Part shown: piece by piece, positions 1 through 64,000 of the stretch | Layout: each line of letters begins with the position of its first letter | Position numbering within the stretch: the stretch's first letter is position 1 | Virus record (IMG/VR): IMGVR_UViG_3300031857_000094 | Location: 18,569 to 82,568 of that record | From: a virus | DNA: 64,000 bases | Direction: 5' to 3' (one strand) | Program-made: the position numbers and the translations under genes | Notes under the pieces: model-generated | The model's database searches: none | Told to the model about the DNA's origin: nothing | Seen by the model: the letters and a program-made list of their open reading frames with translations, nothing else

Positions 1-188
1 CCAGGCGCATTTTTAATGTTTTCTCTAATGTTGTCTCTTATGAGAACAATTTCTGTATTGCTATACATCGTTTCCTGATCGCGTGGATCAGGTGTTGAGC
101 TTATCGTTGAATTTATGTTTTTGATGTACACACCAGACCAGTCTTGACTTGAAGTCTTAGTGAATTTTTTAATAGCTCTAACAGTCAT
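1..188 (-). CDS. Partial unknown protein (N-terminal 62 residues)
   Basis: An open frame starts with ATG at 188 and runs off the left edge of the window. It begins MTVRAIKKFTKTS and contains a hydrophilic stretch ending EIVLIRDNIRENIKNAPG. I do not recognise the family from this fragment. It follows the PP-loop gene by 24 bases on the same strand. A T4-late-type TATAAATA lies about 85 bases upstream, inside the end of that gene, so it could be a late gene. Confidence 0.6.
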   Translation of the reverse strand, partial: MTVRAIKKFTKTSSQDWSGVYIKNINSTISSTPDPRDQETMYSNTEIVLIRDNIRENIKNAP

Positions 189-212
189 CTAGGTTCCCTC
201 TAAAATCAAAAC

Positions 213-1253
213 CTATTCTATGAAATGAGGTTTTGATCGAAACTTGTATTGTTGTTTAGTCGAAAATCCAAGTCTATTTATATACTTTAAACCGTCAATG
301 AATATGTTATATATTTCTGAATTCTTATGTTCAAACATGAACATATCTCTTGCGCTAACAGAAGTAGAAATAGATTTGGGCGACATGAAAACCAAAGGAT
401 GTTTTAAATCATACAGCAGTTTGTTTAAGATTTCATTTTCAGTTTCGTCAGCATCACCGTAATTATTGATTCTTTTGTATGTGTTAACAACGTGTGCTTG
501 TTTCCTTATGATGTTCGTTGCAGTAAAGTGAACATCCGTATAGAAATTTACTCGTTGAAAATTTTCGTCGTGATACTTAGATCCATAATCAAAGAAAGAA
601 AGATCTACGAAAAAAACGTTAGATTTATGACCTATCCGATAGTCAAGATTTACTTTGTCGGTACCCATGATATAACAGGTATCTTTAGAGTTTTGATGTC
701 CGATAAACTTTTTAAGATCATGCCAAAATAAAGTGTGAACGCTCCTAAATCCGCCAATATGTTTAGTCCACTCACGGCCGTGATTAGAAAGAGCAGTGAA
801 GTTAATCTTTGGGTCGTTAAACCATTTAGTATAGTCGGCGACTGTGATTTTCGTGTTGGGTAAATTTAATCGACTAAGAGTAGGAAATACATTTTCATAT
901 AACTCTCCGTTATGATTTTCATCACTTCCCTTATAGCTATCTCGAGCCAAAGCTCCAACCACAAGAATTTCATCGATATGAATGTTGTTATAGTAAAAAG
1001 TTTCTAAGATGTTTGTAGAGTCATGCCCACCAGAATAACAAAGAATAACATACTTGTATTTGTCCCTGATGTACTGCGCACGAATTTTGTAAAGAGTATC
1101 TAATGATTCATGTGGCTCTGTTTTCCAATCTACCATACGCATTTCTTTATCATAAAAATAAAGATAACAGTTTTTACCAGAAAGAAGAGCATCTATTTGA
1201 TTATTGTAAATATCGCCGTCTTCATCATAGTAGTAGATTGAATCAGTTATCAT
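213..1253 (-). CDS. PP-loop ATP pyrophosphatase-like protein, 346 aa
   Basis: A PP-loop motif SGGHDST sits near residue 75 after a hydrophobic strand (YVILCY), followed by a helix. This is the ATP-binding signature of N-type ATP pyrophosphatases such as asparagine synthetase and related amide- or thio-forming enzymes. The rest matches no subfamily I can name. It probably adenylates a carboxylate or carbonyl substrate. Its ATG overlaps the last 11 bases of the second PP-loop gene upstream, so the two are translationally coupled and may act together. The region is visibly more A/T-rich than the tail genes beside it, suggesting acquisition. Family confidence is good; the substrate is unknown. 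Confidence 0.75.
   Translation of the reverse strand: MITDSIYYYDEDGDIYNNQIDALLSGKNCYLYFYDKEMRMVDWKTEPHESLDTLYKIRAQYIRDKYKYVILCYSGGHDSTNILETFYYNNIHIDEILVVGALARDSYKGSDENHNGELYENVFPTLSRLNLPNTKITVADYTKWFNDPKINFTALSNHGREWTKHIGGFRSVHTLFWHDLKKFIGHQNSKDTCYIMGTDKVNLDYRIGHKSNVFFVDLSFFDYGSKYHDENFQRVNFYTDVHFTATNIIRKQAHVVNTYKRINNYGDADETENEILNKLLYDLKHPLVFMSPKSISTSVSARDMFMFEHKNSEIYNIFIDGLKYINRLGFSTKQQYKFRSKPHFIE
275..282 (-). promoter_or_regulatory. Possible T4-type late promoter (TATAAATA)
   Basis: The minus strand reads TATAAATA, the T4 late -10 consensus. It lies inside the 3' end of the PP-loop gene and points at the partial gene starting at 188. Because it is coding sequence it could be chance. Confidence 0.35.
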
Positions 1254-1998
1254 CTATGAATTCAACTTTGTATTTGGTGTTAGGATATATCGTTCTCTTT
1301 GCTCTTATCGCAGCAAGAGCTTTTTTATATGGTAATCCATAATCATAGTTCAACTTAGGTCTAAATGGAACGTTGTATATTCGGTACTTGAAATCTTGAT
1401 GATCGCCTCCATCATATTCTTTTTGCATGGCTTTAACAAGTTCTGGAGTCCACATGAAAAAGTATATACTGTTATCTTCATGAATCAGCACATCATTATA
1501 GAAATCCCACTCACTAACATCGTCGTATGCATGCTCTCCAATAACAGCCACACCACCCATTTCTTCAGCGTATCTACCTGCCAATAAAGCCGATACAGAG
1601 TCTGAACCTATACCATTGAGTTTCATGAAGATATCATCGTAATAGATCTGAAGCATTTCAGCTTCGGTTTTTTGAATAACAACGGGTTTTAAACTATGTT
1701 TTTTGCAGTAGTGAAATGCGTAAGATGACTCTAGCTTGTTGCCTGGAGTATCAACGATAATTGGCGTAGGATATAGATGTTTCAGACAGTCAAACACAAA
1801 CTCTGAATCCATACCTCCGCTGAGGGGAACATATAGTTTCTTACTGATCCATGAAAAATCTGTGATTGTGTCGAACAGAGCTTGTTCCCAGGTTAAAGTT
1901 TCAACTTCTTCAACATCATGCCAAACTTTCAAATCTGCTGCTGGATTTGTGAGACGCTCTGCTATATTAGTTTTCAGCCAGTTGTTTTTCGTTGCCAT
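1243..1998 (-). CDS. Second PP-loop ATPase, asparagine-synthetase-like, 251 aa
   Basis: The sequence LSGGMDSEF near residue 62 is the PP-loop of the asparagine synthetase C-terminal domain type. A later GSDSVSALLAGRY segment fits the second half of that fold. No N-terminal glutaminase domain is present, so if it forms amides the nitrogen donor must come from elsewhere. I chose the ATG at 1998 (MATKNN) over an in-frame TTG at 2013. It overlaps the hydroxylase gene upstream by 32 bases and the next PP-loop gene by 11. The overlapping trio looks like one pathway module; the product is unknown. Confidence 0.72.
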   Translation of the reverse strand: MATKNNWLKTNIAERLTNPAADLKVWHDVEEVETLTWEQALFDTITDFSWISKKLYVPLSGGMDSEFVFDCLKHLYPTPIIVDTPGNKLESSYAFHYCKKHSLKPVVIQKTEAEMLQIYYDDIFMKLNGIGSDSVSALLAGRYAEEMGGVAVIGEHAYDDVSEWDFYNDVLIHEDNSIYFFMWTPELVKAMQKEYDGGDHQDFKYRIYNVPFRPKLNYDYGLPYKKALAAIRAKRTIYPNTKYKVEFIDDN

Positions 1999-2428
1999 TT
2001 TTCTTAGTCCCAAAGACTAGATCCCAAATCGGAAAGAACACTCCGTAGTTTTTAGTAGGATCTTCATGATGCACCAAATGCCATCTACCACTAGTTAGTA
2101 TTGGATACAGATTGACTTTGGGATTGTGTTCGATTGCTTCTTGTATGAATGCAGCCCAAACATAGTAGAAACCAAACAGCCACCAATGGCCAGTTACAGC
2201 AGCTAAGACGAATGTAGGAATGACTTCGGTCAGCCACTGATCGACTGTGCTTTTCCAGTTGTCGAACCAGAGAAAAGCGTTTTTCCAGTTAAGGCCTTGA
2301 ATGGTAGATTGGGTTACTTGCTTATGATGATCGTTGTGGAACTTGCGCATGAACGACCACACATGCGCAAGTCTGTGCATCCAGTAGATCATAAACGTCC
2401 ATAGAAGAAATACTAATGCGTAGGTCAT
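1967..2428 (-). CDS. Fatty acid hydroxylase / sterol desaturase family protein
   Basis: This 153-residue protein is hydrophobic and carries the diiron histidine clusters of the fatty acid hydroxylase superfamily: H18xxxH22, H31xxH34H35, a lone H101 and H117xxH120H121 followed by NYG. The ending PIWDLVFGT is also typical of the family. Hydrophobic segments around residues 3-17 and 70-95 would place it in the inner membrane. Members oxidise C-H bonds in lipids or carotenoids using oxygen. It is short for the family but keeps every ligand cluster, so it may be active. It is the first gene of an overlapping trio with two PP-loop ATPases. The substrate is not predictable from sequence. Confidence 0.8.
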   Translation of the reverse strand: MTYALVFLLWTFMIYWMHRLAHVWSFMRKFHNDHHKQVTQSTIQGLNWKNAFLWFDNWKSTVDQWLTEVIPTFVLAAVTGHWWLFGFYYVWAAFIQEAIEHNPKVNLYPILTSGRWHLVHHEDPTKNYGVFFPIWDLVFGTKKNGNEKQLAEN

Positions 2429-2829
2429 CTATCATTAGCTGTAATCTTATCAATCATTTCTTGAATTTGTTCGTCAGTTAATGTGTCGAACTGAGTTTCT
2501 AGTTTACTCACATCAACAGTAAAAGACGTATTTTTCAGTTTGATAATATCAGACATAGATGTATCAATGTCTGGCGCTTGAACCTTTTCCAAAGTTTTCA
2601 ACCACTCAATCGGTGCTTGTTTAATTATGAAATCTTCTAATTCTTTTCCAATAGGAGCTGGAATAGGAAGTGTCAGAGAAACATCAGAACGACATCTTAC
2701 TGGAGTTCCATCTTCGTTGCGATTAGAATCGCTAGCCAAAAACTCTTCGGAAAGAATATCTGTCCAGTATCTCGCTACAATCAAATGATCACTGGGCCAT
2801 ACTTCTACGATTTTATAATGTAAGTTCAT
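2425..2829 (-). CDS. Conserved-looking phage protein of unknown function, 134 aa
   Basis: This soluble acidic protein starts MNLHYKIVEVWPSDHLIVARYW and ends in a helical segment (DEQIQEMIDKI). It overlaps the glycine-rich adhesin gene upstream by 5 bases and the hydroxylase gene downstream by 4, so it is co-translated with the fibre genes. Its position after an adhesin is where T4-type phages often keep fibre-associated or chaperone genes, but nothing in the sequence proves that role. Confidence 0.65.
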   Translation of the reverse strand: MNLHYKIVEVWPSDHLIVARYWTDILSEEFLASDSNRNEDGTPVRCRSDVSLTLPIPAPIGKELEDFIIKQAPIEWLKTLEKVQAPDIDTSMSDIIKLKNTSFTVDVSKLETQFDTLTDEQIQEMIDKITANDR

Positions 2830-4205
2830 GCTATTGGTCCGTTTCTAGTTCCTGTTGCTATGTATCTAGTTATATTTGCATTGCCTGTTACAGCATTACC
2901 CTGAGAACCTGTAGGTCCAGTTGCACCTGCTGGAGCAAAACCAAAACCACCCGCTCCTGCTGGACCTGTAGGGCCCGTTGCACCAGCATTGCCTGGAGCA
3001 CCCGCAGGACCAGTTGCTCCCAAGTTTCCTTGAGCACCAGTCGGTCCAGTAGCTCCAGCTGCACCACCTCCGCCACCAGCACCATTGTTGAAGTTATTGT
3101 TAAACGATCCAGCGCCACCAGCGGCGCCTAAGTTACCACCGACACCACCAGATCTTGGCGTCGCATTAGTAACGGTTCCGCCATTACCACCACCATTTGC
3201 TGATCCTGCACCAGCGTTTGCTGCTATAGTTCCAAAAGATGTTCCTCCAGCACCGCCAGGAACACCTGCGCCACCGCCACCACCAGCACCAGTATTCGCA
3301 ATAACACCTTTACCGTCGGAGTATCCGCCGCCACCACCGCCGCCGCCACCGCCGCCAGATCCGCCTGGACCACCAGGTCCGCCAGGTCCGCGAGCACCTC
3401 CTGGACCGCCAGGACCGCCAGGACCAGCTGCACCGCCTGGACCACCAGGACCACCTGGTCCGCCTGTTCCACTTAAACCACCTGGGCCTCCTGCGCCACC
3501 AGGTCCGCCTGTTCCGCCAGTGAATGTACCGCCAGCATTATCTACAACTGTAATCAATCCAGTTACAGAGGGAACAGTGAAAGAAGACCCACCTGTTCCA
3601 CCAGATCCACCAGCGTTGCCTGGTCCGCCAGCATTAGCAGCATTGCCTGGTCCGCCAGCATTTCCTGGCGATCCGTTATTTCCCGTGCCGCCTGGTCCGC
3701 CTGTTCCACCATTATTTCCTGGTCCACCTGTTCCACCAGCGTTGCCTGGAGATCCACCTGCTCCAGGATTACCTGGAGCGCCGTTAGCTCCATTTCCACC
3801 ACCACCACCAGCACCAGAGTTACCAGGAGTACCAGTATTGCCTGGATTACCAGCTGCACCTGGATTACCTGTTGTTCCTGTGTTTCCAGCTGCACCAGCG
3901 TTTCCTGGTGTTCCTGGATTTCCGTTAGTTCCATTATTACCAGGAGTTCCAGCGTTTCCTGTATTTCCGATTCGACCTGTAATCGTATTGTTATTGTCGA
4001 CGTAAACGAGCGATCCACCTTTCCATCCAGATCCTACGTCGAACGCTGGTGTTGCTGGAGAGTTAGAAGTTACACCAGCATTAATGAAGCATAGCAAGTT
4101 AAGCGGATAAGCTGGGCTTCCCGCTTGAGTATAGAGATTGACGTTCGTAGCAGCATTGCTGATCGTAACGACTTTTGTTGGTCTTGCTAATAATGCTAGA
4201 AACAT
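2826..4205 (-). CDS. Glycine-rich, collagen-like tail fibre / adhesin, 459 aa
   Basis: Residues 1-80 form a non-repetitive N-terminal domain (MFLALLARPTKVVTIS...). From about residue 80 the protein is almost entirely Gly-rich: first GNxGxPG/GNAG triplets, then GGPGGPGG and a run of about ten glycines near the middle, then GATGPTGPAG triplets towards residue 440. Such Gly-X-Y or poly-Gly-II packing occurs in phage fibres and in gp38-type receptor-binding adhesins of T4-like phages. It lies directly after the tail fibre gene (9 bases apart). I infer a distal receptor-binding or fibre-tip role. The repetitive DNA is likely prone to length variation. Confidence 0.7.
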   Translation of the reverse strand: MFLALLARPTKVVTISNAATNVNLYTQAGSPAYPLNLLCFINAGVTSNSPATPAFDVGSGWKGGSLVYVDNNNTITGRIGNTGNAGTPGNNGTNGNPGTPGNAGAAGNTGTTGNPGAAGNPGNTGTPGNSGAGGGGGNGANGAPGNPGAGGSPGNAGGTGGPGNNGGTGGPGGTGNNGSPGNAGGPGNAANAGGPGNAGGSGGTGGSSFTVPSVTGLITVVDNAGGTFTGGTGGPGGAGGPGGLSGTGGPGGPGGPGGAAGPGGPGGPGGARGPGGPGGPGGSGGGGGGGGGGGYSDGKGVIANTGAGGGGGAGVPGGAGGTSFGTIAANAGAGSANGGGNGGTVTNATPRSGGVGGNLGAAGGAGSFNNNFNNGAGGGGGAAGATGPTGAQGNLGATGPAGAPGNAGATGPTGPAGAGGFGFAPAGATGPTGSQGNAVTGNANITRYIATGTRNGPIA

Positions 4206-4213
4206 GTTATCCC

Positions 4214-5044
4214 TTACTTAACGTCTGGGAGATAAGATCCATAAAGATTCGTACCATCAGAATAGAATGTAAACAAGTCTCTTGCACCAACTGTTGTTGT
4301 GAGCGAAGGAGCTACACCAGCAGGCCACTTGAATACACCGTTCCATGTGATAGTGTAGCTACCCGATCCACCTTGAATGACGCTTAGAATATATGTGCCA
4401 ACTTTAAGATTCGTTGGAGCAGCCATCGTACGCGAAGCGCCAATAGTTACTGTAGCAACGCGACCTAGTGATGTATCCCAAGTGATCGTAGCTTGATCTG
4501 TCAGAGTCTGATTGAGGGCGTTTGAACGATCTGTGGTTGTGCCGTTGAGTGTAGTATTACCACCAACGAAAAGATTCGTTGAAACAGTAGCACGTCCAGT
4601 TACACCAAACCAACCAGTGGCGTTTGCTGTAGCTCCAGAACCACCAACAGTAAGAGTTTTAGACGCACCACCAAGAGTCGTATTACCAGAAACAGTTAGA
4701 TTTGTTCCTACTGTAGCGCGCCCCGTGATTGTTAAAAGATCTGTGGTTGCATCGCCTAGATTGATGCCGCCATTTACGTTCAGGATACCGCTGATAGTCG
4801 TGTTACCAGCTACGTTAAGATTTCCGTTCGCGCTCAGGAGTCCATTAACGATAGTTCTGTTTGAGCCAGTAGTACCTAGTCGTGTAGATTGAGAAGAAAC
4901 GAATCGAACGTTGGCTGTAATAGTGTTTGCATATAGCTTTGAGTTGTCAATGGCAAACTGACTTAGGCGATCAAATGCTTCGTTTGATCGTGTTCTCCAT
5001 GTATCAAATGTGTTGGTTAGAGCAACGTTAGCAATTTTTGCCAT
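4214..5044 (-). CDS. Tail fibre protein, 276 aa
   Basis: The protein starts MAKIANVALTNTFDTWRTRSNEAFDRLSQF, a short N-terminal attachment helix seen in many fibre proteins. Beta-strand repeats rich in Thr, Asn and Gly follow (NVAGNTTISGILNVNGGI, VGTNLTVSGNTTLGG, STNLFVGGNTTLNG), as in trimeric fibre shafts. The C-terminal 80 residues (TWDTSLGRVATVTIG... to FYSDGTNLYGSYL) look like a compact head domain found at the ends of many phage fibres. A TATAAATA motif lies about 70 bases upstream. It probably joins the baseplate through the DUF4815 protein upstream. Confidence 0.72.
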   Translation of the reverse strand: MAKIANVALTNTFDTWRTRSNEAFDRLSQFAIDNSKLYANTITANVRFVSSQSTRLGTTGSNRTIVNGLLSANGNLNVAGNTTISGILNVNGGINLGDATTDLLTITGRATVGTNLTVSGNTTLGGASKTLTVGGSGATANATGWFGVTGRATVSTNLFVGGNTTLNGTTTDRSNALNQTLTDQATITWDTSLGRVATVTIGASRTMAAPTNLKVGTYILSVIQGGSGSYTITWNGVFKWPAGVAPSLTTTVGARDLFTFYSDGTNLYGSYLPDVK

Positions 5045-5047
5045 TGG

Positions 5048-5263
5048 TTATCCTATCTTGTCTAATAGACGCTGCATGAGCGTTTTGAGTTCGTTGACTT
5101 CCTGTCTTAAGTTATTTATATCTTCAACAGCAGACTGAATTTCCTGCTGTTTTTCGCGTTTCTTTTTGTAGGCTTGCAAAGCGGTTAAGTTAGTGTTCAA
5201 AATCGCTTTGCTATCCATATCCCTGATCAGCTCAGGGTTTTCTTTTACCTTGGCATATTTCAT
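5048..5263 (-). CDS. Small coiled-coil protein, 71 aa
   Basis: The second half (QEIQSAVEDINNLRQEVNELKTLMQRLLDKI) has clear heptad spacing of Ile, Val and Leu and should form a coiled coil. The first half is charged. The stop is 3 bases before the tail fibre start and the gene begins 1 base after the DUF4815 gene ends. It may be a small baseplate or fibre linker, or an oligomerisation helper; no family is recognised. Confidence 0.65.
   Translation of the reverse strand: MKYAKVKENPELIRDMDSKAILNTNLTALQAYKKKREKQQEIQSAVEDINNLRQEVNELKTLMQRLLDKIG
5113..5120 (-). promoter_or_regulatory. Possible T4-type late promoter for the tail fibre
   Basis: TATAAATA on the minus strand inside the 71-aa coiled-coil gene, about 70 bases upstream of the tail fibre ATG at 5044. 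It matches the T4 late -10 box exactly but also encodes part of DINN, so chance is possible. Confidence 0.4.
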
Positions 5264-5264
5264 G

Positions 5265-8200
5265 TTAAATCATCAGTGCTATAGCTCTCAAGTCTTTGAC
5301 TCGAGGTGGATTACTGCTTGTGCTATTCGTCAGAACGATCTTAATCGCGAAATACTTAAACTTGCTATATGCAGCACGAGCAGAGTTGCGATACTCAATG
5401 ATACCTGTCGAGTTGTTAGCGCCCGAACGAGCCGTATTGGTATAGTTCGGAACATCGTAAACTAGTTCAAGGAAATCATTTTTATTTTCGCTTGACGAGT
5501 AACGAGTTGCAGCAGTAAAGCCCTGAGATTCGTTAAGCTCCATTGGAATCCAACGAACGTCAGCCATACTATCATTATCTTCAGCCGCAAGGATCTTGTA
5601 GTAAACAAAGATGTTCGATCCGCTTGGCTTATAAGCCGTCAGATAAACGCGGAGATCTTCAGCGTCCTGTCCGTCTGCGAGGCCAACGATACGTGTGATA
5701 TATCGTGTTTCAGCGTTTCCGCCAAACTTGACATAATCTTCTGAGCTACCGATAGCGGCGTTCGTGCTGATCAAGTTATGAGTATGATACAATGCAATAC
5801 GATCAAGATCGATAGCTGGAGAAGCTACGATATTTCTTCCGTCGATCTCATACTTGATTTCCAACGATCTGTTCGTAGCCATAGTAGCAGACGAAGCAGA
5901 AGTGTTAGATTCAATGCTACGACTCAGAACATAACGTGGAGAGCTCAGCTCTGTGTCGCCGTTGATGTTCACTCTGAAGAATGAAGAGTCGCGAGCAGAT
6001 GTAGATGTTGCCATCTTAGCGAAAGCACGAACTTGATTATTCGATGGAACAATCATGTTAGTGATCAGATTCATATTATCAATTGCAACGTTGTTGATAG
6101 TTACGATGCGAGCATTGTATCCACTTGTCTGACCTTTGATATACGTATCAGTCGCGAAAGCACGAGCGTTGGCAAATGCAACGCCGCTATTAACATATGA
6201 AGTATTTGCTACAATCAATCTTGTATTAGCATAGTTGATTGCATCATAGTATGTTACGCGACCAACTGGATACGTGGCTGATGTGATTCCACCAGTTGAG
6301 TTACCAGCGAGCGGCGAAGTCGTTGGGCTTGCGCCAAGACGGAAACGAACTGCTTCGCCACCACGGAACTTAGCTCCAGTCGACACGTCACGAACAACAA
6401 CGTGATTTGCGCTGACAGAAACGATCTTACCAGTAGCACCAGAAGTCATACCCTGAACGAACGAGTTACCTGTAGCAGTATTACCTTTCAGTCCATTTCC
6501 TGGAGTGAACGTTCCCACCAGTCTCGTTTGACCATGAACAACTTCACCAATGCTTGAAAGAGCACCAGTTGTATTTGCGATTGTTAAGTGATCACGAGCT
6601 GGATTCTTAACGATCAACGTACCTACTGTAGATTTGTTAAACTCAGCATAGTATGCTGTGAACTTAAGATCTTCTTTTTGTTCTGGCTGGAATACTCTCT
6701 GATTCGCAGAAACGAACAGAACACCAGCGGCTGGCTGTTCAGAAACAATTGATTTGTCAATTAAATCTTTTCCTCCTAAAACAGCTGTATATACAGAGTA
6801 ATAGGGACTACCAGACTCTGGAGTGATTACGATAGCATATTCAGTTTCATTCGACAAATGAACTGGCGAAGGGAAATATACTGGCGTTGCTGCGCTAGAA
6901 TCCGCACTAGTATTAACTTCTGCAGATGTTAAAGTTACTCTAGAATAAGGAACAACTTTCATCGTTACAGCAGATGTAAGTGGATCTACTTCACGAATAT
7001 CAATTGTAACGCTTCTGATATTATCTTTTGAAGCAAAGAACAAATCAAATTTCGTTAGATACATTCCAGAAGTTTGTGTTTTCGTAGAAAGTATGCTATT
7101 AATAAAGAAACTTTGTCCAATAGGATCGCCATGTGCTGGAACTTCTGGTGGTACCCAATCACCTCCATCGTCATTATCTTCTTCTGGAGCTGGAATAGTT
7201 CCGACAACAACCTGTCCACTTGATGTTGTAACTGAACTTGAACTTCCATATGTTGTTGAGTTCAACGCAGATTGAGTTATTTCAACAGATTTAGTTGTAA
7301 CTGTAAGCGATGAAACTGTTTGAGCCAAACCTTCTGCAGTATAAGTTGCTTCACAAGATGTAACCAACTGACCAAATGATCCAGAATTTGTTGGATTATC
7401 AGTAAATCTAAGGCGTTTTGCTCCAGTTCTAAACTTCAAAGAAGAATCATTTGGCAGTTGGAACGCGCCATAAGCAGTGCCATAAGCATCTGTTACAAAA
7501 GCAGAACCAGCAGCAGCTGCAGGAGTAATTGGTGCTCCTGTTATCGTTTTAAGACCAGAGGTAAACTCTGCTTCTGTAAGTGGTGTAACATATGCATTAA
7601 CATCAACTCCGTCAAAAAATCCATAAACGCGAATTGATGGCATCATTCCTTGCATCTTGAAGAGAATTTGACGCGAGCGCATGTATGGGATGATTGAAGT
7701 ATCTACTACGATATTACCATAAGATGCGGTCGTTGTAACAAATCCGATACCAGTTTGTTCGCCAGTTTGCGTTGTAATAGTAGGAGTAGCATAGTAATTT
7801 TGAGTTTGAGTATCCTGATAGATGATTTGAGAACCATCTATCTGAGTAACAGCATATGTACCGCCAACATTATTTGTCGCGCTTCCTACCAGAACAGGAG
7901 AGCCTGTAAAGCTAGTAATAGGTGCATTCCAATTTGCAGGCCATGTTGATGCTAGGTATTCCCATGAGTCCGTATTTAAATCAATTGTAATATTCGTATC
8001 TGGACCTTCAACCGTATCACACCAATAATCGTTATCAGGAAGAAGTGTTAGTGTACCAACGAAATTCCAAATAGCACCAGCGCAGTTTCTTGTTGTTGTA
8101 GCGTATGGTTGATTAACAAGAATTTTGTGCGAGTATGGAAGCGTTACGAGTTTACCAGCAGTTGTTGCTGTTACAGATGAAACATTTGCTGATTCACTTC

Positions 8201-11200
8201 CGCCAACAGCACGATTTCCAACTACAGTAGCTCCAGCTGCAAAATTAACAATTGCATCCTCAACATACAACTTATTTCCAACCCTATGTCTAATTGTAGC
8301 GGATGGTGTGCTACCAATTTTTACTTCGGTACCAGGAAGGAAAGCTGATGATGATGGTGTAGAAGAAAGAACAATAACTTGATCTCGCGACAAACCAGCA
8401 GGCGTTACGTTCGTGCGAACAACGTTTGCTGAGTTGGCAGTCATCACGAGTGGCGTTTCGTCGTTAGTGAAACGTGGGCGCATTTCGCCCTTAGTAGGAT
8501 CAATAGCAACCTTGTAGTCTAAATCAAACACGTTACCGACAGCATGTGTCGTGAACGAATCCACGAGGATACCGTTCTTGAAACGATCTAAACCGTTGGC
8601 GTCTTGAACAAGCAAGTCTTGTGCTGACAGTTCAAGAAGAGTCAGTGATGTGTAGTATTCAAGACGATCGATGCGCTCCGCAATCTTACCAATATCGCGC
8701 ATTGTATAGCGACGATTGTTGAACTTGCGGAACTTGTTAGCCTGATCTGGACGTCCAACACGACGAGCCAGAACTGGAGGAAGTGATGGATATGGAGCAA
8801 GCTCGATAGAAGCCATAGCCATAACATCATTAGGAGCAGGAGGCGTCGCAGGTCTAACTGCAGGAACACCCTTAGTGACTACAAGACTTCCGTCAGTATT
8901 CAATCCGATGATATCAACACGACGCAGATAGTATTCAAGATCTGTCGTAAAGTCCTGGCCCGTAGGTGAGAAGTGCAAGCCACCTGAAGGAAGAACGAAT
9001 GTGTTCGATGTTTTAGGATTGGTAGCAATAGTGCTTGAAGAAAGTACAGTCACAGAATTAGCTGTATCTGTCATGCGTGGGCGGAAATCTACGCAATCAC
9101 GAAGATCGTATGAGATACCTGTAGAAGGTGAAATATATACAGGAATTTCATATGTAAAAATTTTACTTGTGTTTGTTGCAGCTGTTGCATCGTCAACTGG
9201 ATAAGAATCATACGAGAAAAATCCTGTTGGATTTACCCCGTGTGTAAAGTAATCAAACTTAACAAGCAAACGATCGCCAGAAGCGATAGAAAGCGCGCTT
9301 GATGATTTCTTAACTAGACGAGAATGGCTATAATAACTATCTAGCATACCACTGTCTAGTGTAAAGTGTGATGTTACGTCTGTACCTTCAGTTGCAGAAG
9401 CGAAGTCAGCGCTGCTCTTCTTACGAACTGAAATAAGTTTGAAACCATCTGACAGACCGAGCGACCACGGACCAGTTGTATTGGCTGTATATCCAGACCC
9501 ACCACGATTACTGCCGACATGAATCTGTACAAGTCGATTGCGCTGAACGGATTTAGACTGTTCCTGCCCATTAATTTTGTTTAACGTGGAAACAATTGTT
9601 GCACTAAGAGTAGTAGTTAAAGTTTCGTTGATATCAAACGTTGCACCAGTTGATGATGTAATATTGATAGAACGAGCTCCATCTTTTCCAACACCAGCAA
9701 AGTCAAGAACTTGACCAGGGAAAAATCTTTTAAAGAACGATTTACCAGAACCAGTAACACCGTTTACAGGTCCAAGAGTTGTAATCGTAGAACCACTAAC
9801 TGTGCTTACAATAAACGTATTGCTGACTGAAGAAATATAAATCGCGTCTCCAGGATTTACTTTACCATCAATCGTAGCACTAGCTGTTATTGTATTTGAT
9901 CCATTGGTCGTAGAAAGCGTTTCGCTGAACGTTGTAGTATTGGCGTATCCACGAGAAACGACATAAAAATCTGTTCTTGTAGCAGCATCGCTTAGAACAC
10001 CAGAACCGTCAAACGTTCCATCACTAAGGGTTAATGTAGCTATTCCGCCTGTCGTAAAGGACACATTGTTCGAAACATAGAACGAATAATCGTTTCTAAC
10101 GGTTCCTGATGTGGTGCGCAAACGCTTAATAGCTTGGGCTGGAAGACGGAAAACTGCACGATCAAATAGAGGATCTGAAGTGTTGGCATTTAAACCATTA
10201 GATCCAACAATATCTGCTTTACCATAAACAGTACTACCGCCGCCATTGTAACCAATAGACTGCACAGCCGTGAACGACTGACCTGCAGCCATTGTTACGT
10301 CAGTAAGATATAGCTTGTACTGTGCGCTTGGAAGCCCAGGAGTTCCGCTGTAGTATTCGATACCACGAACACGAGCTGTACCAATTTGAGAACCAGAGAA
10401 AACAGTTGTTGAGTAGTTTCTTGAGCTAACGGCATCAGCTTGCGCTGAACGCAGAGAAACGATGCTCTGTTGATTTACATCCCAGTTACCAACAACGTTA
10501 TCTACAATAACATAGTTGCCATAATCAACTAGCGCTTTTGCAGACTGTACTGCTTCTGAATCTGTTGCTTTTTGAATATTTCTGCCAATAGTAGCAATAC
10601 GTTCGATATCATACCCTTTAACGTATGCTTTTCCTGGCTCAGCAAATACAACTAGGAGTTGATTGTTGCCGCCTTCAGCCGAAGTCAGTACCCCTTGATT
10701 GTTACCAGTTTTAAGGTGTTCTTTTACGTTAATCTCGAATCCATTTACAACGTAATCACCAGATTCATCCGCGGTACGTTTTGCGATGTAATCGCGAATT
10801 TGAGAATACTGCGGACGTGTAGAAATCGACTGAACAACGCCATCCTTAACTTGGAAAAGCTCAACGAATGTGTTAGATACTGTAGCAGTAAGAGCAACAG
10901 AGCGAACGTTGGCCGTAAGTTTAAGACGAGCAGCACCAGGAGCGGCATAGTTGTATGAACCGCTCGCTGGATCAAGCAGTGATTCATCGGTTGTTTCTGT
11001 TACAATAGTTTCTGTAATATCAAAACCAACACGAGCTGACGCGGTTGTCGATTGATAATTACTTACAAGAACAGTTTGTTCTGGAACACGAATAAAGTGA
11101 TCTTTGGCATAAACAATACCAGTATTAAATGTGACTGCGGCCCCAAATCCAGTCGCACCAGATGTGATTGAGTTTGCTGAGTAAATCGTTCCACCACCAA

Positions 11201-11675
11201 CTGTTCTGATGATTTCGTTATTAGCGAAGAAACGATATCCAGTTGAGTTGTTGGCTGCAATATATTTAACATACAACGTTTTATAGTTTGGTGATGTAGA
11301 TTCTGAACCGTCTTTAACTTTAACAACTATACCAAGAACACCAGACGTTGCACCTTTAACGATCTTATTAGAAAAATCGCTAACTGTTACTGTATTACCA
11401 GTTGAATTGTTGTTGCGCAGTTTAACGAAACTATAACGAGTATCGTAATTAGTTTCAAGACCCTGAACGGTTGAACCTTCTCTAAAAATATGCGAAGCGA
11501 AACGATCGATCTGATTTTGAAGGATCGTTTGCATCTGCGTGAGTTCGCGAGCCTGCACAGCCAATCCTGGGCGGAACAGAATACGATGGAAGTTTTTAGA
11601 CTCATCGAAATCGTCGTAGTAAGGTGATACGTTGAAGTTCGTTGAGAGCGTGACGTTATTAGCTTCTGCAGCCAT
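5265..11675 (-). CDS. Giant DUF4815 baseplate/tail structural protein, 2136 aa
   Basis: The N-terminal region (STNFNVSPYYDDFDESKNFH, then FRPGLAVQARELTQMQTILQNQI and FREGSTVQG) is the DUF4815 signature of T4-like cyanophages and relatives, where the protein is a large virion component. The remaining 1900 residues are Thr/Ser/Asn-rich beta structure with repeated TSGATGxI-type units, as in fibres and baseplate connectors. The ATG at 11675 is preceded by GGAAGG at good spacing; an in-frame TTG four codons earlier is less likely. It lies between the gp8 homologue and the fibre genes, so I infer it links wedge to fibres. Confidence 0.85.
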   Translation of the reverse strand: MAAEANNVTLSTNFNVSPYYDDFDESKNFHRILFRPGLAVQARELTQMQTILQNQIDRFASHIFREGSTVQGLETNYDTRYSFVKLRNNNSTGNTVTVSDFSNKIVKGATSGVLGIVVKVKDGSESTSPNYKTLYVKYIAANNSTGYRFFANNEIIRTVGGGTIYSANSITSGATGFGAAVTFNTGIVYAKDHFIRVPEQTVLVSNYQSTTASARVGFDITETIVTETTDESLLDPASGSYNYAAPGAARLKLTANVRSVALTATVSNTFVELFQVKDGVVQSISTRPQYSQIRDYIAKRTADESGDYVVNGFEINVKEHLKTGNNQGVLTSAEGGNNQLLVVFAEPGKAYVKGYDIERIATIGRNIQKATDSEAVQSAKALVDYGNYVIVDNVVGNWDVNQQSIVSLRSAQADAVSSRNYSTTVFSGSQIGTARVRGIEYYSGTPGLPSAQYKLYLTDVTMAAGQSFTAVQSIGYNGGGSTVYGKADIVGSNGLNANTSDPLFDRAVFRLPAQAIKRLRTTSGTVRNDYSFYVSNNVSFTTGGIATLTLSDGTFDGSGVLSDAATRTDFYVVSRGYANTTTFSETLSTTNGSNTITASATIDGKVNPGDAIYISSVSNTFIVSTVSGSTITTLGPVNGVTGSGKSFFKRFFPGQVLDFAGVGKDGARSINITSSTGATFDINETLTTTLSATIVSTLNKINGQEQSKSVQRNRLVQIHVGSNRGGSGYTANTTGPWSLGLSDGFKLISVRKKSSADFASATEGTDVTSHFTLDSGMLDSYYSHSRLVKKSSSALSIASGDRLLVKFDYFTHGVNPTGFFSYDSYPVDDATAATNTSKIFTYEIPVYISPSTGISYDLRDCVDFRPRMTDTANSVTVLSSSTIATNPKTSNTFVLPSGGLHFSPTGQDFTTDLEYYLRRVDIIGLNTDGSLVVTKGVPAVRPATPPAPNDVMAMASIELAPYPSLPPVLARRVGRPDQANKFRKFNNRRYTMRDIGKIAERIDRLEYYTSLTLLELSAQDLLVQDANGLDRFKNGILVDSFTTHAVGNVFDLDYKVAIDPTKGEMRPRFTNDETPLVMTANSANVVRTNVTPAGLSRDQVIVLSSTPSSSAFLPGTEVKIGSTPSATIRHRVGNKLYVEDAIVNFAAGATVVGNRAVGGSESANVSSVTATTAGKLVTLPYSHKILVNQPYATTTRNCAGAIWNFVGTLTLLPDNDYWCDTVEGPDTNITIDLNTDSWEYLASTWPANWNAPITSFTGSPVLVGSATNNVGGTYAVTQIDGSQIIYQDTQTQNYYATPTITTQTGEQTGIGFVTTTASYGNIVVDTSIIPYMRSRQILFKMQGMMPSIRVYGFFDGVDVNAYVTPLTEAEFTSGLKTITGAPITPAAAAGSAFVTDAYGTAYGAFQLPNDSSLKFRTGAKRLRFTDNPTNSGSFGQLVTSCEATYTAEGLAQTVSSLTVTTKSVEITQSALNSTTYGSSSSVTTSSGQVVVGTIPAPEEDNDDGGDWVPPEVPAHGDPIGQSFFINSILSTKTQTSGMYLTKFDLFFASKDNIRSVTIDIREVDPLTSAVTMKVVPYSRVTLTSAEVNTSADSSAATPVYFPSPVHLSNETEYAIVITPESGSPYYSVYTAVLGGKDLIDKSIVSEQPAAGVLFVSANQRVFQPEQKEDLKFTAYYAEFNKSTVGTLIVKNPARDHLTIANTTGALSSIGEVVHGQTRLVGTFTPGNGLKGNTATGNSFVQGMTSGATGKIVSVSANHVVVRDVSTGAKFRGGEAVRFRLGASPTTSPLAGNSTGGITSATYPVGRVTYYDAINYANTRLIVANTSYVNSGVAFANARAFATDTYIKGQTSGYNARIVTINNVAIDNMNLITNMIVPSNNQVRAFAKMATSTSARDSSFFRVNINGDTELSSPRYVLSRSIESNTSASSATMATNRSLEIKYEIDGRNIVASPAIDLDRIALYHTHNLISTNAAIGSSEDYVKFGGNAETRYITRIVGLADGQDAEDLRVYLTAYKPSGSNIFVYYKILAAEDNDSMADVRWIPMELNESQGFTAATRYSSSENKNDFLELVYDVPNYTNTARSGANNSTGIIEYRNSARAAYSKFKYFAIKIVLTNSTSSNPPRVKDLRAIALMI

Positions 11676-11687
11676 GATACCTTCCAA

Positions 11688-13511
11688 TTAGTATTTAATT
11701 GCTATTTTGAAATCTTCTGTCTGAGCAGGATCGCGGAGAACAGCTTCTCTATTTTCAGTATATATGACAAAACCAGTGTGGGGTTTTGTAGCAGGTTTCG
11801 TTAGTGAAACTACGTTGGCTGTGATAGATGAAGTCAATCCTGTCAATGTTTCTCCAGGAGTAAACGATCCACCAGTTCCATTGGTTACTACACGAATGAC
11901 TTTCGCGACACCTTTGGTTCTAGAAGCATTTGAGTTGGCAAAATAAACAAGTCGTGCCTTTGCACCGCTCGTTGATCCAACTACAATTTCATCCTCAACG
12001 AAATCGCCCGTAACTAACTCTACACCTATTCTGGTTGTCTGATCGATAACAGTAGAGTTGGCATATGAACCGTTAGCAAGAATAGGATCTCTAAGAATAC
12101 CAATCAAACGGAAATCGTTGTTTGTTGGGAACGTATTCGATTCTGATCCGCTAGTGCGAATGTTCAAGAAGATAGTCGTTCCACCAAGCTCGTCGACTGG
12201 ATCTGATCCATGACCGTTGAGTGGTGAAATGATAGGACGAGCCGTTGCACCAAAACCATGCGAAGAGTTAGCAGTAATCGTAGCATTCGCTGACGAATAC
12301 GAACGACCCTGATTAATTATGGTGATCTTACGAACACTACCACCAGTCGTACTTGATACATACGCAGTCGCGCGCGAAGTAGTCGTTCCACCTGAATCGC
12401 CACGAATAGTAACGAGCGGAGAAATCACATAACGACTTGATGTGGTAGGCGTGACAGTAAAAGCTGAGTTAACAATTAAAGTGTTGTTAGATCCCCAATA
12501 CTTTACAATTTTACGAAGCTCTCCCGCGGCGGGTCCTTCACTTATAAACAAACCAGAACCAACATAAGTTCCGTCGATACCAGAAGAAGTTGACTGCAAT
12601 TTCATTACTGTTGTACTCGTAACAGTGTGAAACGTATTTGTTGTATGAAGATATCCAGCGCCGTCAGCGATAACCTTAACGTGATGAATTGAACCGTTAC
12701 CCGATGTGCGAGCGTTTTGTTGCACCGTCCACTGCGCACTATTACTGCTGGATGTTAAAGTTTTAACTGGCATATAATCAACAGTCAAAAACTGAGTGCG
12801 TTCTCCAGACTCGATGGTATACATGTATTTCCAACGATATCCATCGGCTGTCGTTTCGATAGATGTTCCAGTTGTCGTTGGTTTTACAGTTGAGTTGGCT
12901 CCACGATTATTATCAATGCACTTATACACATTGTAATCGTCCGTCATCATAAAGAAACGGAGCGATCCAGGCGCAGCCGTCAATGAAACTACTGCTTTAT
13001 CGTCCCACTCATTGTAAAACGTATTATTAGCCCAATTGACGCGAGGAATGGCATGAGTCGCATCTGAAGACTGAATTTTCTTCATGGATGTGATGTCGTC
13101 AACTAAATCGTAGTTAACGTTGAAGTAACTTGGCGTTACAGCTGGAGGTTGAGATTCAGAAAACGTCTTACGAATATAAGCGTTTGCTCCAGTTGTGTTA
13201 GCGCCAGATGGTCTCGGTGTAACAACAATAGTTTGTGCAGTCGGAATAGAGTGAACACGAACTACTGTCGACTGACCAGTAATACCAATTCTATCACCAA
13301 CGGCAAGCTCTGTCGTAAAGTATGTGCCTATGCCTACGATAGTATTAGAACTCGTCGTCGTTTTTACAGTCCCCGCGATAGGAATCGCATTAGCATATTG
13401 TTGAGGTTTCCCGATGAAAAAGTAATAGCGAGTAGGTGCTGCTTCGTTCAGTCCCTCAAGGAACTGTTGGGCGTTCAGCACTCTAAATCGACGAGGTACT
13501 AATCCTGGCAT
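11688..13511 (-). CDS. gp8: Baseplate wedge subunit, T4 gp8-like, 607 aa
   Basis: The central block around residues 180-250 (RFFMMTDDYNVYKCIDNN, then TADGYRWKYMYTI) is the conserved core of gp8 wedge proteins. It is much longer than T4 gp8 (334 aa). The extra length is Thr/Ser-rich beta modules (GTVKTTTSSNTIVGIGTYF, SGAKARLVYFANS) that also occur in the gp7-like and DUF4815 proteins beside it. The start ATG at 13511 shares its last base region with the stop of the 190-aa gene. It belongs to the wedge operon gp6-gp7-gp8. Confidence 0.85.
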   Translation of the reverse strand: MPGLVPRRFRVLNAQQFLEGLNEAAPTRYYFFIGKPQQYANAIPIAGTVKTTTSSNTIVGIGTYFTTELAVGDRIGITGQSTVVRVHSIPTAQTIVVTPRPSGANTTGANAYIRKTFSESQPPAVTPSYFNVNYDLVDDITSMKKIQSSDATHAIPRVNWANNTFYNEWDDKAVVSLTAAPGSLRFFMMTDDYNVYKCIDNNRGANSTVKPTTTGTSIETTADGYRWKYMYTIESGERTQFLTVDYMPVKTLTSSSNSAQWTVQQNARTSGNGSIHHVKVIADGAGYLHTTNTFHTVTSTTVMKLQSTSSGIDGTYVGSGLFISEGPAAGELRKIVKYWGSNNTLIVNSAFTVTPTTSSRYVISPLVTIRGDSGGTTTSRATAYVSSTTGGSVRKITIINQGRSYSSANATITANSSHGFGATARPIISPLNGHGSDPVDELGGTTIFLNIRTSGSESNTFPTNNDFRLIGILRDPILANGSYANSTVIDQTTRIGVELVTGDFVEDEIVVGSTSGAKARLVYFANSNASRTKGVAKVIRVVTNGTGGSFTPGETLTGLTSSITANVVSLTKPATKPHTGFVIYTENREAVLRDPAQTEDFKIAIKY

Positions 13512-14083
13512 TATGCAGACGCAGTATAAGTTACGTTAACAACGTCACCGTTACCAATGGTCTTATCGCCACCTGTGAACAGACCTGCTGAGTAAAGTGA
13601 ACCAGAGTATCCACCCTTAGCCGCAGCTAGACCAGTTCCAGTGTTAGCCATCAGGAACGTACCTTTGATTGTGTTGGCTGAAGTAATCGAGAACACAGCA
13701 GCTGTTGAAGTCGCCTTCGAGCCGCTTGATGCTGCTGAAAACGATGGTGGGCGACGAGTTGTCTGTGAGTAACCTGTGAACTCAGTCCAGCCCGTATGTG
13801 AGTTAGCTGTATCGCCAGCAGCAACAGCAGTATAACCTGTTGAGCTGATCAGACCAAGAAATACTTTTCCAGTGTATGCAGAACCAGCTAGATACGTATC
13901 TAGAAGATGATTCTTGCCCTGAGTTGTAACAAGATTACTAAACTCTTCTTCCCACTTTAGGTTTCCATGCGCATCAAAACATTGTGCAACATACTTACCT
14001 GTTACATTAACCTCTTCCATATTACCTGCTCCTCTAACGACTGTAGCGTCGGCGTGAGTTGTTGATTTGATTGATTCTGTCAT
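13511..14083 (-). CDS. Virion structural protein, 190 aa
   Basis: The core CFDAHGNLKWEEEFSNLVTTQGKNHLLDTYL, followed by a short-chain AAGDTANSHTGWTEFTGYSQTTRRPPSF segment, is a widespread phage minor structural protein pattern found in tailed phages of several groups. The exact role is unknown. Residues 1-16 (MTESIKSTTHADATVV) resemble the repeats at both ends of the adjacent gp7-like protein. A TATAAATA late promoter lies only 16 bases upstream of the ATG, with AGGAAG in between. Confidence 0.65.
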   Translation of the reverse strand: MTESIKSTTHADATVVRGAGNMEEVNVTGKYVAQCFDAHGNLKWEEEFSNLVTTQGKNHLLDTYLAGSAYTGKVFLGLISSTGYTAVAAGDTANSHTGWTEFTGYSQTTRRPPSFSAASSGSKATSTAAVFSITSANTIKGTFLMANTGTGLAAAKGGYSGSLYSAGLFTGGDKTIGNGDVVNVTYTASA

Positions 14084-14098
14084 AATGCTTCCTATCCG

Positions 14099-14106
14099 TA
14101 TTTATA
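14099..14106 (-). promoter_or_regulatory. T4-type late promoter (TATAAATA)
   Basis: The minus strand reads TTATAAATAC in the short gap between the gp7-like gene (stop at 14114) and the 190-aa structural gene. It is an exact late -10 match in non-coding sequence. The predicted start lies about 6 bases downstream, leaving a very short leader with an AGGAAG ribosome site. Confidence 0.65.
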
Positions 14107-14113
14107 ACTAGAT

Positions 14114-16519
14114 TTAGGACACAGTAGCGTCAACTGTATCGTATAGATTAATTGTGATATCACCAACTGGAGTGCTTTGCTCAGAAGACACTAAGTTATC
14201 TTGATAGTTCAAGATCAATACGCCAAATATTCCGTTGGCCGTAATCGTCGCGTTTTCTGCAACAACAGTCGTGATCGACTCTGATATTGAAGTATTAGCG
14301 ATAAATGTAGCATCAGGAGTTTCAGTAGGAGTGATAGATTCTGAAGCAAACGTATTAGCAATAAATGTAGCATCAGGAGTTTCAACGGATGTAATTGATT
14401 CCGTGATGTTTGTATTAGCAGTGAATGTTGCGGTGTGTGTTGCATCAGTCGAAACAGAATCAGTTACGCTCATACCGTAATTGTATTCTGCTGTCGCTGT
14501 TTCTGTTACCGCCGCCGTAATAGGCTCTCTCACTACGCCGCGAGCAACGCTTGGCGCTTCGTCGATAACTGTGATATTTACATTCGCAGTCGAGCTAATA
14601 ACGTAATCACCGAACAACTTGACGCCCGCTGGATGAACGAGAGCCTTAATGATATCACGATACTTACTCAGCATCTGATTGACGCGAATAACGTATGAAA
14701 ACTCTTGATAGTAGAAGTTATCTTGCAGCTTATTGTTCCAGCTCAGGAAACCTTTAGTGTCGATATAACGACCTGGGAACGAAACGAAACCAGATGGTCT
14801 GGCTGTTCCAAAACCTGAGTATGTTTTCTTGCGATTCAGAGATCTATTGCTCGATGCTCCATTCGCGAAAGAGCTGCTTAAAGTTTGAATGATTGCCGCA
14901 TTAGACTGCGTCAAGTTAAAGATTGTAGCATCTTCATACTTGTTAAAGTTTGAGCCAGAAGTTGTGACGCGGATTTTCGAAATTGAACCAGGCGCATTAT
15001 CTGCTACAACAACTGCATTGTTACCGTGGAAATTGCCATATCCATCTGATAGATTCAATCTTCTAATGAAATCATCTACGATTGTAATCGTAGGTAGCGA
15101 AGTGCTGTATCCCTTACCTGGATTAATAAGAGTGATTGCGTTGATTGAATAGAGCGATGTGGTACTGAATGTAAGAGCACTGACTAGTCTCGTGCTAACA
15201 TTCGCAGCAGCCAAACGAATGTATGCGTTTGCGCCTGTTACATTTTGGAATGGTGTTTGCGTAGAAACGAACGAATTCGCACTAGTGATGGAATGAACGC
15301 GGGCAGTATTAGCTACGCCAAAAATGCGAACGATATCACCAACTTGCAACTGCGAAGTAAAGTTTGTTCCAATTCCTGAAATAGTATTGGAAACACTCGA
15401 TGTTGCAACAGTTCCTGTTAGTTTAGTTGCAATTCTAGCTGTATTCGCTCCGCGACGAACAAAGAAAGATGGCGTATCAAGGCGCACATCTTTCATTGGG
15501 CCAATGAGATCTGTATTGATCGAAAGACCTGCAATAGGTTGAGATGTATATGATTCAACCTTTGCTTCGAATCCCGACCCGTTGCCGCCACTTACGAAAA
15601 GTCTAGTATTTTCTCTTGTGTATCCAGAACCAGCTTTCGTGAGTCTAACAGTGACTGCGCTTTTATTGGTAACTTCTGTGATAACGCCAGTCGCGTTTTC
15701 AGTAGAGCCAGCGCCGCTGATTTCTACGCTATCTCCTAAGTTATGAAATGCACCACCGTCGGTTACATCAATTCCGACGATAGATCCAACTTGAGAGCTG
15801 ACTGTCGTGAACTCACTAGTATTATCTGCGTTGATTACTCGTTCGCCATCGTTAAATGTTCCCACTATGTTACGAACAGTCATATCATAAACGAGAAGAC
15901 CGAGAGCTTCTGTAGCGATAATATCTTCTACGAATGCAGTGGCTCCAGAAGTTACGCCACGAATGCGCTTACCTTGTAGCGTTCTTGGATTAATGTTAGA
16001 CGGAGAGCCAACGCGAAGACGAGTTTCCTGTACCCAACGTCCGTCAGACGCGCGAAGGATATCGTCGCCAGGATAATAAAAATCAATTTCTTGACCGAAG
16101 AGCGCACGGAAAAGGAAACGATATGACTCTTGCGAACCACGAGTACGATAGAACTCGCGGATGTGTTTAGTCAGCAGACGCTTATTAGCCAAAACGTCTT
16201 TAGGAATGTTGATCATAAACTGTTTGCGGAAATATTCTACAAACGAATCAATAGTTCTGTCGATGTCTTGATTGTCGCGAATCGCACGAGCGGCATTGAT
16301 TGCTTTTCCGCTCTGCTCCATATACTCGAAGTATGCCTTCATGAAGGCAACGAACTGAGGTCCTTCTTCTCGAATGAACCCAGGTAGCTGAGTTTCAATT
16401 TGAGAAGATATCTTTTTCAAAATTTCTTCAGCACCCACGATTGCTTTAGCATCAGTATTTGCGTCTGACGCATCACTGGTGGTAATAGATTCTGTGATAC
16501 TATCTGTAAATGTAGTCAT
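14114..16519 (-). CDS. gp7: Baseplate wedge protein, gp7-like of T4-type phages, 801 aa
   Basis: Residues 35-175 (LPGFIREEGPQFVAFMKAYFEYMEQSG, HIREFYRTRGSQESYRFLFRALFG, DDILRASDGRW) match the protein between gp6 and gp8 in T4-like phages of marine and soil hosts, usually named gp7 wedge initiator. The middle has beta modules with GKGYSTSLPTITI-like motifs. The C-terminal 120 residues hold about three imperfect 20-residue repeats (ESITxxETPDATFIAN), and the first 20 residues carry the same SITESIT theme. T4 gp7 is longer (1032 aa), so orthology rests on gene order plus the N-terminal block. Confidence 0.7.
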   Translation of the reverse strand: MTTFTDSITESITTSDASDANTDAKAIVGAEEILKKISSQIETQLPGFIREEGPQFVAFMKAYFEYMEQSGKAINAARAIRDNQDIDRTIDSFVEYFRKQFMINIPKDVLANKRLLTKHIREFYRTRGSQESYRFLFRALFGQEIDFYYPGDDILRASDGRWVQETRLRVGSPSNINPRTLQGKRIRGVTSGATAFVEDIIATEALGLLVYDMTVRNIVGTFNDGERVINADNTSEFTTVSSQVGSIVGIDVTDGGAFHNLGDSVEISGAGSTENATGVITEVTNKSAVTVRLTKAGSGYTRENTRLFVSGGNGSGFEAKVESYTSQPIAGLSINTDLIGPMKDVRLDTPSFFVRRGANTARIATKLTGTVATSSVSNTISGIGTNFTSQLQVGDIVRIFGVANTARVHSITSANSFVSTQTPFQNVTGANAYIRLAAANVSTRLVSALTFSTTSLYSINAITLINPGKGYSTSLPTITIVDDFIRRLNLSDGYGNFHGNNAVVVADNAPGSISKIRVTTSGSNFNKYEDATIFNLTQSNAAIIQTLSSSFANGASSNRSLNRKKTYSGFGTARPSGFVSFPGRYIDTKGFLSWNNKLQDNFYYQEFSYVIRVNQMLSKYRDIIKALVHPAGVKLFGDYVISSTANVNITVIDEAPSVARGVVREPITAAVTETATAEYNYGMSVTDSVSTDATHTATFTANTNITESITSVETPDATFIANTFASESITPTETPDATFIANTSISESITTVVAENATITANGIFGVLILNYQDNLVSSEQSTPVGDITINLYDTVDATVS

Positions 16520-18411
16520 TAGAAGCTATACAACCTGATTGATGGTGTTTGAATAGTAGCTGTTTGTCCGATAGTTTCAATATTCGAAGCTGTAGCCACA
16601 GTTCGATTAGTCTTATCGTCAACGATATCAACACGGGTTTGAGAAATCAACAAGATCTGATTTCTAACAGGACTGATGTTTGGTGAAATTGGCGAAACGA
16701 AAACAGAAACGCCAGATCCGCTGTATGCGGATGGAAGGAACGAACTGATGTTCACTATTCCAGCTTCATACTCAATAGTTCCTGCCGAGAAGTTAGTATA
16801 AACTCTACCAAGGCGCCCAGCGCCAGAGCGATAGTATGTTCTTAGTGTGCCAAATCCGTTGTCATCAAAAAACGACTCTTGATCCTGATAAGTGAACGAC
16901 GATGAAGTTATAGATCCATATCCTGGATGGCGCGCAACTCCGCTAATCAGTTCTGGAGTACCTAGTCTCTGAATGCCATTGTTGAAGTTGATTGTATAGT
17001 TGCTAGAAATCGCTAGATTAGGAACGAACTGTTTTCTTAAACGAATATTAGCGTTGGTTGTTCTGATAGACTCATCTGTTCCGTCAACATAGTCAAGGAA
17101 ACGTGAGTATCTAAAGCTCTTATTGAATGTCGATAGATTCGTAGATTCAAACTGAATAACACGAGCTGCAACAGCACTAGCCAATTCGCCAGGAGTCAGC
17201 GTCGTAAGTGTTGGATCGTATCTGACTGTTACTTCTGGAACGATGTAGAGATAGACTGGATCAACGACTTCGATGTCGATTGACTGCACGTTGTATTTAC
17301 GAACAGCATTAACGATTTCTTGTTTTCTGTTTTGTGAAAATACAGTTGACGTTTTTGGCTTGGCAGATACAAACACTTTACCATAGATAGGCGGATCGTT
17401 TTCTTCGCCACCCCAAACAGAAATAGCTTGAATGTCTGGATTTTGTTTCAGAAGGATACGCTCATAATCCTCAGATGTTACTGTGCGATTTTGTGTTTCA
17501 TAGATACGCGGAGCATTAAATCTGACTGATTCAATATCTTCGATAGAAGCACCACCAGAAGATCTTCCGATTGGAACTACAGTGATTCCGCTTTGTCCAT
17601 TGATAGTCGTGTTAACGAGATTGAATGTGTTCGCGCCATTAGGAGCAGATCCGTTGCATACGCGATACGAAACTGTAATGATAGAAGATGTCGTTGGCTG
17701 TTTACCAAGCACATTATCGCCAAATGAAATCTTATATTTTTTCTGACGATCAGCTTCAATAAAGAAAACTTGAGACGAAGAGTTGGTAGTCATCAAGTCG
17801 TCAGCAGGAATATACGTTTGAACGTTTCCGCTGGCTGTAACTGAAACAGTGATACTTGTTGTATCTACATTTTCGTTAGGAAGAACAAATGATTGATTAG
17901 CAGTTCTGTTATAAACGAAACGATGTGTAAGTGGTGTTCCCTCTTTGATTTCAACGTATCCAGCAAATCCACCAGCACTATTGGCTGTAATTGTATATGT
18001 TTGTGGTGTTACGAACACATAGCTCGTTCCATTGACAGTCGTAGTGAACTGTGTGTTTTTAGGAACTTGAAGAGAAAGTAATGAAGAGTTAGCTGTAGTT
18101 GCAGTAAAAATCAGCTGAACGTTTGCTGTAGAGCTACGAGCAGAAGTTGGCATATAGCCAAGAGACTTGGCATGAGACACAACGCTATCATACAGCTGAG
18201 CTGTATCGATGAATCCCTCGTTCGTAGCCATATTCGTATAGAATGCGTTCAGATATGTGTTATACGCAAGCACATCGAGCAACGTACCAAGCGCTGAATC
18301 GCTGAAGTCATAGTCAGTAAACTCTGGCTTAGATGCGATATAGTTTCGCAGATTCGAACGAATAGAATCGAAGTCTAATCCAGTTACTACAAGATCGGTA
18401 GTCGTTGCCAT
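16519..18411 (-). CDS. gp6: Baseplate wedge subunit gp6, 630 aa
   Basis: The opening GLDFDSIRSNLRNYIASKPEFTDYDF followed by LGTLLDVLAYNTYLNAFYTNMATNEGFIDTAQ is the classic gp6 / gpJ-like N-terminus, and the length is close to T4 gp6 (660 aa). A conserved NRTVTSEDYERILLKQNPDIQAISVWGGEENDPPIYGKVF-type core is present near residue 300. gp6 dimers form the inner ring that holds the six wedges together. It overlaps gp25 upstream by 1 base and the gp7-like gene downstream by 1 base. Confidence 0.92.
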   Translation of the reverse strand: MATTTDLVVTGLDFDSIRSNLRNYIASKPEFTDYDFSDSALGTLLDVLAYNTYLNAFYTNMATNEGFIDTAQLYDSVVSHAKSLGYMPTSARSSTANVQLIFTATTANSSLLSLQVPKNTQFTTTVNGTSYVFVTPQTYTITANSAGGFAGYVEIKEGTPLTHRFVYNRTANQSFVLPNENVDTTSITVSVTASGNVQTYIPADDLMTTNSSSQVFFIEADRQKKYKISFGDNVLGKQPTTSSIITVSYRVCNGSAPNGANTFNLVNTTINGQSGITVVPIGRSSGGASIEDIESVRFNAPRIYETQNRTVTSEDYERILLKQNPDIQAISVWGGEENDPPIYGKVFVSAKPKTSTVFSQNRKQEIVNAVRKYNVQSIDIEVVDPVYLYIVPEVTVRYDPTLTTLTPGELASAVAARVIQFESTNLSTFNKSFRYSRFLDYVDGTDESIRTTNANIRLRKQFVPNLAISSNYTINFNNGIQRLGTPELISGVARHPGYGSITSSSFTYQDQESFFDDNGFGTLRTYYRSGAGRLGRVYTNFSAGTIEYEAGIVNISSFLPSAYSGSGVSVFVSPISPNISPVRNQILLISQTRVDIVDDKTNRTVATASNIETIGQTATIQTPSIRLYSF

Positions 18412-18839
18412 TAGCGGACCTTATTGAGATTGATGTCTAGTGTTAGTTGATTCAGAGTCGTGACGTTTCGGAATCTAATCGTAACATACAACTCGTTACT
18501 ATCACGATTTTCAGTAACGGTTACAGGTTTCGACTCTCCGCTAATATCAGCTCTAGGCTCAAAGTTTTCGATCGCGTTAACAATCAAGTTCTCAAAGTCG
18601 CTAGCCGCGATATCATCAAAGTTCTCGAACAGCCTAGAGCGAATATTTCCACCATAGTTCGGAAGAAACGGACGCTCGTAAGTATTAGTCAGAATCAAAT
18701 TCTTCAAGGCCTGCTTTACAGCATCATCATCTTTTTTAATCAGCAGCTTTCCCGTCGATGGATGACGACGAAACTGAAGATCAAAATCACGGAACGTGAT
18801 CTTTTTGAGTGAAGCTGGTAGCGGTCTTTTGTTATTCAT
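18411..18839 (-). CDS. gp25: Baseplate wedge subunit gp25, 142 aa
   Basis: This small protein has the gp25 / GPW core: FRDFDLQFRRHPSTGKLLIKKDDDAVKQALKNLILT, then ERPFLPNYGG and LFENFDD. gp25 nucleates the sheath and contacts gp6 in the wedge. The ATG at 18839 has AAAGGGAAAG just upstream. An AATAAATA late-like box lies about 20 bases upstream. It is coupled to gp6 (TAATG-type overlap). Confidence 0.92.
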   Translation of the reverse strand: MNNKRPLPASLKKITFRDFDLQFRRHPSTGKLLIKKDDDAVKQALKNLILTNTYERPFLPNYGGNIRSRLFENFDDIAASDFENLIVNAIENFEPRADISGESKPVTVTENRDSNELYVTIRFRNVTTLNQLTLDINLNKVR

Positions 18840-18916
18840 TGCTTTCCCTTTTCGTTATTTATTCAGGAAAAAAGTCTTGACAATATAACCAAAGACCATT
18901 ATAATAAGAACTGTGT
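18840..18916. promoter_or_regulatory. Gap with a leftward late-like box and a rightward sigma-70 promoter
   Basis: Reading left, AATAAATA (18856-18863) may be a variant late promoter for gp25. Reading right, TTGACA (18877-18882), exactly 17 bases, then TATAAT (18900-18905) is a perfect sigma-70 promoter. It fires into the antisense strand of the 471-aa gene, because the next rightward gene starts only at 25544. Confidence 0.6.
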
Positions 18917-20332
18917 TCAGGCGGTCGTAATAGCTGTATTCGCTCTTGCTGCTTCGATAGCTTCGTCTTCCTCAATAATAGCCAACGCTTCTAGAACTGG
19001 AGTTGTAGGCTTGATTCGTGGATGCTTCTTAACTAGATCCTGATATGAATACTTAGTGAGCTTGCTATAGTCAACTTGACTCAATAGCTCCTGAGTTTCC
19101 TTTTCGATCTTAGCACTGATTTCCAATCTTCTCTTTTCCTGCAACTGAGTTGTAGTATTACGACCGTATCCACCTGAACCCCAGTTAACTGTATTAGCAT
19201 TACCATTTAGCTTTTGATTGTAGGAAGTTTTAGCAGCAGAGTCAGCTGTAAGATTCGTTTGCGGCGCGATAGTAGAACGGATTCCCATGAACTGTGACAA
19301 AGGCTGCTTGAGTGTAGCCATAGCAGATCCAGCAGCAGCTTCTGCGAACAGATTTTTAAGTTGCACTGGCGGCTTTGGTTTAGGAGGATTAGCTGTTTTC
19401 AGCGGCTTCATTGCGTCAAGAACTGGTGTGATACCTGGAGCGGATAGCATCTTAATCGCTCCTCCAGCCATAACCATATTAGGAACCATGCTCTTAATGT
19501 TAAATCCCTTACCCCCAAGCGCACCAGCGATTGCTCCAGCCACCATATTAGATGCTAGTTTGTTTACGTTGATCATCGGGAATGTGCGAGCGATGTATGC
19601 AGCTTGAGCCGCAAACGCAGCTGCATTACCTGCAACAGCAGCAAGATTCGCGACTTCGGACTGTAGATTAACAGCTTTAGCAAGCTCTCCTACACCAGGA
19701 ATGTCGGATAGGAAATTACCTTTAACTGCTGCGAAGATAAGTGACGCTGGTCCTTTGACGGCTACATCAAGCAACGTTTTAACTGCTACGATTTGATTTA
19801 CGATATTGGCTGCTCCACCAACATTAAATGGAAGCTGCTTGGTTACGTTTCCGATAACAGCTTTAACTGCTTGAACTGGCGCATCTAATCCAGGCGGAAG
19901 GAAGTTACTAGCTAGACCAGCGACTGCTCCTACAGCTCCGCCCGCAAGAGCACCTTTAATTGCGCTTTCAATTTGATTTTTTGATGTGTATTGGGGCCCG
20001 CAGAAGGGATCATTAACAGCAGCCAATGCACCATACAGCGCTCCACCAATCGCTCCACCCAACACGCCATCAACGTCTCCTGTGAGAGCTGCTATTAGGC
20101 TTGGATCCATTTGATACACTGGAGGAACAAATCCTAACGGATCACTCAGCATAAGTGAAACGTTGCGTGTATCTACCAGATCGACGTAGCCGCGTGACAA
20201 ATCGTCCAACTGATCTACAATAAGATCAAGCCCAGTATACTGAACTTGTTTACCACATAAAACGAATACGTCTCCTGGAACAACATTAGGATAACGCATT
20301 CTTAGTCGAGTGTCAATCTGTAGCTGATCCAT
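18917..20332 (-). CDS. Ala/Gly-rich baseplate-region protein of unknown function, 471 aa
   Basis: Residues 1-60 form a small beta domain (VVPGDVFVLCGKQVQYTGLDLIVDQLDDLSRGYVDLVDTR). Residues 75-310 are Ala/Gly-rich helices with GxxxG patterning (GGAIGGALYGALAAV, GALAGGAVGAVAGLAS) reminiscent of membrane-active or coiled tape-like segments. The C-terminal 140 residues are polar and charged. It sits between gp25 and the spike genes, so it is likely a virion component of the baseplate hub or an injected protein. No family is recognised. Confidence 0.6.
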   Translation of the reverse strand: MDQLQIDTRLRMRYPNVVPGDVFVLCGKQVQYTGLDLIVDQLDDLSRGYVDLVDTRNVSLMLSDPLGFVPPVYQMDPSLIAALTGDVDGVLGGAIGGALYGALAAVNDPFCGPQYTSKNQIESAIKGALAGGAVGAVAGLASNFLPPGLDAPVQAVKAVIGNVTKQLPFNVGGAANIVNQIVAVKTLLDVAVKGPASLIFAAVKGNFLSDIPGVGELAKAVNLQSEVANLAAVAGNAAAFAAQAAYIARTFPMINVNKLASNMVAGAIAGALGGKGFNIKSMVPNMVMAGGAIKMLSAPGITPVLDAMKPLKTANPPKPKPPVQLKNLFAEAAAGSAMATLKQPLSQFMGIRSTIAPQTNLTADSAAKTSYNQKLNGNANTVNWGSGGYGRNTTTQLQEKRRLEISAKIEKETQELLSQVDYSKLTKYSYQDLVKKHPRIKPTTPVLEALAIIEEDEAIEAARANTAITTA

Positions 20333-20338
20333 GTTATC

Positions 20339-20407
20339 CTAAAATTGTGCAGGTGTAATCGGTTTGATTGGTTGATTTATTGGTTCTTCTTTCTTTTCGT
20401 CAGACAT
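20339..20407 (-). CDS. Tiny 22-aa peptide with a strong ribosome site
   Basis: ATG at 20407 is preceded by AAGGAGATTAATT, one of the best ribosome binding sites in the block. The peptide MSDEKKEEPINQPIKPITPAQF is charged then Pro-rich, and ends 6 bases before the 471-aa gene start. It may be a real micro-protein, or a leader that delivers ribosomes to the next gene. Confidence 0.5.
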   Translation of the reverse strand: MSDEKKEEPINQPIKPITPAQF

Positions 20408-20424
20408 AATTAATCTCCTTATTT

Positions 20425-21315
20425 TTATGATGGATAAAATCCACCTATGCCAGGGATAAGTCCAGCAGTATCGATCTTAGAACCATCATCCGTTTCAACG
20501 AGTAATTTACCGCCAGCGCCAATACGAACGTCGTGATCTTTCGAAAAGATGCCAGCTTTGTATCCTGAAGCGGCCATCAAGGCTCCGCCACTACCACTGC
20601 TTATGATATTAATAGCATATTCATCTCGAATAAATGTTCCTAATTTAGCGTTTGACTGTATCTGTGATTCTGACTTTAAACTCATAATATCAGCAGAAGC
20701 GATACCCATCTGACCCCCAGAGCCAAATCCCATACCGCCTGCCGATACAACTTGATGCTCGCCACCAGTGAGCGTTGCGTTATGTGAAGCTACGATCTGT
20801 GTGTTTTCGCCACCAATCGTTTGTTTATTATCCGATCCAACAGACTCCGTATTATTTCCACCAGTAATTGTTTCACGATCGCCAGATGTACGATGCGAAG
20901 TCTTACCGTTGACTTGAACGCGCTGATCACCACCAAACTCCATGATATTTTTGCCAGCAGCTTTTACCTTAAAGTCCCCGTGAGTAACGATCTCGTAATC
21001 ACCGCGAACTTCATGTTTCAATTTTCCTGTAACGTGCATGCAAACGTCACCAGCAATAATTACGCTGAAGTTTCCAGTAACAACTTGATCTATACCTTTA
21101 TTGAAGATCTGTTGTTCTTTTCCTTCTACCTTCGTAATTCTAACGCCGTCATCTTTAATTTCAATGCGCGTTCCTGAAGCGTGACGAATATTAATACGCC
21201 TATCACCAGGCGTGTTATCGTATTCGACCATGTGACCAGCTTCTGTGGTTACAACATGATTTCCTAGATATTGGGATTTTTTCCCGCCTGGATCTTCTTC
21301 GTTAATTTTTGCCAT
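20425..21315 (-). CDS. Spike needle protein, gp5 C-terminal / VgrG-like beta-helix, 296 aa
   Basis: Short repeated strands (GNFSVIIAGDVCMHVTGKLKHEVRGDYEIVTHGDFKV, then GGENTQIVASHNATLTGGEHQVV) are characteristic of the triple-stranded beta-helix of T4 gp5 and VgrG needles. The early part (YLGNHVVTTEAGHMVEYDNTPGDRRINIRHASGTRIEI) matches the transition into that helix. In T4 this is the C-terminal part of gp5; here it is its own gene, downstream of separate Ig-like and OB-fold genes. It forms the tip that pierces the outer membrane. Confidence 0.82.
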   Translation of the reverse strand: MAKINEEDPGGKKSQYLGNHVVTTEAGHMVEYDNTPGDRRINIRHASGTRIEIKDDGVRITKVEGKEQQIFNKGIDQVVTGNFSVIIAGDVCMHVTGKLKHEVRGDYEIVTHGDFKVKAAGKNIMEFGGDQRVQVNGKTSHRTSGDRETITGGNNTESVGSDNKQTIGGENTQIVASHNATLTGGEHQVVSAGGMGFGSGGQMGIASADIMSLKSESQIQSNAKLGTFIRDEYAINIISSGSGGALMAASGYKAGIFSKDHDVRIGAGGKLLVETDDGSKIDTAGLIPGIGGFYPS

Positions 21316-21328
21316 AATTTATCCTATC

Positions 21329-22111
21329 CTATACTAAACTACCAAATGTTGAGTTTGTAGGCAGATTATCAGTATTAACTCCTGTCGTGCCTACAACAGC
21401 GTCAGATAATGCTTGCGTTTCTTGCTGTGCCTTTTGTACATCGCCTAACAAATCTTGAGCTTGATCAGCTGATCCTAATGTCAAATCATATGTATCTTCT
21501 GCATCATCGCTTCCATCTGTAGCTCTAAACGCATGTTTTCCTGGTGGCAATGCTGCATCTTTTACTTTTGTTTTTTGATCGCTCGTTGGTCTAGGATCTT
21601 CAGACCTTTCTTCATTACCAGCAGCAAGAAGCGTGGTTGATGATTGATCGTCGAGCGTAGGATGAACAGAGGGAAGTGGCGTTAGTCCATTCTTTCCGCC
21701 AAACAGCAGATTAATCGAGTTCATTAATAAACTAAGTCTAGCATATCGCTGGCGCAAATTATATTGCTGCTGAGAAGCTGATTTTCTTGTAGGCGGCGCA
21801 GTAATAATAAGCTCATTGACTGTATCGTCAGAAGCAATGATTTGATTTGTTGCGATATCGTATACGATAGCCTCTACGTCATACGTTCCTGGATATAGCG
21901 GAGAGTCAAAACGCAGCTTCCACTCATTGGGCGTTTTCGTTTCGTCTAGTCCAAGATTACCTTCGAACAGTCGATATGGAACATAGTTCACATAGACTTC
22001 AATCGACTCCTTCGCTTTTCCAGGCGCACTGAAACGCTGGAACTCTACGGTCCCTGTGAGCGTGGGAGTAGTATTAGAAGTCGTAAGTTTCTTTACGGTT
22101 ATTTTAGCCAT
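21329..22111 (-). CDS. Ig-like domain protein in the spike operon, 260 aa
   Basis: Residues 1-105 look like a bacterial Ig-like fold (TTSNTTPTLTGTVEF, then LYPGTYDVEAIVYD). The rest is a polar, probably disordered or helical tail. The gene sits between the OB-fold and beta-helix genes, where T4 has the lysozyme domain within gp5. I see no catalytic motif, so it may be a structural adaptor in the hub. Gaps to its neighbours are 1 and 13 bases. Confidence 0.65.
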   Translation of the reverse strand: MAKITVKKLTTSNTTPTLTGTVEFQRFSAPGKAKESIEVYVNYVPYRLFEGNLGLDETKTPNEWKLRFDSPLYPGTYDVEAIVYDIATNQIIASDDTVNELIITAPPTRKSASQQQYNLRQRYARLSLLMNSINLLFGGKNGLTPLPSVHPTLDDQSSTTLLAAGNEERSEDPRPTSDQKTKVKDAALPPGKHAFRATDGSDDAEDTYDLTLGSADQAQDLLGDVQKAQQETQALSDAVVGTTGVNTDNLPTNSTFGSLV

Positions 22112-22112
22112 A

Positions 22113-22508
22113 TTACTTCTTTACGTTCGATCCAGATCCAGGCGCATTATCGCCAATATTCTTTTTCGTTTGAACATGTGGAAGCGATCCAATAATTACT
22201 GGAATCTGCTCGCCGTCATCATCCATAAAAAATCCTACGACTTTACTGTTCTCGACTAATCCTGTAGGACTGCATCCCGTTCCGCTAATGCTTGCTGAAG
22301 TCGTTGGAGTCATAACATACGCCCAAGGAAGTTCTTTTGTTGGGAGTTTGCTTTTATCTTCCGTATGTCTTCCGTGAATGCGAATCTTTACGCGCCCAAT
22401 CTTCAGCTCATCTTTCTCACCTGAGAACTGTCCTGTGCCACGATCTTCAACAGTGGCGATAAACCACTTCAAACCGCTCTGACCAACCATTGATTTGAAT
22501 AGTGACAT
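22113..22508 (-). CDS. gp5: Spike base: gp5 OB-fold domain protein, 131 aa
   Basis: The sequence LKWFIATVEDRGTGQFSGEKDELKIGRVKIRIHGRHTEDKSKLPTKELPWAYVMTP-type core, with the later GFFMDDDGEQIPVIIGSLPH, is the OB-fold that sits under gp27 in T4 gp5 and VgrG. Only this domain is encoded here; lysozyme and needle are absent from the polypeptide. It overlaps the gp27 stop by 1 base, matching the physical gp27-gp5 contact. Confidence 0.88.
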   Translation of the reverse strand: MSLFKSMVGQSGLKWFIATVEDRGTGQFSGEKDELKIGRVKIRIHGRHTEDKSKLPTKELPWAYVMTPTTSASISGTGCSPTGLVENSKVVGFFMDDDGEQIPVIIGSLPHVQTKKNIGDNAPGSGSNVKK

Positions 22509-23776
22509 TAAGAAGCTACTCCAGAAGGTGATGATTGTTTATTGGCGTGAGAGTCAGACTTACACTCAAGAATGCAGTTATATTTAACGTCCTGCACTTC
22601 TTTATATAGCACGTGTCGGACTGACGTTACGAGGAACGTTCCCGAGCGGGGATCAAGTGAAGTGCCGTCTTGGTTAGATGGAATATTCAATTTAATTTTA
22701 ATTCCAGGTTTCAGTGAAGTATCACCAGGAACGCGAACGTTCATAATGAGATTGTCTAACTGCAATGCAGCCGACGATTGTGCGGCGTGTTCTGGAAGAG
22801 TGCGCTTATATTCTACAGCCTTGGGATCGCGCGCTTTTACGAATCCGCTATCCTTTGCTGATGCGCCTGGTGCAACGATGAAGGAACGAACAGCGCCAGT
22901 CTCAGATTTTTTATCTTCAGTCAGTGTATCTTTTCCTGTATGATTTCCCTCACCAGCGCCATCGCGCTTGCCTTTCTTAGGAACTGAGTCGATTTTTCCT
23001 ACGAGCGGATCATAATAATAAACATGCTCTGACTCAGCACCATTTTCAGTTGATTCATTTCTATTAAAATCTTTTGCCTGATCGAACGAGATAATATTCT
23101 TTGATTCGTCTGACGCTCCTGCGCTTCCGATATTCTGACTGGCGTATGCGAACGTTGCTGTCTCAGATCCCTTGAGCATAGCGTCGATTGTCTTGAAGTG
23201 ATATCCATCGCGATCTTGCCAATACAGATAGTTCGACGCTTTGGATTCGGAAGACATACCTTCCTTAGCAGCCCAACGAATCGCAGTCGTGGGAGAGCGA
23301 CCAGTTCCAACGTAGCTCTGATTCCCCTGCGTTTCTTCGTTAGTGACTAGATCTTTTTTAATTGTATTTGTTTCTTTTACATAATCATCATGCCATTCTT
23401 TCACCATCTCAGATATCTTTTTGCCGTTATATGCTTTCGCGATATCCTTACGGTGATTATCAATCATTTCTTGGGGAACGCCGACGATGAGATACATATC
23501 GAGATTATCTTTCGCACGAATGCGATCCGTGACGCGCTCGACCTTGAATTTCATACGGATTGATTCGCCTTTGCGAGCAGCGAAGTTGATAGATATTTCC
23601 TCGCCGCCCTTCAGCTTCGCGCGCTCGTGGAATCCGCTACCATCGGATAGCGTAATATTGCACGATGCTGCTGTCGAGTAAACGCTCTCGAAATAATCTA
23701 GCTGAGTGACAAGGTTTTTAATATCGACGTTGTCAACCGTGCACTCATTAAATATACCGCCGCCTACATCACTCAT
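22508..23776 (-). CDS. gp27: Baseplate hub subunit gp27, 422 aa
   Basis: Position between gp53 and the OB-fold gene, length near T4 gp27 (391 aa), and segments such as LVTQLDYFESVYSTAASCNITLSDGSGFHERAKLKGGEEISINF and a C-terminal LRSGTFLVTSVRH-like block (PRSGTFLVTSVRHVLY) identify the tube-like hub protein. A trimer connects the hexameric tube to the trimeric spike. The middle is polar and may be a loop insert. Confidence 0.85.
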   Translation of the reverse strand: MSDVGGGIFNECTVDNVDIKNLVTQLDYFESVYSTAASCNITLSDGSGFHERAKLKGGEEISINFAARKGESIRMKFKVERVTDRIRAKDNLDMYLIVGVPQEMIDNHRKDIAKAYNGKKISEMVKEWHDDYVKETNTIKKDLVTNEETQGNQSYVGTGRSPTTAIRWAAKEGMSSESKASNYLYWQDRDGYHFKTIDAMLKGSETATFAYASQNIGSAGASDESKNIISFDQAKDFNRNESTENGAESEHVYYYDPLVGKIDSVPKKGKRDGAGEGNHTGKDTLTEDKKSETGAVRSFIVAPGASAKDSGFVKARDPKAVEYKRTLPEHAAQSSAALQLDNLIMNVRVPGDTSLKPGIKIKLNIPSNQDGTSLDPRSGTFLVTSVRHVLYKEVQDVKYNCILECKSDSHANKQSSPSGVAS

Positions 23777-24366
23777 CTTACAAACGTGCCTTCTTCAAAG
23801 ATATATGGGTGCTGTTCTTTAATCAGCTGCAGATAGTTCAAGTCAATTAAATATATGTGACGTCTTTGCTCATTTAAATTGTTTTCATAATCAAACACAG
23901 AAACAGATTTTCTTTTATCTGCTGCCAGCGTGAGATATGTGGTATAGTCCACTTCTAATGTTCTTTCAGGCAAAATGCGCTGAATGCCGTTCTCAACAAT
24001 CAATCCTTGTGACTGCAAAATCTGCTCGTAATGATGAACAGTTTGATAAGCATTTCGAACGGTGCCATATTTTTGAGCAAGATAGGAATTGAACTGCTCA
24101 TAGGAAAGTGGCCACTCATAATATGGATCATGAATTTCGTTGGCTAACAGAATCAGCCAGTCCATAGTTTCATCGTCGTAATAATCGTATGCTACTGTAT
24201 CTGGACGCTCGCCATCCTGAACATAGTATTCGTCGAAGTTAACTCCAGCGTTTCTTACGAAATTAGCCACAGAAAATCTACGAGTGATATCTGTCACTGC
24301 AATAGTTTGCTTCGTTCCAGGAATGCGATAGGGAATAGTAGGATGGGCTCTAAAATAAAATGCCAT
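23773..24366 (-). CDS. gp53: Baseplate wedge subunit gp53, 197 aa
   Basis: The core DGERPDTVAYDYYDDETMDWLILLANEIHDPYYEWPLSYEQFNSYL, split over residues 50-95, is the gp53 signature (LysM-like wedge protein). Length equals T4 gp53 (196 aa). Its stop overlaps the gp27 start by 4 bases. It bridges wedges near gp6 and gp25. Confidence 0.9.
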   Translation of the reverse strand: MAFYFRAHPTIPYRIPGTKQTIAVTDITRRFSVANFVRNAGVNFDEYYVQDGERPDTVAYDYYDDETMDWLILLANEIHDPYYEWPLSYEQFNSYLAQKYGTVRNAYQTVHHYEQILQSQGLIVENGIQRILPERTLEVDYTTYLTLAADKRKSVSVFDYENNLNEQRRHIYLIDLNYLQLIKEQHPYIFEEGTFVR

Positions 24367-25494
24367 TTATCTTCCCTCTTGTTCTGGATTTAGTCGAGGT
24401 AAGGATCCATCCATTGTGCTAGGAACATTATCTGCTCTTCTATGCTGTATGATATTTTCTCTTCCAACTGGAGCAGGTGGTGTTGGCTGATTGCGAAGTC
24501 CTCTCGTAAGAGTATTCTTCGTGATAACTTCCGTTTCCTTAAATGATAGTGACAGAGTAACTTCTGCTGGAGCAGGAATACCACTGCCGTCAGCGTCACG
24601 AATATATGCTGGGAATCCCTGTCCGTGATAGTCGATACGAACGTCGGTACATACTGATGGCTCAAGCTCGAACAGATATGATGGATGACGGAATTTAATT
24701 TTAAAGAACTCAGGATATTTAAAGAATAATCCACCAGCGAGATATTCTGGATGCGAGTAAAACTTAAACATCTCGCAAATTAAATGAATATCATTTGATT
24801 CTTTTCTGCTTCGTGGAGATAGTTTCCAGCTGAACGTATGATCGCGGAAGCCAACGCCTGTGAATAATACAACCTTATGTGGATTAACCGCTACGCCGCC
24901 TAGCACTTTTAGTGCAGCATTTACGCCTTCAGCGCCGACACCAGGAATAGAAGCGGCTTTAGTGGCTGCTACAGTTGTTGCTAGGCCTGCGGCTCCATTT
25001 TGTGCAGCCGTTGCTATTGCGCTACTGGCTGTTCCCATCTGTGCTTCTGTTTCCAGATCGCGATTTCCATACATGTTGCGATCAAATGGTTTTAGTGCTG
25101 CACCAGCCGCTGGTCCTAAATCTTGCTCAGTATATTGTGGATTATAATCTGTAGATAAGCTGGAGGGCATTGGCAGTCGAATCGTGCCGCCATTAATTAT
25201 ACTTCCTCTAGCTCCAGGCAGACTGCTAGCAATAACATCCGTCGCGAAACCTTTTGTTTCTTGCGCAACGAATTCAATCCAGTGATCGTTATCAACTAGA
25301 TCTTCTGGAAACTGAACAGAGGCACCAGCATATGGATCTGCTGTTGAAGCAGATTTACCCATAAGAGAATAAAGCGAAGCGCCTGCAGCTATAGCTAGTC
25401 CAACACCACCAACAATTCTTGCTTTGTCTGCTACGCTGATTCTATCGTTTCTGAGGTTTCTGCTGCTACCGCTTGTTCTTGGTGCTCTTGCCAT
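24367..25494 (-). CDS. gp48: Baseplate tail-tube cap protein, T4 gp48-like, 375 aa
   Basis: After a basic N-terminus and a hydrophobic helix (ARIVGGVGLAIAAGASLY), the C-terminal 180 residues hold the gp48 pattern: VNPHKVVLFTGVGFRDHTFSWKLSPRSRKES, FKFYSHPEYL, FFKYPEFFKIKFRHP, CTDVRIDYHGQGFP and PAEVTLSLSFKETE. gp48 caps the hub and starts tube assembly. I place the start at 25494 (MARAPR, preceded by AAAGGG) rather than the ATG at 25518. A TATAAATA late promoter lies just upstream, so this gene opens the leftward tail operon. Confidence 0.85.
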   Translation of the reverse strand: MARAPRTSGSSRNLRNDRISVADKARIVGGVGLAIAAGASLYSLMGKSASTADPYAGASVQFPEDLVDNDHWIEFVAQETKGFATDVIASSLPGARGSIINGGTIRLPMPSSLSTDYNPQYTEQDLGPAAGAALKPFDRNMYGNRDLETEAQMGTASSAIATAAQNGAAGLATTVAATKAASIPGVGAEGVNAALKVLGGVAVNPHKVVLFTGVGFRDHTFSWKLSPRSRKESNDIHLICEMFKFYSHPEYLAGGLFFKYPEFFKIKFRHPSYLFELEPSVCTDVRIDYHGQGFPAYIRDADGSGIPAPAEVTLSLSFKETEVITKNTLTRGLRNQPTPPAPVGRENIIQHRRADNVPSTMDGSLPRLNPEQEGR

Positions 25495-25518
25495 TAAAAT
25501 CCCTTTCGTGAGATACAT

Positions 25519-25526
25519 TATTTATA
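25519..25526 (-). promoter_or_regulatory. T4-type late promoter heading the leftward tail block
   Basis: TATAAATA on the minus strand within the 49-base divergent gap between gp48 (start 25494) and gp4 (start 25544). This is an exact T4 late -10 box at a good distance. No equally good box is seen for the rightward genes in this gap. Confidence 0.7.
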
Positions 25527-25543
25527 TTGAAATACATAGAGTC

Positions 25544-25987
25544 ATGGCAGCATATAGAGGTAGATTTCAACCGAAGAATCCCAGTAAGTATAAGGGCGAT
25601 CCTACGAATATCGTTTATAGATCTTCGTGGGAGTTGCGCTTTATGAACTATCTGGACAGCAATCCCAATGTTATTCAGTGGGCTTCTGAAGAATTATTCA
25701 TTCCATATAAATCTCCGCTCGATGGTAAGTGGCATCGCTATTTCCCTGACTTCATTATTCGTATGAGAGATAAGGACGGAAAAACGCTCGTGAAGATGAT
25801 TGAGATCAAACCGCGCTCTCAGTCTGTTCCTCCACAACCAAAAGCCAAAGGCGCGCACAGCAAGAAGTATCTACGAGAGGTGGCGACATTCGGAATAAAT
25901 AGTGCTAAGTGGCACGCAGCGAAAGAATATTGCGCTGACCGTAACTGGGAATTCGTCGTACTCACAGAAAAAGAATTAGGGATTTAA
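25544..25987 (+). CDS. gp4: Head completion nuclease, T4 gp4-like, 147 aa
   Basis: The sequence YRGRFQPKNPSKYKGDPTNIVYRSSWELRFMNYLDSNPNVIQWASEELFIPYKSPLDG, read in pieces, and HRYFPDFIIRMRDKDGKTLVKMIEIKPRSQ, are diagnostic of gp4, a TnsA/PD-(D/E)XK-type endonuclease fold with E...D...ExK residues. gp4 acts in head completion after DNA packaging. T4 gp4 is 150 aa, which supports the ATG at 25544 over an upstream in-frame start at 25424. It leads the rightward block. Confidence 0.92.
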   Translation: MAAYRGRFQPKNPSKYKGDPTNIVYRSSWELRFMNYLDSNPNVIQWASEELFIPYKSPLDGKWHRYFPDFIIRMRDKDGKTLVKMIEIKPRSQSVPPQPKAKGAHSKKYLREVATFGINSAKWHAAKEYCADRNWEFVVLTEKELGI

Positions 25988-26598
25988 TGGTCGCTTACGT
26001 TTTTGATAGAGTATTACAGCGAGGATCGCAAGCGGGTGTGGCTCCGTCAATTAAACGCGAGTCGCGTCAGTGGTTCCGTCAGCAGACTAAGAATTTAACT
26101 GTTAGTCCTACTCGCATGATTCGCAGCGATCGCACAAGATTAACGGATAAGCCGCTACTAGGTCGCATGTATCTGTTTCAGTATGATCCTAAAGGAAAGA
26201 AAACATTACCTTACTATGATAGATTTCCTCTTGTTTTTCCGATCGATTCTACACGCACCAGTGGATTTGCCAATAGTGGAGGATCGTTCTTGGGAATTAA
26301 TCTCCACTATCTACCGCTCCCTCTTAGAGCCAGATTAATGGATGCGCTGTATGATACGATCACAACAAAAGAATTAGACGAGAGCACTCGTATTCGTATC
26401 TCATATAATATTCTACAGCAAGCGAGCAAGTATCGTTTCTTCAAGCCTTGCATCAAGAGATATCTTATCTCTCACGTTAAATCTAGATTCTTTTATATCG
26501 AGCCGACTGAATGGGAAATGGCATTATTCTTACCGCTCGATAGATTTGTCGGAGCTAATATGTCGCGTATCTATCGCGACAGTCGTAACAGGATCTAA
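25987..26598 (+). CDS. Conserved T4-like phage protein, 203 aa
   Basis: Segments GRMYLFQYDPKGKKTLPYYDRFPLVFPID, FLGINLHYLPLPLRARLMDALYD and PCIKRYLISHVKSRF form a pattern I associate with a protein conserved in T4-like phages of marine and soil bacteria, next to gp4. The role is unproven. An equivalence to the T4 DNA-end protector gp2 would fit the position, but I cannot show it. The ATG overlaps the gp4 stop by 1 base. Confidence 0.7.
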   Translation: MVAYVFDRVLQRGSQAGVAPSIKRESRQWFRQQTKNLTVSPTRMIRSDRTRLTDKPLLGRMYLFQYDPKGKKTLPYYDRFPLVFPIDSTRTSGFANSGGSFLGINLHYLPLPLRARLMDALYDTITTKELDESTRIRISYNILQQASKYRFFKPCIKRYLISHVKSRFFYIEPTEWEMALFLPLDRFVGANMSRIYRDSRNRI

Positions 26599-26600
26599 CA

Positions 26601-27284
26601 ATGCCATTTAATATCGCAGATTTCAACTCAGAAATAGCACGATCAGGTATCGCTTCGACATCACAATTCGAAGCATGGATTCTTGGTGGACCTGGATCGC
26701 GTTATGGCATAACTGGAATTCTCGAGCAGTATGGATTGAAAGAAGGAATGCGCCTTCGTATCGAAGCAGCGAATATGCCAGGACGTCAGCTCGTCACGCT
26801 GGATCAAAACTATTATGGGCCTGTTCGTCGTATTCCGTATCGCTTTAACAATCAGCCAGTCACGCTCTCAGTCATTCTATCCAAAGACATGCGCGAGCGC
26901 GAGATCTTTATGAAGTGGCAGGATTTCTTTGTCGGTCACTATCGTACGAACGTAAATCGCTCGAATATGGCTGGAATGTTTGATGGAAAATACTTTAATG
27001 ATGGAGTCGGTAGCATCGACATCGTTCAGTATTCTTATCCAAATAATAATGGTGGATACGGATATTATTTCGAATCTGAGGGCGGAACGTATGAAGTTCA
27101 GAATGTGATTACGCTCGTAGAAGCATACCCAGTCAATGTCAACGATATTCAGATGTCGTGGAACGATGAGGGATATGGTAAGCTACAAGTGGAAATCAAT
27201 TATCGTTATGCTATCGAAGATAATACAAACTTTGGAAGTGGTAAGAATTACGAGATCGATCGCGCTGGTCGTGGAAGATATTAA
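26601..27284 (+). CDS. gp54: Tail tube initiator / tube-like protein (gp54/gp19 family), 227 aa
   Basis: The start MPFNIADFNSEIARSGIASTSQFEAWI, then GMRLRIEAANMPGRQL, RRIPYRFNNQPVTLSVILSKDMREREIFMKWQDFFV (in pieces) and AYPVNVNDIQMSWND follow the tail-tube fold shared by T4 gp19 and the initiator gp54. Because it lies among baseplate genes rather than next to a sheath gene, gp54 is the likelier role. It would cap gp48 and template tube polymerisation. Confidence 0.75.
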   Translation: MPFNIADFNSEIARSGIASTSQFEAWILGGPGSRYGITGILEQYGLKEGMRLRIEAANMPGRQLVTLDQNYYGPVRRIPYRFNNQPVTLSVILSKDMREREIFMKWQDFFVGHYRTNVNRSNMAGMFDGKYFNDGVGSIDIVQYSYPNNNGGYGYYFESEGGTYEVQNVITLVEAYPVNVNDIQMSWNDEGYGKLQVEINYRYAIEDNTNFGSGKNYEIDRAGRGRY

Positions 27285-27301
27285 TTAAATTGAGGTGAAT
27301 T

Positions 27302-28009
27302 ATGGCATTACCTAAGGTTGCGACTCCACGCTTTTCGCTGGAGCTACCGTCTAATGGAAAAAGAGTATCGTTTAGATCATTCTTGGTGAAGGAAGAAAAA
27401 GTATTGCTGATGGCCGCTCAGTCGGAAGATCCGTTGGCTATGATTGATGCAGTGAAGGATGTTATTGCGTCGTGTATCGTTGATGATCTCGATGTTAATA
27501 AGCTGCCCTACTTTGATCTGGAATATCTGTTTCTGAATATTCGCGCCAAGTCTATCGGCGAAATCGTCAAGATGGAGTATCGTCATATCGACGGCGTGAA
27601 CTATCAGGGAATTAAATGCGAAGCGGTGACGCCCGTAGAGATTAATCTAGAGCAGGTCAAGGTTCAACGCGGCGAAGGACATACGAGCAAAGTCAAGCTC
27701 GACGATAGACTAGGAATTGAACTGAGATATCCTACGATTAATGACGTCAAGCTGATCACGGGTGGTAATGACGAGATCGAAATGCTAGCTCGTTGCATTC
27801 TTAGCGTATATGACGCGAATGATGTGTATGAGCCAGATAATCTACAGGATGCAGTTCAGTTCGTTGAGTCGTTGAATTCAAATCAGTTCGCTGAGATTAT
27901 GAAGTTTATTGACACGATGCCCAAGCTAAGACACACATTTAAATATAAGTGCAAGGGATGTGGACAGGAAGATACCATTACGCTGGAGGGTATGTCTGAT
28001 TTTTTTTAA
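27302..28009 (+). CDS. gp26: Baseplate hub assembly protein, T4 gp26 family, 235 aa
   Basis: The opening MALPKVATPRFSLELPSNGKRVSFRSFLVKEEKVLLMAA (two adjoining pieces) is the T4_baseplate / gp26 family signature (T4 gp26 is 208 aa). A short zinc-ribbon-like end CKGCGQEDTITLEGMS follows, with a single CxxC visible. It ends GAT TTT TTT TAA: a T-run directly before the stop, and the next small gene lies in the -1 frame. It is preceded by GAGGTGAATT. gp26-type proteins act as tail assembly chaperones. Confidence 0.85.
   Translation: MALPKVATPRFSLELPSNGKRVSFRSFLVKEEKVLLMAAQSEDPLAMIDAVKDVIASCIVDDLDVNKLPYFDLEYLFLNIRAKSIGEIVKMEYRHIDGVNYQGIKCEAVTPVEINLEQVKVQRGEGHTSKVKLDDRLGIELRYPTINDVKLITGGNDEIEMLARCILSVYDANDVYEPDNLQDAVQFVESLNSNQFAEIMKFIDTMPKLRHTFKYKCKGCGQEDTITLEGMSDFF
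28000..28006 (+). other. Candidate -1 ribosomal frameshift site (T TTT TTT)
   Basis: Eight T residues run from 28000 to 28007. In the gp26 frame they read as a T_TTT_TTT heptamer followed at once by the TAA stop. A -1 slip here continues into the frame of the 58-aa gene with no intervening stop, giving a joined product ...SDFF-L-MILSHN. This mirrors the G/GT tail chaperones of many phages. Confidence 0.5.
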
Positions 28010-28185
28010 TGATCCTCTCTCATAATACGCTTGCGAACTATTATCAGACTAACTTTTCGTTGATGCAATACCACAAATATTCACTGAGTGACGTTGAAAC
28101 AATGGTTCCGTGGGAGAGGGATATCTACGTTAAGATGCTGGTAGATTATCTAGAGAAGCTGGAAGAAGAATCTAAGAGAAGGTAA
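28009..28185 (+). CDS. Small tail-assembly chaperone-like protein, 58 aa
   Basis: The ATG at 28009 overlaps the gp26 stop (TAATG). The product includes SLMQYHKYSLSDVETMVPWERDIYVKMLVDYLEKLEEE. The PWERDIYVxML pattern is typical of the second (frameshifted) part of tail chaperone pairs and of small gp51-like hub assembly proteins in T4 relatives. It is expressed either by re-initiation or as a -1 fusion with gp26. Confidence 0.72.
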   Translation: MILSHNTLANYYQTNFSLMQYHKYSLSDVETMVPWERDIYVKMLVDYLEKLEEESKRR

Positions 28186-28188
28186 TAA

Positions 28189-30564
28189 ATGGCAGATAAA
28201 GAGAGCGGCGAAGATATTCTCCGTGCCATTTTAGAAAAGGGAAATAAGAACGTCAAGGATCAAGTCGCAAAGATCCTAGAAGAACAGACGGCTGCTCCCA
28301 CTCCAGCAAAGCCAACGAAAGCTCGTAAGAAGAAACTTGGTGTAGTCGTAGGAAAGGTCGGACAGTCGCGTTTCTTCAGAACTCCCGAAGGTGCAGTCGT
28401 CGATGAGAATGGAAAGCCAGTTTCTATTGGACTCGCGAAAGCATTTTCTCAATACGAGCCCAAAGCGAAAGCAGCTGCTCAAACAAATGAACCAAAGCCC
28501 AGTGGTGGGCTCGCGCGAGCGCTCGAGCGTGATCTACGTCGCAGCATACAGCTATCCAATAATATCGTCAAGGCCCAGGAATTAATTAATAAAAGAATTC
28601 CTGTGATGATTAATAATACGACTAATCTTGTCGATAAGATGTCAAAACAAAATGAACAGATAATTGGTTCATTCATACAGCAAAATCAAGAATTCCAAGA
28701 TAAAGTTGTAGAGGCTATGACTGGCGTGAAAGCTCCTACTCGCGCGGGAGGAGCGAAAGCAAAGCTATCCAGAGGCGTAGGTGCTTCTCGTGCAGCTCGT
28801 CGTGTTAAGCCACGAGATACAGAACGCGCTCAGTATGTTCGTGATAGAGCTGAGCGTATAGCTGATATTCGTATGAAGCGCAATATCGCTTCCATCGCTG
28901 GCGCTGGATTACTGGGTGCTGGTGTTGGACTTGGTGCAGCTGCTGGAATCAACGCGCTTATCAATAAAGCTCCGTCTGATGCTGAGCCGTCTGGTCCTAT
29001 CACCAAGTTCGAGGGACTAGGAAGCATTTCGCAGAAGTATGAGTCAGGAAACAAAGGCGTTCATACAGTATCCTCAGGCGCTGGTGATCCAGGCGGCGTA
29101 TCGTATGGAGCACATCAGCTCGCGACTAATACTGGAACGATGGCTCGCTATCTCGCATCAGCAGAAGCAAAAGATTATGCAGGACAGTTCGCAGGATTAC
29201 AGCCAGGAACTGAGCCGTTCAATCAAAAGTATAAGCAAGTCGCAGCAAGTGATCCACAGGGATTCGCTGCATCACAGAAAGCATTTATCACAAGAACACA
29301 CTTCGATCCAGTATCAAAGCATGCTGGTGATCTTGGCTGGGCTGTAGCTGATCCACGAGTTCAAGAAGTTCTGTATAGCATGGGCGTTCAGCACGGCGGC
29401 GCTAAGAAGATTGTTTCTCAGGCTGGTAATCCGCAAGGCAAGAGCGTAGAAGAGCAAGTCAAGATGCTGTTCGAAGCGCGAAAAAACTACGTCGCTGGCG
29501 TATCTATGCCAGAGGGAACGAGACAGTCGCTCTATAGAAGATACGCAAGCGAGCAGCGAGATGTGCTTGCTATGACTGCTGCAGCTGGAGCTGCAACTAC
29601 AACTGCTTCTGCTCCTGCAGCTGCTCCATCAAGTCCTGCCGCTGGTGCTGCTGCGACTGCTGCAACTAGTCGCGCTCAAGCACCTGGTCCATCTGGTGGT
29701 CCTGCGCAATCTCTAGCTGCTCAAACTGCTGCTGGTGCTCGCGCGCAAGCTCCTGGTCCTTCGGGTGCACCTGCTCAAGTTCAAGCAGCGACTACTGCAA
29801 GACAACCTGGTCCTGGTGCTCCTACTGCTGAACAGATGGGAGCAGGCGGTGGAGCTGGCAACGTCAGAATGACTAATCAGGGAGCGACGAGAAACAAGCC
29901 AATTACTCCGTATCTATTGAGTGCTATTTCTACAGCAGTCACTGATGTATATGGTCCTGGTGCTCGCGCTGAAATTTATTCTGGAGGACAAGAGCCATAT
30001 CCGAGCCGACAGAGAACTGGATCTACACGACACGACGGCGGTATGGCTGCTGACGTTTATGTTTATGTCGGTGGACGTAAAGTATCGGGAGACGATCTTG
30101 GTCGTTTAGCTCAGTATTGGCTTGCTCGCAGACTCGGTGGTGCTGGTATTGAAATGCGTGGCGGCGGTATTCACTTGGATCAGCACACGAATCGTCATCC
30201 ATACTGGTTTTATAATGCTGGCGAAACAGCTAAGTCACGCGCGATGGTTATGGCTGGCGTTCAGGGACAGATGCCTGAAGCCGCTGGATCAACTATGATA
30301 GCACAAGGACCTGGCGCTCCAGCTGGCGCTTCTGCTGGTGGAGCTCCTCGTCAATACGGCGCACTTGGTGCTTCATCGCGCGCAAATGAAATGAGAGAGA
30401 TGCAAGCAACAACAGCTAGACCCATTATCATAGAAAATAGAGTTATGAATCATCAGCAATTCATTACTAGAAACTCTTATCCTGTAGGTCAAAGAAGCGA
30501 ACAGTTTAATCCACTCGAAGTTGCTGTTGCCGCAGGAATCGGTAAAGCTCTGAGGTTGTTCTAA
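28189..30564 (+). CDS. Baseplate hub protein with two cell-wall hydrolase domains, 791 aa
   Basis: Residues 1-240 are charged and helical with a hydrophobic segment (SIAGAGLLGAGVGLGAAAGI). Residues 275-460 (QKYESGNKGVHTVSSGAGDPGGVSYGAHQLATNTGTM) match a lysozyme-like tail hydrolase family found in phage tail and VgrG-related proteins. After an Ala/Pro-rich linker (465-560), residues 570-690 carry STRHDGGMAADVYV and GGGIHLDQ, the metal-ligand pattern of M15-type D-Ala-D-Ala peptidases. This hub enzyme would cut both glycan and peptide links and may replace the missing gp5 lysozyme domain. The gene is followed by 1-base overlap with the tape-measure candidate. Confidence 0.72.
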   Translation: MADKESGEDILRAILEKGNKNVKDQVAKILEEQTAAPTPAKPTKARKKKLGVVVGKVGQSRFFRTPEGAVVDENGKPVSIGLAKAFSQYEPKAKAAAQTNEPKPSGGLARALERDLRRSIQLSNNIVKAQELINKRIPVMINNTTNLVDKMSKQNEQIIGSFIQQNQEFQDKVVEAMTGVKAPTRAGGAKAKLSRGVGASRAARRVKPRDTERAQYVRDRAERIADIRMKRNIASIAGAGLLGAGVGLGAAAGINALINKAPSDAEPSGPITKFEGLGSISQKYESGNKGVHTVSSGAGDPGGVSYGAHQLATNTGTMARYLASAEAKDYAGQFAGLQPGTEPFNQKYKQVAASDPQGFAASQKAFITRTHFDPVSKHAGDLGWAVADPRVQEVLYSMGVQHGGAKKIVSQAGNPQGKSVEEQVKMLFEARKNYVAGVSMPEGTRQSLYRRYASEQRDVLAMTAAAGAATTTASAPAAAPSSPAAGAAATAATSRAQAPGPSGGPAQSLAAQTAAGARAQAPGPSGAPAQVQAATTARQPGPGAPTAEQMGAGGGAGNVRMTNQGATRNKPITPYLLSAISTAVTDVYGPGARAEIYSGGQEPYPSRQRTGSTRHDGGMAADVYVYVGGRKVSGDDLGRLAQYWLARRLGGAGIEMRGGGIHLDQHTNRHPYWFYNAGETAKSRAMVMAGVQGQMPEAAGSTMIAQGPGAPAGASAGGAPRQYGALGASSRANEMREMQATTARPIIIENRVMNHQQFITRNSYPVGQRSEQFNPLEVAVAAGIGKALRLF

Positions 30565-32258
30565 TGGCTATTTCAAATCTAGTTACGCCAAGCGGAAATG
30601 TAAATAGACCTAGCGTCGCTGCTATGTTTGGTCAGCGCGCATCTAATGATAACTTCGCGAAAGAGTCGGATATCATTTCTGGATCGTTCGTTGCTTCTGC
30701 TGCGAACTCTATCACACAGCTCAATACTCAGTTAGCTAAACTGCAGGAAAGTTCTAAAGCAATTGTCAAGTCGATTAACGACTCGGTGAATAAGATTAAG
30801 ACAGTCGACAAAGATATGTCGCAGCGTTTCAGAAAACTGAATGCTGAAATCGCTGCTTCACGTCCAGACTTTGGTAAGTTTCTTTACAAAGCTCCTCCGC
30901 TTCCATTAGCAGAAATTGCTCCAGGATCTATTCAGCAAGGGAAGTTGGCGAATACTGCTGGATTAGTTCCACCAGCACTACCAATCCCAGATATTGATCT
31001 TCCTAATAGAAAACGCACTTCAACGGGTGGTGGTAATGAACCAACAAGATCAAAAAAACCTGTTACTCAAACTGAACGTCCGCCAGTCACTAAAGCTGAA
31101 CCACCAAAAGCTCCCGTTGATACGGAAAAGCCAAGAGCTCCTGTTGATACGGAAAAGCCAAGAGCTGGTGCTCCCGAATCGACTGCTAGACCATCACCAG
31201 CTCCTCCTCAAGGAGCACCAGAAAGAGCGCAGCCAGTATTAGATGAGCGAGGAAGAGGATCGCAGTATAGAGATCCACAGAGCGGTAGATTTGTAAAGGT
31301 AACTCCAGAAGAACTAGCTGCTAAACAAAGCAAACTGTCTAAGACATTAGCAGGCGGAGGAAAAGCTACAGGTATGATATTGGGGCCTGTTGCTACAGTA
31401 TTTTCTGCTGTTATTGCTGGTATGGAAGCGAAAGATGAATATAAGAAGTATCAGGAAACTGGTGATAAGCAACATCTAAAAAGAGTTTATGAAGTTATCG
31501 GTGAAGAAGCTGGATCAACAGGCGGCGGATTTGCTGGCGCGATCGCAGGTGCATTCGCTGGTGGACCTATTGGTTCAATCGCAGGTGGTTTAGTTGGTCT
31601 CGTGAAAGGTGGTGATACTGGTCTCGCTGTTGGTAGAGCATTGTATGCGCACAATCACGAGGGAATGGATTTCATGCAAGCGTTAGAAATAGAAACGCTT
31701 AGACTCGCTAAAGAAAACAAAGATCGTTTAGTTGCTGGACAAAAAGAAAGAATGGAAGGTAGCACCATAGTCACTAGAGGTGCGCAACAACAGCTCAGCA
31801 GATTACAGGCAGATGCCGCAGATATCACTGCTAGATTAGACAGATCACTAGAAAATGCTGTAGGCGATTCTGCAGGATTCACAGGTGCGTCTGGTGATAT
31901 TCTTCAACAAGCAACTAAACCTACAGAAGCTCCAGGTGGTGGTGAAGCTGGTGAAGAAGGTGGAGAACGCGGCACCACGTCTGCTCCTACAGGAGAAGCG
32001 ACTGCTGATAAAACAGCAGTGGGTGCGCCTACAGCAACAACGCCAACTCCTACTACACCATCAGCTCCTCCTCCGCCCCCACGACCAAATCAAGGAGCAG
32101 GTGGAGCAGATGTAGTTGTAAACAACACAACGAATACGACTGCTTCAAGTTCAGGTGGCGAAGGACAGAACGTCACTAACCCTAACATGAAACTGAATGC
32201 ACATAATCCTTTCATAAAGGATTCGCTTGGTCGTCAGATGCTTCAAGAGCACAATTAA
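30564..32258 (+). CDS. Tape measure / hub protein candidate, 564 aa
   Basis: The N-terminus is helical and coiled-coil-like (SITQLNTQLAKLQESSKAIVKSINDSVNKI). A Pro-rich linker follows (three repeats of VDTEKPRA type), then a Gly/Ala hydrophobic section (GGGFAGAIAGAFAGGPIGSIAGGLVGLVKGG), more helix, an acidic-Thr-Pro tail and a short conserved-looking end (NPFIKDSLGRQMLQEHN). Its length is close to T4 gp29 (590 aa), the tape measure, which lies in the same hub gene cluster. No direct motif proves it. Confidence 0.5.
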   Translation: MAISNLVTPSGNVNRPSVAAMFGQRASNDNFAKESDIISGSFVASAANSITQLNTQLAKLQESSKAIVKSINDSVNKIKTVDKDMSQRFRKLNAEIAASRPDFGKFLYKAPPLPLAEIAPGSIQQGKLANTAGLVPPALPIPDIDLPNRKRTSTGGGNEPTRSKKPVTQTERPPVTKAEPPKAPVDTEKPRAPVDTEKPRAGAPESTARPSPAPPQGAPERAQPVLDERGRGSQYRDPQSGRFVKVTPEELAAKQSKLSKTLAGGGKATGMILGPVATVFSAVIAGMEAKDEYKKYQETGDKQHLKRVYEVIGEEAGSTGGGFAGAIAGAFAGGPIGSIAGGLVGLVKGGDTGLAVGRALYAHNHEGMDFMQALEIETLRLAKENKDRLVAGQKERMEGSTIVTRGAQQQLSRLQADAADITARLDRSLENAVGDSAGFTGASGDILQQATKPTEAPGGGEAGEEGGERGTTSAPTGEATADKTAVGAPTATTPTPTTPSAPPPPPRPNQGAGGADVVVNNTTNTTASSSGGEGQNVTNPNMKLNAHNPFIKDSLGRQMLQEHN

Positions 32259-32262
32259 AAAA

Positions 32263-32282
32263 GGGGGAGCCGAAGCTCCCCC
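32263..32282 (-). terminator. Rho-independent terminator of the gp32 transcript
   Basis: On the minus strand GGGGGAGC-TTCG-GCTCCCCC forms an 8-bp stem with a UUCG tetraloop followed by TTTTTT, a textbook terminator for leftward transcripts. It lies between two converging genes. On the plus strand there is no T-tract after the stem. Confidence 0.9.
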
Positions 32283-32288
32283 AAGTTA

Positions 32289-32320
32289 AATCACAGGTGA
32301 AAGGAATAAGCCCTGTGATT
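32289..32320 (-). other. Second hairpin at the gp32 stop codon
   Basis: AATCACAGG and CCTGTGATT form a 9-bp stem with a 14-base loop covering the gp32 stop. There is no T-tract. It may protect the gp32 mRNA 3' end or add to termination. Confidence 0.5.
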
Positions 32321-33233
32321 ATTCATCGTCCTCAGCCAGCTTGTTGAAGAAATCCAAATCGTCATCTTCATCAATAGTAGGCTTCTTTGCAGGAGCAGCC
32401 GTCTTACCAACTGCTGGAGCCGCAGACGGACGCGGAGCAGGACGCTCAAAAGGGATATCGTCATCCTCACTCTTACGAGCAGCGCCGTTTGGTTCAGACA
32501 GAACCTTTTCCAAACGCTTCTTGAGTTCATCATAGCTCTTGAACTTATCAGCAGCTACGAGTTCAGCAAGTGAAAACTGCGTCTTCCAGATTGCTTCCAT
32601 ATCATCATCGTCATCGAGCAGCGGAGCTGGTTCATCGAACTCAGACTTGTCGTAGTTACGATAGCCTTCAACCTTACGAATCTTCAGCTTGAAGTTAGCG
32701 CCAGCCCACAGATCGAATGGATTCGTCGGCTTTTCGTCTTCGAACTCAGGATTCATCTTCTCGTTGATCTTGTCGAAGATCTTCTTACCAAACTTGTAAA
32801 GGAAAACCTTTCCTTCGTTCTCAGGATGAGCGGGATCCTTGACAACATAGATGTTGGCGATATAGTTCAAGCGACGCTTCTGCTTACGAGCAATCTCCTT
32901 GTCCTTGTCGTTACCTGAGTTCCAGAGCTTGGAGTTATACTCAGCGACAGGATCGGTCTGATTGAGAGTAGTCAGAGAGTTTTCGATATACCATCCGCCT
33001 GGACCTTGGAAACCATGATTCCAGATACGGACCCACGGAAGTTCTTCGTTAACAGGTGCGGGAAGGAAGCGAATGATAGCGTATCCGTTACCAGCCTTAT
33101 CAACTTCTGGCTGCCAGTAGCGATCATCAGACGAAGATCCCTGTTCCTTGTTGGCGAGCTTGTTGATTTCTTTGGTGAGACGCTCCAGCGAAGAAGTGCG
33201 CTGACGCTTGAGGGCAGAAAATGATTCGTTCAT
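32319..33233 (-). CDS. gp32: Single-stranded DNA-binding protein gp32, 304 aa
   Basis: The order is T4 gp32-like: a basic N-terminal segment (LERLTKEINKL), a core (YWQPEVDKAGNGYAIIRFLPAP, PWVRIWNHGFQGPGGWYIENSLTT, KDPAHPENEGKVFLYKFGKKIFDKI) and an acidic C-terminal tail (IDEDDDLDFFNKLAEDDE) for partner binding. It has no cysteine at all, so the T4 zinc site (His-Cys3) is missing. It is flanked by a strong promoter upstream and a UUCG terminator downstream, forming a one-gene transcription unit. Confidence 0.93.
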   Translation of the reverse strand: MNESFSALKRQRTSSLERLTKEINKLANKEQGSSSDDRYWQPEVDKAGNGYAIIRFLPAPVNEELPWVRIWNHGFQGPGGWYIENSLTTLNQTDPVAEYNSKLWNSGNDKDKEIARKQKRRLNYIANIYVVKDPAHPENEGKVFLYKFGKKIFDKINEKMNPEFEDEKPTNPFDLWAGANFKLKIRKVEGYRNYDKSEFDEPAPLLDDDDDMEAIWKTQFSLAELVAADKFKSYDELKKRLEKVLSEPNGAARKSEDDDIPFERPAPRPSAAPAVGKTAAPAKKPTIDEDDDLDFFNKLAEDDE

Positions 33234-33281
33234 GTATGTCTCCGTTGTATGTTCGGTGTGTTACGTCTTATCCACTTAATC

Positions 33282-33310
33282 ATCATATAAGTTATATAGC
33301 GTGTTGTCAA
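33282..33310 (-). promoter_or_regulatory. Sigma-70-type promoter of gp32
   Basis: TTGACA (33305-33310), 17-base spacer, TATGAT (33282-33287) on the minus strand. The TGA within TTGACA is the stop codon of the gp59 gene. Confidence 0.85.
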
Positions 33311-33903
33311 GACGCAAATACATCACGCATAACTTTTTTTATCGTAGCCTTCTCGACCTTTACGAATGGGCGATACTTACTCAGCTGACGATAGAACTCA
33401 GGCCAGACAACTGGATCGTCGATTTCGTTGTTCCATTTGTCTAGAACATCAAATGTAATATCAAAGGCAATAACAGTTTCGGCTGCAATCTTGTTCGCCA
33501 TATACATCTTCAATAATACTGGATGCGTCTTTTCAACCAGAAGAATACGGCTTACGCTGTTATTGCATTCATCAAGTAATGTTTCCAGATCTTGCTTCAG
33601 ATAGTATGAAAAGGCTTCCATACGTTTCTGCCAGTTGAGATAAACTTTCTCAGACTCTGGACCATTCATTTCTCCAACCCAGCGAACTCCTGCGTTGGAT
33701 ACAAAGTTAGCAACGAAGAAATCTGTTAGTTCTTCATCACTGTATTTACGTTCCAACTTACGAAAGAGATACTGATCCTTTCGCTTGAGGAACGATTCCT
33801 CGCTGATCTTGCGGATCTTGCCACCATACTTCACAAAGTCATAATCAGAAGTGAAGTGTAGCTTGAGCGCCTGATAGCGGCTGTAGGCTTTCATCCCTTC
33901 CAT
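33307..33903 (-). CDS. gp59: Helicase loader gp59, 198 aa
   Basis: The sequence RYQALKLHFTSDYDFVKYGGK, KRKDQYLFRKLERKY and DFFVANFVSNAGVRWVGEM are the gp59 helicase-assembly pattern (T4 gp59 is 217 aa). It loads the gp41 helicase onto gp32-coated DNA and is adjacent to gp32 here. The ATG at 33903 overlaps the stop of the nucleotidyltransferase gene (TAATG). Its TGA stop lies inside the -35 box of the gp32 promoter. Confidence 0.9.
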   Translation of the reverse strand: MEGMKAYSRYQALKLHFTSDYDFVKYGGKIRKISEESFLKRKDQYLFRKLERKYSDEELTDFFVANFVSNAGVRWVGEMNGPESEKVYLNWQKRMEAFSYYLKQDLETLLDECNNSVSRILLVEKTHPVLLKMYMANKIAAETVIAFDITFDVLDKWNNEIDDPVVWPEFYRQLSKYRPFVKVEKATIKKVMRDVFAS

Positions 33904-34838
33904 TAGATGAACGCAATTTCAGATTTCCAACCGCGATCAAAGAACTTTTGATAACGCCAATACTCTGGCGTCTTATCACTATTCGGACGAAGAGTTTTGT
34001 TCTTAATAAGATTAAAAACTTCGCGGCTCATGAACATCTTATCATTCGCATAATCGTATGACACGCAGCAATGCTTGAAGTCGAAGCTGTCGATGAGTTC
34101 CTTGCGCGTATTATATTTCGTATAGATGTACTGAAGAGCAGTGCGACCAAGTGATACTGTTTTTTCGATCTTGTCGTTCTTGAAATATTCCTTATCGTTG
34201 ATCTTGGTAGAAGTAGGGCTTAACGCAGATTCCTTCACTGTCAATAGATTCAACGCCAACTCATTACGAGAATTATTAAGTAGGAATATGTCGAAGTCTT
34301 TTACAACTTCATCGTTCATCATGGAAGCAAAGCAACCACCAGCAACGACAACGCCAGACATATCGAAGTCATATGTAGGCATGTGTTTATGAATATACGA
34401 ACGAATAGATTTCTTCACTTCCATGATCTGAAGTTGTTCATCATCGCTAAACAGTTTCTTAGCAAGCACATCTTTCTGAGCCTGCTCCGTGTAGTATTCA
34501 TCAACATATGCGGGTGCGCCCATTGCTCCACGCATCCCAATCCCACCAGCTCCTCCAGAACTGACAGAATATTGTCCTGCTCCTCCTAGAGCACTAGTAT
34601 GAACTGATCCAGTCGTAGGTAACATTTGAGCAATCGTTTCTATTATCGCCTGTCGTCTAAACGCGGGTTCCAGATATTCAATGGTCATCCTACTAACAAT
34701 CTTAGATTCATTAGTAGTTCTGTTGCGAATGGCTATTGAATCTGTTGCATAGTCTACATCAAAAGATATATCGTTGATCTTGATACTCGTAACCCAGTTC
34801 AAGAACTCTGACCAGTTTTCTGAGGGTGATCCGAACAT
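33903..34838 (-). CDS. Nucleotidyltransferase-fold protein, 311 aa
   Basis: Around residues 165-195, GVVVAGGCFASMMNDEVVKDFDIFLL has the shape GG-x(n)-D-x-D of the polymerase-beta-type nucleotidyltransferase fold. The C-terminal part (FDFKHCCVSYDY, YWRYQKFFDRGW) is seen in similar phage proteins. An upstream Gly-rich loop (GGAGQYSVSSGGAGGIGMRG) is unusual. The substrate (nucleic acid or protein) is unknown. It sits between gp33 and gp59 with 1-base overlaps, suggesting a role in replication or transcription control. Confidence 0.7.
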   Translation of the reverse strand: MFGSPSENWSEFLNWVTSIKINDISFDVDYATDSIAIRNRTTNESKIVSRMTIEYLEPAFRRQAIIETIAQMLPTTGSVHTSALGGAGQYSVSSGGAGGIGMRGAMGAPAYVDEYYTEQAQKDVLAKKLFSDDEQLQIMEVKKSIRSYIHKHMPTYDFDMSGVVVAGGCFASMMNDEVVKDFDIFLLNNSRNELALNLLTVKESALSPTSTKINDKEYFKNDKIEKTVSLGRTALQYIYTKYNTRKELIDSFDFKHCCVSYDYANDKMFMSREVFNLIKNKTLRPNSDKTPEYWRYQKFFDRGWKSEIAFI

Positions 34839-35080
34839 TAGATTGGTAACCTTGATCCAGTGCGTTTGATAAGATTGAGAGTCATAGCTTCTGACTGAAG
34901 CAGCTTACGCATGGCTGGAGTCATGAGCTTCGATACGTTCTCGAACTCCAGTCCAGTCTTTTCACATACATCGGTAATCGCTTCAAGATAGCTCATACCC
35001 TTATCGCTGATACGTTCTTCTACCATAGACACGAATGTATTAGAACTCATAATGCTTGCTACAGCAGCTGTCTCTGTCAT
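34838..35080 (-). CDS. gp33: Late transcription coactivator gp33, 80 aa
   Basis: The core MSYLEAITDVCEKTGLEFENVSKLMTPAMRKLLQSEAMTLN, then RLPI at the C-terminus, matches gp33 of T4-like phages. gp33 links RNA polymerase to the sliding clamp so that gp55-directed late promoters fire. The presence of TATAAATA boxes before structural genes fits. It is shorter than T4 gp33 (112 aa). Its partner gp55 is not in the window. Confidence 0.8.
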   Translation of the reverse strand: MTETAAVASIMSSNTFVSMVEERISDKGMSYLEAITDVCEKTGLEFENVSKLMTPAMRKLLQSEAMTLNLIKRTGSRLPI

Positions 35081-35604
35081 TTATCATATCCTTCATAGGG
35101 AACATTATCTAGAGCGCTGTCGATATCGACTTTGATTCTTCCAGCTTCTGCGATCTCAGCAAGAGTGCGTCCGCATCCAATACATCTTTCACCTGATTCA
35201 TCGAGCTGACAAATCTTAACGCACGGTGACTTCTTAGGAACAGTGATAGGAACAGTTGCCTTACCACCGACGCTGCGGCGCACGATATCTTCGCTGATAG
35301 CTTCTGGATAATAGAGTTCTAGTGCAACACAGTCTTCAACGCAGTTGAACCAATGGAACTCGCCAGGACGGACAGTAGTAAAATCGCCTGCTCGAAGTGT
35401 AGTAATGTCGGTGAGATCATAGTTATTCTTTGCGACATGGATTTCCAACACTCCACTGATGACATAGAATCCGTTCCACTTGTGTTCATGCTTATGCTCC
35501 GAGCAGCGATAGCCAGCTTTGATATTGATCTTATGGAGTTCGACGAGTGGCGTCTGAATAAGAACGCTCGTGTCGCCCCATACTTTTCCAGTGATATTTC
35601 CCAT
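35077..35604 (-). CDS. Cupin fused to a DUF1289 cysteine domain, 175 aa
   Basis: Residues 20-100 form a cupin barrel with metal-site histidines in SEHKHEHKWNGFYVISGVLEIHV and a later PGEFHWF. Residues 125-160 (SPCVKICQLDESGERCIGCGRTLAEI) are a DUF1289 domain with four cysteines (C128, C132, C141, C144) expected to bind zinc or an Fe-S cluster. I chose the ATG at 35604 (AAAGG upstream) over a longer frame to 35646. The fusion is unusual. It lies downstream of kdsA, so a role in sugar or surface chemistry is possible. The substrate is unknown. Confidence 0.78.
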   Translation of the reverse strand: MGNITGKVWGDTSVLIQTPLVELHKINIKAGYRCSEHKHEHKWNGFYVISGVLEIHVAKNNYDLTDITTLRAGDFTTVRPGEFHWFNCVEDCVALELYYPEAISEDIVRRSVGGKATVPITVPKKSPCVKICQLDESGERCIGCGRTLAEIAEAGRIKVDIDSALDNVPYEGYDK

Positions 35605-35606
35605 AA

Positions 35607-35789
35607 TTAACCTTTCGGAACACAAGCCAGTTTGTATTGATCCCACATTCCACGACCGTATTTCTTTTCTTCGATGAACTTCAGCGCATACATGCAGGAT
35701 TCGTATGTATTGAACTCTTGGAACTTTACATTCTGACCGTTGCCAGCATTGCCAGAAAAGTATGTGATGACTATGAGAACGTAGATCAT
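35607..35789 (-). CDS. Small membrane-anchored or secreted protein, 60 aa
   Basis: A hydrophobic N-terminus (MIYVLIVITYFSG) is followed by VKFQEFNTYESCMYALKFIEE and a second cysteine near the end. This pattern, a signal-like segment plus two cysteines that could pair in the periplasm, recurs in small T4-like phage proteins. The ATG overlaps the kdsA stop by 4 bases. Function unknown. Confidence 0.65.
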   Translation of the reverse strand: MIYVLIVITYFSGNAGNGQNVKFQEFNTYESCMYALKFIEEKKYGRGMWDQYKLACVPKG

Positions 35790-36613
35790 CGCCTTAAACT
35801 CCGTTTGGAGATATAATCCAATTCTATTAAATCATATAGTAGTTGCTCGAAATTGTCAAGACGAACCATGTTCGGACCATCGCTTGGAGCGGATTCTGGA
35901 TTCTGATGAACTTCAATGAACAGAGCAGCCACGCCAACAGCTACAGCAGCGCGGGCCATCGTAGGCACGAACTGACGTTGTCCGCCAGAGCTTGTGCCAT
36001 TACCACCAGGAAGCTGAACTGCGTGAGTGCAATCCATGATGACACGGTCAGTATATTGCTTCATCACTTCTAGCGAACGCATATCGACCACAAGATTATT
36101 GTAGCCAAACGTTGTTCCGCGTTCAGTGAACAGATACTTATCACAGCCAAACGTTCTTAGCTTCTCAGCTACGTTTGCCATTTCCCACGGAGATAGGAAC
36201 TGACCCTTCTTCACGTTGACTGGCTTACCACTCAGTGCAGCAGCTTGAATCAGGTCAGTCTGTCGGCAAAGGAACGCAGGAATCTGAATGATATCAGCTT
36301 GAACTGCTTCGCATTGCCAAGGTTCGTGAACGTCCGTGAGAACCTCGATTCCTCGAGCACGGACGGCCTCCATTCCGTAAAACGCCTCGTCGAAGCCGCC
36401 ACCTCTACTACTATTCGCGGAACTTCGATTTGCTTTATCGAAAGAGGTCTTATAAATGAAGTTGATTTCTGTATCGAATCTATTACCAACGCTGAAGCAG
36501 ATATCACGCAGTGCAGTAGCCATTTCCACTGCGTGATCCTTAGTTTCAAAAGCACAAGGTCCAGCGATAATGCTCAGGGGTTTATCATTCCCGCAGTTGT
36601 CATAGAAGCTCAT
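35786..36613 (-). CDS. kdsA: 3-deoxy-8-phosphooctulonate synthase (KdsA), 275 aa
   Basis: The motifs SIIAGPCAFE, YKTSFDKANR, DVHEPWQC, FLSPWEM, LFTERGTTFGYNN, MDCTHAVQLPGG and FIEVHQNPESAPSDGPN cover the full KdsA/DAHP synthase barrel. The enzyme makes Kdo-8-phosphate, the precursor of the inner-core sugar of LPS, from PEP and arabinose-5-phosphate. The Cys in AGPC is that of the metal-dependent class. At full length with all motifs it should be active. A phage copy implies remodelling of host LPS or capsule precursors during infection. I chose the ATG at 36613, just before the preceding gene ends, over an upstream GTG. Confidence 0.93.
   Translation of the reverse strand: MSFYDNCGNDKPLSIIAGPCAFETKDHAVEMATALRDICFSVGNRFDTEINFIYKTSFDKANRSSANSSRGGGFDEAFYGMEAVRARGIEVLTDVHEPWQCEAVQADIIQIPAFLCRQTDLIQAAALSGKPVNVKKGQFLSPWEMANVAEKLRTFGCDKYLFTERGTTFGYNNLVVDMRSLEVMKQYTDRVIMDCTHAVQLPGGNGTSSGGQRQFVPTMARAAVAVGVAALFIEVHQNPESAPSDGPNMVRLDNFEQLLYDLIELDYISKRSLRR
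35831..35859 (-). promoter_or_regulatory. Sigma-70-type promoter inside the kdsA 3' end
   Basis: TTGACA (35854-35859), 17 bases, TATGAT (35831-35836). It would drive the 60-aa gene, the cupin gene and gp33 independently of kdsA. Confidence 0.75.
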
Positions 36614-36615
36614 GA

Positions 36616-37200
36616 TTAGTCCCACAGAGAGCGATAGTACCTACCAAACAAACGAAGACCGTTTTGAATACGTTGATTGTGTGCATCTAGTGCATCTTTG
36701 TCCCAACCACTTACTTCGGCATAGAACAGATCATAGTCGTTATCGTTCTTGAGTTGTTCGAACGTCCATACGAGTTCGTCCATCACCCAGTTATAGCGAT
36801 CCTGTGCGTTCGTGTCGCTGTGACCAAAATCAGTTTCATCACCCTTACCGATGTGAGGAACGTCTTCAGCATCTGGATGAAAGAAACCGTGATTCGTGTC
36901 ACGAAGCTGAACCAGCATGGGATGAATGATAAAAGCGAGCGTGTGATCCATGGACCAAGTATCGTAAGGATCAATGCGAACCTTTACATCGCGCTCACGA
37001 TCGCCGATCATTTTGTTGACTGTTGCGTTTAGAACATCTTGAATGATATCGCAGATACGCTCGATGAACTTATCAGTCTTGGTGTATTCACTATCTTGAA
37101 CAGACCAATATGACTTGTCGTGTTTCCACTCCATATACTTGTCGAATAAAGTGTATGCGCTGATATGAGTTGTGCGATAAGGACCAATGTAAACTTTCAT
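36616..37200 (-). CDS. Conserved phage protein, 194 aa (MKVYIGPY family)
   Basis: The start MKVYIGPYRTTHISAY and the internal VKVRIDPYDTWSMDHTLAFIIHPMLVQLRDTNHGF are hallmarks of a protein found across many unrelated tailed phages, whose function has not been established to my knowledge. Acidic residues and two His/Asp-rich stretches (HPDAEDVPH, DTNAQDRYNW) are visible. The ATG at 37200 has GGAGATTG upstream, so the longer frame is not used. Confidence 0.75.
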   Translation of the reverse strand: MKVYIGPYRTTHISAYTLFDKYMEWKHDKSYWSVQDSEYTKTDKFIERICDIIQDVLNATVNKMIGDRERDVKVRIDPYDTWSMDHTLAFIIHPMLVQLRDTNHGFFHPDAEDVPHIGKGDETDFGHSDTNAQDRYNWVMDELVWTFEQLKNDNDYDLFYAEVSGWDKDALDAHNQRIQNGLRLFGRYYRSLWD

Positions 37201-37215
37201 AACAATCTCCAAAAA

Positions 37216-37291
37216 TGGTTCGGGGTGATGGGATCGAACCACCAACCTACGGATTCAAAGTCCGCTGTTCTACCAATTGAACTAACCCCGA
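37216..37291 (-). tRNA. tRNA-Gln (anticodon TTG)
   Basis: A cloverleaf is readable on the minus strand: acceptor TCGGGGT/ACCCCGA, anticodon stem GCGGA/TCCGT with loop CTTTGAA, T-arm with TTCGATC and an encoded CCA. The anticodon is TTG. It reads both Gln codons and stands alone between two protein genes. Confidence 0.93.
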
Positions 37292-37295
37292 ATGA

Positions 37296-37520
37296 TTACT
37301 TACCTGCGTGTTCGGTGAGAAGTTGAGTTACGTTCTTGACTGTTGGGTCGCGAATGTCGTCGATGAACTTCATAAGCTCGTCGGCTTTCTTGATAACTTC
37401 AGCTGTGGTTGGAAATGGTTTCTGCTCACCGCCGCGTTCAGCAGCGATAAGATATTCCGCATCGCACATCGACTGTGCCATTTGAAGAACGGAAAGACGG
37501 ATATGCTTTTCTTCGGACAT
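37296..37520 (-). CDS. Small helical protein of unknown function, 74 aa
   Basis: A mostly helical polar protein (MSEEKHIRLSVLQMAQSMCDAEYLIAAE ... VIKKADELMKFIDDIRD). GAGG lies 9 bases before the ATG at 37520. It sits between the tmRNA and tRNA-Gln and would be transcribed from the tmRNA promoter. No family recognised. Confidence 0.65.
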   Translation of the reverse strand: MSEEKHIRLSVLQMAQSMCDAEYLIAAERGGEQKPFPTTAEVIKKADELMKFIDDIRDPTVKNVTQLLTEHAGK

Positions 37521-37544
37521 AGTGAATACCTCAATGTAGGAAAG

Positions 37545-37819
37545 TGGGGGGATTCTGTTTCCAAGCTCCCCCCGAGCTCATTCTTAGGCAGCTAGTGCGT
37601 AAGAGATAGGTGCATTATCGTTTGCATCTAAAACGCGCTTTTGGTCTCTTCGCATCTTTACTACGCACGTCGATCCTAGTTCACCCCCATCAAAAACAGT
37701 AGCATCCAATCCTTACAGCGATGGTTCACATTGGGCTTCCTACTGCTTATGGTGGAGGCGGCGGGTACTGCCCCCGCGTCCGAAACGTTTATTCCATACG
37801 CCTCAACGACCTTAGCATA
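37545..37819 (-). ncRNA. ssrA: Two-piece (circularly permuted) tmRNA, tag ANDNAPISYALAA
   Basis: Reading leftward, the acceptor piece comes first and ends at 37750 with TTTCGGACGCGGGGGC... and CCTCCACCA. About 60 bases later the coding piece starts at 37688 with GGGGGTG. This pairs with CGCCTCC of the acceptor piece into a 7-bp acceptor stem including a G3-U70 wobble, the alanine identity element. The resume codon GCA at 37625 begins the tag ANDNAPISYALAA, ending TAA at 37584. The piece ends in a GGGGGG...CCCCCC hairpin with AGCTTGGAAACAGAAT in the loop, as in alphaproteobacterial tmRNAs. The T-loop reads GGCAGTA rather than TTCRANY. Ends are approximate. It tags stalled nascent proteins for degradation and rescues ribosomes. 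Confidence 0.9.
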
Positions 37820-37825
37820 GTATTT

Positions 37826-37854
37826 ATTCTAGCTTGCTTTACTCTGATTGTCAA
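37826..37854 (-). promoter_or_regulatory. Sigma-70-type promoter of the tmRNA
   Basis: TTGACA (37849-37854), 17 bases, TAGAAT (37826-37831). An AATAAATA box (late-like) overlaps the -10 region. Transcription should start near 37819, just before the acceptor piece. Confidence 0.8.
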
Positions 37855-37863
37855 GAACTCATT

Positions 37864-39198
37864 TCACAAAAAATTTTCTAGGAGTTCTACGACATCTGGA
37901 AAGGTTTCTTTCCAGTCTGTACCACGAAGTTTATCTAGGGCGTCGCTTCGCGCGATGAAACTTTTTATATTTTGGGCGCAAACTTCTTCAGAGTCAGAAT
38001 TGTATGTGTTCTTAACATAGCCCAAAGTCATGGCTTTGTGTTGCAGTTTTAGATCAGATTCTTCATATGCTTTGATTATCTTGTCTTTGGCTTTGCGTGG
38101 ATACCATCTCAAATCGTAGCACTTTGGCGAGCGCAGTAATCTAAACGAAAACTTATCGAATCCAAAATTTTGGAAATGAGGAACTACTCTCATAGGAGCA
38201 TACACGTCAAATATGCCTACACAAGAAGTGATGGTACAGAACATATTAGAATGTTTCTTCAATCGAAGAATGTTTTCGTTCAGTTTTCTCCAGCTTGATG
38301 GATATCTGATTAGTTCGTATCTTTTTTCAGTATCATCCACGCTTATACCAAATCGAACTTCTTTGAAGCGATCGAGTTTCTGTAAAATCTTGTCATTGAT
38401 AACAGTTAGATTCGTGTCGTAAACCAATCGTATCTTTTCAGCCTGACCGCATGAAATTAAACGATCTAGCATTTCTTCGTGTGCTGGTTGAAGAAATGGT
38501 TCTCCGCCAGTAATGTATACATGCAACAATCTATTTTTAATTGTTTCGAACTGTTCCCACCAGATCGGAGAATCGTGCCATCGAACAAAATCGCTTTTGA
38601 GTTTGTTTCCTTCAGCGTGGATATGATATTCTTTAGGTCCAACCCAAAACGTATTCTTACCAGTCAAAGCAACATGATCAGAATACCACAGAGTAGAATA
38701 TTGCGGCTCGCATTGAATACATTTAGAATTGCACAGATTGGAAAAGCGAATATCGAGAGCTATCGGTAGATTGCTGATGGATCCATCAGAGTTCATGATT
38801 CTGCTTGCGTCTTCGAGGTTTACTCCGTTTTCTTGATCTTTCATGTGAGTAAACGTTCGACCTATGCGATAAGACAAACCGCCAATAGTTTCTGGTTCGA
38901 AGTATTCTTCCTGTTGCAGTTTTCTGTTGGCATCTTCTTTATCCCAACAGACACGACACACTGGATGTCTTTTGTCTTGGGATTGGAAAAGCCTCAGTTC
39001 TTTATGAAGATCGCTGTTAAGAGCTTGTTCAAATGTATGGGTGAGAATGTTCATCACTTCACCCGTAGATTCATCTTTACCTATTCCATGATCTTTAGTG
39101 TTATCATTTCCAGAAAAACAGCAGATCTTGAAATTACCCGAGGGATTGATTTGAATTGAAGCCCACGGAAGAGCGCAAAAAGTATTCTTAGAAAACAT
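37864..39198 (-). CDS. Radical SAM enzyme with extra N-terminal cysteines, 444 aa
   Basis: FSNLCNSKCIQC holds the radical SAM CxxxCxxC (C156, C160, C163). A second cysteine set near the N-terminus (CALPW at C8, ICC at C26-27, CRVC at C81-84) resembles SPASM/twitch auxiliary cluster sites, but placed before the barrel. ITGGEPFLQ is the GGEP motif that contacts SAM. The substrate is unknown; peptide or sugar modification is possible. Start set at 39198 (AAGGAAG upstream), overlapping the nuclease gene by 11 bases. The gene is clearly more A/T-rich than its neighbours. Confidence 0.85.
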   Translation of the reverse strand: MFSKNTFCALPWASIQINPSGNFKICCFSGNDNTKDHGIGKDESTGEVMNILTHTFEQALNSDLHKELRLFQSQDKRHPVCRVCWDKEDANRKLQQEEYFEPETIGGLSYRIGRTFTHMKDQENGVNLEDASRIMNSDGSISNLPIALDIRFSNLCNSKCIQCEPQYSTLWYSDHVALTGKNTFWVGPKEYHIHAEGNKLKSDFVRWHDSPIWWEQFETIKNRLLHVYITGGEPFLQPAHEEMLDRLISCGQAEKIRLVYDTNLTVINDKILQKLDRFKEVRFGISVDDTEKRYELIRYPSSWRKLNENILRLKKHSNMFCTITSCVGIFDVYAPMRVVPHFQNFGFDKFSFRLLRSPKCYDLRWYPRKAKDKIIKAYEESDLKLQHKAMTLGYVKNTYNSDSEEVCAQNIKSFIARSDALDKLRGTDWKETFPDVVELLENFL

Positions 39199-39883
39199 TG
39201 CTCTTGCTTCCTTGTTCTTTCCTCCACTCATACTGATCGCGAACGCGAATCAGTTGACGAACATAGTCGTTGCGCTTGCCTTCGAAGCAGTCGAACTCGC
39301 CTTCATCTGATACGATGAGAATGGCAAAGTCATGACATTCAATGCCAGTGTGTTCTTCGAACATGATAGAGTATGCAGTAGCCTGAAGGAAGTAATCTGT
39401 GATCATATCTGCAGTCTTTCTCTTACGAGAAGTCTTGAAGTCGATCACCGTTACTTTGCCATCCCACTCGCAGATTAAGTCCGCGGTCCCTGCGATTCTG
39501 AGGATGTCCGAGAACATCGGCGTTTCAGACGCATAAACAAGCTGTAAGTTTTTGTCAATACATTTCTGAACAATACGAAAACGTGCGAGTGTCGAGGGCA
39601 TGATTTTCTTGGCATCTATCTCATCTCCCAGAATGTATGATTCCATAAGATTGTGAAGTTCAGTTCCACGATTTGCAGCTTGTCTGCTAATCTTGTTAGC
39701 TTCTTCTTCACCGACACGAGCGCGCCACTCAGCGAGAGATTTTTTCTTTTCAGGCTGATCGCCGAGTAGAGTTGTGATTGATGGGTAGACGTTACCATCT
39801 GGAGTTTGATAACGTCTACCGTTTGGAGTGTTTATCTGACGGGCTCTTGGCAAGTCAATATATGGATCATGATTAAATTTCAT
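39188..39883 (-). CDS. PD-(D/E)XK exonuclease, MGME1/RecB-like, 231 aa
   Basis: NRGTELHNLMESYILG, SDILRIAGTADLICEWDGKVTVIDFKTS and YFLQATAYSIMFEEHTG give the RecB-type nuclease order: H...E, G(T)xD, then D-F-K-T and the QxxxY motif. Proteins of this type in T4-like phages of other hosts are small single-strand exonucleases for recombination or DNA processing. It stands next to PhoH, a common neighbour. Confidence 0.85.
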   Translation of the reverse strand: MKFNHDPYIDLPRARQINTPNGRRYQTPDGNVYPSITTLLGDQPEKKKSLAEWRARVGEEEANKISRQAANRGTELHNLMESYILGDEIDAKKIMPSTLARFRIVQKCIDKNLQLVYASETPMFSDILRIAGTADLICEWDGKVTVIDFKTSRKRKTADMITDYFLQATAYSIMFEEHTGIECHDFAILIVSDEGEFDCFEGKRNDYVRQLIRVRDQYEWRKEQGSKSNVF

Positions 39884-39894
39884 ACTATTATATA

Positions 39895-40665
39895 TTACGC
39901 AATAACGCCGCGCTCCTCAAGATTACATCTAGTCAGGATATACTCTTTGACGAAGCCCGAACGAACAACGTCTTCCTTGTGAAACTTGACGATTTCGAAA
40001 GAACGCATCTCACCTGCAATCTTTAGCAGATTGTTCATACCAGACCCTTCACGAGTATAGTCCTTCTGTGTAAAGTCACCACAGAAGATAACACGACATC
40101 CTTCACCAACGCGAGTCATGACCGTATGGATTTCGTGGTCGCTCAGGTTTTGACACTCGTCGATGATAATGATGTTGTCGCGGAAAGTCATACCACGAAG
40201 GAATGACGTGATATCAAACTGAATGTATCCGTTCTGCTTCATCCACTCATATGGCTTATCGCAAATCTCGGAAACGATTCCTTGATACGGAGCTTCATAG
40301 ACTGCTGCTTTATCCTTCGCGTTGCCAGGAAGGAATCCGATGTCGCGAGTAGGAACAACGCTGCGTAGAATCACGATTGGCTTAGGGGCATCTCCACTAA
40401 GCATAGCGTTCATGGAAAGCCACAGAGCGAGGAACGTCTTACCAGTTCCAGCGCAACCATGAAGGATTAGATTTTTGTCTGAATTGAATGCGTCAACAAC
40501 TATACGTTGAGCTGCTGTTCTAGGGGATACACGACACAAGCTAGGAATCACTGGTTGTCGATAACCAGTTCCCTTTGCTCTCTTCTTTTGTTTTCGTTCT
40601 TTTCTCGTCAAATACTTCGATGCTTCGGCTTCAAGAAAGGCTTCGTCTATGATTGCAGTCTGCAT
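39895..40665 (-). CDS. phoH: PhoH-like ATPase, 256 aa
   Basis: Walker A GCAGTGKT (residues 70-77) and Walker B IIIIDECQN (166-172) with PIVILRSVVPTRDIGFLPG between them define PhoH, an RNA/DNA-helicase-like P-loop ATPase. A basic N-terminal segment (TRKERKQKKRAKG) precedes it. PhoH is widespread in T4-like phages, function still unsettled. GGAG lies 5 bases before the ATG. Confidence 0.9.
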   Translation of the reverse strand: MQTAIIDEAFLEAEASKYLTRKERKQKKRAKGTGYRQPVIPSLCRVSPRTAAQRIVVDAFNSDKNLILHGCAGTGKTFLALWLSMNAMLSGDAPKPIVILRSVVPTRDIGFLPGNAKDKAAVYEAPYQGIVSEICDKPYEWMKQNGYIQFDITSFLRGMTFRDNIIIIDECQNLSDHEIHTVMTRVGEGCRVIFCGDFTQKDYTREGSGMNNLLKIAGEMRSFEIVKFHKEDVVRSGFVKEYILTRCNLEERGVIA

Positions 40666-40734
40666 GGCTGCTCCGCTGTTATTGTTTATGGGATCATAAC
40701 GAACGAGAACGAGTTCTGTGTCGTGCGGGTCTCC

Positions 40735-40968
40735 TTAAAATGTGTTGACGGTTGAGCGTGGATGGCGCTTCTTGATTGTCTTAAGAATGTCGCGGAATCC
40801 CGAGTCGGGCTTATTACGACCCGACGAAACGCCGCTTACAATAAGGGGAGCGCCAATTTCTTGACGAATGTGGGGATTCTCCTCAAGATAGGTTTCCATC
40901 TGGGAGATAGTCATGAAATCATCAAAGACTTCGTTGGTCTTCGTATTGACGAAAGTATATCTTGGCAT
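40735..40968 (-). CDS. Small conserved phage protein, 77 aa
   Basis: The start MPRYTFVNTKTNEVFDDFMTI and end FRDILKTIKKRHPRSTVNTF match a small protein common in T4-like phages that resembles FmdB-type regulators without the cysteines. Function unknown. In the 69 bases between it and PhoH there is an AAGGAG site but no usable start codon. Confidence 0.7.
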   Translation of the reverse strand: MPRYTFVNTKTNEVFDDFMTISQMETYLEENPHIRQEIGAPLIVSGVSSGRNKPDSGFRDILKTIKKRHPRSTVNTF

Positions 40969-40973
40969 ACGAC

Positions 40974-41657
40974 TTATTTAGTATCCTGCTGAAGTACGTC
41001 TGTGAGAGACGGGAAAATCTTTATGATTTCGTCCCATGCTAGGGATGCGATTTCACGGTGTTCTTTCTGTGTTTCGACGCCCATACGCAACTCGCAGTAG
41101 TGAATCCAGCTACGCAGCGTTCCGTTCATATACATACGGGACTGCGTAAGACCCTCAGGAAGCACAGCGCGAGCCTGTTCCTTAGCGACACCATTCTCAA
41201 TAGCCCATTTATATGCATCTTCTGCCGAGGCTTTTACACACTTCTGAACATTTTCCCATTGCATTTGTAGATCATCATCATCAGTCTCAATACTATTCTG
41301 ACGATTCTTCATATCCTGCAAACGAGCTTCGCGTGTAACAAAGCCAAGATCCTTGGTCGGATCAGCATAACGCTGTGAGAACTCTTGGAAAGAAAACGAA
41401 CGATGACGCAGAATTTGACGAGCGATATCACGGGTCGTGTCGATTTCCATGCAGATAGAAACCATTTCGAATGGCGACCAATGCTTGTGCTTGGCAAGAT
41501 ACTTCAACAGCTTGGGAGCTGTCTGGGTATTCATCTGATTGCTGGGATTACTTACACGAGCAACATAAGCAATGAACTCATCAACACCAACGATATATCC
41601 TGTAATAGGATCGCTGATTGTCGGTTTACTTACAGCTACAATTTTCACGCTTTGCAT
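40974..41657 (-). CDS. thyX: Flavin-dependent thymidylate synthase ThyX, 227 aa
   Basis: The ThyX signature RHRSFSFQEFSQRY spans residues 84-97, and ARVSNPSN and WSPFEMVSICMEI lie where expected. ThyX makes dTMP from dUMP with FAD, NADPH and methylene-folate. It supplies thymidine for a phage more A/T-rich than a typical alphaproteobacterial host. The ATG overlaps the upstream gene by 32 bases. Confidence 0.95.
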   Translation of the reverse strand: MQSVKIVAVSKPTISDPITGYIVGVDEFIAYVARVSNPSNQMNTQTAPKLLKYLAKHKHWSPFEMVSICMEIDTTRDIARQILRHRSFSFQEFSQRYADPTKDLGFVTREARLQDMKNRQNSIETDDDDLQMQWENVQKCVKASAEDAYKWAIENGVAKEQARAVLPEGLTQSRMYMNGTLRSWIHYCELRMGVETQKEHREIASLAWDEIIKIFPSLTDVLQQDTK

Positions 41658-41859
41658 TTAATACCTCATTCAATTTGCTTACGACTTCACTCAAACTTTC
41701 TTCGACGAACCATTCGTTTCCGTTTGTAGCATAGATCGTTGTTGTCAGACTGGCGCCTTGGGTACGCCGTGATTCATAAACGGACAAAACGTTCCTAGCA
41801 TTAATATACACTGGCATATCAAGGAAGTTAGCATTTAGATTAGTCAGCTTGATGAACAT
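41626..41859 (-). CDS. Small FlbD-like beta protein, 77 aa
   Basis: MFIKLTNLN...PVYINARNVLSVYE...TIYATNGNEWFVEESLSEVVSKLNEVL follows the layout of FlbD-like small beta proteins (strand, loop, strand, helix). It overlaps the gene upstream by 20 bases and thyX by 32. Function unknown. Confidence 0.6.
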   Translation of the reverse strand: MFIKLTNLNANFLDMPVYINARNVLSVYESRRTQGASLTTTIYATNGNEWFVEESLSEVVSKLNEVLNAKRENCSCK

Positions 41860-42385
41860 CGAACCACTCGGGTGTTGGGCGATTCGACCATTTCGCGAAT
41901 CGTTTCTTGTGCTCTATGTAGTATGTGCGATAGCCGTCTACTGGATTTTCGCGCTTGCAATCATCGGGCATCGCTTGTGGAAACTGTGTTAGCGGACCGA
42001 CAGGAATATTCCTAGGTGGTTTCGACAGTTCATCAAACAGCTGACTGCACTTGTGCTGTTTGCCGTAGCGATACTCATATTCCTTGAGCAGAGCGCCAAG
42101 CAAGCAAACTGACCAGTTGTAGTTGTTGTTTGTCTGCATCGACCACTGAGTGCATGGATGATTGATATGCGTGACTTGATAGATCTTATCGTCGCGCTCA
42201 TCGTCGAGCTTCCAGCGTTTAGCCTTGCGACCAGACTTCGACTGACCTTCATACTCAGTGCCGTCGAGAATACGATGCGCAGAAGAAAGCATCTGACATT
42301 CTTCGAGGATCATCTTGACGACGTGCTTGTCGCAGTGCTGTTGTGCAGCTACGATAGGATCTTTATCGAGAATGAATCTATTCAT
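41840..42385 (-). CDS. Conserved viral protein (CDKHVVKM type), 181 aa
   Basis: MNRFILDKDPIVAAQQHCDKHVVKMILEECQMLSSAHRIL, read in pieces, followed by HINHPCTQWSMQTNNNYNW and YRTYYIEHKKRFAKW, is a family recurrent in phages and large viruses. Conserved His, Cys, Lys and Asp suggest an enzyme, but I know no proven activity. The ATG at 42385 shares ATGA with the stop of the 55-aa gene, which fixes this start over the ATG at 42406. Confidence 0.72.
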   Translation of the reverse strand: MNRFILDKDPIVAAQQHCDKHVVKMILEECQMLSSAHRILDGTEYEGQSKSGRKAKRWKLDDERDDKIYQVTHINHPCTQWSMQTNNNYNWSVCLLGALLKEYEYRYGKQHKCSQLFDELSKPPRNIPVGPLTQFPQAMPDDCKRENPVDGYRTYYIEHKKRFAKWSNRPTPEWFDVHQAD

Positions 42386-42549
42386 TTCGCGTCTTCCCAT
42401 TTCCATTCAAAAACATAATACATCATCTTACGAGTCAACCAACGTGGACGCTTGAATGCAGTGAACTTGATTGTTGTAACTGCACTAACACTTCCTGGCA
42501 TAATCCAATAACCAACAGGCTTTGGTGAAGGTTCGATCTTATATTCCAT
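42382..42549 (-). CDS. Small basic protein, 55 aa
   Basis: ATG at 42549, one base after the phosphoesterase stop, opens MEYKIEPSPKPVGYWIMPGS...RWLTRKMMYYVFEWKWEDAK and ends on an ATGA overlap with the next gene. It is Trp/Tyr-rich and basic. Tight coupling on both sides supports it. Function unknown. Confidence 0.65.
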   Translation of the reverse strand: MEYKIEPSPKPVGYWIMPGSVSAVTTIKFTAFKRPRWLTRKMMYYVFEWKWEDAK

Positions 42550-42550
42550 A

Positions 42551-43216
42551 TTAGATTTCTACGATCAACGGCTTATAGATTCCGTGATCATCGTGTTCGC
42601 CTTTGTATCCACGCGGATGACAGATCACTCGTGTTTCACCGATCATGTAGTCGAAGCGATCATGCGTGTGTCCGTGAATCCACAGCTTTGGCGGCTTACG
42701 CATAGAAAGGATTTCTTCTTCCATATCGTTGGAGAACGATGTGTTGTATGGGCTTGTCAGATATCGCGGATGAATAGACTTGCGCGTGGGTGTGTGATGT
42801 GACACGATGATATCCGCTTCGCTAGTCATCAGGAACTTCTTGTGATATGCGTGTGTCGCAATCATGTCCTCTTGATTAAGATCCTTGATATAGCGATAGT
42901 CGATAAGCCCGTTCACATAGTAGACCCAGTCCATGGTTTTAGACAGATCAGTCCACAACGTAGCACCAGCAATCTTAACATCATCAACAGTTCGCGTCAG
43001 CAAGTGCATGTATGCGTCGCTGAACGTCGATCCATAGTAATCATGATTACCAAGGATAGCGAACATATGATCTGCGTGACGCTGCACGAACTCATCACGG
43101 AAATCGTGCTGCTCGCTGATATCACCAGCACAGATATAGAACACATCGTCCTCAGGCTCGAAATCCCAAGGGCGCTCACGATACATATGCAAGTCTGAGA
43201 TGATACCAATCTTCAC
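42551..43216 (-). CDS. Calcineurin-like metallophosphoesterase, 221 aa
   Basis: The full metal-site series is present: SDLH (D8, H10), AGDIS, GNHDYY, SHHTP and HGHTHD. These enzymes cleave phosphomono- or diesters; the target here is unknown. It overlaps the membrane protein gene upstream by 4 bases and has its own internal promoter just ahead. Confidence 0.92.
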   Translation of the reverse strand: MKIGIISDLHMYRERPWDFEPEDDVFYICAGDISEQHDFRDEFVQRHADHMFAILGNHDYYGSTFSDAYMHLLTRTVDDVKIAGATLWTDLSKTMDWVYYVNGLIDYRYIKDLNQEDMIATHAYHKKFLMTSEADIIVSHHTPTRKSIHPRYLTSPYNTSFSNDMEEEILSMRKPPKLWIHGHTHDRFDYMIGETRVICHPRGYKGEHDDHGIYKPLIVEI

Positions 43217-43452
43217 AGCCCTACTCCATAATGTTGCATCAGACCCATTAGATATATTATAGTCACAACGATCTGAATTGTCAAGAGCGAATACTTACGC
43301 CAGATCCAGCCAATAACGAACCAGCCAAAGTTACCAGCGAGCGATAGCCATACGTTTAATGGATAGATGTTCCACGCAGTCAATGCTACGCCAATGATAA
43401 GAATCGCTGTCGATATCCATTCGATCCAAAATTCTGTTCGCTTGCTTACCAA
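43213..43452 (-). CDS. Small inner-membrane protein, two to three TM segments, 79 aa
   Basis: Hydrophobic segments WISTAILIIGVALTAWNIY, VWLSLAGNFGWFVIGWIW and TIQIVVTIIYLMGLM predict three short membrane helices. It resembles small membrane proteins of T4-like phages. I favour a TTG start at 43452 (GGGGG upstream; overlaps the 51-aa gene by 7 bases) over an in-frame GTG at 43500, which would overlap that gene by 55 bases. The start is uncertain. Confidence 0.65.
   Translation of the reverse strand: MVSKRTEFWIEWISTAILIIGVALTAWNIYPLNVWLSLAGNFGWFVIGWIWRKYSLLTIQIVVTIIYLMGLMQHYGVGL
43256..43284 (-). promoter_or_regulatory. Consensus sigma-70 promoter for the phosphoesterase gene
   Basis: TTGACA (43279-43284), 17 bases, TATAAT (43256-43261). 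It lies inside the 3' end of the upstream membrane-protein gene. Confidence 0.85.
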
Positions 43453-43601
43453 TGTCGAATAACCCCCGCCACAATAAATATGTTCGTGATGATATAACAC
43501 AACACAATAAGAGTGCGGATAAGTGCTACCTTATCCGCCTCCTTATCGTTTTTGCCAGCTTTCTCACCTAGAGCTTTAGCCCATAGACGCCAGAAGTTCA
43601 T
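43446..43601 (-). CDS. Small membrane protein, 51 aa
   Basis: ATG at 43601 gives MNFWRLWAKALGEKAGKNDKEADKVALIRTLIVLCYIITNIFIVAGVIRHW (in pieces): a helical charged N-terminus and one membrane helix. I recognise this as a small protein recurrent in T4-like phages; function unknown. It overlaps the 35-aa gene by 4 bases. Confidence 0.72.
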   Translation of the reverse strand: MNFWRLWAKALGEKAGKNDKEADKVALIRTLIVLCYIITNIFIVAGVIRHW

Positions 43602-43705
43602 GACAGCATGTAAGCCCAATATGCGATGATATCATCTTTGTTTGCTGGATCCCAACCGTTCACGAACATATCGTATTCGACAAGAAGTTCAAGTTCACTC
43701 TGCAT
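43598..43705 (-). CDS. Micro-protein, 35 aa
   Basis: ATG at 43705 is preceded by AGGAGCGTAAAA. The product is acidic and aromatic (MQSELELLVEYDMFVNGWD ... YWAYMLS). The strong ribosome site and overlaps of 11 and 4 bases with its neighbours support it. Function unknown. Confidence 0.6.
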   Translation of the reverse strand: MQSELELLVEYDMFVNGWDPANKDDIIAYWAYMLS

Positions 43706-44165
43706 TTTTACGCTCCTGATGTTTGAGGGAATACATTCGATAGTGTTCACCGCAAGTCTGACGATATCCACCTTCTGCTGGAAAACCAGCGCTGATCTGC
43801 TCATAGCATCCTGGCTCATCGCAGCAGCTCAGAATCTTCTTCAGCTTGTCATGATCGTTTTCAGCAAGCGCCTTACGAGCATCTGGAACTACATCGAGAT
43901 CAAACTCGTTGCTGATAGTCATACCATCAGAGCAGAGCGGAGCGTATGCTTCTGGACCAAAGCCCAAACGATCATAGATCAGATAGCGATAGCTTCCACC
44001 TTCGCTTGCGTGAGCAACGATGTGTTTCATTACCCACTTAGTCACAGCGAGCTTCATCAATGGTGAGCACTCGTCAGCCATCTTGGCATATTCGGCGTCG
44101 ATATCTTGAAATGCTTTCTGGATGTTTTCTACAGCATCCCAGAATTTTCTATTGTCTTCGGTCAT
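43695..44165 (-). CDS. Putative zinc-binding protein, 156 aa
   Basis: An acidic helical N-terminus is followed by CCDEPGCYEQ and, 17 residues on, CGEHY, a possible Cys3-4/His zinc site near residues 115-140. It also contains FGPEAYAPLCSDGMTISNEF. No family recognised. It overlaps the next genes by 4 and 11 bases. Confidence 0.6.
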   Translation of the reverse strand: MTEDNRKFWDAVENIQKAFQDIDAEYAKMADECSPLMKLAVTKWVMKHIVAHASEGGSYRYLIYDRLGFGPEAYAPLCSDGMTISNEFDLDVVPDARKALAENDHDKLKKILSCCDEPGCYEQISAGFPAEGGYRQTCGEHYRMYSLKHQERKNAE

Positions 44166-44374
44166 GGGAACATATCCACTATTCGATCCGTTTGTTCACT
44201 GACTACGCGAACGCGAGCAGTATGTGTTGCGCTCATATTTCTTTTCATCGCGAGCGCGCGAGGAACGTAAATCTTTGGATCGTTCTGAACAGAACCTTCC
44301 ATCGTAGTCCAGTTCTGAAGAACGTAGTCTCCTGGTCCATTTACTAGCATGAACTCGATGCGAACAGTATCCAT
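44162..44374 (-). CDS. Small protein of unknown function, 70 aa
   Basis: MDTVRIEFMLVNGPGDYVLQNW then SVQNDPKIYVPRALAMKRN and RVRVVSEQTDRIV: a beta-rich small protein. ATG at 44374 overlaps the stop of the upstream gene (TGATG). Function unknown. Confidence 0.6.
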   Translation of the reverse strand: MDTVRIEFMLVNGPGDYVLQNWTTMEGSVQNDPKIYVPRALAMKRNMSATHTARVRVVSEQTDRIVDMFP

Positions 44375-44580
44375 CACTTCACTCCAAAGTGTTCTTTGAT
44401 CTGTTGAAGGTCTCTTTCGTTTTCACAGAGGCTTAGGCATTCTTCGACAATGAGTTTAGCAAACTCCTCAATCTCATCATTGAGATCATATCCCTCGATA
44501 TACGGAGAATAGAGACCATCATCATTTTTGTATTTCTTAAAGCCAGATTTGATTGCAAGTTCTTGGATTCGCTCGTTCAT
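44374..44580 (-). CDS. Small conserved phage protein (MNERI family), 68 aa
   Basis: MNERIQELAIKSGFKKY...EIEEFAKLIVEECLSLCEN matches a small helical protein recurrent in many phages. ATG at 44580 has GAGG upstream and overlaps the preceding stop (TGATG), so the longer frame to 44619 is not used. Function unknown. Confidence 0.7.
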   Translation of the reverse strand: MNERIQELAIKSGFKKYKNDDGLYSPYIEGYDLNDEIEEFAKLIVEECLSLCENERDLQQIKEHFGVK

Positions 44581-44738
44581 CACACATACCTCTTTACGAT
44601 AACAGGACCAAGTCTCCAACAGTGATATGGAGAATAACCATACATAGATCCTGCGCCGTTCAAACGAAAATCATTCCAAATGAACAGCGAACCTTTCCAA
44701 CCAATATATTCGATTGTCCAGCGATTGTTGATGCGCAT
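44580..44738 (-). CDS. Small Trp-rich protein, 52 aa
   Basis: ATG at 44738 opens MRINNRWTIEYIGWKGSLFIWNDFRLNG, ending CWRLGPVIVKRYV. TGATG overlaps on both sides link it to the SWIM gene and the MNERI gene. It is too short to appear in routine ORF lists, but the coupling makes it convincing. Function unknown. Confidence 0.62.
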   Translation of the reverse strand: MRINNRWTIEYIGWKGSLFIWNDFRLNGAGSMYGYSPYHCWRLGPVIVKRYV

Positions 44739-45112
44739 CACTTGCACTCCCGAACATGCTTGCAGTCTTTACGGAAACCAAAGCCAACACAAGTGCAGCT
44801 CCAATGCGAACCATCGCGAGTGACTGTATAAGTTGATCCAGGCTTTGAACCCTGAACGACGAACGTTTCAGTGCGAGGCTTATCGCAGGATACGATAGCC
44901 GCATCCAACCCAACGATCCGCTCACGATCAATGATACGGAAAGGGAACTGGGTGTCGCCAGTAGAGATGCAGATGGAGTCTGAGGTTACCCACTTGGGAT
45001 TAGGTAAGATCTGACCAGTATACTCACAGAACTCGCGGATGACGCCACTAGCATACAATGCAGGATTGCGAGTATCGCGCACGCGGATCGTAACAGAATC
45101 ACCAACGTTCAT
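44738..45112 (-). CDS. SWIM zinc-finger-like protein, 124 aa
   Basis: The C-terminus YTVTRDGSHWSCTCVGFGFRKDCKHV is a SWIM-type CxCx(n)CxH zinc finger (residues 95-120). The first 75 residues are a small beta domain (VTIRVRDTRNPALYASGVI). SWIM domains bind DNA or proteins. It has its own promoter at 45136-45164. Confidence 0.72.
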   Translation of the reverse strand: MNVGDSVTIRVRDTRNPALYASGVIREFCEYTGQILPNPKWVTSDSICISTGDTQFPFRIIDRERIVGLDAAIVSCDKPRTETFVVQGSKPGSTYTVTRDGSHWSCTCVGFGFRKDCKHVRECK

Positions 45113-45135
45113 AGCCGAACTCCATCGTATAAACT

Positions 45136-45164
45136 ATTGTATCAGCGTTTCAGGTAACTGTCAA
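45136..45164 (-). promoter_or_regulatory. Sigma-70-type promoter
   Basis: TTGACA (45159-45164), 17 bases, TACAAT (45136-45141), overlapping the end of the dNMP kinase gene and driving the SWIM gene. Confidence 0.75.
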
Positions 45165-45756
45165 GAATAACATCTGCGGTGCCACACATCTGTTCGATTG
45201 TGCCATCGTTGTGAATTGCAGCATCCATTGGCTCTCTATTCCAAGCCCGTTCGGACTCGTGGATCGACGGATCATCTTTGCCAAACCAATCAGGAAGCGG
45301 ACCGCGGCGAACATGCCAAATCTTTCCGCCATTACGACGAATCATAGCAATCTCGTTGGGAAAGCGCACATCGCTGATAACGAAGTTAGGCTTCTGACCA
45401 GTCATCTCAGCAAACATCTTTTCTGTATCAAGGATGCGCTTTTCTGTAGCCAATACCCAGATGTCAGAATGGAAATGATGCCGCATGACTTCCGTTCCCA
45501 TATACTGAAGAAGATATCGCGGCGAAAAATCCTTGATGCCGAGACGCTCGCTCCACCATTCATCGATCTGCTCGCGCTCGTACCGTGATTCAGTCGTAGC
45601 CCCTTCGAGCATATCACGATCCCAACCAAAGATACACGCTGCTGCGTCCTTGAGCGTCTCAGCAAAAGACATACCAATAAAATCATGCTGACGCATAAGA
45701 TGCTCAGCCGTAGTTCCTTTACCAGAACCAATCAAACCACATAGACCAATAATCAC
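45142..45756 (-). CDS. gp1: Deoxynucleoside monophosphate kinase (T4 gp1-like), 204 aa
   Basis: The P-loop GLIGSGKGTT at the N-terminus, FAETLKDAAACIFGWDRDMLEG, YLLQYMGTEVMR and VISDVRFPNE fit the phage dNMP kinase family. It phosphorylates dNMPs, often including modified ones, which matters given the DNA-modification genes at 48-52 kb. The ATG at 45756 overlaps the 77-aa gene by 4 bases. Confidence 0.88.
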   Translation of the reverse strand: MIIGLCGLIGSGKGTTAEHLMRQHDFIGMSFAETLKDAAACIFGWDRDMLEGATTESRYEREQIDEWWSERLGIKDFSPRYLLQYMGTEVMRHHFHSDIWVLATEKRILDTEKMFAEMTGQKPNFVISDVRFPNEIAMIRRNGGKIWHVRRGPLPDWFGKDDPSIHESERAWNREPMDAAIHNDGTIEQMCGTADVILDSYLKR

Positions 45757-45986
45757 TTAGATTCCTCCATAGACTTTGCGACCAGACCGTCGGCGATCTG
45801 ATAAAACTCTTCTGCCATTTGCTTCGCGCCGTAAGCATCGACCCATGTGTTATGTATAGTGAGGAACACCGTATCCATCACGAGTTCTGCTGCTTGCTTC
45901 TTTTCCATTCCTTGTTCGGACAACTGATCTATCTGTTTGAATAGGAAGTCGAGGAAACGTTGCTTAACGATTTCATGATCGATCAT
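45753..45986 (-). CDS. Small helical protein, 77 aa
   Basis: MIDHEIVKQRFLDFLFKQIDQLSEQGMEKKQAAELVMDTVF: an all-helical acidic protein. It overlaps both neighbours by 4 bases. No family recognised. Confidence 0.6.
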   Translation of the reverse strand: MIDHEIVKQRFLDFLFKQIDQLSEQGMEKKQAAELVMDTVFLTIHNTWVDAYGAKQMAEEFYQIADGLVAKSMEESK

Positions 45987-46252
45987 ACATAGTATCCATA
46001 TTGTGCGAGGATCTGCTCGAACGATTTACGAAATCGATCGTCATTATCAATTATGTAGGATTGGCGCAGCTTCCACAAAAGATCATCCAGCTCTTCTTCT
46101 TCGTATGATTGTCTGAGCCAAGAAAACTCTCTACGATCTTTTTTGACAACAGAATATCCGCGATGTCGCAATTCATCAACGAGATCTTCATCGTCGAAAT
46201 CTTCAACATCCACATCAACATCTACGTCGACTGTAACGGTTCGTGAAGTCAT
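45983..46252 (-). CDS. Small acidic protein, 89 aa
   Basis: Starts MTSRTVTVDVDVDVDVEDFDDEDLVDELRHRG, an unusual alternating Val-Asp run, then a helical part (SYEEEELDDLLWKLRQSY). ATG at 46252 overlaps the upstream stop by 4 bases; the longer frame to 46294 is not needed. Function unknown. Confidence 0.6.
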   Translation of the reverse strand: MTSRTVTVDVDVDVDVEDFDDEDLVDELRHRGYSVVKKDRREFSWLRQSYEEEELDDLLWKLRQSYIIDNDDRFRKSFEQILAQYGYYV

Positions 46253-46755
46253 TTGTCGCTTCCATCTTCTTCTTCGGCCAGCTCTTCCTGCCACTCTTTC
46301 CAGTTTTCGTATTCATACTCGAGCAGCGAAAGGACTTCGTCGTCATCGATCTTGTCGCGCCAGTTTTCATCTTCGAAGTTGTATTCTACATAATACTCTT
46401 CATCGGGAGAAGTGAATCGACCAGCGAAACACATTCCTGGCTCATGGAACGTGATATCAACTTCGAAACCAAGTTCGCTCAGCTTTTCGTAAGCAAGAAT
46501 GCCTGGACCCCATGGAGTTTCGAACCAACCACTGCATGACTTACCCTCTTCATCGATCTGAACATCGCCAGGAGTCGCATCCCACTTGGTGCCCCAAGTT
46601 TCCAGCGCAGCACCATAGTCCCACTCGTTGTTTTCCGTAGGGAGCGGAACCAACTTAGTGAAAAGCTCTTGCGCGCTCAGCGCATCAGCGAACTTCTTAA
46701 TCATTTCGGGATCTTTATGATAGACCGTGAAATTGTTGGAACACCAGTTAGGCAT
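46249..46755 (-). CDS. Ferredoxin-like-fold phage protein (MPNWCSN family), 168 aa
   Basis: MPNWCSNNFTVYHKDPEMIKKF opens the DUF1281 / YubB ferredoxin-like family, widespread in phages and plasmids. Further signatures are WGTKWDA and FETPWGPG. The C-terminus is highly acidic. Function unknown. Confidence 0.8.
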   Translation of the reverse strand: MPNWCSNNFTVYHKDPEMIKKFADALSAQELFTKLVPLPTENNEWDYGAALETWGTKWDATPGDVQIDEEGKSCSGWFETPWGPGILAYEKLSELGFEVDITFHEPGMCFAGRFTSPDEEYYVEYNFEDENWRDKIDDDEVLSLLEYEYENWKEWQEELAEEEDGSDK

Positions 46756-46757
46756 AT

Positions 46758-46967
46758 TCAGCTCCTCTCAACTGTATCGAGCAAATCTTCGAGCCACTCA
46801 GCTTCATTAGCCAAGCGACAATTGATACCCAGTTCAAACTCGTCGTCGAGTTCAAACTTCACGCGACTTGCGCGACGCACTTCAGTCAGTCGATCATACA
46901 AAGCAGCGATGATAGCCTGCTTCGCTTGCGCTGGATCAGGCGGCAGAAAGGAAGAGTCGGTCATCAT
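46758..46967 (-). CDS. Small acidic protein, 69 aa
   Basis: From ATG at 46967: MMTDSSFLPPDPAQAKQAIIAALYDRLTEVRRASRVKFELDDEFELG. It overlaps the 66-aa gene by 32 bases, in another frame. Function unknown. Confidence 0.5.
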   Translation of the reverse strand: MMTDSSFLPPDPAQAKQAIIAALYDRLTEVRRASRVKFELDDEFELGINCRLANEAEWLEDLLDTVERS

Positions 46968-47136
46968 GGAAGTCCTTTTCCATTCGCTCGAGAATCGCGT
47001 CGCGTTCGTCGAGCAGTTCGTTACCAAAGTCGGTAATTTCCGCGAGAATCAAATCACGCGGCTTGTTCATGTGATGCGCATCGAGAACGAGTTGCGCGAT
47101 ACGCATAGCGATTGAGTCGTAGTCAGTGAGGGACAT
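46936..47136 (-). CDS. Small helical protein, 66 aa
   Basis: MSLTDYDSIAMRIAQLVLDAHHMNKPRDLILAEITDFGNELLDERD, helical and acidic. The downstream gene starts within its 3' end. Function unknown. Confidence 0.55.
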   Translation of the reverse strand: MSLTDYDSIAMRIAQLVLDAHHMNKPRDLILAEITDFGNELLDERDAILERMEKDFHDDRLFLSAA

Positions 47137-47147
47137 GATATAACTCC

Positions 47148-47366
47148 TTAGGCAACATCAAGAACGAATTGCTGCTCAACTCCCTCGGAGTCGATGAGGC
47201 AGATTCGGTTGTTGTCAAGAACGATGGTATACAGCTCGCAGAACTGATCGGCGTAGTGAACCAACGGATTCGGTGATTCAGTTCCTTGGAACACCTGAAG
47301 ATCATACGAATCCATCGGGCGGAACGTAGAACGGGCTACGAGGGCGAGGGCTTGAATGGCGTTCAT
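47148..47366 (-). CDS. Small protein, 72 aa
   Basis: ATG at 47366 has AGGAAGTGAC upstream. MNAIQALALVARSTFRPMD ... LYTIVLDNNRICLIDSEGVEQQFVLDV looks like a small helix-plus-beta protein. It has its own promoter. Function unknown. Confidence 0.6.
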   Translation of the reverse strand: MNAIQALALVARSTFRPMDSYDLQVFQGTESPNPLVHYADQFCELYTIVLDNNRICLIDSEGVEQQFVLDVA

Positions 47367-47391
47367 GTCACTTCCTTTCATCATATACTTT

Positions 47392-47420
47392 ATTCTATCA
47401 CTGGCGAGCGTGATTGTCAA
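47392..47420 (-). promoter_or_regulatory. Sigma-70-type promoter
   Basis: TTGACA (47415-47420), 17 bases, TAGAAT (47392-47397), just after the stop of the 31-aa membrane gene and before the 72-aa gene. Confidence 0.85.
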
Positions 47421-47425
47421 GGCGG

Positions 47426-47521
47426 TTACTGCAACATTTTTGCAATAACCAATCCCATGCCAAAGCCAGCGAGCCAGTTGATGGCAAAGAGGGCGAATTC
47501 GATTTTATTGTCACGAGTCAT
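47426..47521 (-). CDS. Membrane micro-protein, 31 aa
   Basis: ATG at 47521 is preceded by AAAGGAACTGAC. The product MTRDNKIEFALFAINWLAG-FGMGLVIAKMLQ has one membrane helix. It is absent from standard ORF cutoffs, but the ribosome site and operon position are convincing. Function unknown. Confidence 0.6.
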   Translation of the reverse strand: MTRDNKIEFALFAINWLAGFGMGLVIAKMLQ

Positions 47522-47535
47522 GTCAGTTCCTTTCA

Positions 47536-47796
47536 TTAGGCGGTCCATCCGTTTTCGTTACGAACGTTTCCAATCCAGTTACCTTTGGAATCGTAGTTCG
47601 GGATGTTGGGGAAGCGGGCGAGGAAATCGTTCAGCGCCTTCTTCGAGTGATTATCGGGCTGGAGTTCGTAGTTGTCGCACAGAACGCCATATTGCTCGAT
47701 CAGCTCGATGAACAGCGAACGCTCGCGATTCATCTGTTCGAGGCGTTCAGTAGCACGAACGGCACGGGCGTTGTCGAGGAAAGATTCGTAAGCCAT
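47536..47796 (-). CDS. Small helical protein, 86 aa
   Basis: ATG at 47796 has AAAGGAAAAC upstream. MAYESFLDNARAVRATERLEQMNRERSLFIELIEQYGVL, then NYDSKGNWIGNVRNENG. First gene after the promoter at 47827-47855. Function unknown. Confidence 0.6.
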   Translation of the reverse strand: MAYESFLDNARAVRATERLEQMNRERSLFIELIEQYGVLCDNYELQPDNHSKKALNDFLARFPNIPNYDSKGNWIGNVRNENGWTA

Positions 47797-47826
47797 TTGG
47801 TTTTCCTTTCGATTCATCATATATTC

Positions 47827-47855
47827 ATTCTATCCCATAGCCTACTGATTGTCAA
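47827..47855 (-). promoter_or_regulatory. Sigma-70-type promoter
   Basis: TTGACA (47850-47855), 17 bases, TAGAAT (47827-47832), in non-coding sequence upstream of the 86-aa gene. Confidence 0.85.
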
Positions 47856-47869
47856 GGCCTATCCCTAAT

Positions 47870-47933
47870 AAAAATCCCTAGCAATATCAATGACTTACTG
47901 CTAAGTGACTGATACTACTAGGGAATAATTTTT
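47870..47933. repeat. Imperfect inverted repeat in the gap
   Basis: AAAAATCCCTAG (47870-47881) mirrors CTAGGGAATAATTTTT (47918-47933) apart from a 3-4 base insertion. The arms flank about 36 bases. It could be an operator or RNA stem upstream of the 47850 promoter. Confidence 0.45.
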
Positions 47934-47943
47934 GTTACAAAAT

Positions 47944-47961
47944 CTGTTACAGACGTAACAG
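47944..47961 (-). terminator. Possible weak terminator after the 94-aa gene
   Basis: CTGTTAC-AGAC-GTAACAG forms a 7-bp stem with a 4-base loop at the stop codon. On the minus strand it is followed by ATTTTGTAACAAAAATT, a loose T-rich tail. Confidence 0.45.
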
Positions 47962-48231
47962 TTTACGGGCTGAACGTAAGTCGTTTAGAGCCTTAGTTAA
48001 GTTAAAGTCGGCGTGGTTTTGGTGATACTTTACTTTACTTTCGATTTGATTTATTACTTTTAGTAGGTCGAATTTACTAGTAAAATCAGCCACTTGAAGT
48101 AAACGCTTTGCCTCGATTAGATCTATACTATACTCGACCCATTTAATAGTGGGGCTAAACTTAGGGACCCCGCCTTTAAACTTAGTTTTAGGGCGGTTAT
48201 ACTTAGCGACTAGCGTTTTTACTTTTGACAT
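47947..48231 (-). CDS. Small basic protein of unusual composition, 94 aa
   Basis: MSKVKTLVAKYNRPKTKFKGGVPKFSPTIKW then a helical part ending LNDLRSARKLLRL. It is very basic with no acidic tail, so nucleic-acid binding is plausible. The DNA differs from its neighbours (frequent TTA/CTA codons, repeated TTAG and CTAG), suggesting a separate origin. Function unknown. Confidence 0.55.
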   Translation of the reverse strand: MSKVKTLVAKYNRPKTKFKGGVPKFSPTIKWVEYSIDLIEAKRLLQVADFTSKFDLLKVINQIESKVKYHQNHADFNLTKALNDLRSARKLLRL

Positions 48232-48260
48232 TTTTAGGGTCCTTTGGTAGCTAACTCTTA

Positions 48261-48289
48261 AGTGTAGCTGGCAAAGGAATAATTGTCAA
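48261..48289 (-). promoter_or_regulatory. Sigma-70-type promoter
   Basis: TTGACA (48284-48289), 17 bases, TACACT (48261-48266). The TGA of TTGACA is the stop codon of the 123-aa membrane gene. Confidence 0.75.
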
Positions 48290-48657
48290 GGCCCTTTATC
48301 TTTAATCACCTTATCTTTTTCTCGAATGAACTCGAAGCGCAAACCAATCTGCTTGAACACGTGTTCATGAGTCATCTTATGGATTTCATCCATTTTCTTT
48401 GCTTGTCCGATGAACTTATCGTTCCCACCAAACCAAGCATAATACAATCCATTCTCACGAACGACCTTAACAGGAATGTATGGCATATCGCTCTTGTCGA
48501 AATCGACGATGTCATCTGAAGAAACAGAATCAACAGCCACTGGTCCATCTGGATCAATGCTCATGAACTTTCTAAGAATGAAACGAGCTATCATAATACC
48601 AACGATCCAACTCGAAGCCACGACCAAGACGTTAGCAATATAAGCAGTCGTATCCAT
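48286..48657 (-). CDS. Membrane-anchored protein, 123 aa
   Basis: Residues 5-30 (AYIANVLVVASSWIVGIMIARFIL) form one membrane helix. A soluble domain follows with KVVRENGLYYAWFGGNDKFIGQAKKMDEI and EHVFKQIG. Its stop lies inside a promoter -35 box. Function unknown. Confidence 0.62.
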   Translation of the reverse strand: MDTTAYIANVLVVASSWIVGIMIARFILRKFMSIDPDGPVAVDSVSSDDIVDFDKSDMPYIPVKVVRENGLYYAWFGGNDKFIGQAKKMDEIHKMTHEHVFKQIGLRFEFIREKDKVIKDKGP

Positions 48658-48670
48658 ACAGTTTCCTTTC

Positions 48671-49453
48671 TTATGCGAAAAACGAATCGAGAGTGCTGCC
48701 GACTTCTTTTCTTGTATCTCTGAGTCTCAGTTCGGCATGACCAGTTGTTTCGCGGATATACATTGTGCAGAGGCCAGGATAACGATCAGCAAGAATTTGA
48801 GCTGACTCGTGGATGCGCTCGCTCGTGCGAGTAACCTGCATTCCGCCATCTTCAGTATAGTATTTAGATTTGACAGTGATATCGTCAAGACGAACAACTT
48901 TGCCGTCCTTGACGTAGTGCTGAAGCGTGCGCTCGAAGTCTTCCTTATCGTCGAGCGTAACAGTCAAGTCTTGATCGTGACGAGTGATGAGACCCCAGCA
49001 CGAACCGATGCAGTAATACAATCCAACTGCTACACGGTTCTTCATGAACATGGCGTTAGCTGCTGCATAAACGCCAAACAGATTAGCACCGTTCTTCTGA
49101 CACTCAACGAATCCACGACAGATAACATCACCTTCAAGATCAGTGACAGGAACCATAGTCTTGTCATCAATCTTCTTCATGACTTCTGACAGATCGTCAT
49201 CAAAGTTCATGACCTGAGTTCCCTCAGGATAGTATCGCTGAATGAAACGACGAATCGCACCCATACCAACCTGACCGATCACGATCTTGTATTGTTCAGG
49301 AAGTTCTTTGCGATAGGTTTCGTATTCTTCTTGATTGCCTACGAATACCGTGATCTTTTCTGCGGGGATATTATGACGCTCGAGCAGCGCGAGAGTTTTT
49401 TCACGCAGCGTTTTTGCGCGGCGATAGCTCGGGATTGCGATTACATAGTCCAT
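48671..49453 (-). CDS. TET-associated glycosyltransferase (TAGT/GREB-like), 260 aa
   Basis: MDYVIAIPSYRRAKTLREKTL, IVIGQVGMGAIRRFIQRYYPEG and the acidic NFDDDLSEV triad are the pattern of GT-A-like glycosyltransferases linked to TET/JBP enzymes in phage genomes. They add sugars to hydroxymethylated pyrimidines in DNA. ATG at 49453 has GGGAAACG upstream and overlaps galE by 53 bases. A promoter inside galE serves this gene. Together with the TET/JBP gene two genes upstream it suggests glycosylated phage DNA; biochemistry is unproven. Confidence 0.75.
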   Translation of the reverse strand: MDYVIAIPSYRRAKTLREKTLALLERHNIPAEKITVFVGNQEEYETYRKELPEQYKIVIGQVGMGAIRRFIQRYYPEGTQVMNFDDDLSEVMKKIDDKTMVPVTDLEGDVICRGFVECQKNGANLFGVYAAANAMFMKNRVAVGLYYCIGSCWGLITRHDQDLTVTLDDKEDFERTLQHYVKDGKVVRLDDITVKSKYYTEDGGMQVTRTSERIHESAQILADRYPGLCTMYIRETTGHAELRLRDTRKEVGSTLDSFFA

Positions 49454-50387
49454 TCGTTTCCCATTTCCATGAATCAAGGATAATCTGTTCTAGATTTCTT
49501 TCGGGCTTCCAGCCAAGAATCTTTTCAGCTTTTTCTGCGTTCGCGACAAGCGAAGGTGGATCACCAATTCGACGTATATCATATTGGAAATTGATCGACT
49601 TGTCAAGAACTCTTTCAGTCGTGTTAATAAGCTCTAGCATCGACGTGCCGTTGCCAGATCCAAGATTGAATGGCTCAGCACATCTGTGGCTTTCAAGATA
49701 CTGCAAAGCCAAAACGTGGGCGTGGGCTACGTCTTGAACATGCAGATAGTCGCGAACACAAGTTCCATCTTTCGTTGAGTAGTCATTACCAAAAACCTTG
49801 AATGGCGTATTGTTAATGATAGACTTCAACAGAATCGGAACAGCGTGTGTTGGCGTCTTTGAGTTGTAGCCGTGATTCTTACCTGAGCCAGCGACGTTGA
49901 AATAGCGCAAAGAAACGCTGCTGATTCCATGAGCATGATATACTGCTTCCAGCATCTGCTCTGACCACAGCTTCGTTTGTCCATAAGGATTGAGCGGAGT
50001 AGTTGTGCGATTTTCGTCGATCTTCGATGCAGAAGCATCATAGACTGCTGCGCTGCTGCTGAACACAATCTTGACGTCAGTTTCCTTAGCGTATTCAAGC
50101 AGACGCAACATCGAACACATATTGTTCTGATAGTATTTCAGCGGATCTGCTACGCTTTCGGGAACGACATGGCTTGCTGCCATGTGAATGATAGCGTCGA
50201 ACTTTTTGTAGTATGAATGAAGCCCGAACTTGTTGAGATCAAAGTTTAAAACTTCGACATCGAGCTTCTTAGTCCAATCATTGATTACACGGTCAAAAAC
50301 CGTAACCGTGTAACCGTAGTAGAGGAGTTCATCGACAACAGCACTGCCGATGAACCCACTTCCTCCAGTCACTAGAACATGTTTCAT
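49401..50387 (-). CDS. galE: UDP-glucose 4-epimerase-like (GalE), 328 aa
   Basis: N-terminal GGSGFIGS NAD site, FSSSAAVYD and YGQTK (catalytic Y-x3-K), RYFNVAGSGKNHGY and CVRDYLHVQDVAHAH (in pieces) define an extended SDR sugar-nucleotide epimerase, most like GalE. It probably makes UDP-galactose, a donor that the neighbouring glycosyltransferase could use. It overlaps the TET/JBP gene upstream by 4 bases and TAGT downstream by 53. Confidence 0.9.
   Translation of the reverse strand: MKHVLVTGGSGFIGSAVVDELLYYGYTVTVFDRVINDWTKKLDVEVLNFDLNKFGLHSYYKKFDAIIHMAASHVVPESVADPLKYYQNNMCSMLRLLEYAKETDVKIVFSSSAAVYDASASKIDENRTTTPLNPYGQTKLWSEQMLEAVYHAHGISSVSLRYFNVAGSGKNHGYNSKTPTHAVPILLKSIINNTPFKVFGNDYSTKDGTCVRDYLHVQDVAHAHVLALQYLESHRCAEPFNLGSGNGTSMLELINTTERVLDKSINFQYDIRRIGDPPSLVANAEKAEKILGWKPERNLEQIILDSWKWETNGLCNRNPELSPRKNAA
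49578..49606 (-). promoter_or_regulatory. Sigma-70-type promoter inside galE
   Basis: TTGACA (49601-49606), 17 bases, TATGAT (49578-49583), fully inside galE coding sequence, about 125 bases ahead of the TAGT start. Confidence 0.75.
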
Positions 50388-51793
50388 GCAAAGAAATCTT
50401 CAAGAGAGGTTTGATTAGTACCTTTACCAATTTTATTTAGAACTTCTTCTGCTTCATCTGTGAGACCATTGTTTCCAAGATACTCACCCCATTCTTCCGT
50501 ATCCCACATTCCTGGCGATACTCCGTTCCAGTTTTCTTGCCAGAGCGGATGTTCTTTATTGTTTCTGCGCATATAGACGAAGTTCTTACGAGCTTCTTCA
50601 TACTTCTTAGAGCCACACTCAAGCATTGACTCACGGAAATACATCACGACTGACATACGCTCGAACCCTTCTTCGTAGTCGAACGCAGGAGAGTTGCTGT
50701 GAATACGATGAGCGTTCATCATAATCATGTCGCCAGCACGAATATCAGCAGCTACCCGAAACTCAGGGAAGCAAAGATAAAAGCCGTCATAATGCTTGCC
50801 ATTGTCAAGGACGAGAAGATTACTAAAGCCTCGAGGGTTTTCATGTGACTCCCATGATTCGCATAGATCGCCAACGTCACGATGCGCTGCTGTGCGGAAG
50901 TCGCGATTGATTGTTAGAGTTGTATATGGTGTATTACCAATCTGCCAGTCTTTACCTAGCTTCTGCATTGCTTCCATCTGACCAGCAAAGCGAATCGGAA
51001 TGTTTTCTTGGAACACGCGCGATGCTTCTTCGAACAGAGGCAGAGCTGATTCATACAGCTCGTGATGACTTGCGCTCCAGCCCGTTTCGCGACAGAATGG
51101 AATGCGTGGATAACGATCCATGAATCCACCAACGCCAGAACGAACGCCGTTCGCATAAGTTGTATCTGAAATCATGTCATTCAGAATATGATCTGCGGCG
51201 AGCTTACGATCCTTAGACGTTTTATCCTTGACTGAGTCGTACCAATCGTCGAACACGAAGTCCTTCGACTTGTTTACAATCCAAATCGCACCAGCACCAA
51301 TTTCACCTTTGTTCTTGTCTGCTCCAGATCCACGACCTTGCAATGGCTTATCTGGAGTTGTGCTGTAGATTTCATGCAGCATATCTTCGCCAGTAATAGA
51401 AAGCGGCGAACCCTTAGCCATATACTGAAGAACAGCTTTTTCGCGCTGCGTCACCCAGCGACGAGAACCTTCGCCGTCTGGTAACTTCTGATAAGCTGTG
51501 TCGCGTTCGATACCAGCAGCAAGCCCACGATTGTCAGACATGATCGCACCAGAACGAAGAGCAGTATAAGCTGCGTCTGTCATTTCCTTCGAGAACACAC
51601 CTTTACGGAACTTGCAGAGCAAATTCTTTTCAGAATGCGTTTCGCCGTTTGCGATTTGCAAAGGAGTCAGTGGTTCATAAACATCAGTATCTTCAGTCAG
51701 CACTAGATCATAGCAATCATGATCTAGGAACTTACCTAGCATATGATCCATCTTGTTAAGATTAGAGTGTTCGAGATAGATTTTCTTTACCAT
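50384..51793 (-). CDS. TET/JBP-family 2OG-Fe(II) dioxygenase, 469 aa
   Basis: The iron and 2-oxoglutarate residues are visible in family context: TINRDFRTAAHRDVGD (H304, D306), FSNLLVLDNG, GFYLCFPEFRVAADIRAGDMIMM, AHRIHSN (H362 or H365) and RMSVVMYFRE (R379). This layout is that of TET/JBP enzymes in phages, which hydroxylate 5-methylcytosine or thymine in DNA. Residues 1-230 are a separate region without recognised motif. AGGAGGAGAGGCCT precedes the ATG. Its operon (GalE, TAGT) points to glycosylated hydroxymethyl-pyrimidines. No matching DNA methyltransferase is in the window. Confidence 0.82.
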   Translation of the reverse strand: MVKKIYLEHSNLNKMDHMLGKFLDHDCYDLVLTEDTDVYEPLTPLQIANGETHSEKNLLCKFRKGVFSKEMTDAAYTALRSGAIMSDNRGLAAGIERDTAYQKLPDGEGSRRWVTQREKAVLQYMAKGSPLSITGEDMLHEIYSTTPDKPLQGRGSGADKNKGEIGAGAIWIVNKSKDFVFDDWYDSVKDKTSKDRKLAADHILNDMISDTTYANGVRSGVGGFMDRYPRIPFCRETGWSASHHELYESALPLFEEASRVFQENIPIRFAGQMEAMQKLGKDWQIGNTPYTTLTINRDFRTAAHRDVGDLCESWESHENPRGFSNLLVLDNGKHYDGFYLCFPEFRVAADIRAGDMIMMNAHRIHSNSPAFDYEEGFERMSVVMYFRESMLECGSKKYEEARKNFVYMRRNNKEHPLWQENWNGVSPGMWDTEEWGEYLGNNGLTDEAEEVLNKIGKGTNQTSLEDFFA

Positions 51794-51820
51794 AGGCCTC
51801 TCCTCCTAAAACTGTTATCT

Positions 51821-52399
51821 CTATGTATGCTTCAGGAGATTTTCATATGTGTTGAAATAGACGTTTTCACCAGCAATCTTAGTCACATTTTGGATACTAG
51901 GGAAAATAAAAATGAAATCAACTTCTGGATGCTTCCGCACAAGCCACTGAAGATAGTTCACACGACCAGGATTGTCTCCCGCGCTCGCGCGAGTATCAGC
52001 GCCATAGTTGTCTGTTCCATCGTAGATGTTGGAAAGAAGTTGATTGCCATCTTGAATCAAAAAGTCAAAACCAAGACAGATAATCTGATTGTATTCCATC
52101 TTGATCGCTTCACGCATAGCATTCATGCCAGCATTACTACGAGGACGACCAATGTTACATTCAGCAGGTTCCCAGCGTTCATCAATCGGTGGTACGATGA
52201 AACGCTTTGAAGGGAAGTCGCTGCCTTCTATCTCGGTAATGATACCATCATCAATACTAACGAGGAAATCAGGAAAAGACCTGTCAGGGTAATCACGATA
52301 AAGCGCATTGCAACCAAACACCGTTCCATATGGTTTCAGTTTAGTAAGATCGAATCCCTTGCGACTCGTACCATTACCGATGATAAAAGCTGTGTTCAT
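51821..52399 (-). CDS. GNG-motif protein, possible sugar-transfer enzyme, 192 aa
   Basis: AFIIGNGTSRKGFDLTKL, VFGCNALYRDYPD, DFLVSIDDGIITEI and QIICLGFDFLI resemble DUF115/Rossmann-type proteins seen in T4-like phages and in flagellin glycosylation loci. A nucleotide or sugar ligand is likely. It is directly upstream of the TET/JBP gene (27 bases), suggesting it belongs to the cassette. Function not proven. Confidence 0.6.
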   Translation of the reverse strand: MNTAFIIGNGTSRKGFDLTKLKPYGTVFGCNALYRDYPDRSFPDFLVSIDDGIITEIEGSDFPSKRFIVPPIDERWEPAECNIGRPRSNAGMNAMREAIKMEYNQIICLGFDFLIQDGNQLLSNIYDGTDNYGADTRASAGDNPGRVNYLQWLVRKHPEVDFIFIFPSIQNVTKIAGENVYFNTYENLLKHT

Positions 52400-52980
52400 G
52401 CTACTTCTTTCTTAGTAGAACCTTTCGGACGACCGCGCCCACGCTTGACAGGAACTTGAGTTTCATCATACTCGAGAAACGTTGAGTTGTCAAGTTCAAC
52501 CTCCTGTACAATAGGAGCTGGCTGTTCGATTGGCGTTGCAACCTTACGACCCCAGGCTTCCCACAGATTAGGGAATGCTTCAGCAATCGCTTCGGGCATA
52601 ATCTTGATCTGACGATTTTTCATACGAAGGAGCAGCTTAGCATCACGCGGATCAATGGACTCAAGCACCTGAATGAACAACTGTTCGCGCTTGAGCTGCT
52701 TGACTTGAGCACCTTCAGGGCTATCGACGAAATAGATCAGCTTCTTGCATTCAATGTAGAAACGTCCTTCCTGATCAGCTGCATCAAACAGAGGGCGATA
52801 CGGCGGATCACCATCAGGAAGCAACCACTTCACGCCTGGATCCATGCCATAACCTAGAACAGCCTTAAGAGCATAAGAGCTATGCAGCTTTAGGAACTCA
52901 GCTTGCTTTTCTGCAGTCGTTTGTGCTTCAATCTTTGAAACAATATTAGCCATACATTTGTTTGTATCAAGGGCCATCAT
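52396..52980 (-). CDS. AT-hook-bearing conserved protein, 194 aa
   Basis: A helical middle (LKLHSSYALKAVLGYGMDPGVKWLLPDGDPPYRP, in pieces, and FIQVLESIDPRDAKLLLRMKNR) matches a T4-like phage protein (DUF6433-like). The C-terminus KRGRGRPKGSTKKEVA is an AT-hook that binds the minor groove. ATG at 52980 has GGAGATTA upstream. The protein probably binds DNA; its role is unknown. Confidence 0.72.
   Translation of the reverse strand: MMALDTNKCMANIVSKIEAQTTAEKQAEFLKLHSSYALKAVLGYGMDPGVKWLLPDGDPPYRPLFDAADQEGRFYIECKKLIYFVDSPEGAQVKQLKREQLFIQVLESIDPRDAKLLLRMKNRQIKIMPEAIAEAFPNLWEAWGRKVATPIEQPAPIVQEVELDNSTFLEYDETQVPVKRGRGRPKGSTKKEVA
52465..52493 (-). promoter_or_regulatory. Sigma-70-type promoter of the modification cassette
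   Basis: TTGACA (52488-52493), 17 bases, TATGAT (52465-52470), inside the 3' end of the AT-hook gene and 65 bases upstream of the GNG-motif gene. Confidence 0.78.
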
Positions 52981-53275
52981 TAATCTCCACTGGTTCGTAT
53001 GCAATTACATTTATAAACTGTTTCTTCTGTTCGTCATCCCACGCAGCGAGATAATCGTTTTCCTGATCGAACAACTTGAGATATTCTTCTTCACTGATTT
53101 CGCGATGATCGATGATTGCAGTAGGATCAAGATGCTTCTGACTGAACTCCTTGAACGTAGTATCGTTTTCGCGCCACACAACTTCATCGAGCGCATCAAT
53201 GACATTGTTTTCGACACGCACGACATAACGAATGCGGAACGAAGAAAGAACATCGACCATTACGAGCTTAGACAT
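52967..53275 (-). CDS. Small acidic conserved protein, 102 aa
   Basis: MSKLVMVDVLSSFRIRYVVRVENNVIDALDEVV then a DUF-like acidic segment. It overlaps the AT-hook gene by 14 bases and mazG by 1. Function unknown. Confidence 0.62.
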   Translation of the reverse strand: MSKLVMVDVLSSFRIRYVVRVENNVIDALDEVVWRENDTTFKEFSQKHLDPTAIIDHREISEEEYLKLFDQENDYLAAWDDEQKKQFINVIAYEPVEINDGP

Positions 53276-53733
53276 TAGATATCGCCTTCTTTACGATTCT
53301 CAGAGTAATATGCGTTGAACTTGCCGCCAGGATAACGAGCTTCGAGTTTAGCAACGTTTTCTGCTACGACTTCATTGGGATCAAGATCAAGAGCGTTGCA
53401 AGCATTGATCCAATACCAAATGACGTCGCCAAGTTCTTTCTTAAGATGCTGACGAGTTTCTTCGGTGTATGGCTTACCCTGAAACAAAACTTTCTTAACG
53501 ATTTCCTGCGCTTCGCCAGCTTCACTTGTCATACCAATGATAGCTGTAAGAAGTAGCGATGCATTGAGCGTTGTGCTATTGAAATGAATTTCCCTCAGAC
53601 GATCGATGAATGCTTCGACTTCACGACTTTCTTTACTCGTGACAGCCATAACAAACGAGGCATACTTTTCTAGATCAATCATAACCTTGTCATACTCCCT
53701 ATTGTGATAGTCTAAATCTGGAACGGTGATAAT
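53275..53733 (-). CDS. mazG: MazG-like nucleotide pyrophosphohydrolase, 152 aa
   Basis: TSEAGEAQEIVKKVLFQGK (ExxE), KKELGDVIWYWINACNALDLD (ExxD) and KLEARYPGGKF match the all-alpha NTP pyrophosphatase fold. It may hydrolyse dNTPs or ppGpp-like nucleotides. The start at 53733 has GGAGGTCGTCG upstream; the frame to 53769 is not needed. Confidence 0.88.
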   Translation of the reverse strand: MITVPDLDYHNREYDKVMIDLEKYASFVMAVTSKESREVEAFIDRLREIHFNSTTLNASLLLTAIIGMTSEAGEAQEIVKKVLFQGKPYTEETRQHLKKELGDVIWYWINACNALDLDPNEVVAENVAKLEARYPGGKFNAYYSENRKEGDI

Positions 53734-53933
53734 CATCGACGACCTCCATTGTAAACAATGGCGTAACACTCATACTCTTTCTTACCATCATCCAAGCATT
53801 GTTTGTAATGAAATGTTGCACGTTCTGTTTGTGATGCAACAATCATATAACCCAATAGCATGATTACACCAATTATGGCAATCATTGTCTTACCAAAGTG
53901 AAGATCAATCCATGATTCGCGGAAATAAGTCAT
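53733..53933 (-). CDS. Small membrane protein, 66 aa
   Basis: MTYFRESWIDLHFGKTMIAIIGVIMLLGYMIVAS carries one membrane helix followed by a Cys-containing tail (QCLDDGKKEYECYAIVY). ATG at 53933 has GGAGCGTG upstream and overlaps the next gene (TGATG). Function unknown. Confidence 0.65.
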   Translation of the reverse strand: MTYFRESWIDLHFGKTMIAIIGVIMLLGYMIVASQTERATFHYKQCLDDGKKEYECYAIVYNGGRR

Positions 53934-54124
53934 CACACGCTCCAAATCAAAAGGATCATGACTACAGGAAGCGCGATAGCATGAAACGCTAACAACGAAC
54001 GACCAGCCCACACAAGCCATTTGTTAGATGCAATCTCACTTCTAAACGTAATACCAAAGACAGCGGTGCAAGCGCCAGTCACGACTAAGGTTAGAATAAG
54101 TTGTAGACATTGAATTGGTGTCAT
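53933..54124 (-). CDS. Small membrane protein, 63 aa
   Basis: Two hydrophobic segments (LQLILTLVVTGACTAVFGITF and LLAFHAIALPVVMILLIW) predict two membrane helices. It lies 1 base after RNase H. Function unknown. Confidence 0.65.
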   Translation of the reverse strand: MTPIQCLQLILTLVVTGACTAVFGITFRSEIASNKWLVWAGRSLLAFHAIALPVVMILLIWSV

Positions 54125-54125
54125 A

Positions 54126-54986
54126 TTAGAACTCCGAGATAGCGTCTGTCAACTGACGCAAACGTTTTTCGATGAAGTAGTTCAAGATTTTATTGCGTGG
54201 ATTGTATTTGTATGTAGCATACGCATCAACGATCTGTTTCTGAAGTTCATCAGGAATACAATCAAGATCGACCATCATCTTGTTGCGATGATAGTTGCGC
54301 AGCATCTCACCTTGACAATATGATTCAGGCTCCATCAACGTCCACTCTTCGAGCTTTTTCTTAGGAAGCGGCTTCTGGCGGCCACCAGATACGAACGTAT
54401 CATCAGCCGACAAGAAGTTAGGCACACCGTCACCGCTGTCGCCTTGAAGGATATGATACTGCTTGAAACGCTCAGGATTGACATCTGGTGTGATGAACTT
54501 CTTAGCGATCGGGGAATACTGCGCGACGTTATCATACTTCTGCAACTGCGCGAAGTCTTTGTCGCCTGAGATGATAAGGATCTTCTCTGTGACTACGCCA
54601 TGCTGACCATGAGCATGACACAGAGCGCCAATGATATCGTCAGCTTCTGCTCGTTCGAAGCGCAGAACTGGATACGGCATATTTTCTTCTAGCTCGTCGC
54701 GAATCTTGTGAAGGGCGTTGAAGATCAACGACCAATCGTGTGAAGACTTTTCGCGAGCCTTCTTACGACCAGCCTTGTAGTGAGGATAAATCTCACGACG
54801 CCAGTATGACGGACCGTCAGCACAGATAACGATCTCACCATACTCAGCGCCAAACTTGCGCTTGTAAAGACGCAAGCTCGACAGAACCATGTGACGAACC
54901 ATGTCTTCTTCGAGCTTACTGTCATTGTTAGCCAACTGCATCATGATATTGGAAATCATGACTTGGCTGAAATCTACGAGAATCAT
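54126..54986 (-). CDS. rnh: RNase H / 5'-3' exonuclease, T4 rnh-like, 286 aa
   Basis: MILVDFSQVMIS, VICADGPSYWRREIYPHYKAGRK, RAEADDIIGAL and ISGDKDFAQLQ give the acidic metal-site series of the T4 RNase H (FEN1-like) family. It removes RNA primers during lagging-strand synthesis. ATG at 54986 (GGAGTTCG upstream) chosen over 54998. T4 RNase H is 305 aa. Confidence 0.92.
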   Translation of the reverse strand: MILVDFSQVMISNIMMQLANNDSKLEEDMVRHMVLSSLRLYKRKFGAEYGEIVICADGPSYWRREIYPHYKAGRKKAREKSSHDWSLIFNALHKIRDELEENMPYPVLRFERAEADDIIGALCHAHGQHGVVTEKILIISGDKDFAQLQKYDNVAQYSPIAKKFITPDVNPERFKQYHILQGDSGDGVPNFLSADDTFVSGGRQKPLPKKKLEEWTLMEPESYCQGEMLRNYHRNKMMVDLDCIPDELQKQIVDAYATYKYNPRNKILNYFIEKRLRQLTDAISEF

Positions 54987-55009
54987 AACGAACTCCATTG
55001 CATGATAGT

Positions 55010-55038
55010 ATCATATACTATCTATGCGTAATTGTCAA
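55010..55038 (-). promoter_or_regulatory. Sigma-70-type promoter of RNase H
   Basis: TTGACA (55033-55038), 17 bases, TATGAT (55010-55015). The TGA in TTGACA ends the 120-aa gene upstream. Confidence 0.85.
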
Positions 55039-55397
55039 GCAGGATCGAACTCGTCGTCATCGTTGTCTGGCGACAACTCAGCTATCGTCTTGACCGTATG
55101 TTCCACGACTTCTTGGAACGGATGATGTAGCCCAAGAGTCATGAGCAAAGTTGAACGCAGGGCTTCGACTGTAAAACCAAAGTGCTTGTCGAAGTCTTTG
55201 TTGAATATGTCAAAGCCTTGTTGGGCCAACTTGTTTGCAACATGCGTAGCATAAGCATCTGTCACCTCATCGACGTATGCTCGTTGAGTTGCCTCACGAA
55301 CTGCTTCATCTTCTGCGGGCGGAAGAATTCTTGTATTCTTCTTAGGAAAGATTACAACGTTGTTATTTGACTGCCCTGAGGATGACGGTGAACTCAT
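55035..55397 (-). CDS. Conserved phage protein, 120 aa
   Basis: NNNVVIFPKKNTRILPPAEDEA, then a helical middle and acidic tail (SPDNDDDEFDPA). It resembles a small protein of T4-like phages near replication genes. Function unknown. Overlaps the 378-aa gene by 35 bases. Confidence 0.62.
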   Translation of the reverse strand: MSSPSSSGQSNNNVVIFPKKNTRILPPAEDEAVREATQRAYVDEVTDAYATHVANKLAQQGFDIFNKDFDKHFGFTVEALRSTLLMTLGLHHPFQEVVEHTVKTIAELSPDNDDDEFDPA

Positions 55398-56499
55398 TGA
55401 TACGTCCATTAGGATTAGCTTCTTTCGTCTTGAGATTATCGAACGCGCGTTCTGCGGCTTTAGGTGTTGAACCAGTAATCATTGGAAGAATATCTGCTGG
55501 CTTGCGCAGTTTCTTTTGCTGAGAACGCCCAGGATCGACGCCTTGAAGTGTAGTTCCCTTGACGGACAGTCCCTGCTCTGACCAGTAGTGAGCAAGAACA
55601 TTGTATTTAGTATTGAACACCCAAAGCTCTTTAGCCCCAACGATTTTCGTAGGATCGATCGACACGATCTTCAGCTCTGTATGCTCTTTCTGGAACTTGA
55701 GCTTACCGACGAGCTTGTCAGCTGTCTTAGGCTTAGTCTTACGCGGCTTGCGCACAACTGACTTGCGGCTGTTAGACAGATACGATTCGCAGTCTGAGAT
55801 GATGCCAGAGAAAAGCTCAACTCGTTCCTTGAGCTGCTTCTTGGTCAGATACGCATACGCTTCCTTGAGCTGCGGATCAACATTGCGCTCTGATGCTTCA
55901 GTCAGTTCAGCAAACCATCCAGCATAATAATCAATCACACCGCGAACGTCTGCTGGCTTTGCGCTACGATTCTTAAGCCATTCATAGAAGCCAGATAGCG
56001 AGTCCGACTCTTCGTCGATCATCTGCTCAATATCAGTGATCAGTTCGTTGTATGGAAGTTTCTCAGGCACGTTTATCTTAGCTGCGGCTTGTTTCTTATC
56101 TTCTTCAACGAGAGCTGCGCCCTTACGGCATAACTCCATGATTCGCGATTCAATCTTCTTGCGCTTCTCAGAATCTTCCCAACCCATAACATACATACGA
56201 CACATGGCAGCCGTAGTGCTATTGATCTGCGAATCTGAGATGCGCTTAAACATCACGACTGCGGGCTTCGGCATATTTACCGTTTCCATGAACTCCAAGA
56301 TATAGCCACGAGCTTCCTTGGCTTCATAGAAATAGTTGTACCAATTGAACGCAGCCATTTCGCGAGAGCGGATCTCGCTCTCAGTCAGGAACGGCAAATC
56401 CTCCCACGATGGCTCAGCACCAAAATGCTTGGCATCAGCGCCACGAGGGAGAATGGTTTTACGTTTCTTTGCCTTTACAGCCAACAAGCTCTTAGCCAT
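55363..56499 (-). CDS. Conserved T4-like phage protein, 378 aa
   Basis: A basic N-terminus, a long helical body and a conserved C-terminal region (LKIVSIDPTKIVGAKELWVFNTKYNVLAHYW, KGTTLQG, KLRKPADILPMITG in pieces) match a protein seen in T4-like phages of marine bacteria. Function unknown; its position beside RNase H suggests a DNA role. Confidence 0.65.
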   Translation of the reverse strand: MAKSLLAVKAKKRKTILPRGADAKHFGAEPSWEDLPFLTESEIRSREMAAFNWYNYFYEAKEARGYILEFMETVNMPKPAVVMFKRISDSQINSTTAAMCRMYVMGWEDSEKRKKIESRIMELCRKGAALVEEDKKQAAAKINVPEKLPYNELITDIEQMIDEESDSLSGFYEWLKNRSAKPADVRGVIDYYAGWFAELTEASERNVDPQLKEAYAYLTKKQLKERVELFSGIISDCESYLSNSRKSVVRKPRKTKPKTADKLVGKLKFQKEHTELKIVSIDPTKIVGAKELWVFNTKYNVLAHYWSEQGLSVKGTTLQGVDPGRSQQKKLRKPADILPMITGSTPKAAERAFDNLKTKEANPNGRINEFTVILRAVK

Positions 56500-56523
56500 T
56501 AGGATATCCTTTCATCATGACTT

Positions 56524-56552
56524 ATCATAGCACATTGGCTGTTAATTGTCAA
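56524..56552 (-). promoter_or_regulatory. Sigma-70-type promoter of the 378-aa gene
   Basis: TTGACA (56547-56552), 17 bases, TATGAT (56524-56529). Its TGA is the stop codon of the glycosyltransferase gene. Confidence 0.85.
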
Positions 56553-57550
56553 GGCTTGTTTGCCATAGAAGCTAGGAAATCCCGCCACTGACTAGCCCGA
56601 ACGTCCCAATTATAGAACGAGTCGAAGTAGGCTTTTTGAAACTTGAGTCGTTCTTGATTGAATGGCGCTCTGTATTCCTTAATGACCATAGCCAATATGC
56701 CAGCGAACACATTGGCGTGCTTGTTATTGTTTTCTGTCCAGCCATACTGAACTGCGAAGTTGGCGCATGTTTCTGGAAGCGCAGCCAATGTTGGGCAAAT
56801 AACATTGCAGCCAGCGCTCATAGCCTCGATGACTGAGATACCAGAAGTTTCTGGCCAGATGCTGGGATATGTATAGATGTGCGCTTTCTTGAGAGCTTCG
56901 CGAATAACAGAGTTTGGCTGCCATCCATGATAAGTCATTTTGCCGTTGCGTTTGATACGTTCAAACAGTTCCTTGTATGGTTCATCGCGCTGTGGCCATC
57001 CGTAGATACCAAACGATGAATAGACATCAAGATGGAAGTCGAGCCCCTTATCAGCTAGGAACTCTACGACTGGAACAAGAAGCTCGAGTCCACGATGCGG
57101 AGTTGTATGATAGATCAGATTGATCGTGCCTTCAGGCTTTTCGTGAGGCTCGATAGGAACGATCGCGTTCTGAAGAACGATACCCTTGTCGTATGGTACT
57201 CCAAGTCCGAGATTGTAAGTAGACTGCTGATAGTGTGAAACGAATACGAGTTTCTCGAATCGGTCAAGACTCTTGGCGTCCTTCAGATGTTGTGACTCTG
57301 GATCGTCGAAAGTATCGTGTAGCCACAGAATGTTTTTCTTTGTCTTACTGATGCTATCTTCGCGCACGCGCGAGCAGATGATATTGAACTGATCAGTCAG
57401 CTCGTTTGGTAGTCGTGCCATCAAGCCTTCATACATCTGCTCAGTTCCACCCTTGGAACCAAGATGTGCATATGTACCATTCTTAGCTGGCTCAAGATCC
57501 TTAGCCTTAGTCGCGCTTTCTTTGAGTCCAGAGATATTCAATTTAGTCAT
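56549..57550 (-). CDS. GT4-type glycosyltransferase, 333 aa
   Basis: KGGTEQMYEGL, ILWLHDTFDDPES, LIYHTTPHRGLELLVPVV, KAHIYTYPSIWPETSGISVIEAMSAGCNVI (in pieces) follow the GT-B/GT4 fold, including the donor-binding PxxxxxxE...E motif. It could sugar-coat phage DNA, surface glycans or a virion protein; the acceptor is unknown. Confidence 0.85.
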   Translation of the reverse strand: MTKLNISGLKESATKAKDLEPAKNGTYAHLGSKGGTEQMYEGLMARLPNELTDQFNIICSRVREDSISKTKKNILWLHDTFDDPESQHLKDAKSLDRFEKLVFVSHYQQSTYNLGLGVPYDKGIVLQNAIVPIEPHEKPEGTINLIYHTTPHRGLELLVPVVEFLADKGLDFHLDVYSSFGIYGWPQRDEPYKELFERIKRNGKMTYHGWQPNSVIREALKKAHIYTYPSIWPETSGISVIEAMSAGCNVICPTLAALPETCANFAVQYGWTENNNKHANVFAGILAMVIKEYRAPFNQERLKFQKAYFDSFYNWDVRASQWRDFLASMANKP

Positions 57551-57797
57551 TTACAATCCTCACGTCAATAATCGAATCCAGGCGGAACGAACGCCATCCA
57601 CTATTATCTATATCCCAAACAGCGAGCACATCTGGATTTTCCTTCTTAGTCGCTTCTCTTCGCTCTTGCGATAGATAATCTTCTGACAACGTGCAGTTCA
57701 TAACTCGTTCGGTTCCATCTTTCTTAACAAAAGAAATTTGAAGTTTCCCGTTGAACAGCATTTCACTCAGTTCATTCTTATCCCACAACTTCAACAT
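57543..57797 (-). CDS. SH3-like beta-barrel (DUF2693-type) protein, 84 aa
   Basis: GKLQISFVKKDGTERVMNCTLSEDYL, then VLAVWDIDNSGWRSFRLDSI is the pattern of a small phage beta-barrel family. It overlaps the glycosyltransferase gene by 8 bases. Function unknown. Confidence 0.72.
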   Translation of the reverse strand: MLKLWDKNELSEMLFNGKLQISFVKKDGTERVMNCTLSEDYLSQERREATKKENPDVLAVWDIDNSGWRSFRLDSIIDVRIVND

Positions 57798-58189
57798 TAG
57801 ATTTTCCTTCCGAGATACTTAGCTTCAGTTCCGTCAGTAATATACTGCGTCGCACCTTTGTTATAGGCAGGAGCAACGCGCATAGCCTTTTCTTCAATAG
57901 CCTTGACAGTAGCAGCAGACTCTTGACGATCACGCTTCCAGAGATGATCTGTGCGAATGTCGCGTTTAGCAGCTGCACCGCCAGGAATGGTATTGGATAG
58001 CGGAGCTGCGTTAGACACACATGAAAGTGAGTATGAAAACTTCTTAGCAGACTTGGTTGGCTTACGATATCCAACCTTATCAAGAAGTTCCTGAGTGATA
58101 CGCTGAGACTCGATCATAGCCTGAGTTGGCTTACGAGCTTTACGTTTACGCATATTGTTCGTGGTATAGTAGATAGGTAAAATAGCCAT
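57797..58189 (-). CDS. Conserved basic protein, 130 aa
   Basis: MAILPIYYTTNNMRKRKARKPTQAM then KKFSYSLSCVSNAAPLSNTIPGG. Strongly basic; I associate this layout with a small protein of T4-like phages. Function unknown. It has its own promoter. Confidence 0.62.
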   Translation of the reverse strand: MAILPIYYTTNNMRKRKARKPTQAMIESQRITQELLDKVGYRKPTKSAKKFSYSLSCVSNAAPLSNTIPGGAAAKRDIRTDHLWKRDRQESAATVKAIEEKAMRVAPAYNKGATQYITDGTEAKYLGRKI

Positions 58190-58213
58190 AACTGACCCCT
58201 CATTACACTATTC

Positions 58214-58242
58214 ATTATATGCTATGAGGGGTCGATTGTCAA
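58214..58242 (-). promoter_or_regulatory. Sigma-70-type promoter
   Basis: TTGACA (58237-58242), 17 bases, TATAAT (58214-58219). The TGA in TTGACA is the stop codon of the 2OG oxygenase gene. Confidence 0.88.
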
Positions 58243-58829
58243 GTATATTCGACCCAGCCAGTGACGATATATTTCGTATTGCTGATTGGCGGATTGCCAC
58301 GATGCGTATGAGTGAAGCCAGCAGGCCACAGAATGAATCTGCCCGTTTTGGCTTTAACTCTCTTAGGATAATACAGGAATTCCGTTTCTCCGCCTTCTTC
58401 AACATCATTTAGATATAGAATGAATGTGGCCACGCGACGCATGTTCTGTGGCGTATCATCTTCGTTATGCCAAACATGATATCCTCCGCCAATTTCAGTT
58501 TTCTGAATTTTGGCTAAACGAACAGTCATATTTGCCACTTGATTCAATACGCCATACTGTTCTGCGTATGCTGGATATACTGTATTCCAGAAACGTTCAG
58601 TCATCATACGGAAAGGTGCGATGTCTGAAATATCGAGTTCCATTCCAGACAAGAAATCAGAAAAGTAAAACTGATCATCTTTCTTTACGGTGGAGTTCGT
58701 TCCTTCTTTCTGTCGACTGATAGTAAATCCAGCTCGTTCCATTCTATTGAATGAGTCGATGAACTGCTGACACTCCTGTGCGGAAAACAAGTTATCGTAT
58801 TGAAGAATGAAATTTTCTACTGTAATCAT
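58239..58829 (-). CDS. 2OG-Fe(II) oxygenase, prolyl-4-hydroxylase-like, 196 aa
   Basis: GGGYHVWHNEDD holds the metal motif HxE (H121, E123). ATFILYLNDVEEGGETEF, PAGFTHTHRGNPP and KYIVTGWV give the second histidine (H174/H176) and the 2OG-binding basic residue. Such P4H-like enzymes are frequent in T4-like phages. The target (protein or nucleic acid) is unknown. Confidence 0.85.
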   Translation of the reverse strand: MITVENFILQYDNLFSAQECQQFIDSFNRMERAGFTISRQKEGTNSTVKKDDQFYFSDFLSGMELDISDIAPFRMMTERFWNTVYPAYAEQYGVLNQVANMTVRLAKIQKTEIGGGYHVWHNEDDTPQNMRRVATFILYLNDVEEGGETEFLYYPKRVKAKTGRFILWPAGFTHTHRGNPPISNTKYIVTGWVEYT

Positions 58830-59302
58830 GCGCTTAGAATCTCCTTTAATCTATCGGCAGCATAAGATGCGGCAAACGCATCAGGCTTAACACGAGGAGT
58901 TACATTACACACACCTCGAACGTATCCGATCGCTTGCTGCACAACGCAACTACTACCATGAATTATATCTGGATTGATATCGAGATGAACTTCTGCGTGT
59001 CGATCTCCTATCGCTTCAGCAAGATCCATGTAAAGTTGTGAAACCTTATACACTTCGTTCATCAGACGATATGCTGGACGATCCATTCGTTGATCGAAGT
59101 CACGTTCAGTTTCCATACGCCCGAACACTTTGCAACCGCGCGATCCTTCATAATGAATCACGACAGCCAACGTGTAGTCAGCATACCACAGATCGTCTTT
59201 TCCGCAGTATCGTTCGCTATCTGCACCAATGTAAATGCAGGTGTTTTCAGAAGTGTTACGAATGAATTCACGCACTTCATCGATGTTCATATTCTTAATC
59301 AT
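58826..59302 (-). CDS. DUF458/YkuK-like RNase-H-fold protein, 158 aa
   Basis: IYIGADSERYCGKDDLWYADYTLAVVIHY, RDFDQRMDRPAYRLMNEVYKV and EVHLDINPDIIHGSS with VKPDAFAAS match DUF458. The family has an RNase-H-like fold with conserved acids (D, E, D) and unknown substrate. It overlaps the 2OG oxygenase by 4 bases. Confidence 0.82.
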   Translation of the reverse strand: MIKNMNIDEVREFIRNTSENTCIYIGADSERYCGKDDLWYADYTLAVVIHYEGSRGCKVFGRMETERDFDQRMDRPAYRLMNEVYKVSQLYMDLAEAIGDRHAEVHLDINPDIIHGSSCVVQQAIGYVRGVCNVTPRVKPDAFAASYAADRLKEILSA

Positions 59303-59303
59303 A

Positions 59304-60821
59304 TTATTCGCTCAACATTTTCTGCTTATATGTATGTATCCTAGATTCGTAGTTTTTTCTTAATGCACCAAAAACCGCTCCACTCTTATTCTGATCTGCT
59401 AATCTTGCCAGCTTTACAGCGTTTTCTACTTTCAATCCTACGTTGTGCAAGAACGGTAGCGAAAACGCAGCTATCGTTGAGTTCGTTTTCATATTGAATG
59501 TATAGGCCAACTTCATAAACTCATCAGATTTTCCCCAAGGACTAGTCCAGGTGCCAGGATCATTTCCTGATTTTTCATAAACGCTGAATGGATTATTACG
59601 ACTCGCGTTAATTTCATTCTTGGTTTCATTACCTTCAAATAGGATCAACGAAGTGAACGTGTAGTGATCAATGTAATGTTTTCCTTCCTTAGAATTCAAC
59701 CATTCGTATGTTCTATACAAGTCCTCTGGTGTTTCGTACGGAAGTCCCGAAATGAACGAAGCAGTTGTAACGCAGTTATCGCCAATCACATCTCTGAATA
59801 TATCAAAAGATTTCATCAGCTTATCTTTGTCTGTCATCTTACCGATGCTAGGCCCAGCTTCCTTCTTTAAGGACTCGATACCGAACGTAGCTCCAGCTAT
59901 GCCTGAATCAAGCAGTAGCTGAGCTTGTTCTTTCCTCTTAATTGTATCAAGCCTAACGTATCCAGTCCATCGAATATCTACGCCAGTTTTTTCTCTGATC
60001 TTAATTAAGAACTTCAACTTTTCTTCATAGTCGTTCATGATGTTGTCAGTCAGTAGGTACATTCTTGTTTTGAACTTTTCATAGTTCGTTAGAAGTTCAC
60101 GCTCGAAGCTCTCGTATGAGCGCATGTACTCAGTTTTCTTTTTACCCAAAGCGGCATAGTTGCAAAACTGACAACTGAATATGCATCCAGCAGCAACTTC
60201 AGTAGAGAGACTTTCGTCATCCATGATGTGATCTTCAAGTATAGGTGTAGATGCACAATCACTGAAGTCTACGATGTTAGAAGTATATGCTATCTTAGAA
60301 CCACGAATTTCGGTGAATTCGATAGTTTGATTTTTAGCCAACTTGTCTATGACGTCGATGTTATTACCTAAAACGTAATAGTCAACATACTTATCGAGAA
60401 CGTCAATACCCCAAGCATATCTTTTTGATCTTTTGAATTTAGATTCAATGATTTCCCATCCACCAAGCAGAATAGGAATCTGTAATCTTTTACATAACGA
60501 AAACGTTTTTATGAAAAATTGGAAAGTATCTAATCCCCAAGCATGCCCTTCTTCTTCTTGATCGGGAAGTTCTGATACGTTCTTTCGAAAAGTCGTATTG
60601 ATGAAAGACGTGCTAAAACACGCAATAGACTGTTCGCCTTGCGTGAAGTTTTCTATAATCTGTTTGATTTCTTCTACTGAAAACGAAAGACAGTTATGAA
60701 TTTGTTTGACTTCATAACCAACTGATCGAAGCATATATGAAAGTCTAAGATTAGAAGCAGATTTCATGAAGTTGAAACCTGTTCCATTGTTTTCAGAAAA
60801 GATAATGATCTTACGAATCAT
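59304..60821 (-). CDS. Radical SAM protein with B12-binding-like N-domain, 505 aa
   Basis: TEVAAGCIFSCQFCNY holds C213, C217 and C220, the radical SAM cluster. The first 180 residues have the Rossmann-like layout of cobalamin-binding domains (LRLSYMLRSVGYEV, PILLGGWEI) but no DxHxxG. FGIESLKKEAG and FISGLPYETPEDLYRTYEWL are typical of the B12-dependent radical SAM class. The substrate is unknown. It overlaps the NMO-like gene by 11 bases, so the two probably act on one compound. A/T-rich, likely acquired. Confidence 0.85.
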   Translation of the reverse strand: MIRKIIIFSENNGTGFNFMKSASNLRLSYMLRSVGYEVKQIHNCLSFSVEEIKQIIENFTQGEQSIACFSTSFINTTFRKNVSELPDQEEEGHAWGLDTFQFFIKTFSLCKRLQIPILLGGWEIIESKFKRSKRYAWGIDVLDKYVDYYVLGNNIDVIDKLAKNQTIEFTEIRGSKIAYTSNIVDFSDCASTPILEDHIMDDESLSTEVAAGCIFSCQFCNYAALGKKKTEYMRSYESFERELLTNYEKFKTRMYLLTDNIMNDYEEKLKFLIKIREKTGVDIRWTGYVRLDTIKRKEQAQLLLDSGIAGATFGIESLKKEAGPSIGKMTDKDKLMKSFDIFRDVIGDNCVTTASFISGLPYETPEDLYRTYEWLNSKEGKHYIDHYTFTSLILFEGNETKNEINASRNNPFSVYEKSGNDPGTWTSPWGKSDEFMKLAYTFNMKTNSTIAAFSLPFLHNVGLKVENAVKLARLADQNKSGAVFGALRKNYESRIHTYKQKMLSE

Positions 60822-61683
60822 CAGTCGTCAATCTACGAACGATTTCTTGCACTGGTAATAACTCATTTGTAAAATCGATTCCAGTTCCAGCAAATATCAC
60901 ACCTCTTTCTAGATTTCCAGACACTCCCTCATAAAGTCTTTTGTCGATAGTTCTTCTTCTTTTCTGTTCTGGTTCAATATCTCGATAGATTAATCCCTGT
61001 AATCCAGAAAGTTTCATTCTAGAAAGATCGTTAGAAGTTTTTTCTAACATCCTTTTCTTTGTTGAGATATCTATCGAGCTTTCTTCACTCATTGCAAAAA
61101 GAGTGCCTATCGAAACTGCAAGAGCGCCCGAATTCATATAATAATCTATTTGAGCTTTGGAAGCTATTCCGCCAGATGGTATCAACTTATCTGCTGAAAT
61201 GAATTGTTTTTGAATGTCAAAAAAATCTTTAGTTTTAAGATTATGACTATAGCCTGCAGACTCAGTTCCGTTAAGAACTAGTGCATCAAATCCAAATGTT
61301 TTATTATTAACAATCGCAACTTTCCTCATAATGAAACAATCTAGTTCGCGTAATCGTTCAATAAAGTTTCTATCATTGTTGAGATCAGTATGTATCAACT
61401 CACAATGACTGATCTTATACTTTTCAATCAACTTTAATATGAATGTTTCTAAGAGCGAACTATCAGGAATAGCTACTCCTAAAATCAAACGGCAGTGACC
61501 CATTTCTTGAGTGAACTTATCTAATTCTGATGGTAGCTTTTTGAGCTGAGATTCAAATGGAGCTGTAGTTAAACTTGGTACGATACCAGCTTTGGCACAA
61601 GCAATAGCTAAATTGATATCACTTACGCAAGTCATAGCTGAACACGTAATAGGATGTTCATATCCAAAAAAATCTCTATACAT
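60811..61683 (-). CDS. Nitronate monooxygenase-like flavoenzyme, 290 aa
   Basis: HPITCSAMTCVSDINLAIACAKAGIVPSLTTAPFESQ, KLIPSGGIASKAQIDYYMNSGALAVSIGTLFAMSEESS in pieces, fit the FMN TIM-barrel 2-nitropropane dioxygenase family. ATG at 61683 with AGGATC upstream. Because members oxidise diverse small molecules or double bonds, its partner radical SAM gene suggests a dedicated biosynthetic step, not nitroalkane detoxification. Confidence 0.8.
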   Translation of the reverse strand: MYRDFFGYEHPITCSAMTCVSDINLAIACAKAGIVPSLTTAPFESQLKKLPSELDKFTQEMGHCRLILGVAIPDSSLLETFILKLIEKYKISHCELIHTDLNNDRNFIERLRELDCFIMRKVAIVNNKTFGFDALVLNGTESAGYSHNLKTKDFFDIQKQFISADKLIPSGGIASKAQIDYYMNSGALAVSIGTLFAMSEESSIDISTKKRMLEKTSNDLSRMKLSGLQGLIYRDIEPEQKRRRTIDKRLYEGVSGNLERGVIFAGTGIDFTNELLPVQEIVRRLTTDDS

Positions 61684-61698
61684 AATGATCCTATTAAA

Positions 61699-61772
61699 TG
61701 GCACCAGTGGAAGGAGTCGAACCCTCGCCTGCGGTTTTGGAGACCGCCGTGCTACCGTAACACTTCACTGAT
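61699..61772 (-). tRNA. tRNA-Trp (anticodon CCA)
   Basis: Acceptor ATCAGTG/CACTGGT, anticodon stem GCGGT/ACCGC with loop CTCCAAA, T-loop TTCGACT, encoded CCA. Anticodon CCA. It lies between the barrel-like gene and the NMO gene, downstream of a promoter at 61815-61843. Confidence 0.93.
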
Positions 61773-61775
61773 ATT

Positions 61776-63620
61776 TCAAAATACCCATTTCAGCCCGACG
61801 AGACCATAAGTATTATTATATCTCGTATTGATTCCTTTGTCAAATCCTACGGTCGCTGTCAGTGAAACGTTTTTACCAATCTTTTCACTAACTGTAACAC
61901 GATTACTTATAATAGTTTTATGATCTGTATTAGTAATCACGCGAGTTTCAATGGCTGCATTCTTGCTGATTTCATATCTTGCGCCAATATATGGGCTAGC
62001 TTTTGTTGTGGATCCGTTTCTAGGTTTGCTCGACAACAGTGGTGATCCGCTTTCTGTTGAGTCTAACTCACTTCTATTTACAGTAACTCCTACGAGTGGT
62101 CTGAATCCATAGAACGACTGCGGTGAATATACAGCCATGTCAGCATAGAAGTTCTTCTGATTCACTTTGTTGTTATTGATCAGAGCAAACTCAGGAATAG
62201 AAACATTCGTTCTGTGATCGCTTGAGCTAAATCCTACAGATCCTTTGACCCAAGCATACGGCTGACGACTCATGATGTATGCGGTGCCGCTAGTTGACTC
62301 TGTAGAAGTTTTAGATCCAGTGTATCCACGAGAGTCACCAGCAAGGTGACTGAACGCGAATCCGAATGTGTTGTTATCTATAGTTCTTTGCCAACCAAAC
62401 GCAGCACCGCTAAGAGCGAACTTACCGTTGATGCTTCCTGCTGGTGCAGCCCACGTTCCATCTGGTGTTGATAGTGGATCAATTAAGAACAGATTCATAT
62501 TCTTATGAGCAACTGCATCTTTAGCACCAGTCGAAGATACACTCTTCGTTTTAGCTGAAGAATCACCAAACTGATACGTCGTTCCTGTCTGCGTAGTTGT
62601 AGTCGCAGGATTGTTTGGATCAGCAATCGTTGTAGTTGTATTGTCGCTCCATGTCTGAGTTACCTGCGGAGTTGTAACTGTTGTGGTTGTCCAAGGCGTA
62701 GCAGTTACAGGAGTCGTTGTCTGAGTTACGTTGAACTGAGACCCTGTATTCGTGCTTGAGTTTACTATCAAACTAGCAGCAGGAGCAGAAGTTCCAAAAG
62801 TCGTTGACGAAGTAACAGTTGGATTGGTCGGAGTTGTGCTCACTACTGTTGGATTTGATGGTGTAACAGGACCAACAGTCGGCATGTCTGGATTGTTAGG
62901 AGCAACAGCACCGAACGTAGTTCCGTTCTTCGTTACAGTTCCAAGACCATCGTTCACATACAGAACTGGCGAGAGCGCCGTGTCGCCCTGATTGAATGAA
63001 GCAAAGCCAAGACGATATGTTCCAGCATCTACGACTTCGTAGTTGACGATCTGCCAACCAGTTGAACCGTAAGAGCCAGTTGAATAGTTACCTGTTCCTG
63101 GATTTGTAGCACCAAGCAGAATGTATTGTGTAAGAATGTTATTGATCTTACCGAGCGTTGTTGCGCTGCTTGTATTCACGAATGACGTGATCGAACCATC
63201 GTTGAATGGAACGTAGTCAGTCGATGTGTAGACCCAATACATCGAGAACGTAGCAGGAGCGTTGAACGAGAAGTCTTTGTAGACCCATGCTCCGTTTGTA
63301 ATCGACCCGCCACCAGATGGATTCTGTGCTGCAATTTCAGCAGCCAATGCGGAAGCAGACGCTGAACTCATTCCGAGCGCGCCTGTCATAGTATTAAATG
63401 TTGCTGTTGGATTAGTTGGCGTGAGACCAACCATCGTGGAACCAGTGTAAGGACTGATAGCCCATGCGTTCGGACCAGCCTGAAGATTCTGTGTTCCAGT
63501 ATATGTTGTTGTGCCGGCGGGACCATTAGCCCAACCGCTGGCGCTTAGTGAGTAATCTTGGGCTGATGCTGTTGTTACAAACGCGAACAGAGCCGCTGTT
63601 GCGGCTAAAATTTTCTTCAT
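61776..63620 (-). CDS. Secreted protein with a probable outer-membrane beta-barrel, 614 aa
   Basis: A clear signal peptide (MKKILAATAALFAFVTTASA, cut before Q) starts the protein. Residues 25-260 are Ser/Thr/Asn-rich, residues 260-375 a Thr/Pro-rich linker with repeated TTPTNPTV and TTTTVTTP units. The last 230 residues show alternating short beta strands ending GLVGLKWVF; a terminal aromatic residue is the assembly signal of outer-membrane barrels, as in autotransporters. I infer surface display during infection. GGGAGGTCAA lies before the ATG, and a late promoter further upstream. Confidence 0.75.
   Translation of the reverse strand: MKKILAATAALFAFVTTASAQDYSLSASGWANGPAGTTTYTGTQNLQAGPNAWAISPYTGSTMVGLTPTNPTATFNTMTGALGMSSASASALAAEIAAQNPSGGGSITNGAWVYKDFSFNAPATFSMYWVYTSTDYVPFNDGSITSFVNTSSATTLGKINNILTQYILLGATNPGTGNYSTGSYGSTGWQIVNYEVVDAGTYRLGFASFNQGDTALSPVLYVNDGLGTVTKNGTTFGAVAPNNPDMPTVGPVTPSNPTVVSTTPTNPTVTSSTTFGTSAPAASLIVNSSTNTGSQFNVTQTTTPVTATPWTTTTVTTPQVTQTWSDNTTTTIADPNNPATTTTQTGTTYQFGDSSAKTKSVSSTGAKDAVAHKNMNLFLIDPLSTPDGTWAAPAGSINGKFALSGAAFGWQRTIDNNTFGFAFSHLAGDSRGYTGSKTSTESTSGTAYIMSRQPYAWVKGSVGFSSSDHRTNVSIPEFALINNNKVNQKNFYADMAVYSPQSFYGFRPLVGVTVNRSELDSTESGSPLLSSKPRNGSTTKASPYIGARYEISKNAAIETRVITNTDHKTIISNRVTVSEKIGKNVSLTATVGFDKGINTRYNNTYGLVGLKWVF
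61815..61843 (-). promoter_or_regulatory. Consensus sigma-70 promoter
   Basis: TTGACA (61838-61843), 17 bases, TATAAT (61815-61820), inside the 3' end of the secreted barrel gene. It should transcribe tRNA-Trp and the NMO/radical SAM pair. Confidence 0.85.
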
Positions 63621-63690
63621 TTGACCTCCCTATGTGTGGACGATTTACGTCATCAACATCATAGTGAAGTCAATCAGAACATTTGCGTTC

Positions 63691-63698
63691 TATTTATA
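63691..63698 (-). promoter_or_regulatory. T4-type late promoter for the secreted barrel gene
   Basis: TATAAATA on the minus strand in non-coding DNA, about 70 bases upstream of the start at 63620 (GGGAGGTCAA ribosome site). Exact late -10 box. Confidence 0.6.
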
Positions 63699-63700
63699 AG

Positions 63701-63788
63701 TGGCGGAGAGTATAGGATTCGAACCTATGCTACTTTTCAGTAGGACGATTTAGCAAACCGCTGCTTTCGACCGCTCAGCCAACTCTCC
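63701..63788 (-). tRNA. tRNA-Ser (anticodon GCT)
   Basis: Class II tRNA: acceptor GGAGAGT/ACTCTCC, anticodon loop TTGCTAA, a long variable arm (CCTACTGAAAAGTAGC) and T-loop TTCGAAT, encoded CCA. Anticodon GCT reads AGC/AGT. Confidence 0.93.
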
Positions 63789-63793
63789 GTAAA

Positions 63794-63869
63794 TGGTGTC
63801 GGAAGCAAGGATCGAACTTGCGACGCGCGGCGTATGAGACCACTGCTCTACCATCTGAGCTATTCCGAC
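63794..63869 (-). tRNA. tRNA with anticodon CAT (Met, or Ile2 if lysidine-modified)
   Basis: Acceptor GTCGGAA/TTCCGAC (so not an initiator, which has a mismatched first pair), anticodon loop CTCATAC, T-loop TTCGATC, encoded CCA. Whether CAT is used as Met or as Ile-AUA after lysidine modification cannot be told here. Confidence 0.9.
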
Positions 63870-63873
63870 GAAT

Positions 63874-63950
63874 TGGTGCCCTATGTAAGATTCGAACTTA
63901 CAACCTTCGGTTTCTAAGACCGACACCTCTACCAGTTGGGCTAATAGGGC
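63874..63950 (-). tRNA. tRNA with anticodon TAG (Leu-like) but short variable loop
   Basis: Acceptor GCCCTAT/ATAGGGC, anticodon stem TCGGT/ACCGA with loop CTTAGAA, T-stem GTAAG/CTTAC, encoded CCA. TAG reads CUA Leu codons and the D-arm (AGCCCAACTGGTAGA) resembles tRNA-Leu. However, the variable loop is only about five bases where leucine tRNAs have a long arm. Confidence 0.85.
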
Positions 63951-63954
63951 AAAT

Positions 63955-64000
63955 TGGAGCGGAGAATGGGGATCGAACCCACGACCACTTGCTTGGCAAG
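63955..64000 (-). tRNA. tRNA-Gly (anticodon GCC), cut by the window edge
   Basis: The 3' half is present: anticodon loop TTGCCAA with its 3' stem, variable loop, T-arm GTGGG/CCCAT with TTCGATC, acceptor TCTCCGC, discriminator T and encoded CCA. The 5' half lies beyond 64000. Confidence 0.85.

Follow-up and report, generated by a model that had tools for sequence, protein, structure and literature searches.

A T4-like phage carries a TET/JBP-type 2-oxoglutarate (2OG) dioxygenase gene side by side with genes for a sugar-nucleotide epimerase and a TAGT-like glycosyltransferase, and together TET and TAGT very likely modify the phage's own DNA. The cassette lies in a window of 64,000 nucleotides (positions 18,569 to 82,568 of IMG/VR record IMGVR_UViG_3300031857_000094); the source record is 82.6 kb long, amounts to about half a genome and is collinear with part of a 157.6 kb relative, G001. 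The initial annotation had read four adjoining genes as a TET-TAGT DNA-hypermodification cassette, a reading borne out by family models, fold, the gene neighbourhoods of relatives and clamp-like tails common to the two enzymes. All four open reading frames were recovered where it had placed them, on the minus strand, and the dNMP kinase, ThyX, MazG and second glycosyltransferase that it had listed nearby are all real by family profiles. The features are as follows, in window coordinates.

40974 to 41657, minus strand: ThyX thymidylate synthase, which would supply dTMP (TIGR02170, E 1.2e-43)
45142 to 45756, minus strand: deoxynucleoside monophosphate kinase (PF21448, E 6.1e-17)
48671 to 49453, minus strand: TAGT glycosyltransferase, 260 aa (PF20691), with a DDD motif where the GT-A metal site is expected
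48674 to 48694, minus strand: TAGT C-terminal tail TLDSFFA, a peptide resembling sliding-clamp-binding sequences
49401 to 50387, minus strand: GalE, UDP-glucose 4-epimerase family, 328 aa (TIGR01179)
49453 to 49464, minus strand: GalE/TAGT junction, site of a deletion, relative to the related loci L007 and L026, of a second TAGT-like gene (blastn blocks)
50384 to 51793, minus strand: TET/JBP 2OG-Fe(II) dioxygenase, 469 aa (PF12851), with H304xD306, H365 and R379
50387 to 50407, minus strand: TET C-terminal tail SLEDFFA, likewise resembling a sliding-clamp-binding peptide
51821 to 52399, minus strand: GNG-motif protein, 192 aa (PHROG 30607, of unknown function), part of the backbone upstream of TET
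52396 to 53004, minus strand: DUF6433 protein, a constant neighbour (PF20025, E 6.5e-20)
53275 to 53769, minus strand: MazG-like pyrophosphohydrolase, a constant neighbour (PF03819, E 9.8e-11)
56549 to 57550, minus strand: GT4-type glycosyltransferase, a possible further partner (PF00534, E 9.4e-11)

Enzymes of the cassette

The TET reading frame scores above the Pfam cut-off for PF12851 (E 2.8e-13; 49.8 bits against 34.9) and matches PHROG 24024 at E 2.8e-101, while a TET profile search reached TET2 at E 2.5e-5; phmmer searches of the PDB with the single TET and single TAGT sequences returned no match. The AF2 model is modest, with pLDDT below 50 in the HxD loop, and is predicted to contain the double-stranded beta-helix of the TET family: its 22 best PDB fold matches by Foldseek are all TET-family structures, with E-values from 4.9e-8 (CcTet) upwards, and NgTET1 and TET2 are also matched. 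Across an alignment of 80 TETs, N296, H304, D306, H365 and R379 are invariant, whereas H362 is replaced in two. H365, which also aligns with the distal His of TET2, is therefore the likely metal ligand, so that the annotated choice between H362 and H365 can be narrowed and the other residues stand, as does the family. We also considered D309, which we take to be the base-contacting position (D234 in NgTET1, N1387 in TET2), as a guide to base specificity and dropped it; the residue is common to the enzyme's own clade and to TETs linked to C5-methyltransferases, so it does not discriminate between substrates, and around the HxD loop the AF2 model is too loose to be read for specificity.

The last four bases of the TET gene are shared with the GalE gene, whose product scores 317 bits against the TIGR01179 galE model (cut-off 262), confirming the epimerase. 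Galactose, put forward earlier along with other UDP-sugar products, is only a guess, because GalE is one among several swappable sugar modules. The glycosyltransferase assignment was equally sound: the protein matches PF20691 (E 9.1e-14; 52.3 bits against a cut-off of 27.5) and PHROG 842, beta-glucosyl-HMC alpha-glucosyltransferase (6.8e-14), and its DDD motif and ATG start are kept in relatives. Judged by sequence, translation likely begins at the ATG at 49453 rather than at the TTG at 49477. L007 and L026 carry their second TAGT-like gene at the GalE/TAGT junction, and a third locus, L017, has the layout of the window. A role for TAGT in transferring sugar to a DNA base is supported indirectly, by its tail and its neighbourhood.

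The GNG-motif protein was found in its place upstream of TET, but its place in the cassette is weaker than had been supposed: in the loci of relatives it accompanies MazG, DUF6433 and TET irrespective of the cassette that follows. It belongs to no Pfam family that we could find, weakly resembles GT42 sialyltransferases (E 0.11), and gave no match below 0.001 in the fold search.

Clamp-like tails and exchangeable neighbours

The C-terminal tails of TET and TAGT are a new observation. The DNA polymerases of relatives end in the same type of tail and very few other proteins do, by a pattern that was defined after the tail had been noticed; the type B counterpart of TAGT ends in it as well, and the strict form is absent in phages Cr30 and S-CBWM1. 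In T4, the C-termini of gp43, gp55 and gp33 bind gp45 (PMC2988020, PMC3012046), and the alpha-glucosyltransferase co-purifies with gp45 (PMC13216743). Because the tail is common to TET, TAGT and the relatives' DNA polymerases and is otherwise so rare, the sliding clamp probably holds the two modification enzymes as well.

Across the wider subfamily, the genes beside TET have been swapped repeatedly between sugar cassettes and a pair consisting of an amino acid:DNA transferase and a P-loop kinase. At orthologous loci the sugar cassette is replaced by homologues of this transferase (ADDT, PF18724) and kinase (PF18751); PF18724 also occurs in the Caulobacter phage Cr30 (laboratory host C. crescentus), which has TET and a TAGT-like gene too, and was not found in the 82.6 kb record of the phage studied here. 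The 5hmdU kinase and alkylamine transferases act on 5hmdU (PMC6449724), although the relatives' kinase and ADDT homologues might accept hmC. TETs that adjoin a C5-methyltransferase form a separate clade in the tree (support 100/100), and PF00145 recovered that methyltransferase in ten of the ten marine contigs with an adjoining TET, which serves as a positive control for the profile. Since the cassettes swap with enzymes of the hmU pathway and the methyltransferase-linked TETs stand apart, a route from thymine through hmU to glycosyl-hmU is favoured. Cr30, DLP6, C48C1 and S-CBWM1, all of them named phages whose genomes are complete, encode the same TET enzyme, and the DNA of DLP6 is listed as restriction resistant in a 2021 review table (PMC8228603).

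Candidate substrates of the dioxygenase

The initial annotation had seen no C5-methyltransferase in the window and proposed that one lies elsewhere or that the dioxygenase works on thymine. There is none in the entire 82.6 kb record either, but the record covers only about half a genome, and we dropped this absence as evidence by itself. Of seven TET genomes of 139 to 168 kb, five hold no PF00145 protein. The other two, G001 and G012 (139 kb), hold one each, of the CmoX type: the best PDB match is 8YF3 (E 9e-104), the motif is SPPC, an Arg occupies the position of HhaI N304 in motif X, and CmoA is adjacent. On these grounds, with the Arg diagnostic of the carboxymethyl type, neither enzyme would make 5mC, and the G001 protein was rejected as a 5mC source. 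The complete relatives hold no recognisable source of 5mC. PF00303 hydroxymethylases or synthases are likewise absent from the TET genomes, save for a copy in Cr30 whose 327 aa frame has, read by eye, thymidylate-synthase motifs. The missing half of the genome probably holds a C5-methyltransferase homologue of the CmoX type, and the evidence leans to thymine as the substrate of TET.

One competing explanation is that TET converts 5mC in phage DNA to 5hmC, which TAGT then glycosylates, the methyl group coming from the host or from an unrecognised phage methyltransferase. The best-known substrate of TET enzymes is 5mC, on which the phage TETs tested by Burke et al. in 2021 reportedly act; a host methyltransferase could supply it, and the marine phages with a C5-methyltransferase directly beside TET do exist. 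The PHROG 842 match also fits, and PF20691 includes the T2/T6 enzyme that uses glucosylated 5hmC (PMC13216743). We nevertheless hold this route to be unlikely, given the five large TET genomes without a PF00145 protein and the two with CmoX only, the separate clade of methyltransferase-linked TETs, the sparseness of host 5mC on newly made phage DNA, and the exchange with cassettes of the 5hmdU pathway.

Far less probable still is that TET hydroxylates the carboxymethyl carbon of 5-carboxymethylcytosine made by CmoX and CmoA, with TAGT glycosylating that hydroxyl. AlkBH8 hydroxylates the equivalent carbon of mcm5U in tRNA, and both G001 and G012 encode CmoX and CmoA in addition to TET; yet the five other large TET genomes lack CmoX, G016 (155 kb) has CmoX and CmoA without TET, and in G001 CmoX is distant from TET and an Asn-synthase-like CmoY candidate could use the carboxyl group. 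GalE and TAGT might also alter a surface or capsule polysaccharide and stand beside TET by accident; phage islands for surface polysaccharides often contain genes for GalE, nucleotidyltransferases and glycosyltransferases (PMC7824862). This we regard as slightly more improbable again: TAGT and its type B counterpart share the tail type of DNA polymerases, TAGT-type genes directly follow TET in many loci, and the TAGT family includes a known DNA glucosyltransferase (PMC13216743). On balance, thymine is more likely than not to be the substrate.

Proposed scheme and its relation to known systems

In our proposal, the cassette works on DNA of the phage itself once that DNA has been made. ThyX and the dNMP kinase would help supply ordinary dTTP, so that thymine enters the DNA, and TET would hydroxylate its 5-methyl group there to 5-hydroxymethyluracil, using Fe(II), O2 and 2-oxoglutarate. 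TAGT would add a sugar from a nucleotide-sugar, whose pool GalE may shape, to the new hydroxyl, yielding a base J-like glycosyl-hydroxymethyluracil. The C-terminal peptides would bind the phage sliding clamp and keep TET and TAGT near the replication fork, where fresh DNA could be modified behind the polymerase, and the modified base would shield phage DNA from host nucleases. Taken whole, from hydroxylation and glycosylation to tethering and protection, we judge the scheme a shade less probable than its thymine step and still somewhat better than even.

The same enzyme pair stands side by side in the phage TET-TAGT systems reportedly predicted by Iyer et al. in 2013 and treated by Burke et al. 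in 2021; what differs here is that complete relatives lack an ordinary C5-methyltransferase, that the cassette alternates with a 5hmdU-type kinase and ADDT, and that the tails are clamp-like. Kinetoplastid JBP1/JBP2 and the J glucosyltransferase carry out the same two steps as proposed here, hmU in DNA and then sugar, whereas the phage cassette is operon-like, combines a PF20691 TAGT with GalE, has clamp-like tails and would act on thymine. Glucosylated 5hmdU was unreported in phages as of 2019 (PMC6449724). Thymidine hypermodification in M6, ViI and phiW-14 employs the ADDT and P-loop kinase types that adjoin orthologous TETs in relatives, and our cassette has TAGT and GalE in their place; those phages make hmU as a nucleotide with a dUMP hydroxymethylase, whereas none was found in TET phages and TET is the candidate source. 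The T-even alpha- and beta-glucosyltransferases and the T2/T6 TAGT likewise put sugar onto a hydroxymethylpyrimidine of DNA, and the T4 alpha-enzyme binds gp45, but T-even hmC is made as the dHMC nucleotide by a PF00303 enzyme that is absent here. Of the CmoA-CmoX-CmoY carboxymethylcytosine system (PMC12783734), G001 has CmoX, CmoA and the Asn-synthase-like gene and G012 has CmoX and CmoA, in both cases together with TET, a coexistence that the available portion of that paper does not mention; CmoX and CmoA were not seen in the phage's own record, which lacks the corresponding stretch.

If the scheme is true, bacteriophages also make base J-type DNA, described so far in kinetoplastids and their relatives, and TET/JBP enzymes would be a second, post-replicative source of hydroxymethyluracil for hypermodification, here coupled to replication. 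The named TET phages with complete genomes make the identity of the base accessible to LC-MS. The tails that TET, TAGT and the polymerases have in common point to a way in which a phage may link the modification of its DNA to replication, and could serve as a sequence marker for picking out DNA-modifying enzymes from phage glycosyltransferases that lack annotation. More broadly, and with slightly less than even confidence, we picture a widespread T4-like phage family in which a clamp-tethered TET makes hmU after replication and interchangeable modules finish it, by glycosylation as in base J or by a kinase and amino acid transfer, while some members may also carboxymethylate cytosine; to judge by G001 and G012, a single phage may modify both pyrimidines, C through CmoX and T through TET.

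The cassette and its phage

The four genes of the cassette, all on the minus strand, were located as the initial annotation had described them (GNG protein, 51821-52399; TET dioxygenase, 50384-51793; GalE, 49401-50387; TAGT, 48671-49453). The cassette is a variant of predicted phage TET-TAGT systems and very likely hypermodifies DNA. Family searches assign the dioxygenase to Pfam Tet_JBP (E 2.8e-13) and PHROG 24024 (2.8e-101) and the glycosyltransferase to the TAGT family (9.1e-14); the epimerase is GalE (TIGR01179, above cut-off). The TET family profile reaches human TET2 (E 2.5e-5), and the alignment covers both metal-site regions. The proposed HxD...H site in the dioxygenase core is supported by the invariance of H304, D306, H365 and R379 across 80 sequences and by an AF2 model of modest confidence (pLDDT 67), whose 22 best PDB matches are TET-family structures and whose HxD loop itself is poorly modelled.

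The linear virus record comprises 82,568 bases, of which the window covers 18569-82568. RNase H, gp32 and PhoH, all T4-type genes, mark a T4-like phage, and the following gene suggests an alphaproteobacterial host:

37493-37858 or, more narrowly, 37543-37858, minus strand: permuted alphaproteobacterial-type tmRNA (Rfam RF01849, E 4.9e-32, and RF04321; ARAGORN, tag ANDNAPISYALAA)

A tRNA-Gln adjoins it, and a radical SAM/SPASM protein is encoded at 37864-39231 (minus strand). Upstream, at 58239-61704 (minus strand), a second 2OG-Fe(II) oxygenase (PF13640), a radical SAM protein and a nitronate-monooxygenase-like protein are clustered. The record is collinear, in reverse, with the related genome G001 (157,580 bases): in G001 coordinates its own genes run from ~33 kb to 1 and, past the ends of the G001 record, continue from 157.6 kb to ~106 kb. 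Some 73 kb of G001 is unmatched in our record, which is about half a genome.

Exchangeable neighbors and shared C-terminal tails

Across the near clade, MazG, DUF6433, GNG and TET keep nearly the same order, and the genes after them vary. Type A cassettes carry GalE, a second TAGT-like enzyme and TAGT; the second gene is cleanly deleted at window 49453-49464 in ours and is also missing from locus L017, in contrast to L007 and L026. Type B combines a sugar nucleotidyltransferase/kinase, a HAD protein and a TAGT-like enzyme near PHROG 842, and type C a 257-269 aa protein, an amino acid:DNA transferase (ADDT; PF18724, E 1.3e-20) and a P-loop kinase (PF18751, E 5e-12). A survey of the wider TET subfamily started from 396 matching stretches, of which 78 loci were retained. 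The transferase cluster and the kinase cluster were each seen in ~20 of these, frequently alongside a glutamine-amidotransferase-like gene; a GT4 enzyme is present in others. On the TET tree the ADDT label switches at least 10 times. Since 5hmdU is the substrate of a kinase and an amine transferase in M6, ViI and phiW-14 (PMC6449724), the simplest account of this swapping would be a single TET product common to all cassettes, hydroxymethyluracil, with the kinases and transferases found here judged by analogy.

Our TET ends in SLEDFFA and our TAGT in TLDSFFA. The pattern [LI]..[FYM][FYL] at the extreme C-terminus recurs in 4 of 178 G001 ORFs: DNA polymerase (SLEDFFS), TET (TLEDYFA), the type B glycosyltransferase (TLDSFFE) and one short, unrelated minus-strand ORF. 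In phage DLP6 it marks the polymerase (TLDSFFA), TET (TLGDFFV) and one unrelated ORF, and the TAGT tail LSSFFN was found separately; in phage C48C1 its carriers are the polymerase (TLEDFFG), an adenine-methyltransferase-like protein (TLDAFFG), TET (SLEEFFV) and two others. The C48C1 methyltransferase-like gene (DPPY; OQ984149.1, 33480-34364) directly follows that of the polymerase. By hand count, 12 of 18 polymerase/TET/TAGT-type genes have the pattern versus 11 of 1251 other ORFs (Fisher p 7e-19, indicative only, as related genes are non-independent and the pattern was picked after the tails were seen). The strict form is absent in Cr30, S-CBWM1 and some type B TETs. In T4, gp45 is the binding partner of the gp43, gp55 and gp33 C-termini, which are interchangeable (PMC2988020, PMC3012046), and alpha-GT co-purifies with it (PMC13216743). 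By this precedent, the shared clamp-like tails argue that TET and TAGT both act on DNA, near the fork.

Methyltransferase homologues and the TET substrate

The initial annotation saw no C5-methyltransferase in the window, placing it elsewhere or letting TET work on thymine. The absence extends to the full 82.6 kb record, where it weighs little by itself because this is about half a genome. The sole C5-methyltransferase homologue of G001 (50950-52089) lies within the stretch missing from our record, and the missing half of our genome probably holds a CmoX-type homologue as well. The best solved relative of the G001 protein is SpCmoX (8YF3, E 9e-104, versus 1e-19 for HaeIII). It has SPPC and, at the HhaI Asn304 position, an Arg that the CmoX report gives as the CmoX signature (PMC12783734) and that is common to all homologues at least 57% identical to it. 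A CmoA homologue (TIGR00740, E 6e-23, under the curated cut-off) overlaps the end of the gene, the pair spanning 50950-52769, and an Asn-synthase-like protein at 68321-69130 is a CmoY candidate. G001 thus probably combines a carboxymethylcytosine system with TET. A second relative, G012 (139 kb), also pairs TET with a G001-type CmoX. In another record, G016 (155 kb), a tandem pair of CmoX-like genes (locus L061, 3965-6312), each with the diagnostic Arg, has CmoA and a PP-loop ligase-like gene as neighbors; TET is absent from this record.

Thymine is the substrate we favor, with some confidence. 5-Methylcytosine, which a C5-methyltransferase elsewhere in the genome could supply, is an unlikely substrate: according to the CmoX report, the wild-type enzyme uses Cx-SAM, not SAM (PMC12783734), so the G001-type product would be carboxymethylcytosine. 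5-Carboxymethylcytosine itself, the reading to which the G001 and G012 pairings point, is more improbable still. Complete relatives offer no evident source of 5mC: the TET-carrying phages DLP6, Cr30, S-CBWM1 and C48C1 lack PF00145, as do 21 of 22 further TET records, G028 (165.6 kb) among them. Many of the 22 are short fragments, so that the weight falls on seven genomes of 139-168 kb. The PF00145 search did pick up a C5-methyltransferase on each of 10 marine contigs related to the CmoX query, many with a TET gene directly after. These C5-methyltransferases have Leu (GLMV) at the position held by Asn in ordinary enzymes and Arg in CmoX and may have an unusual methyl donor or product; the short TETs that follow many of them form a separate clade (support 100/100). 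PF00303, which covers both dCMP and dUMP hydroxymethylases, is absent from all tested genomes except Cr30, whose copy, read by eye, has thymidylate-synthase motifs, and ThyX is present in our record and in 5 of 9 other records tested.

With thymine as substrate, hydroxymethyluracil would be the base offered to TAGT. No phage report of glycosyl-hydroxymethyluracil after 2019 appeared in the titles and abstracts searched, a scope that most subscription papers fall outside. Should this be the product of the cassette, it would be a modification that, as of 2019, had gone unreported in phages (PMC6449724).
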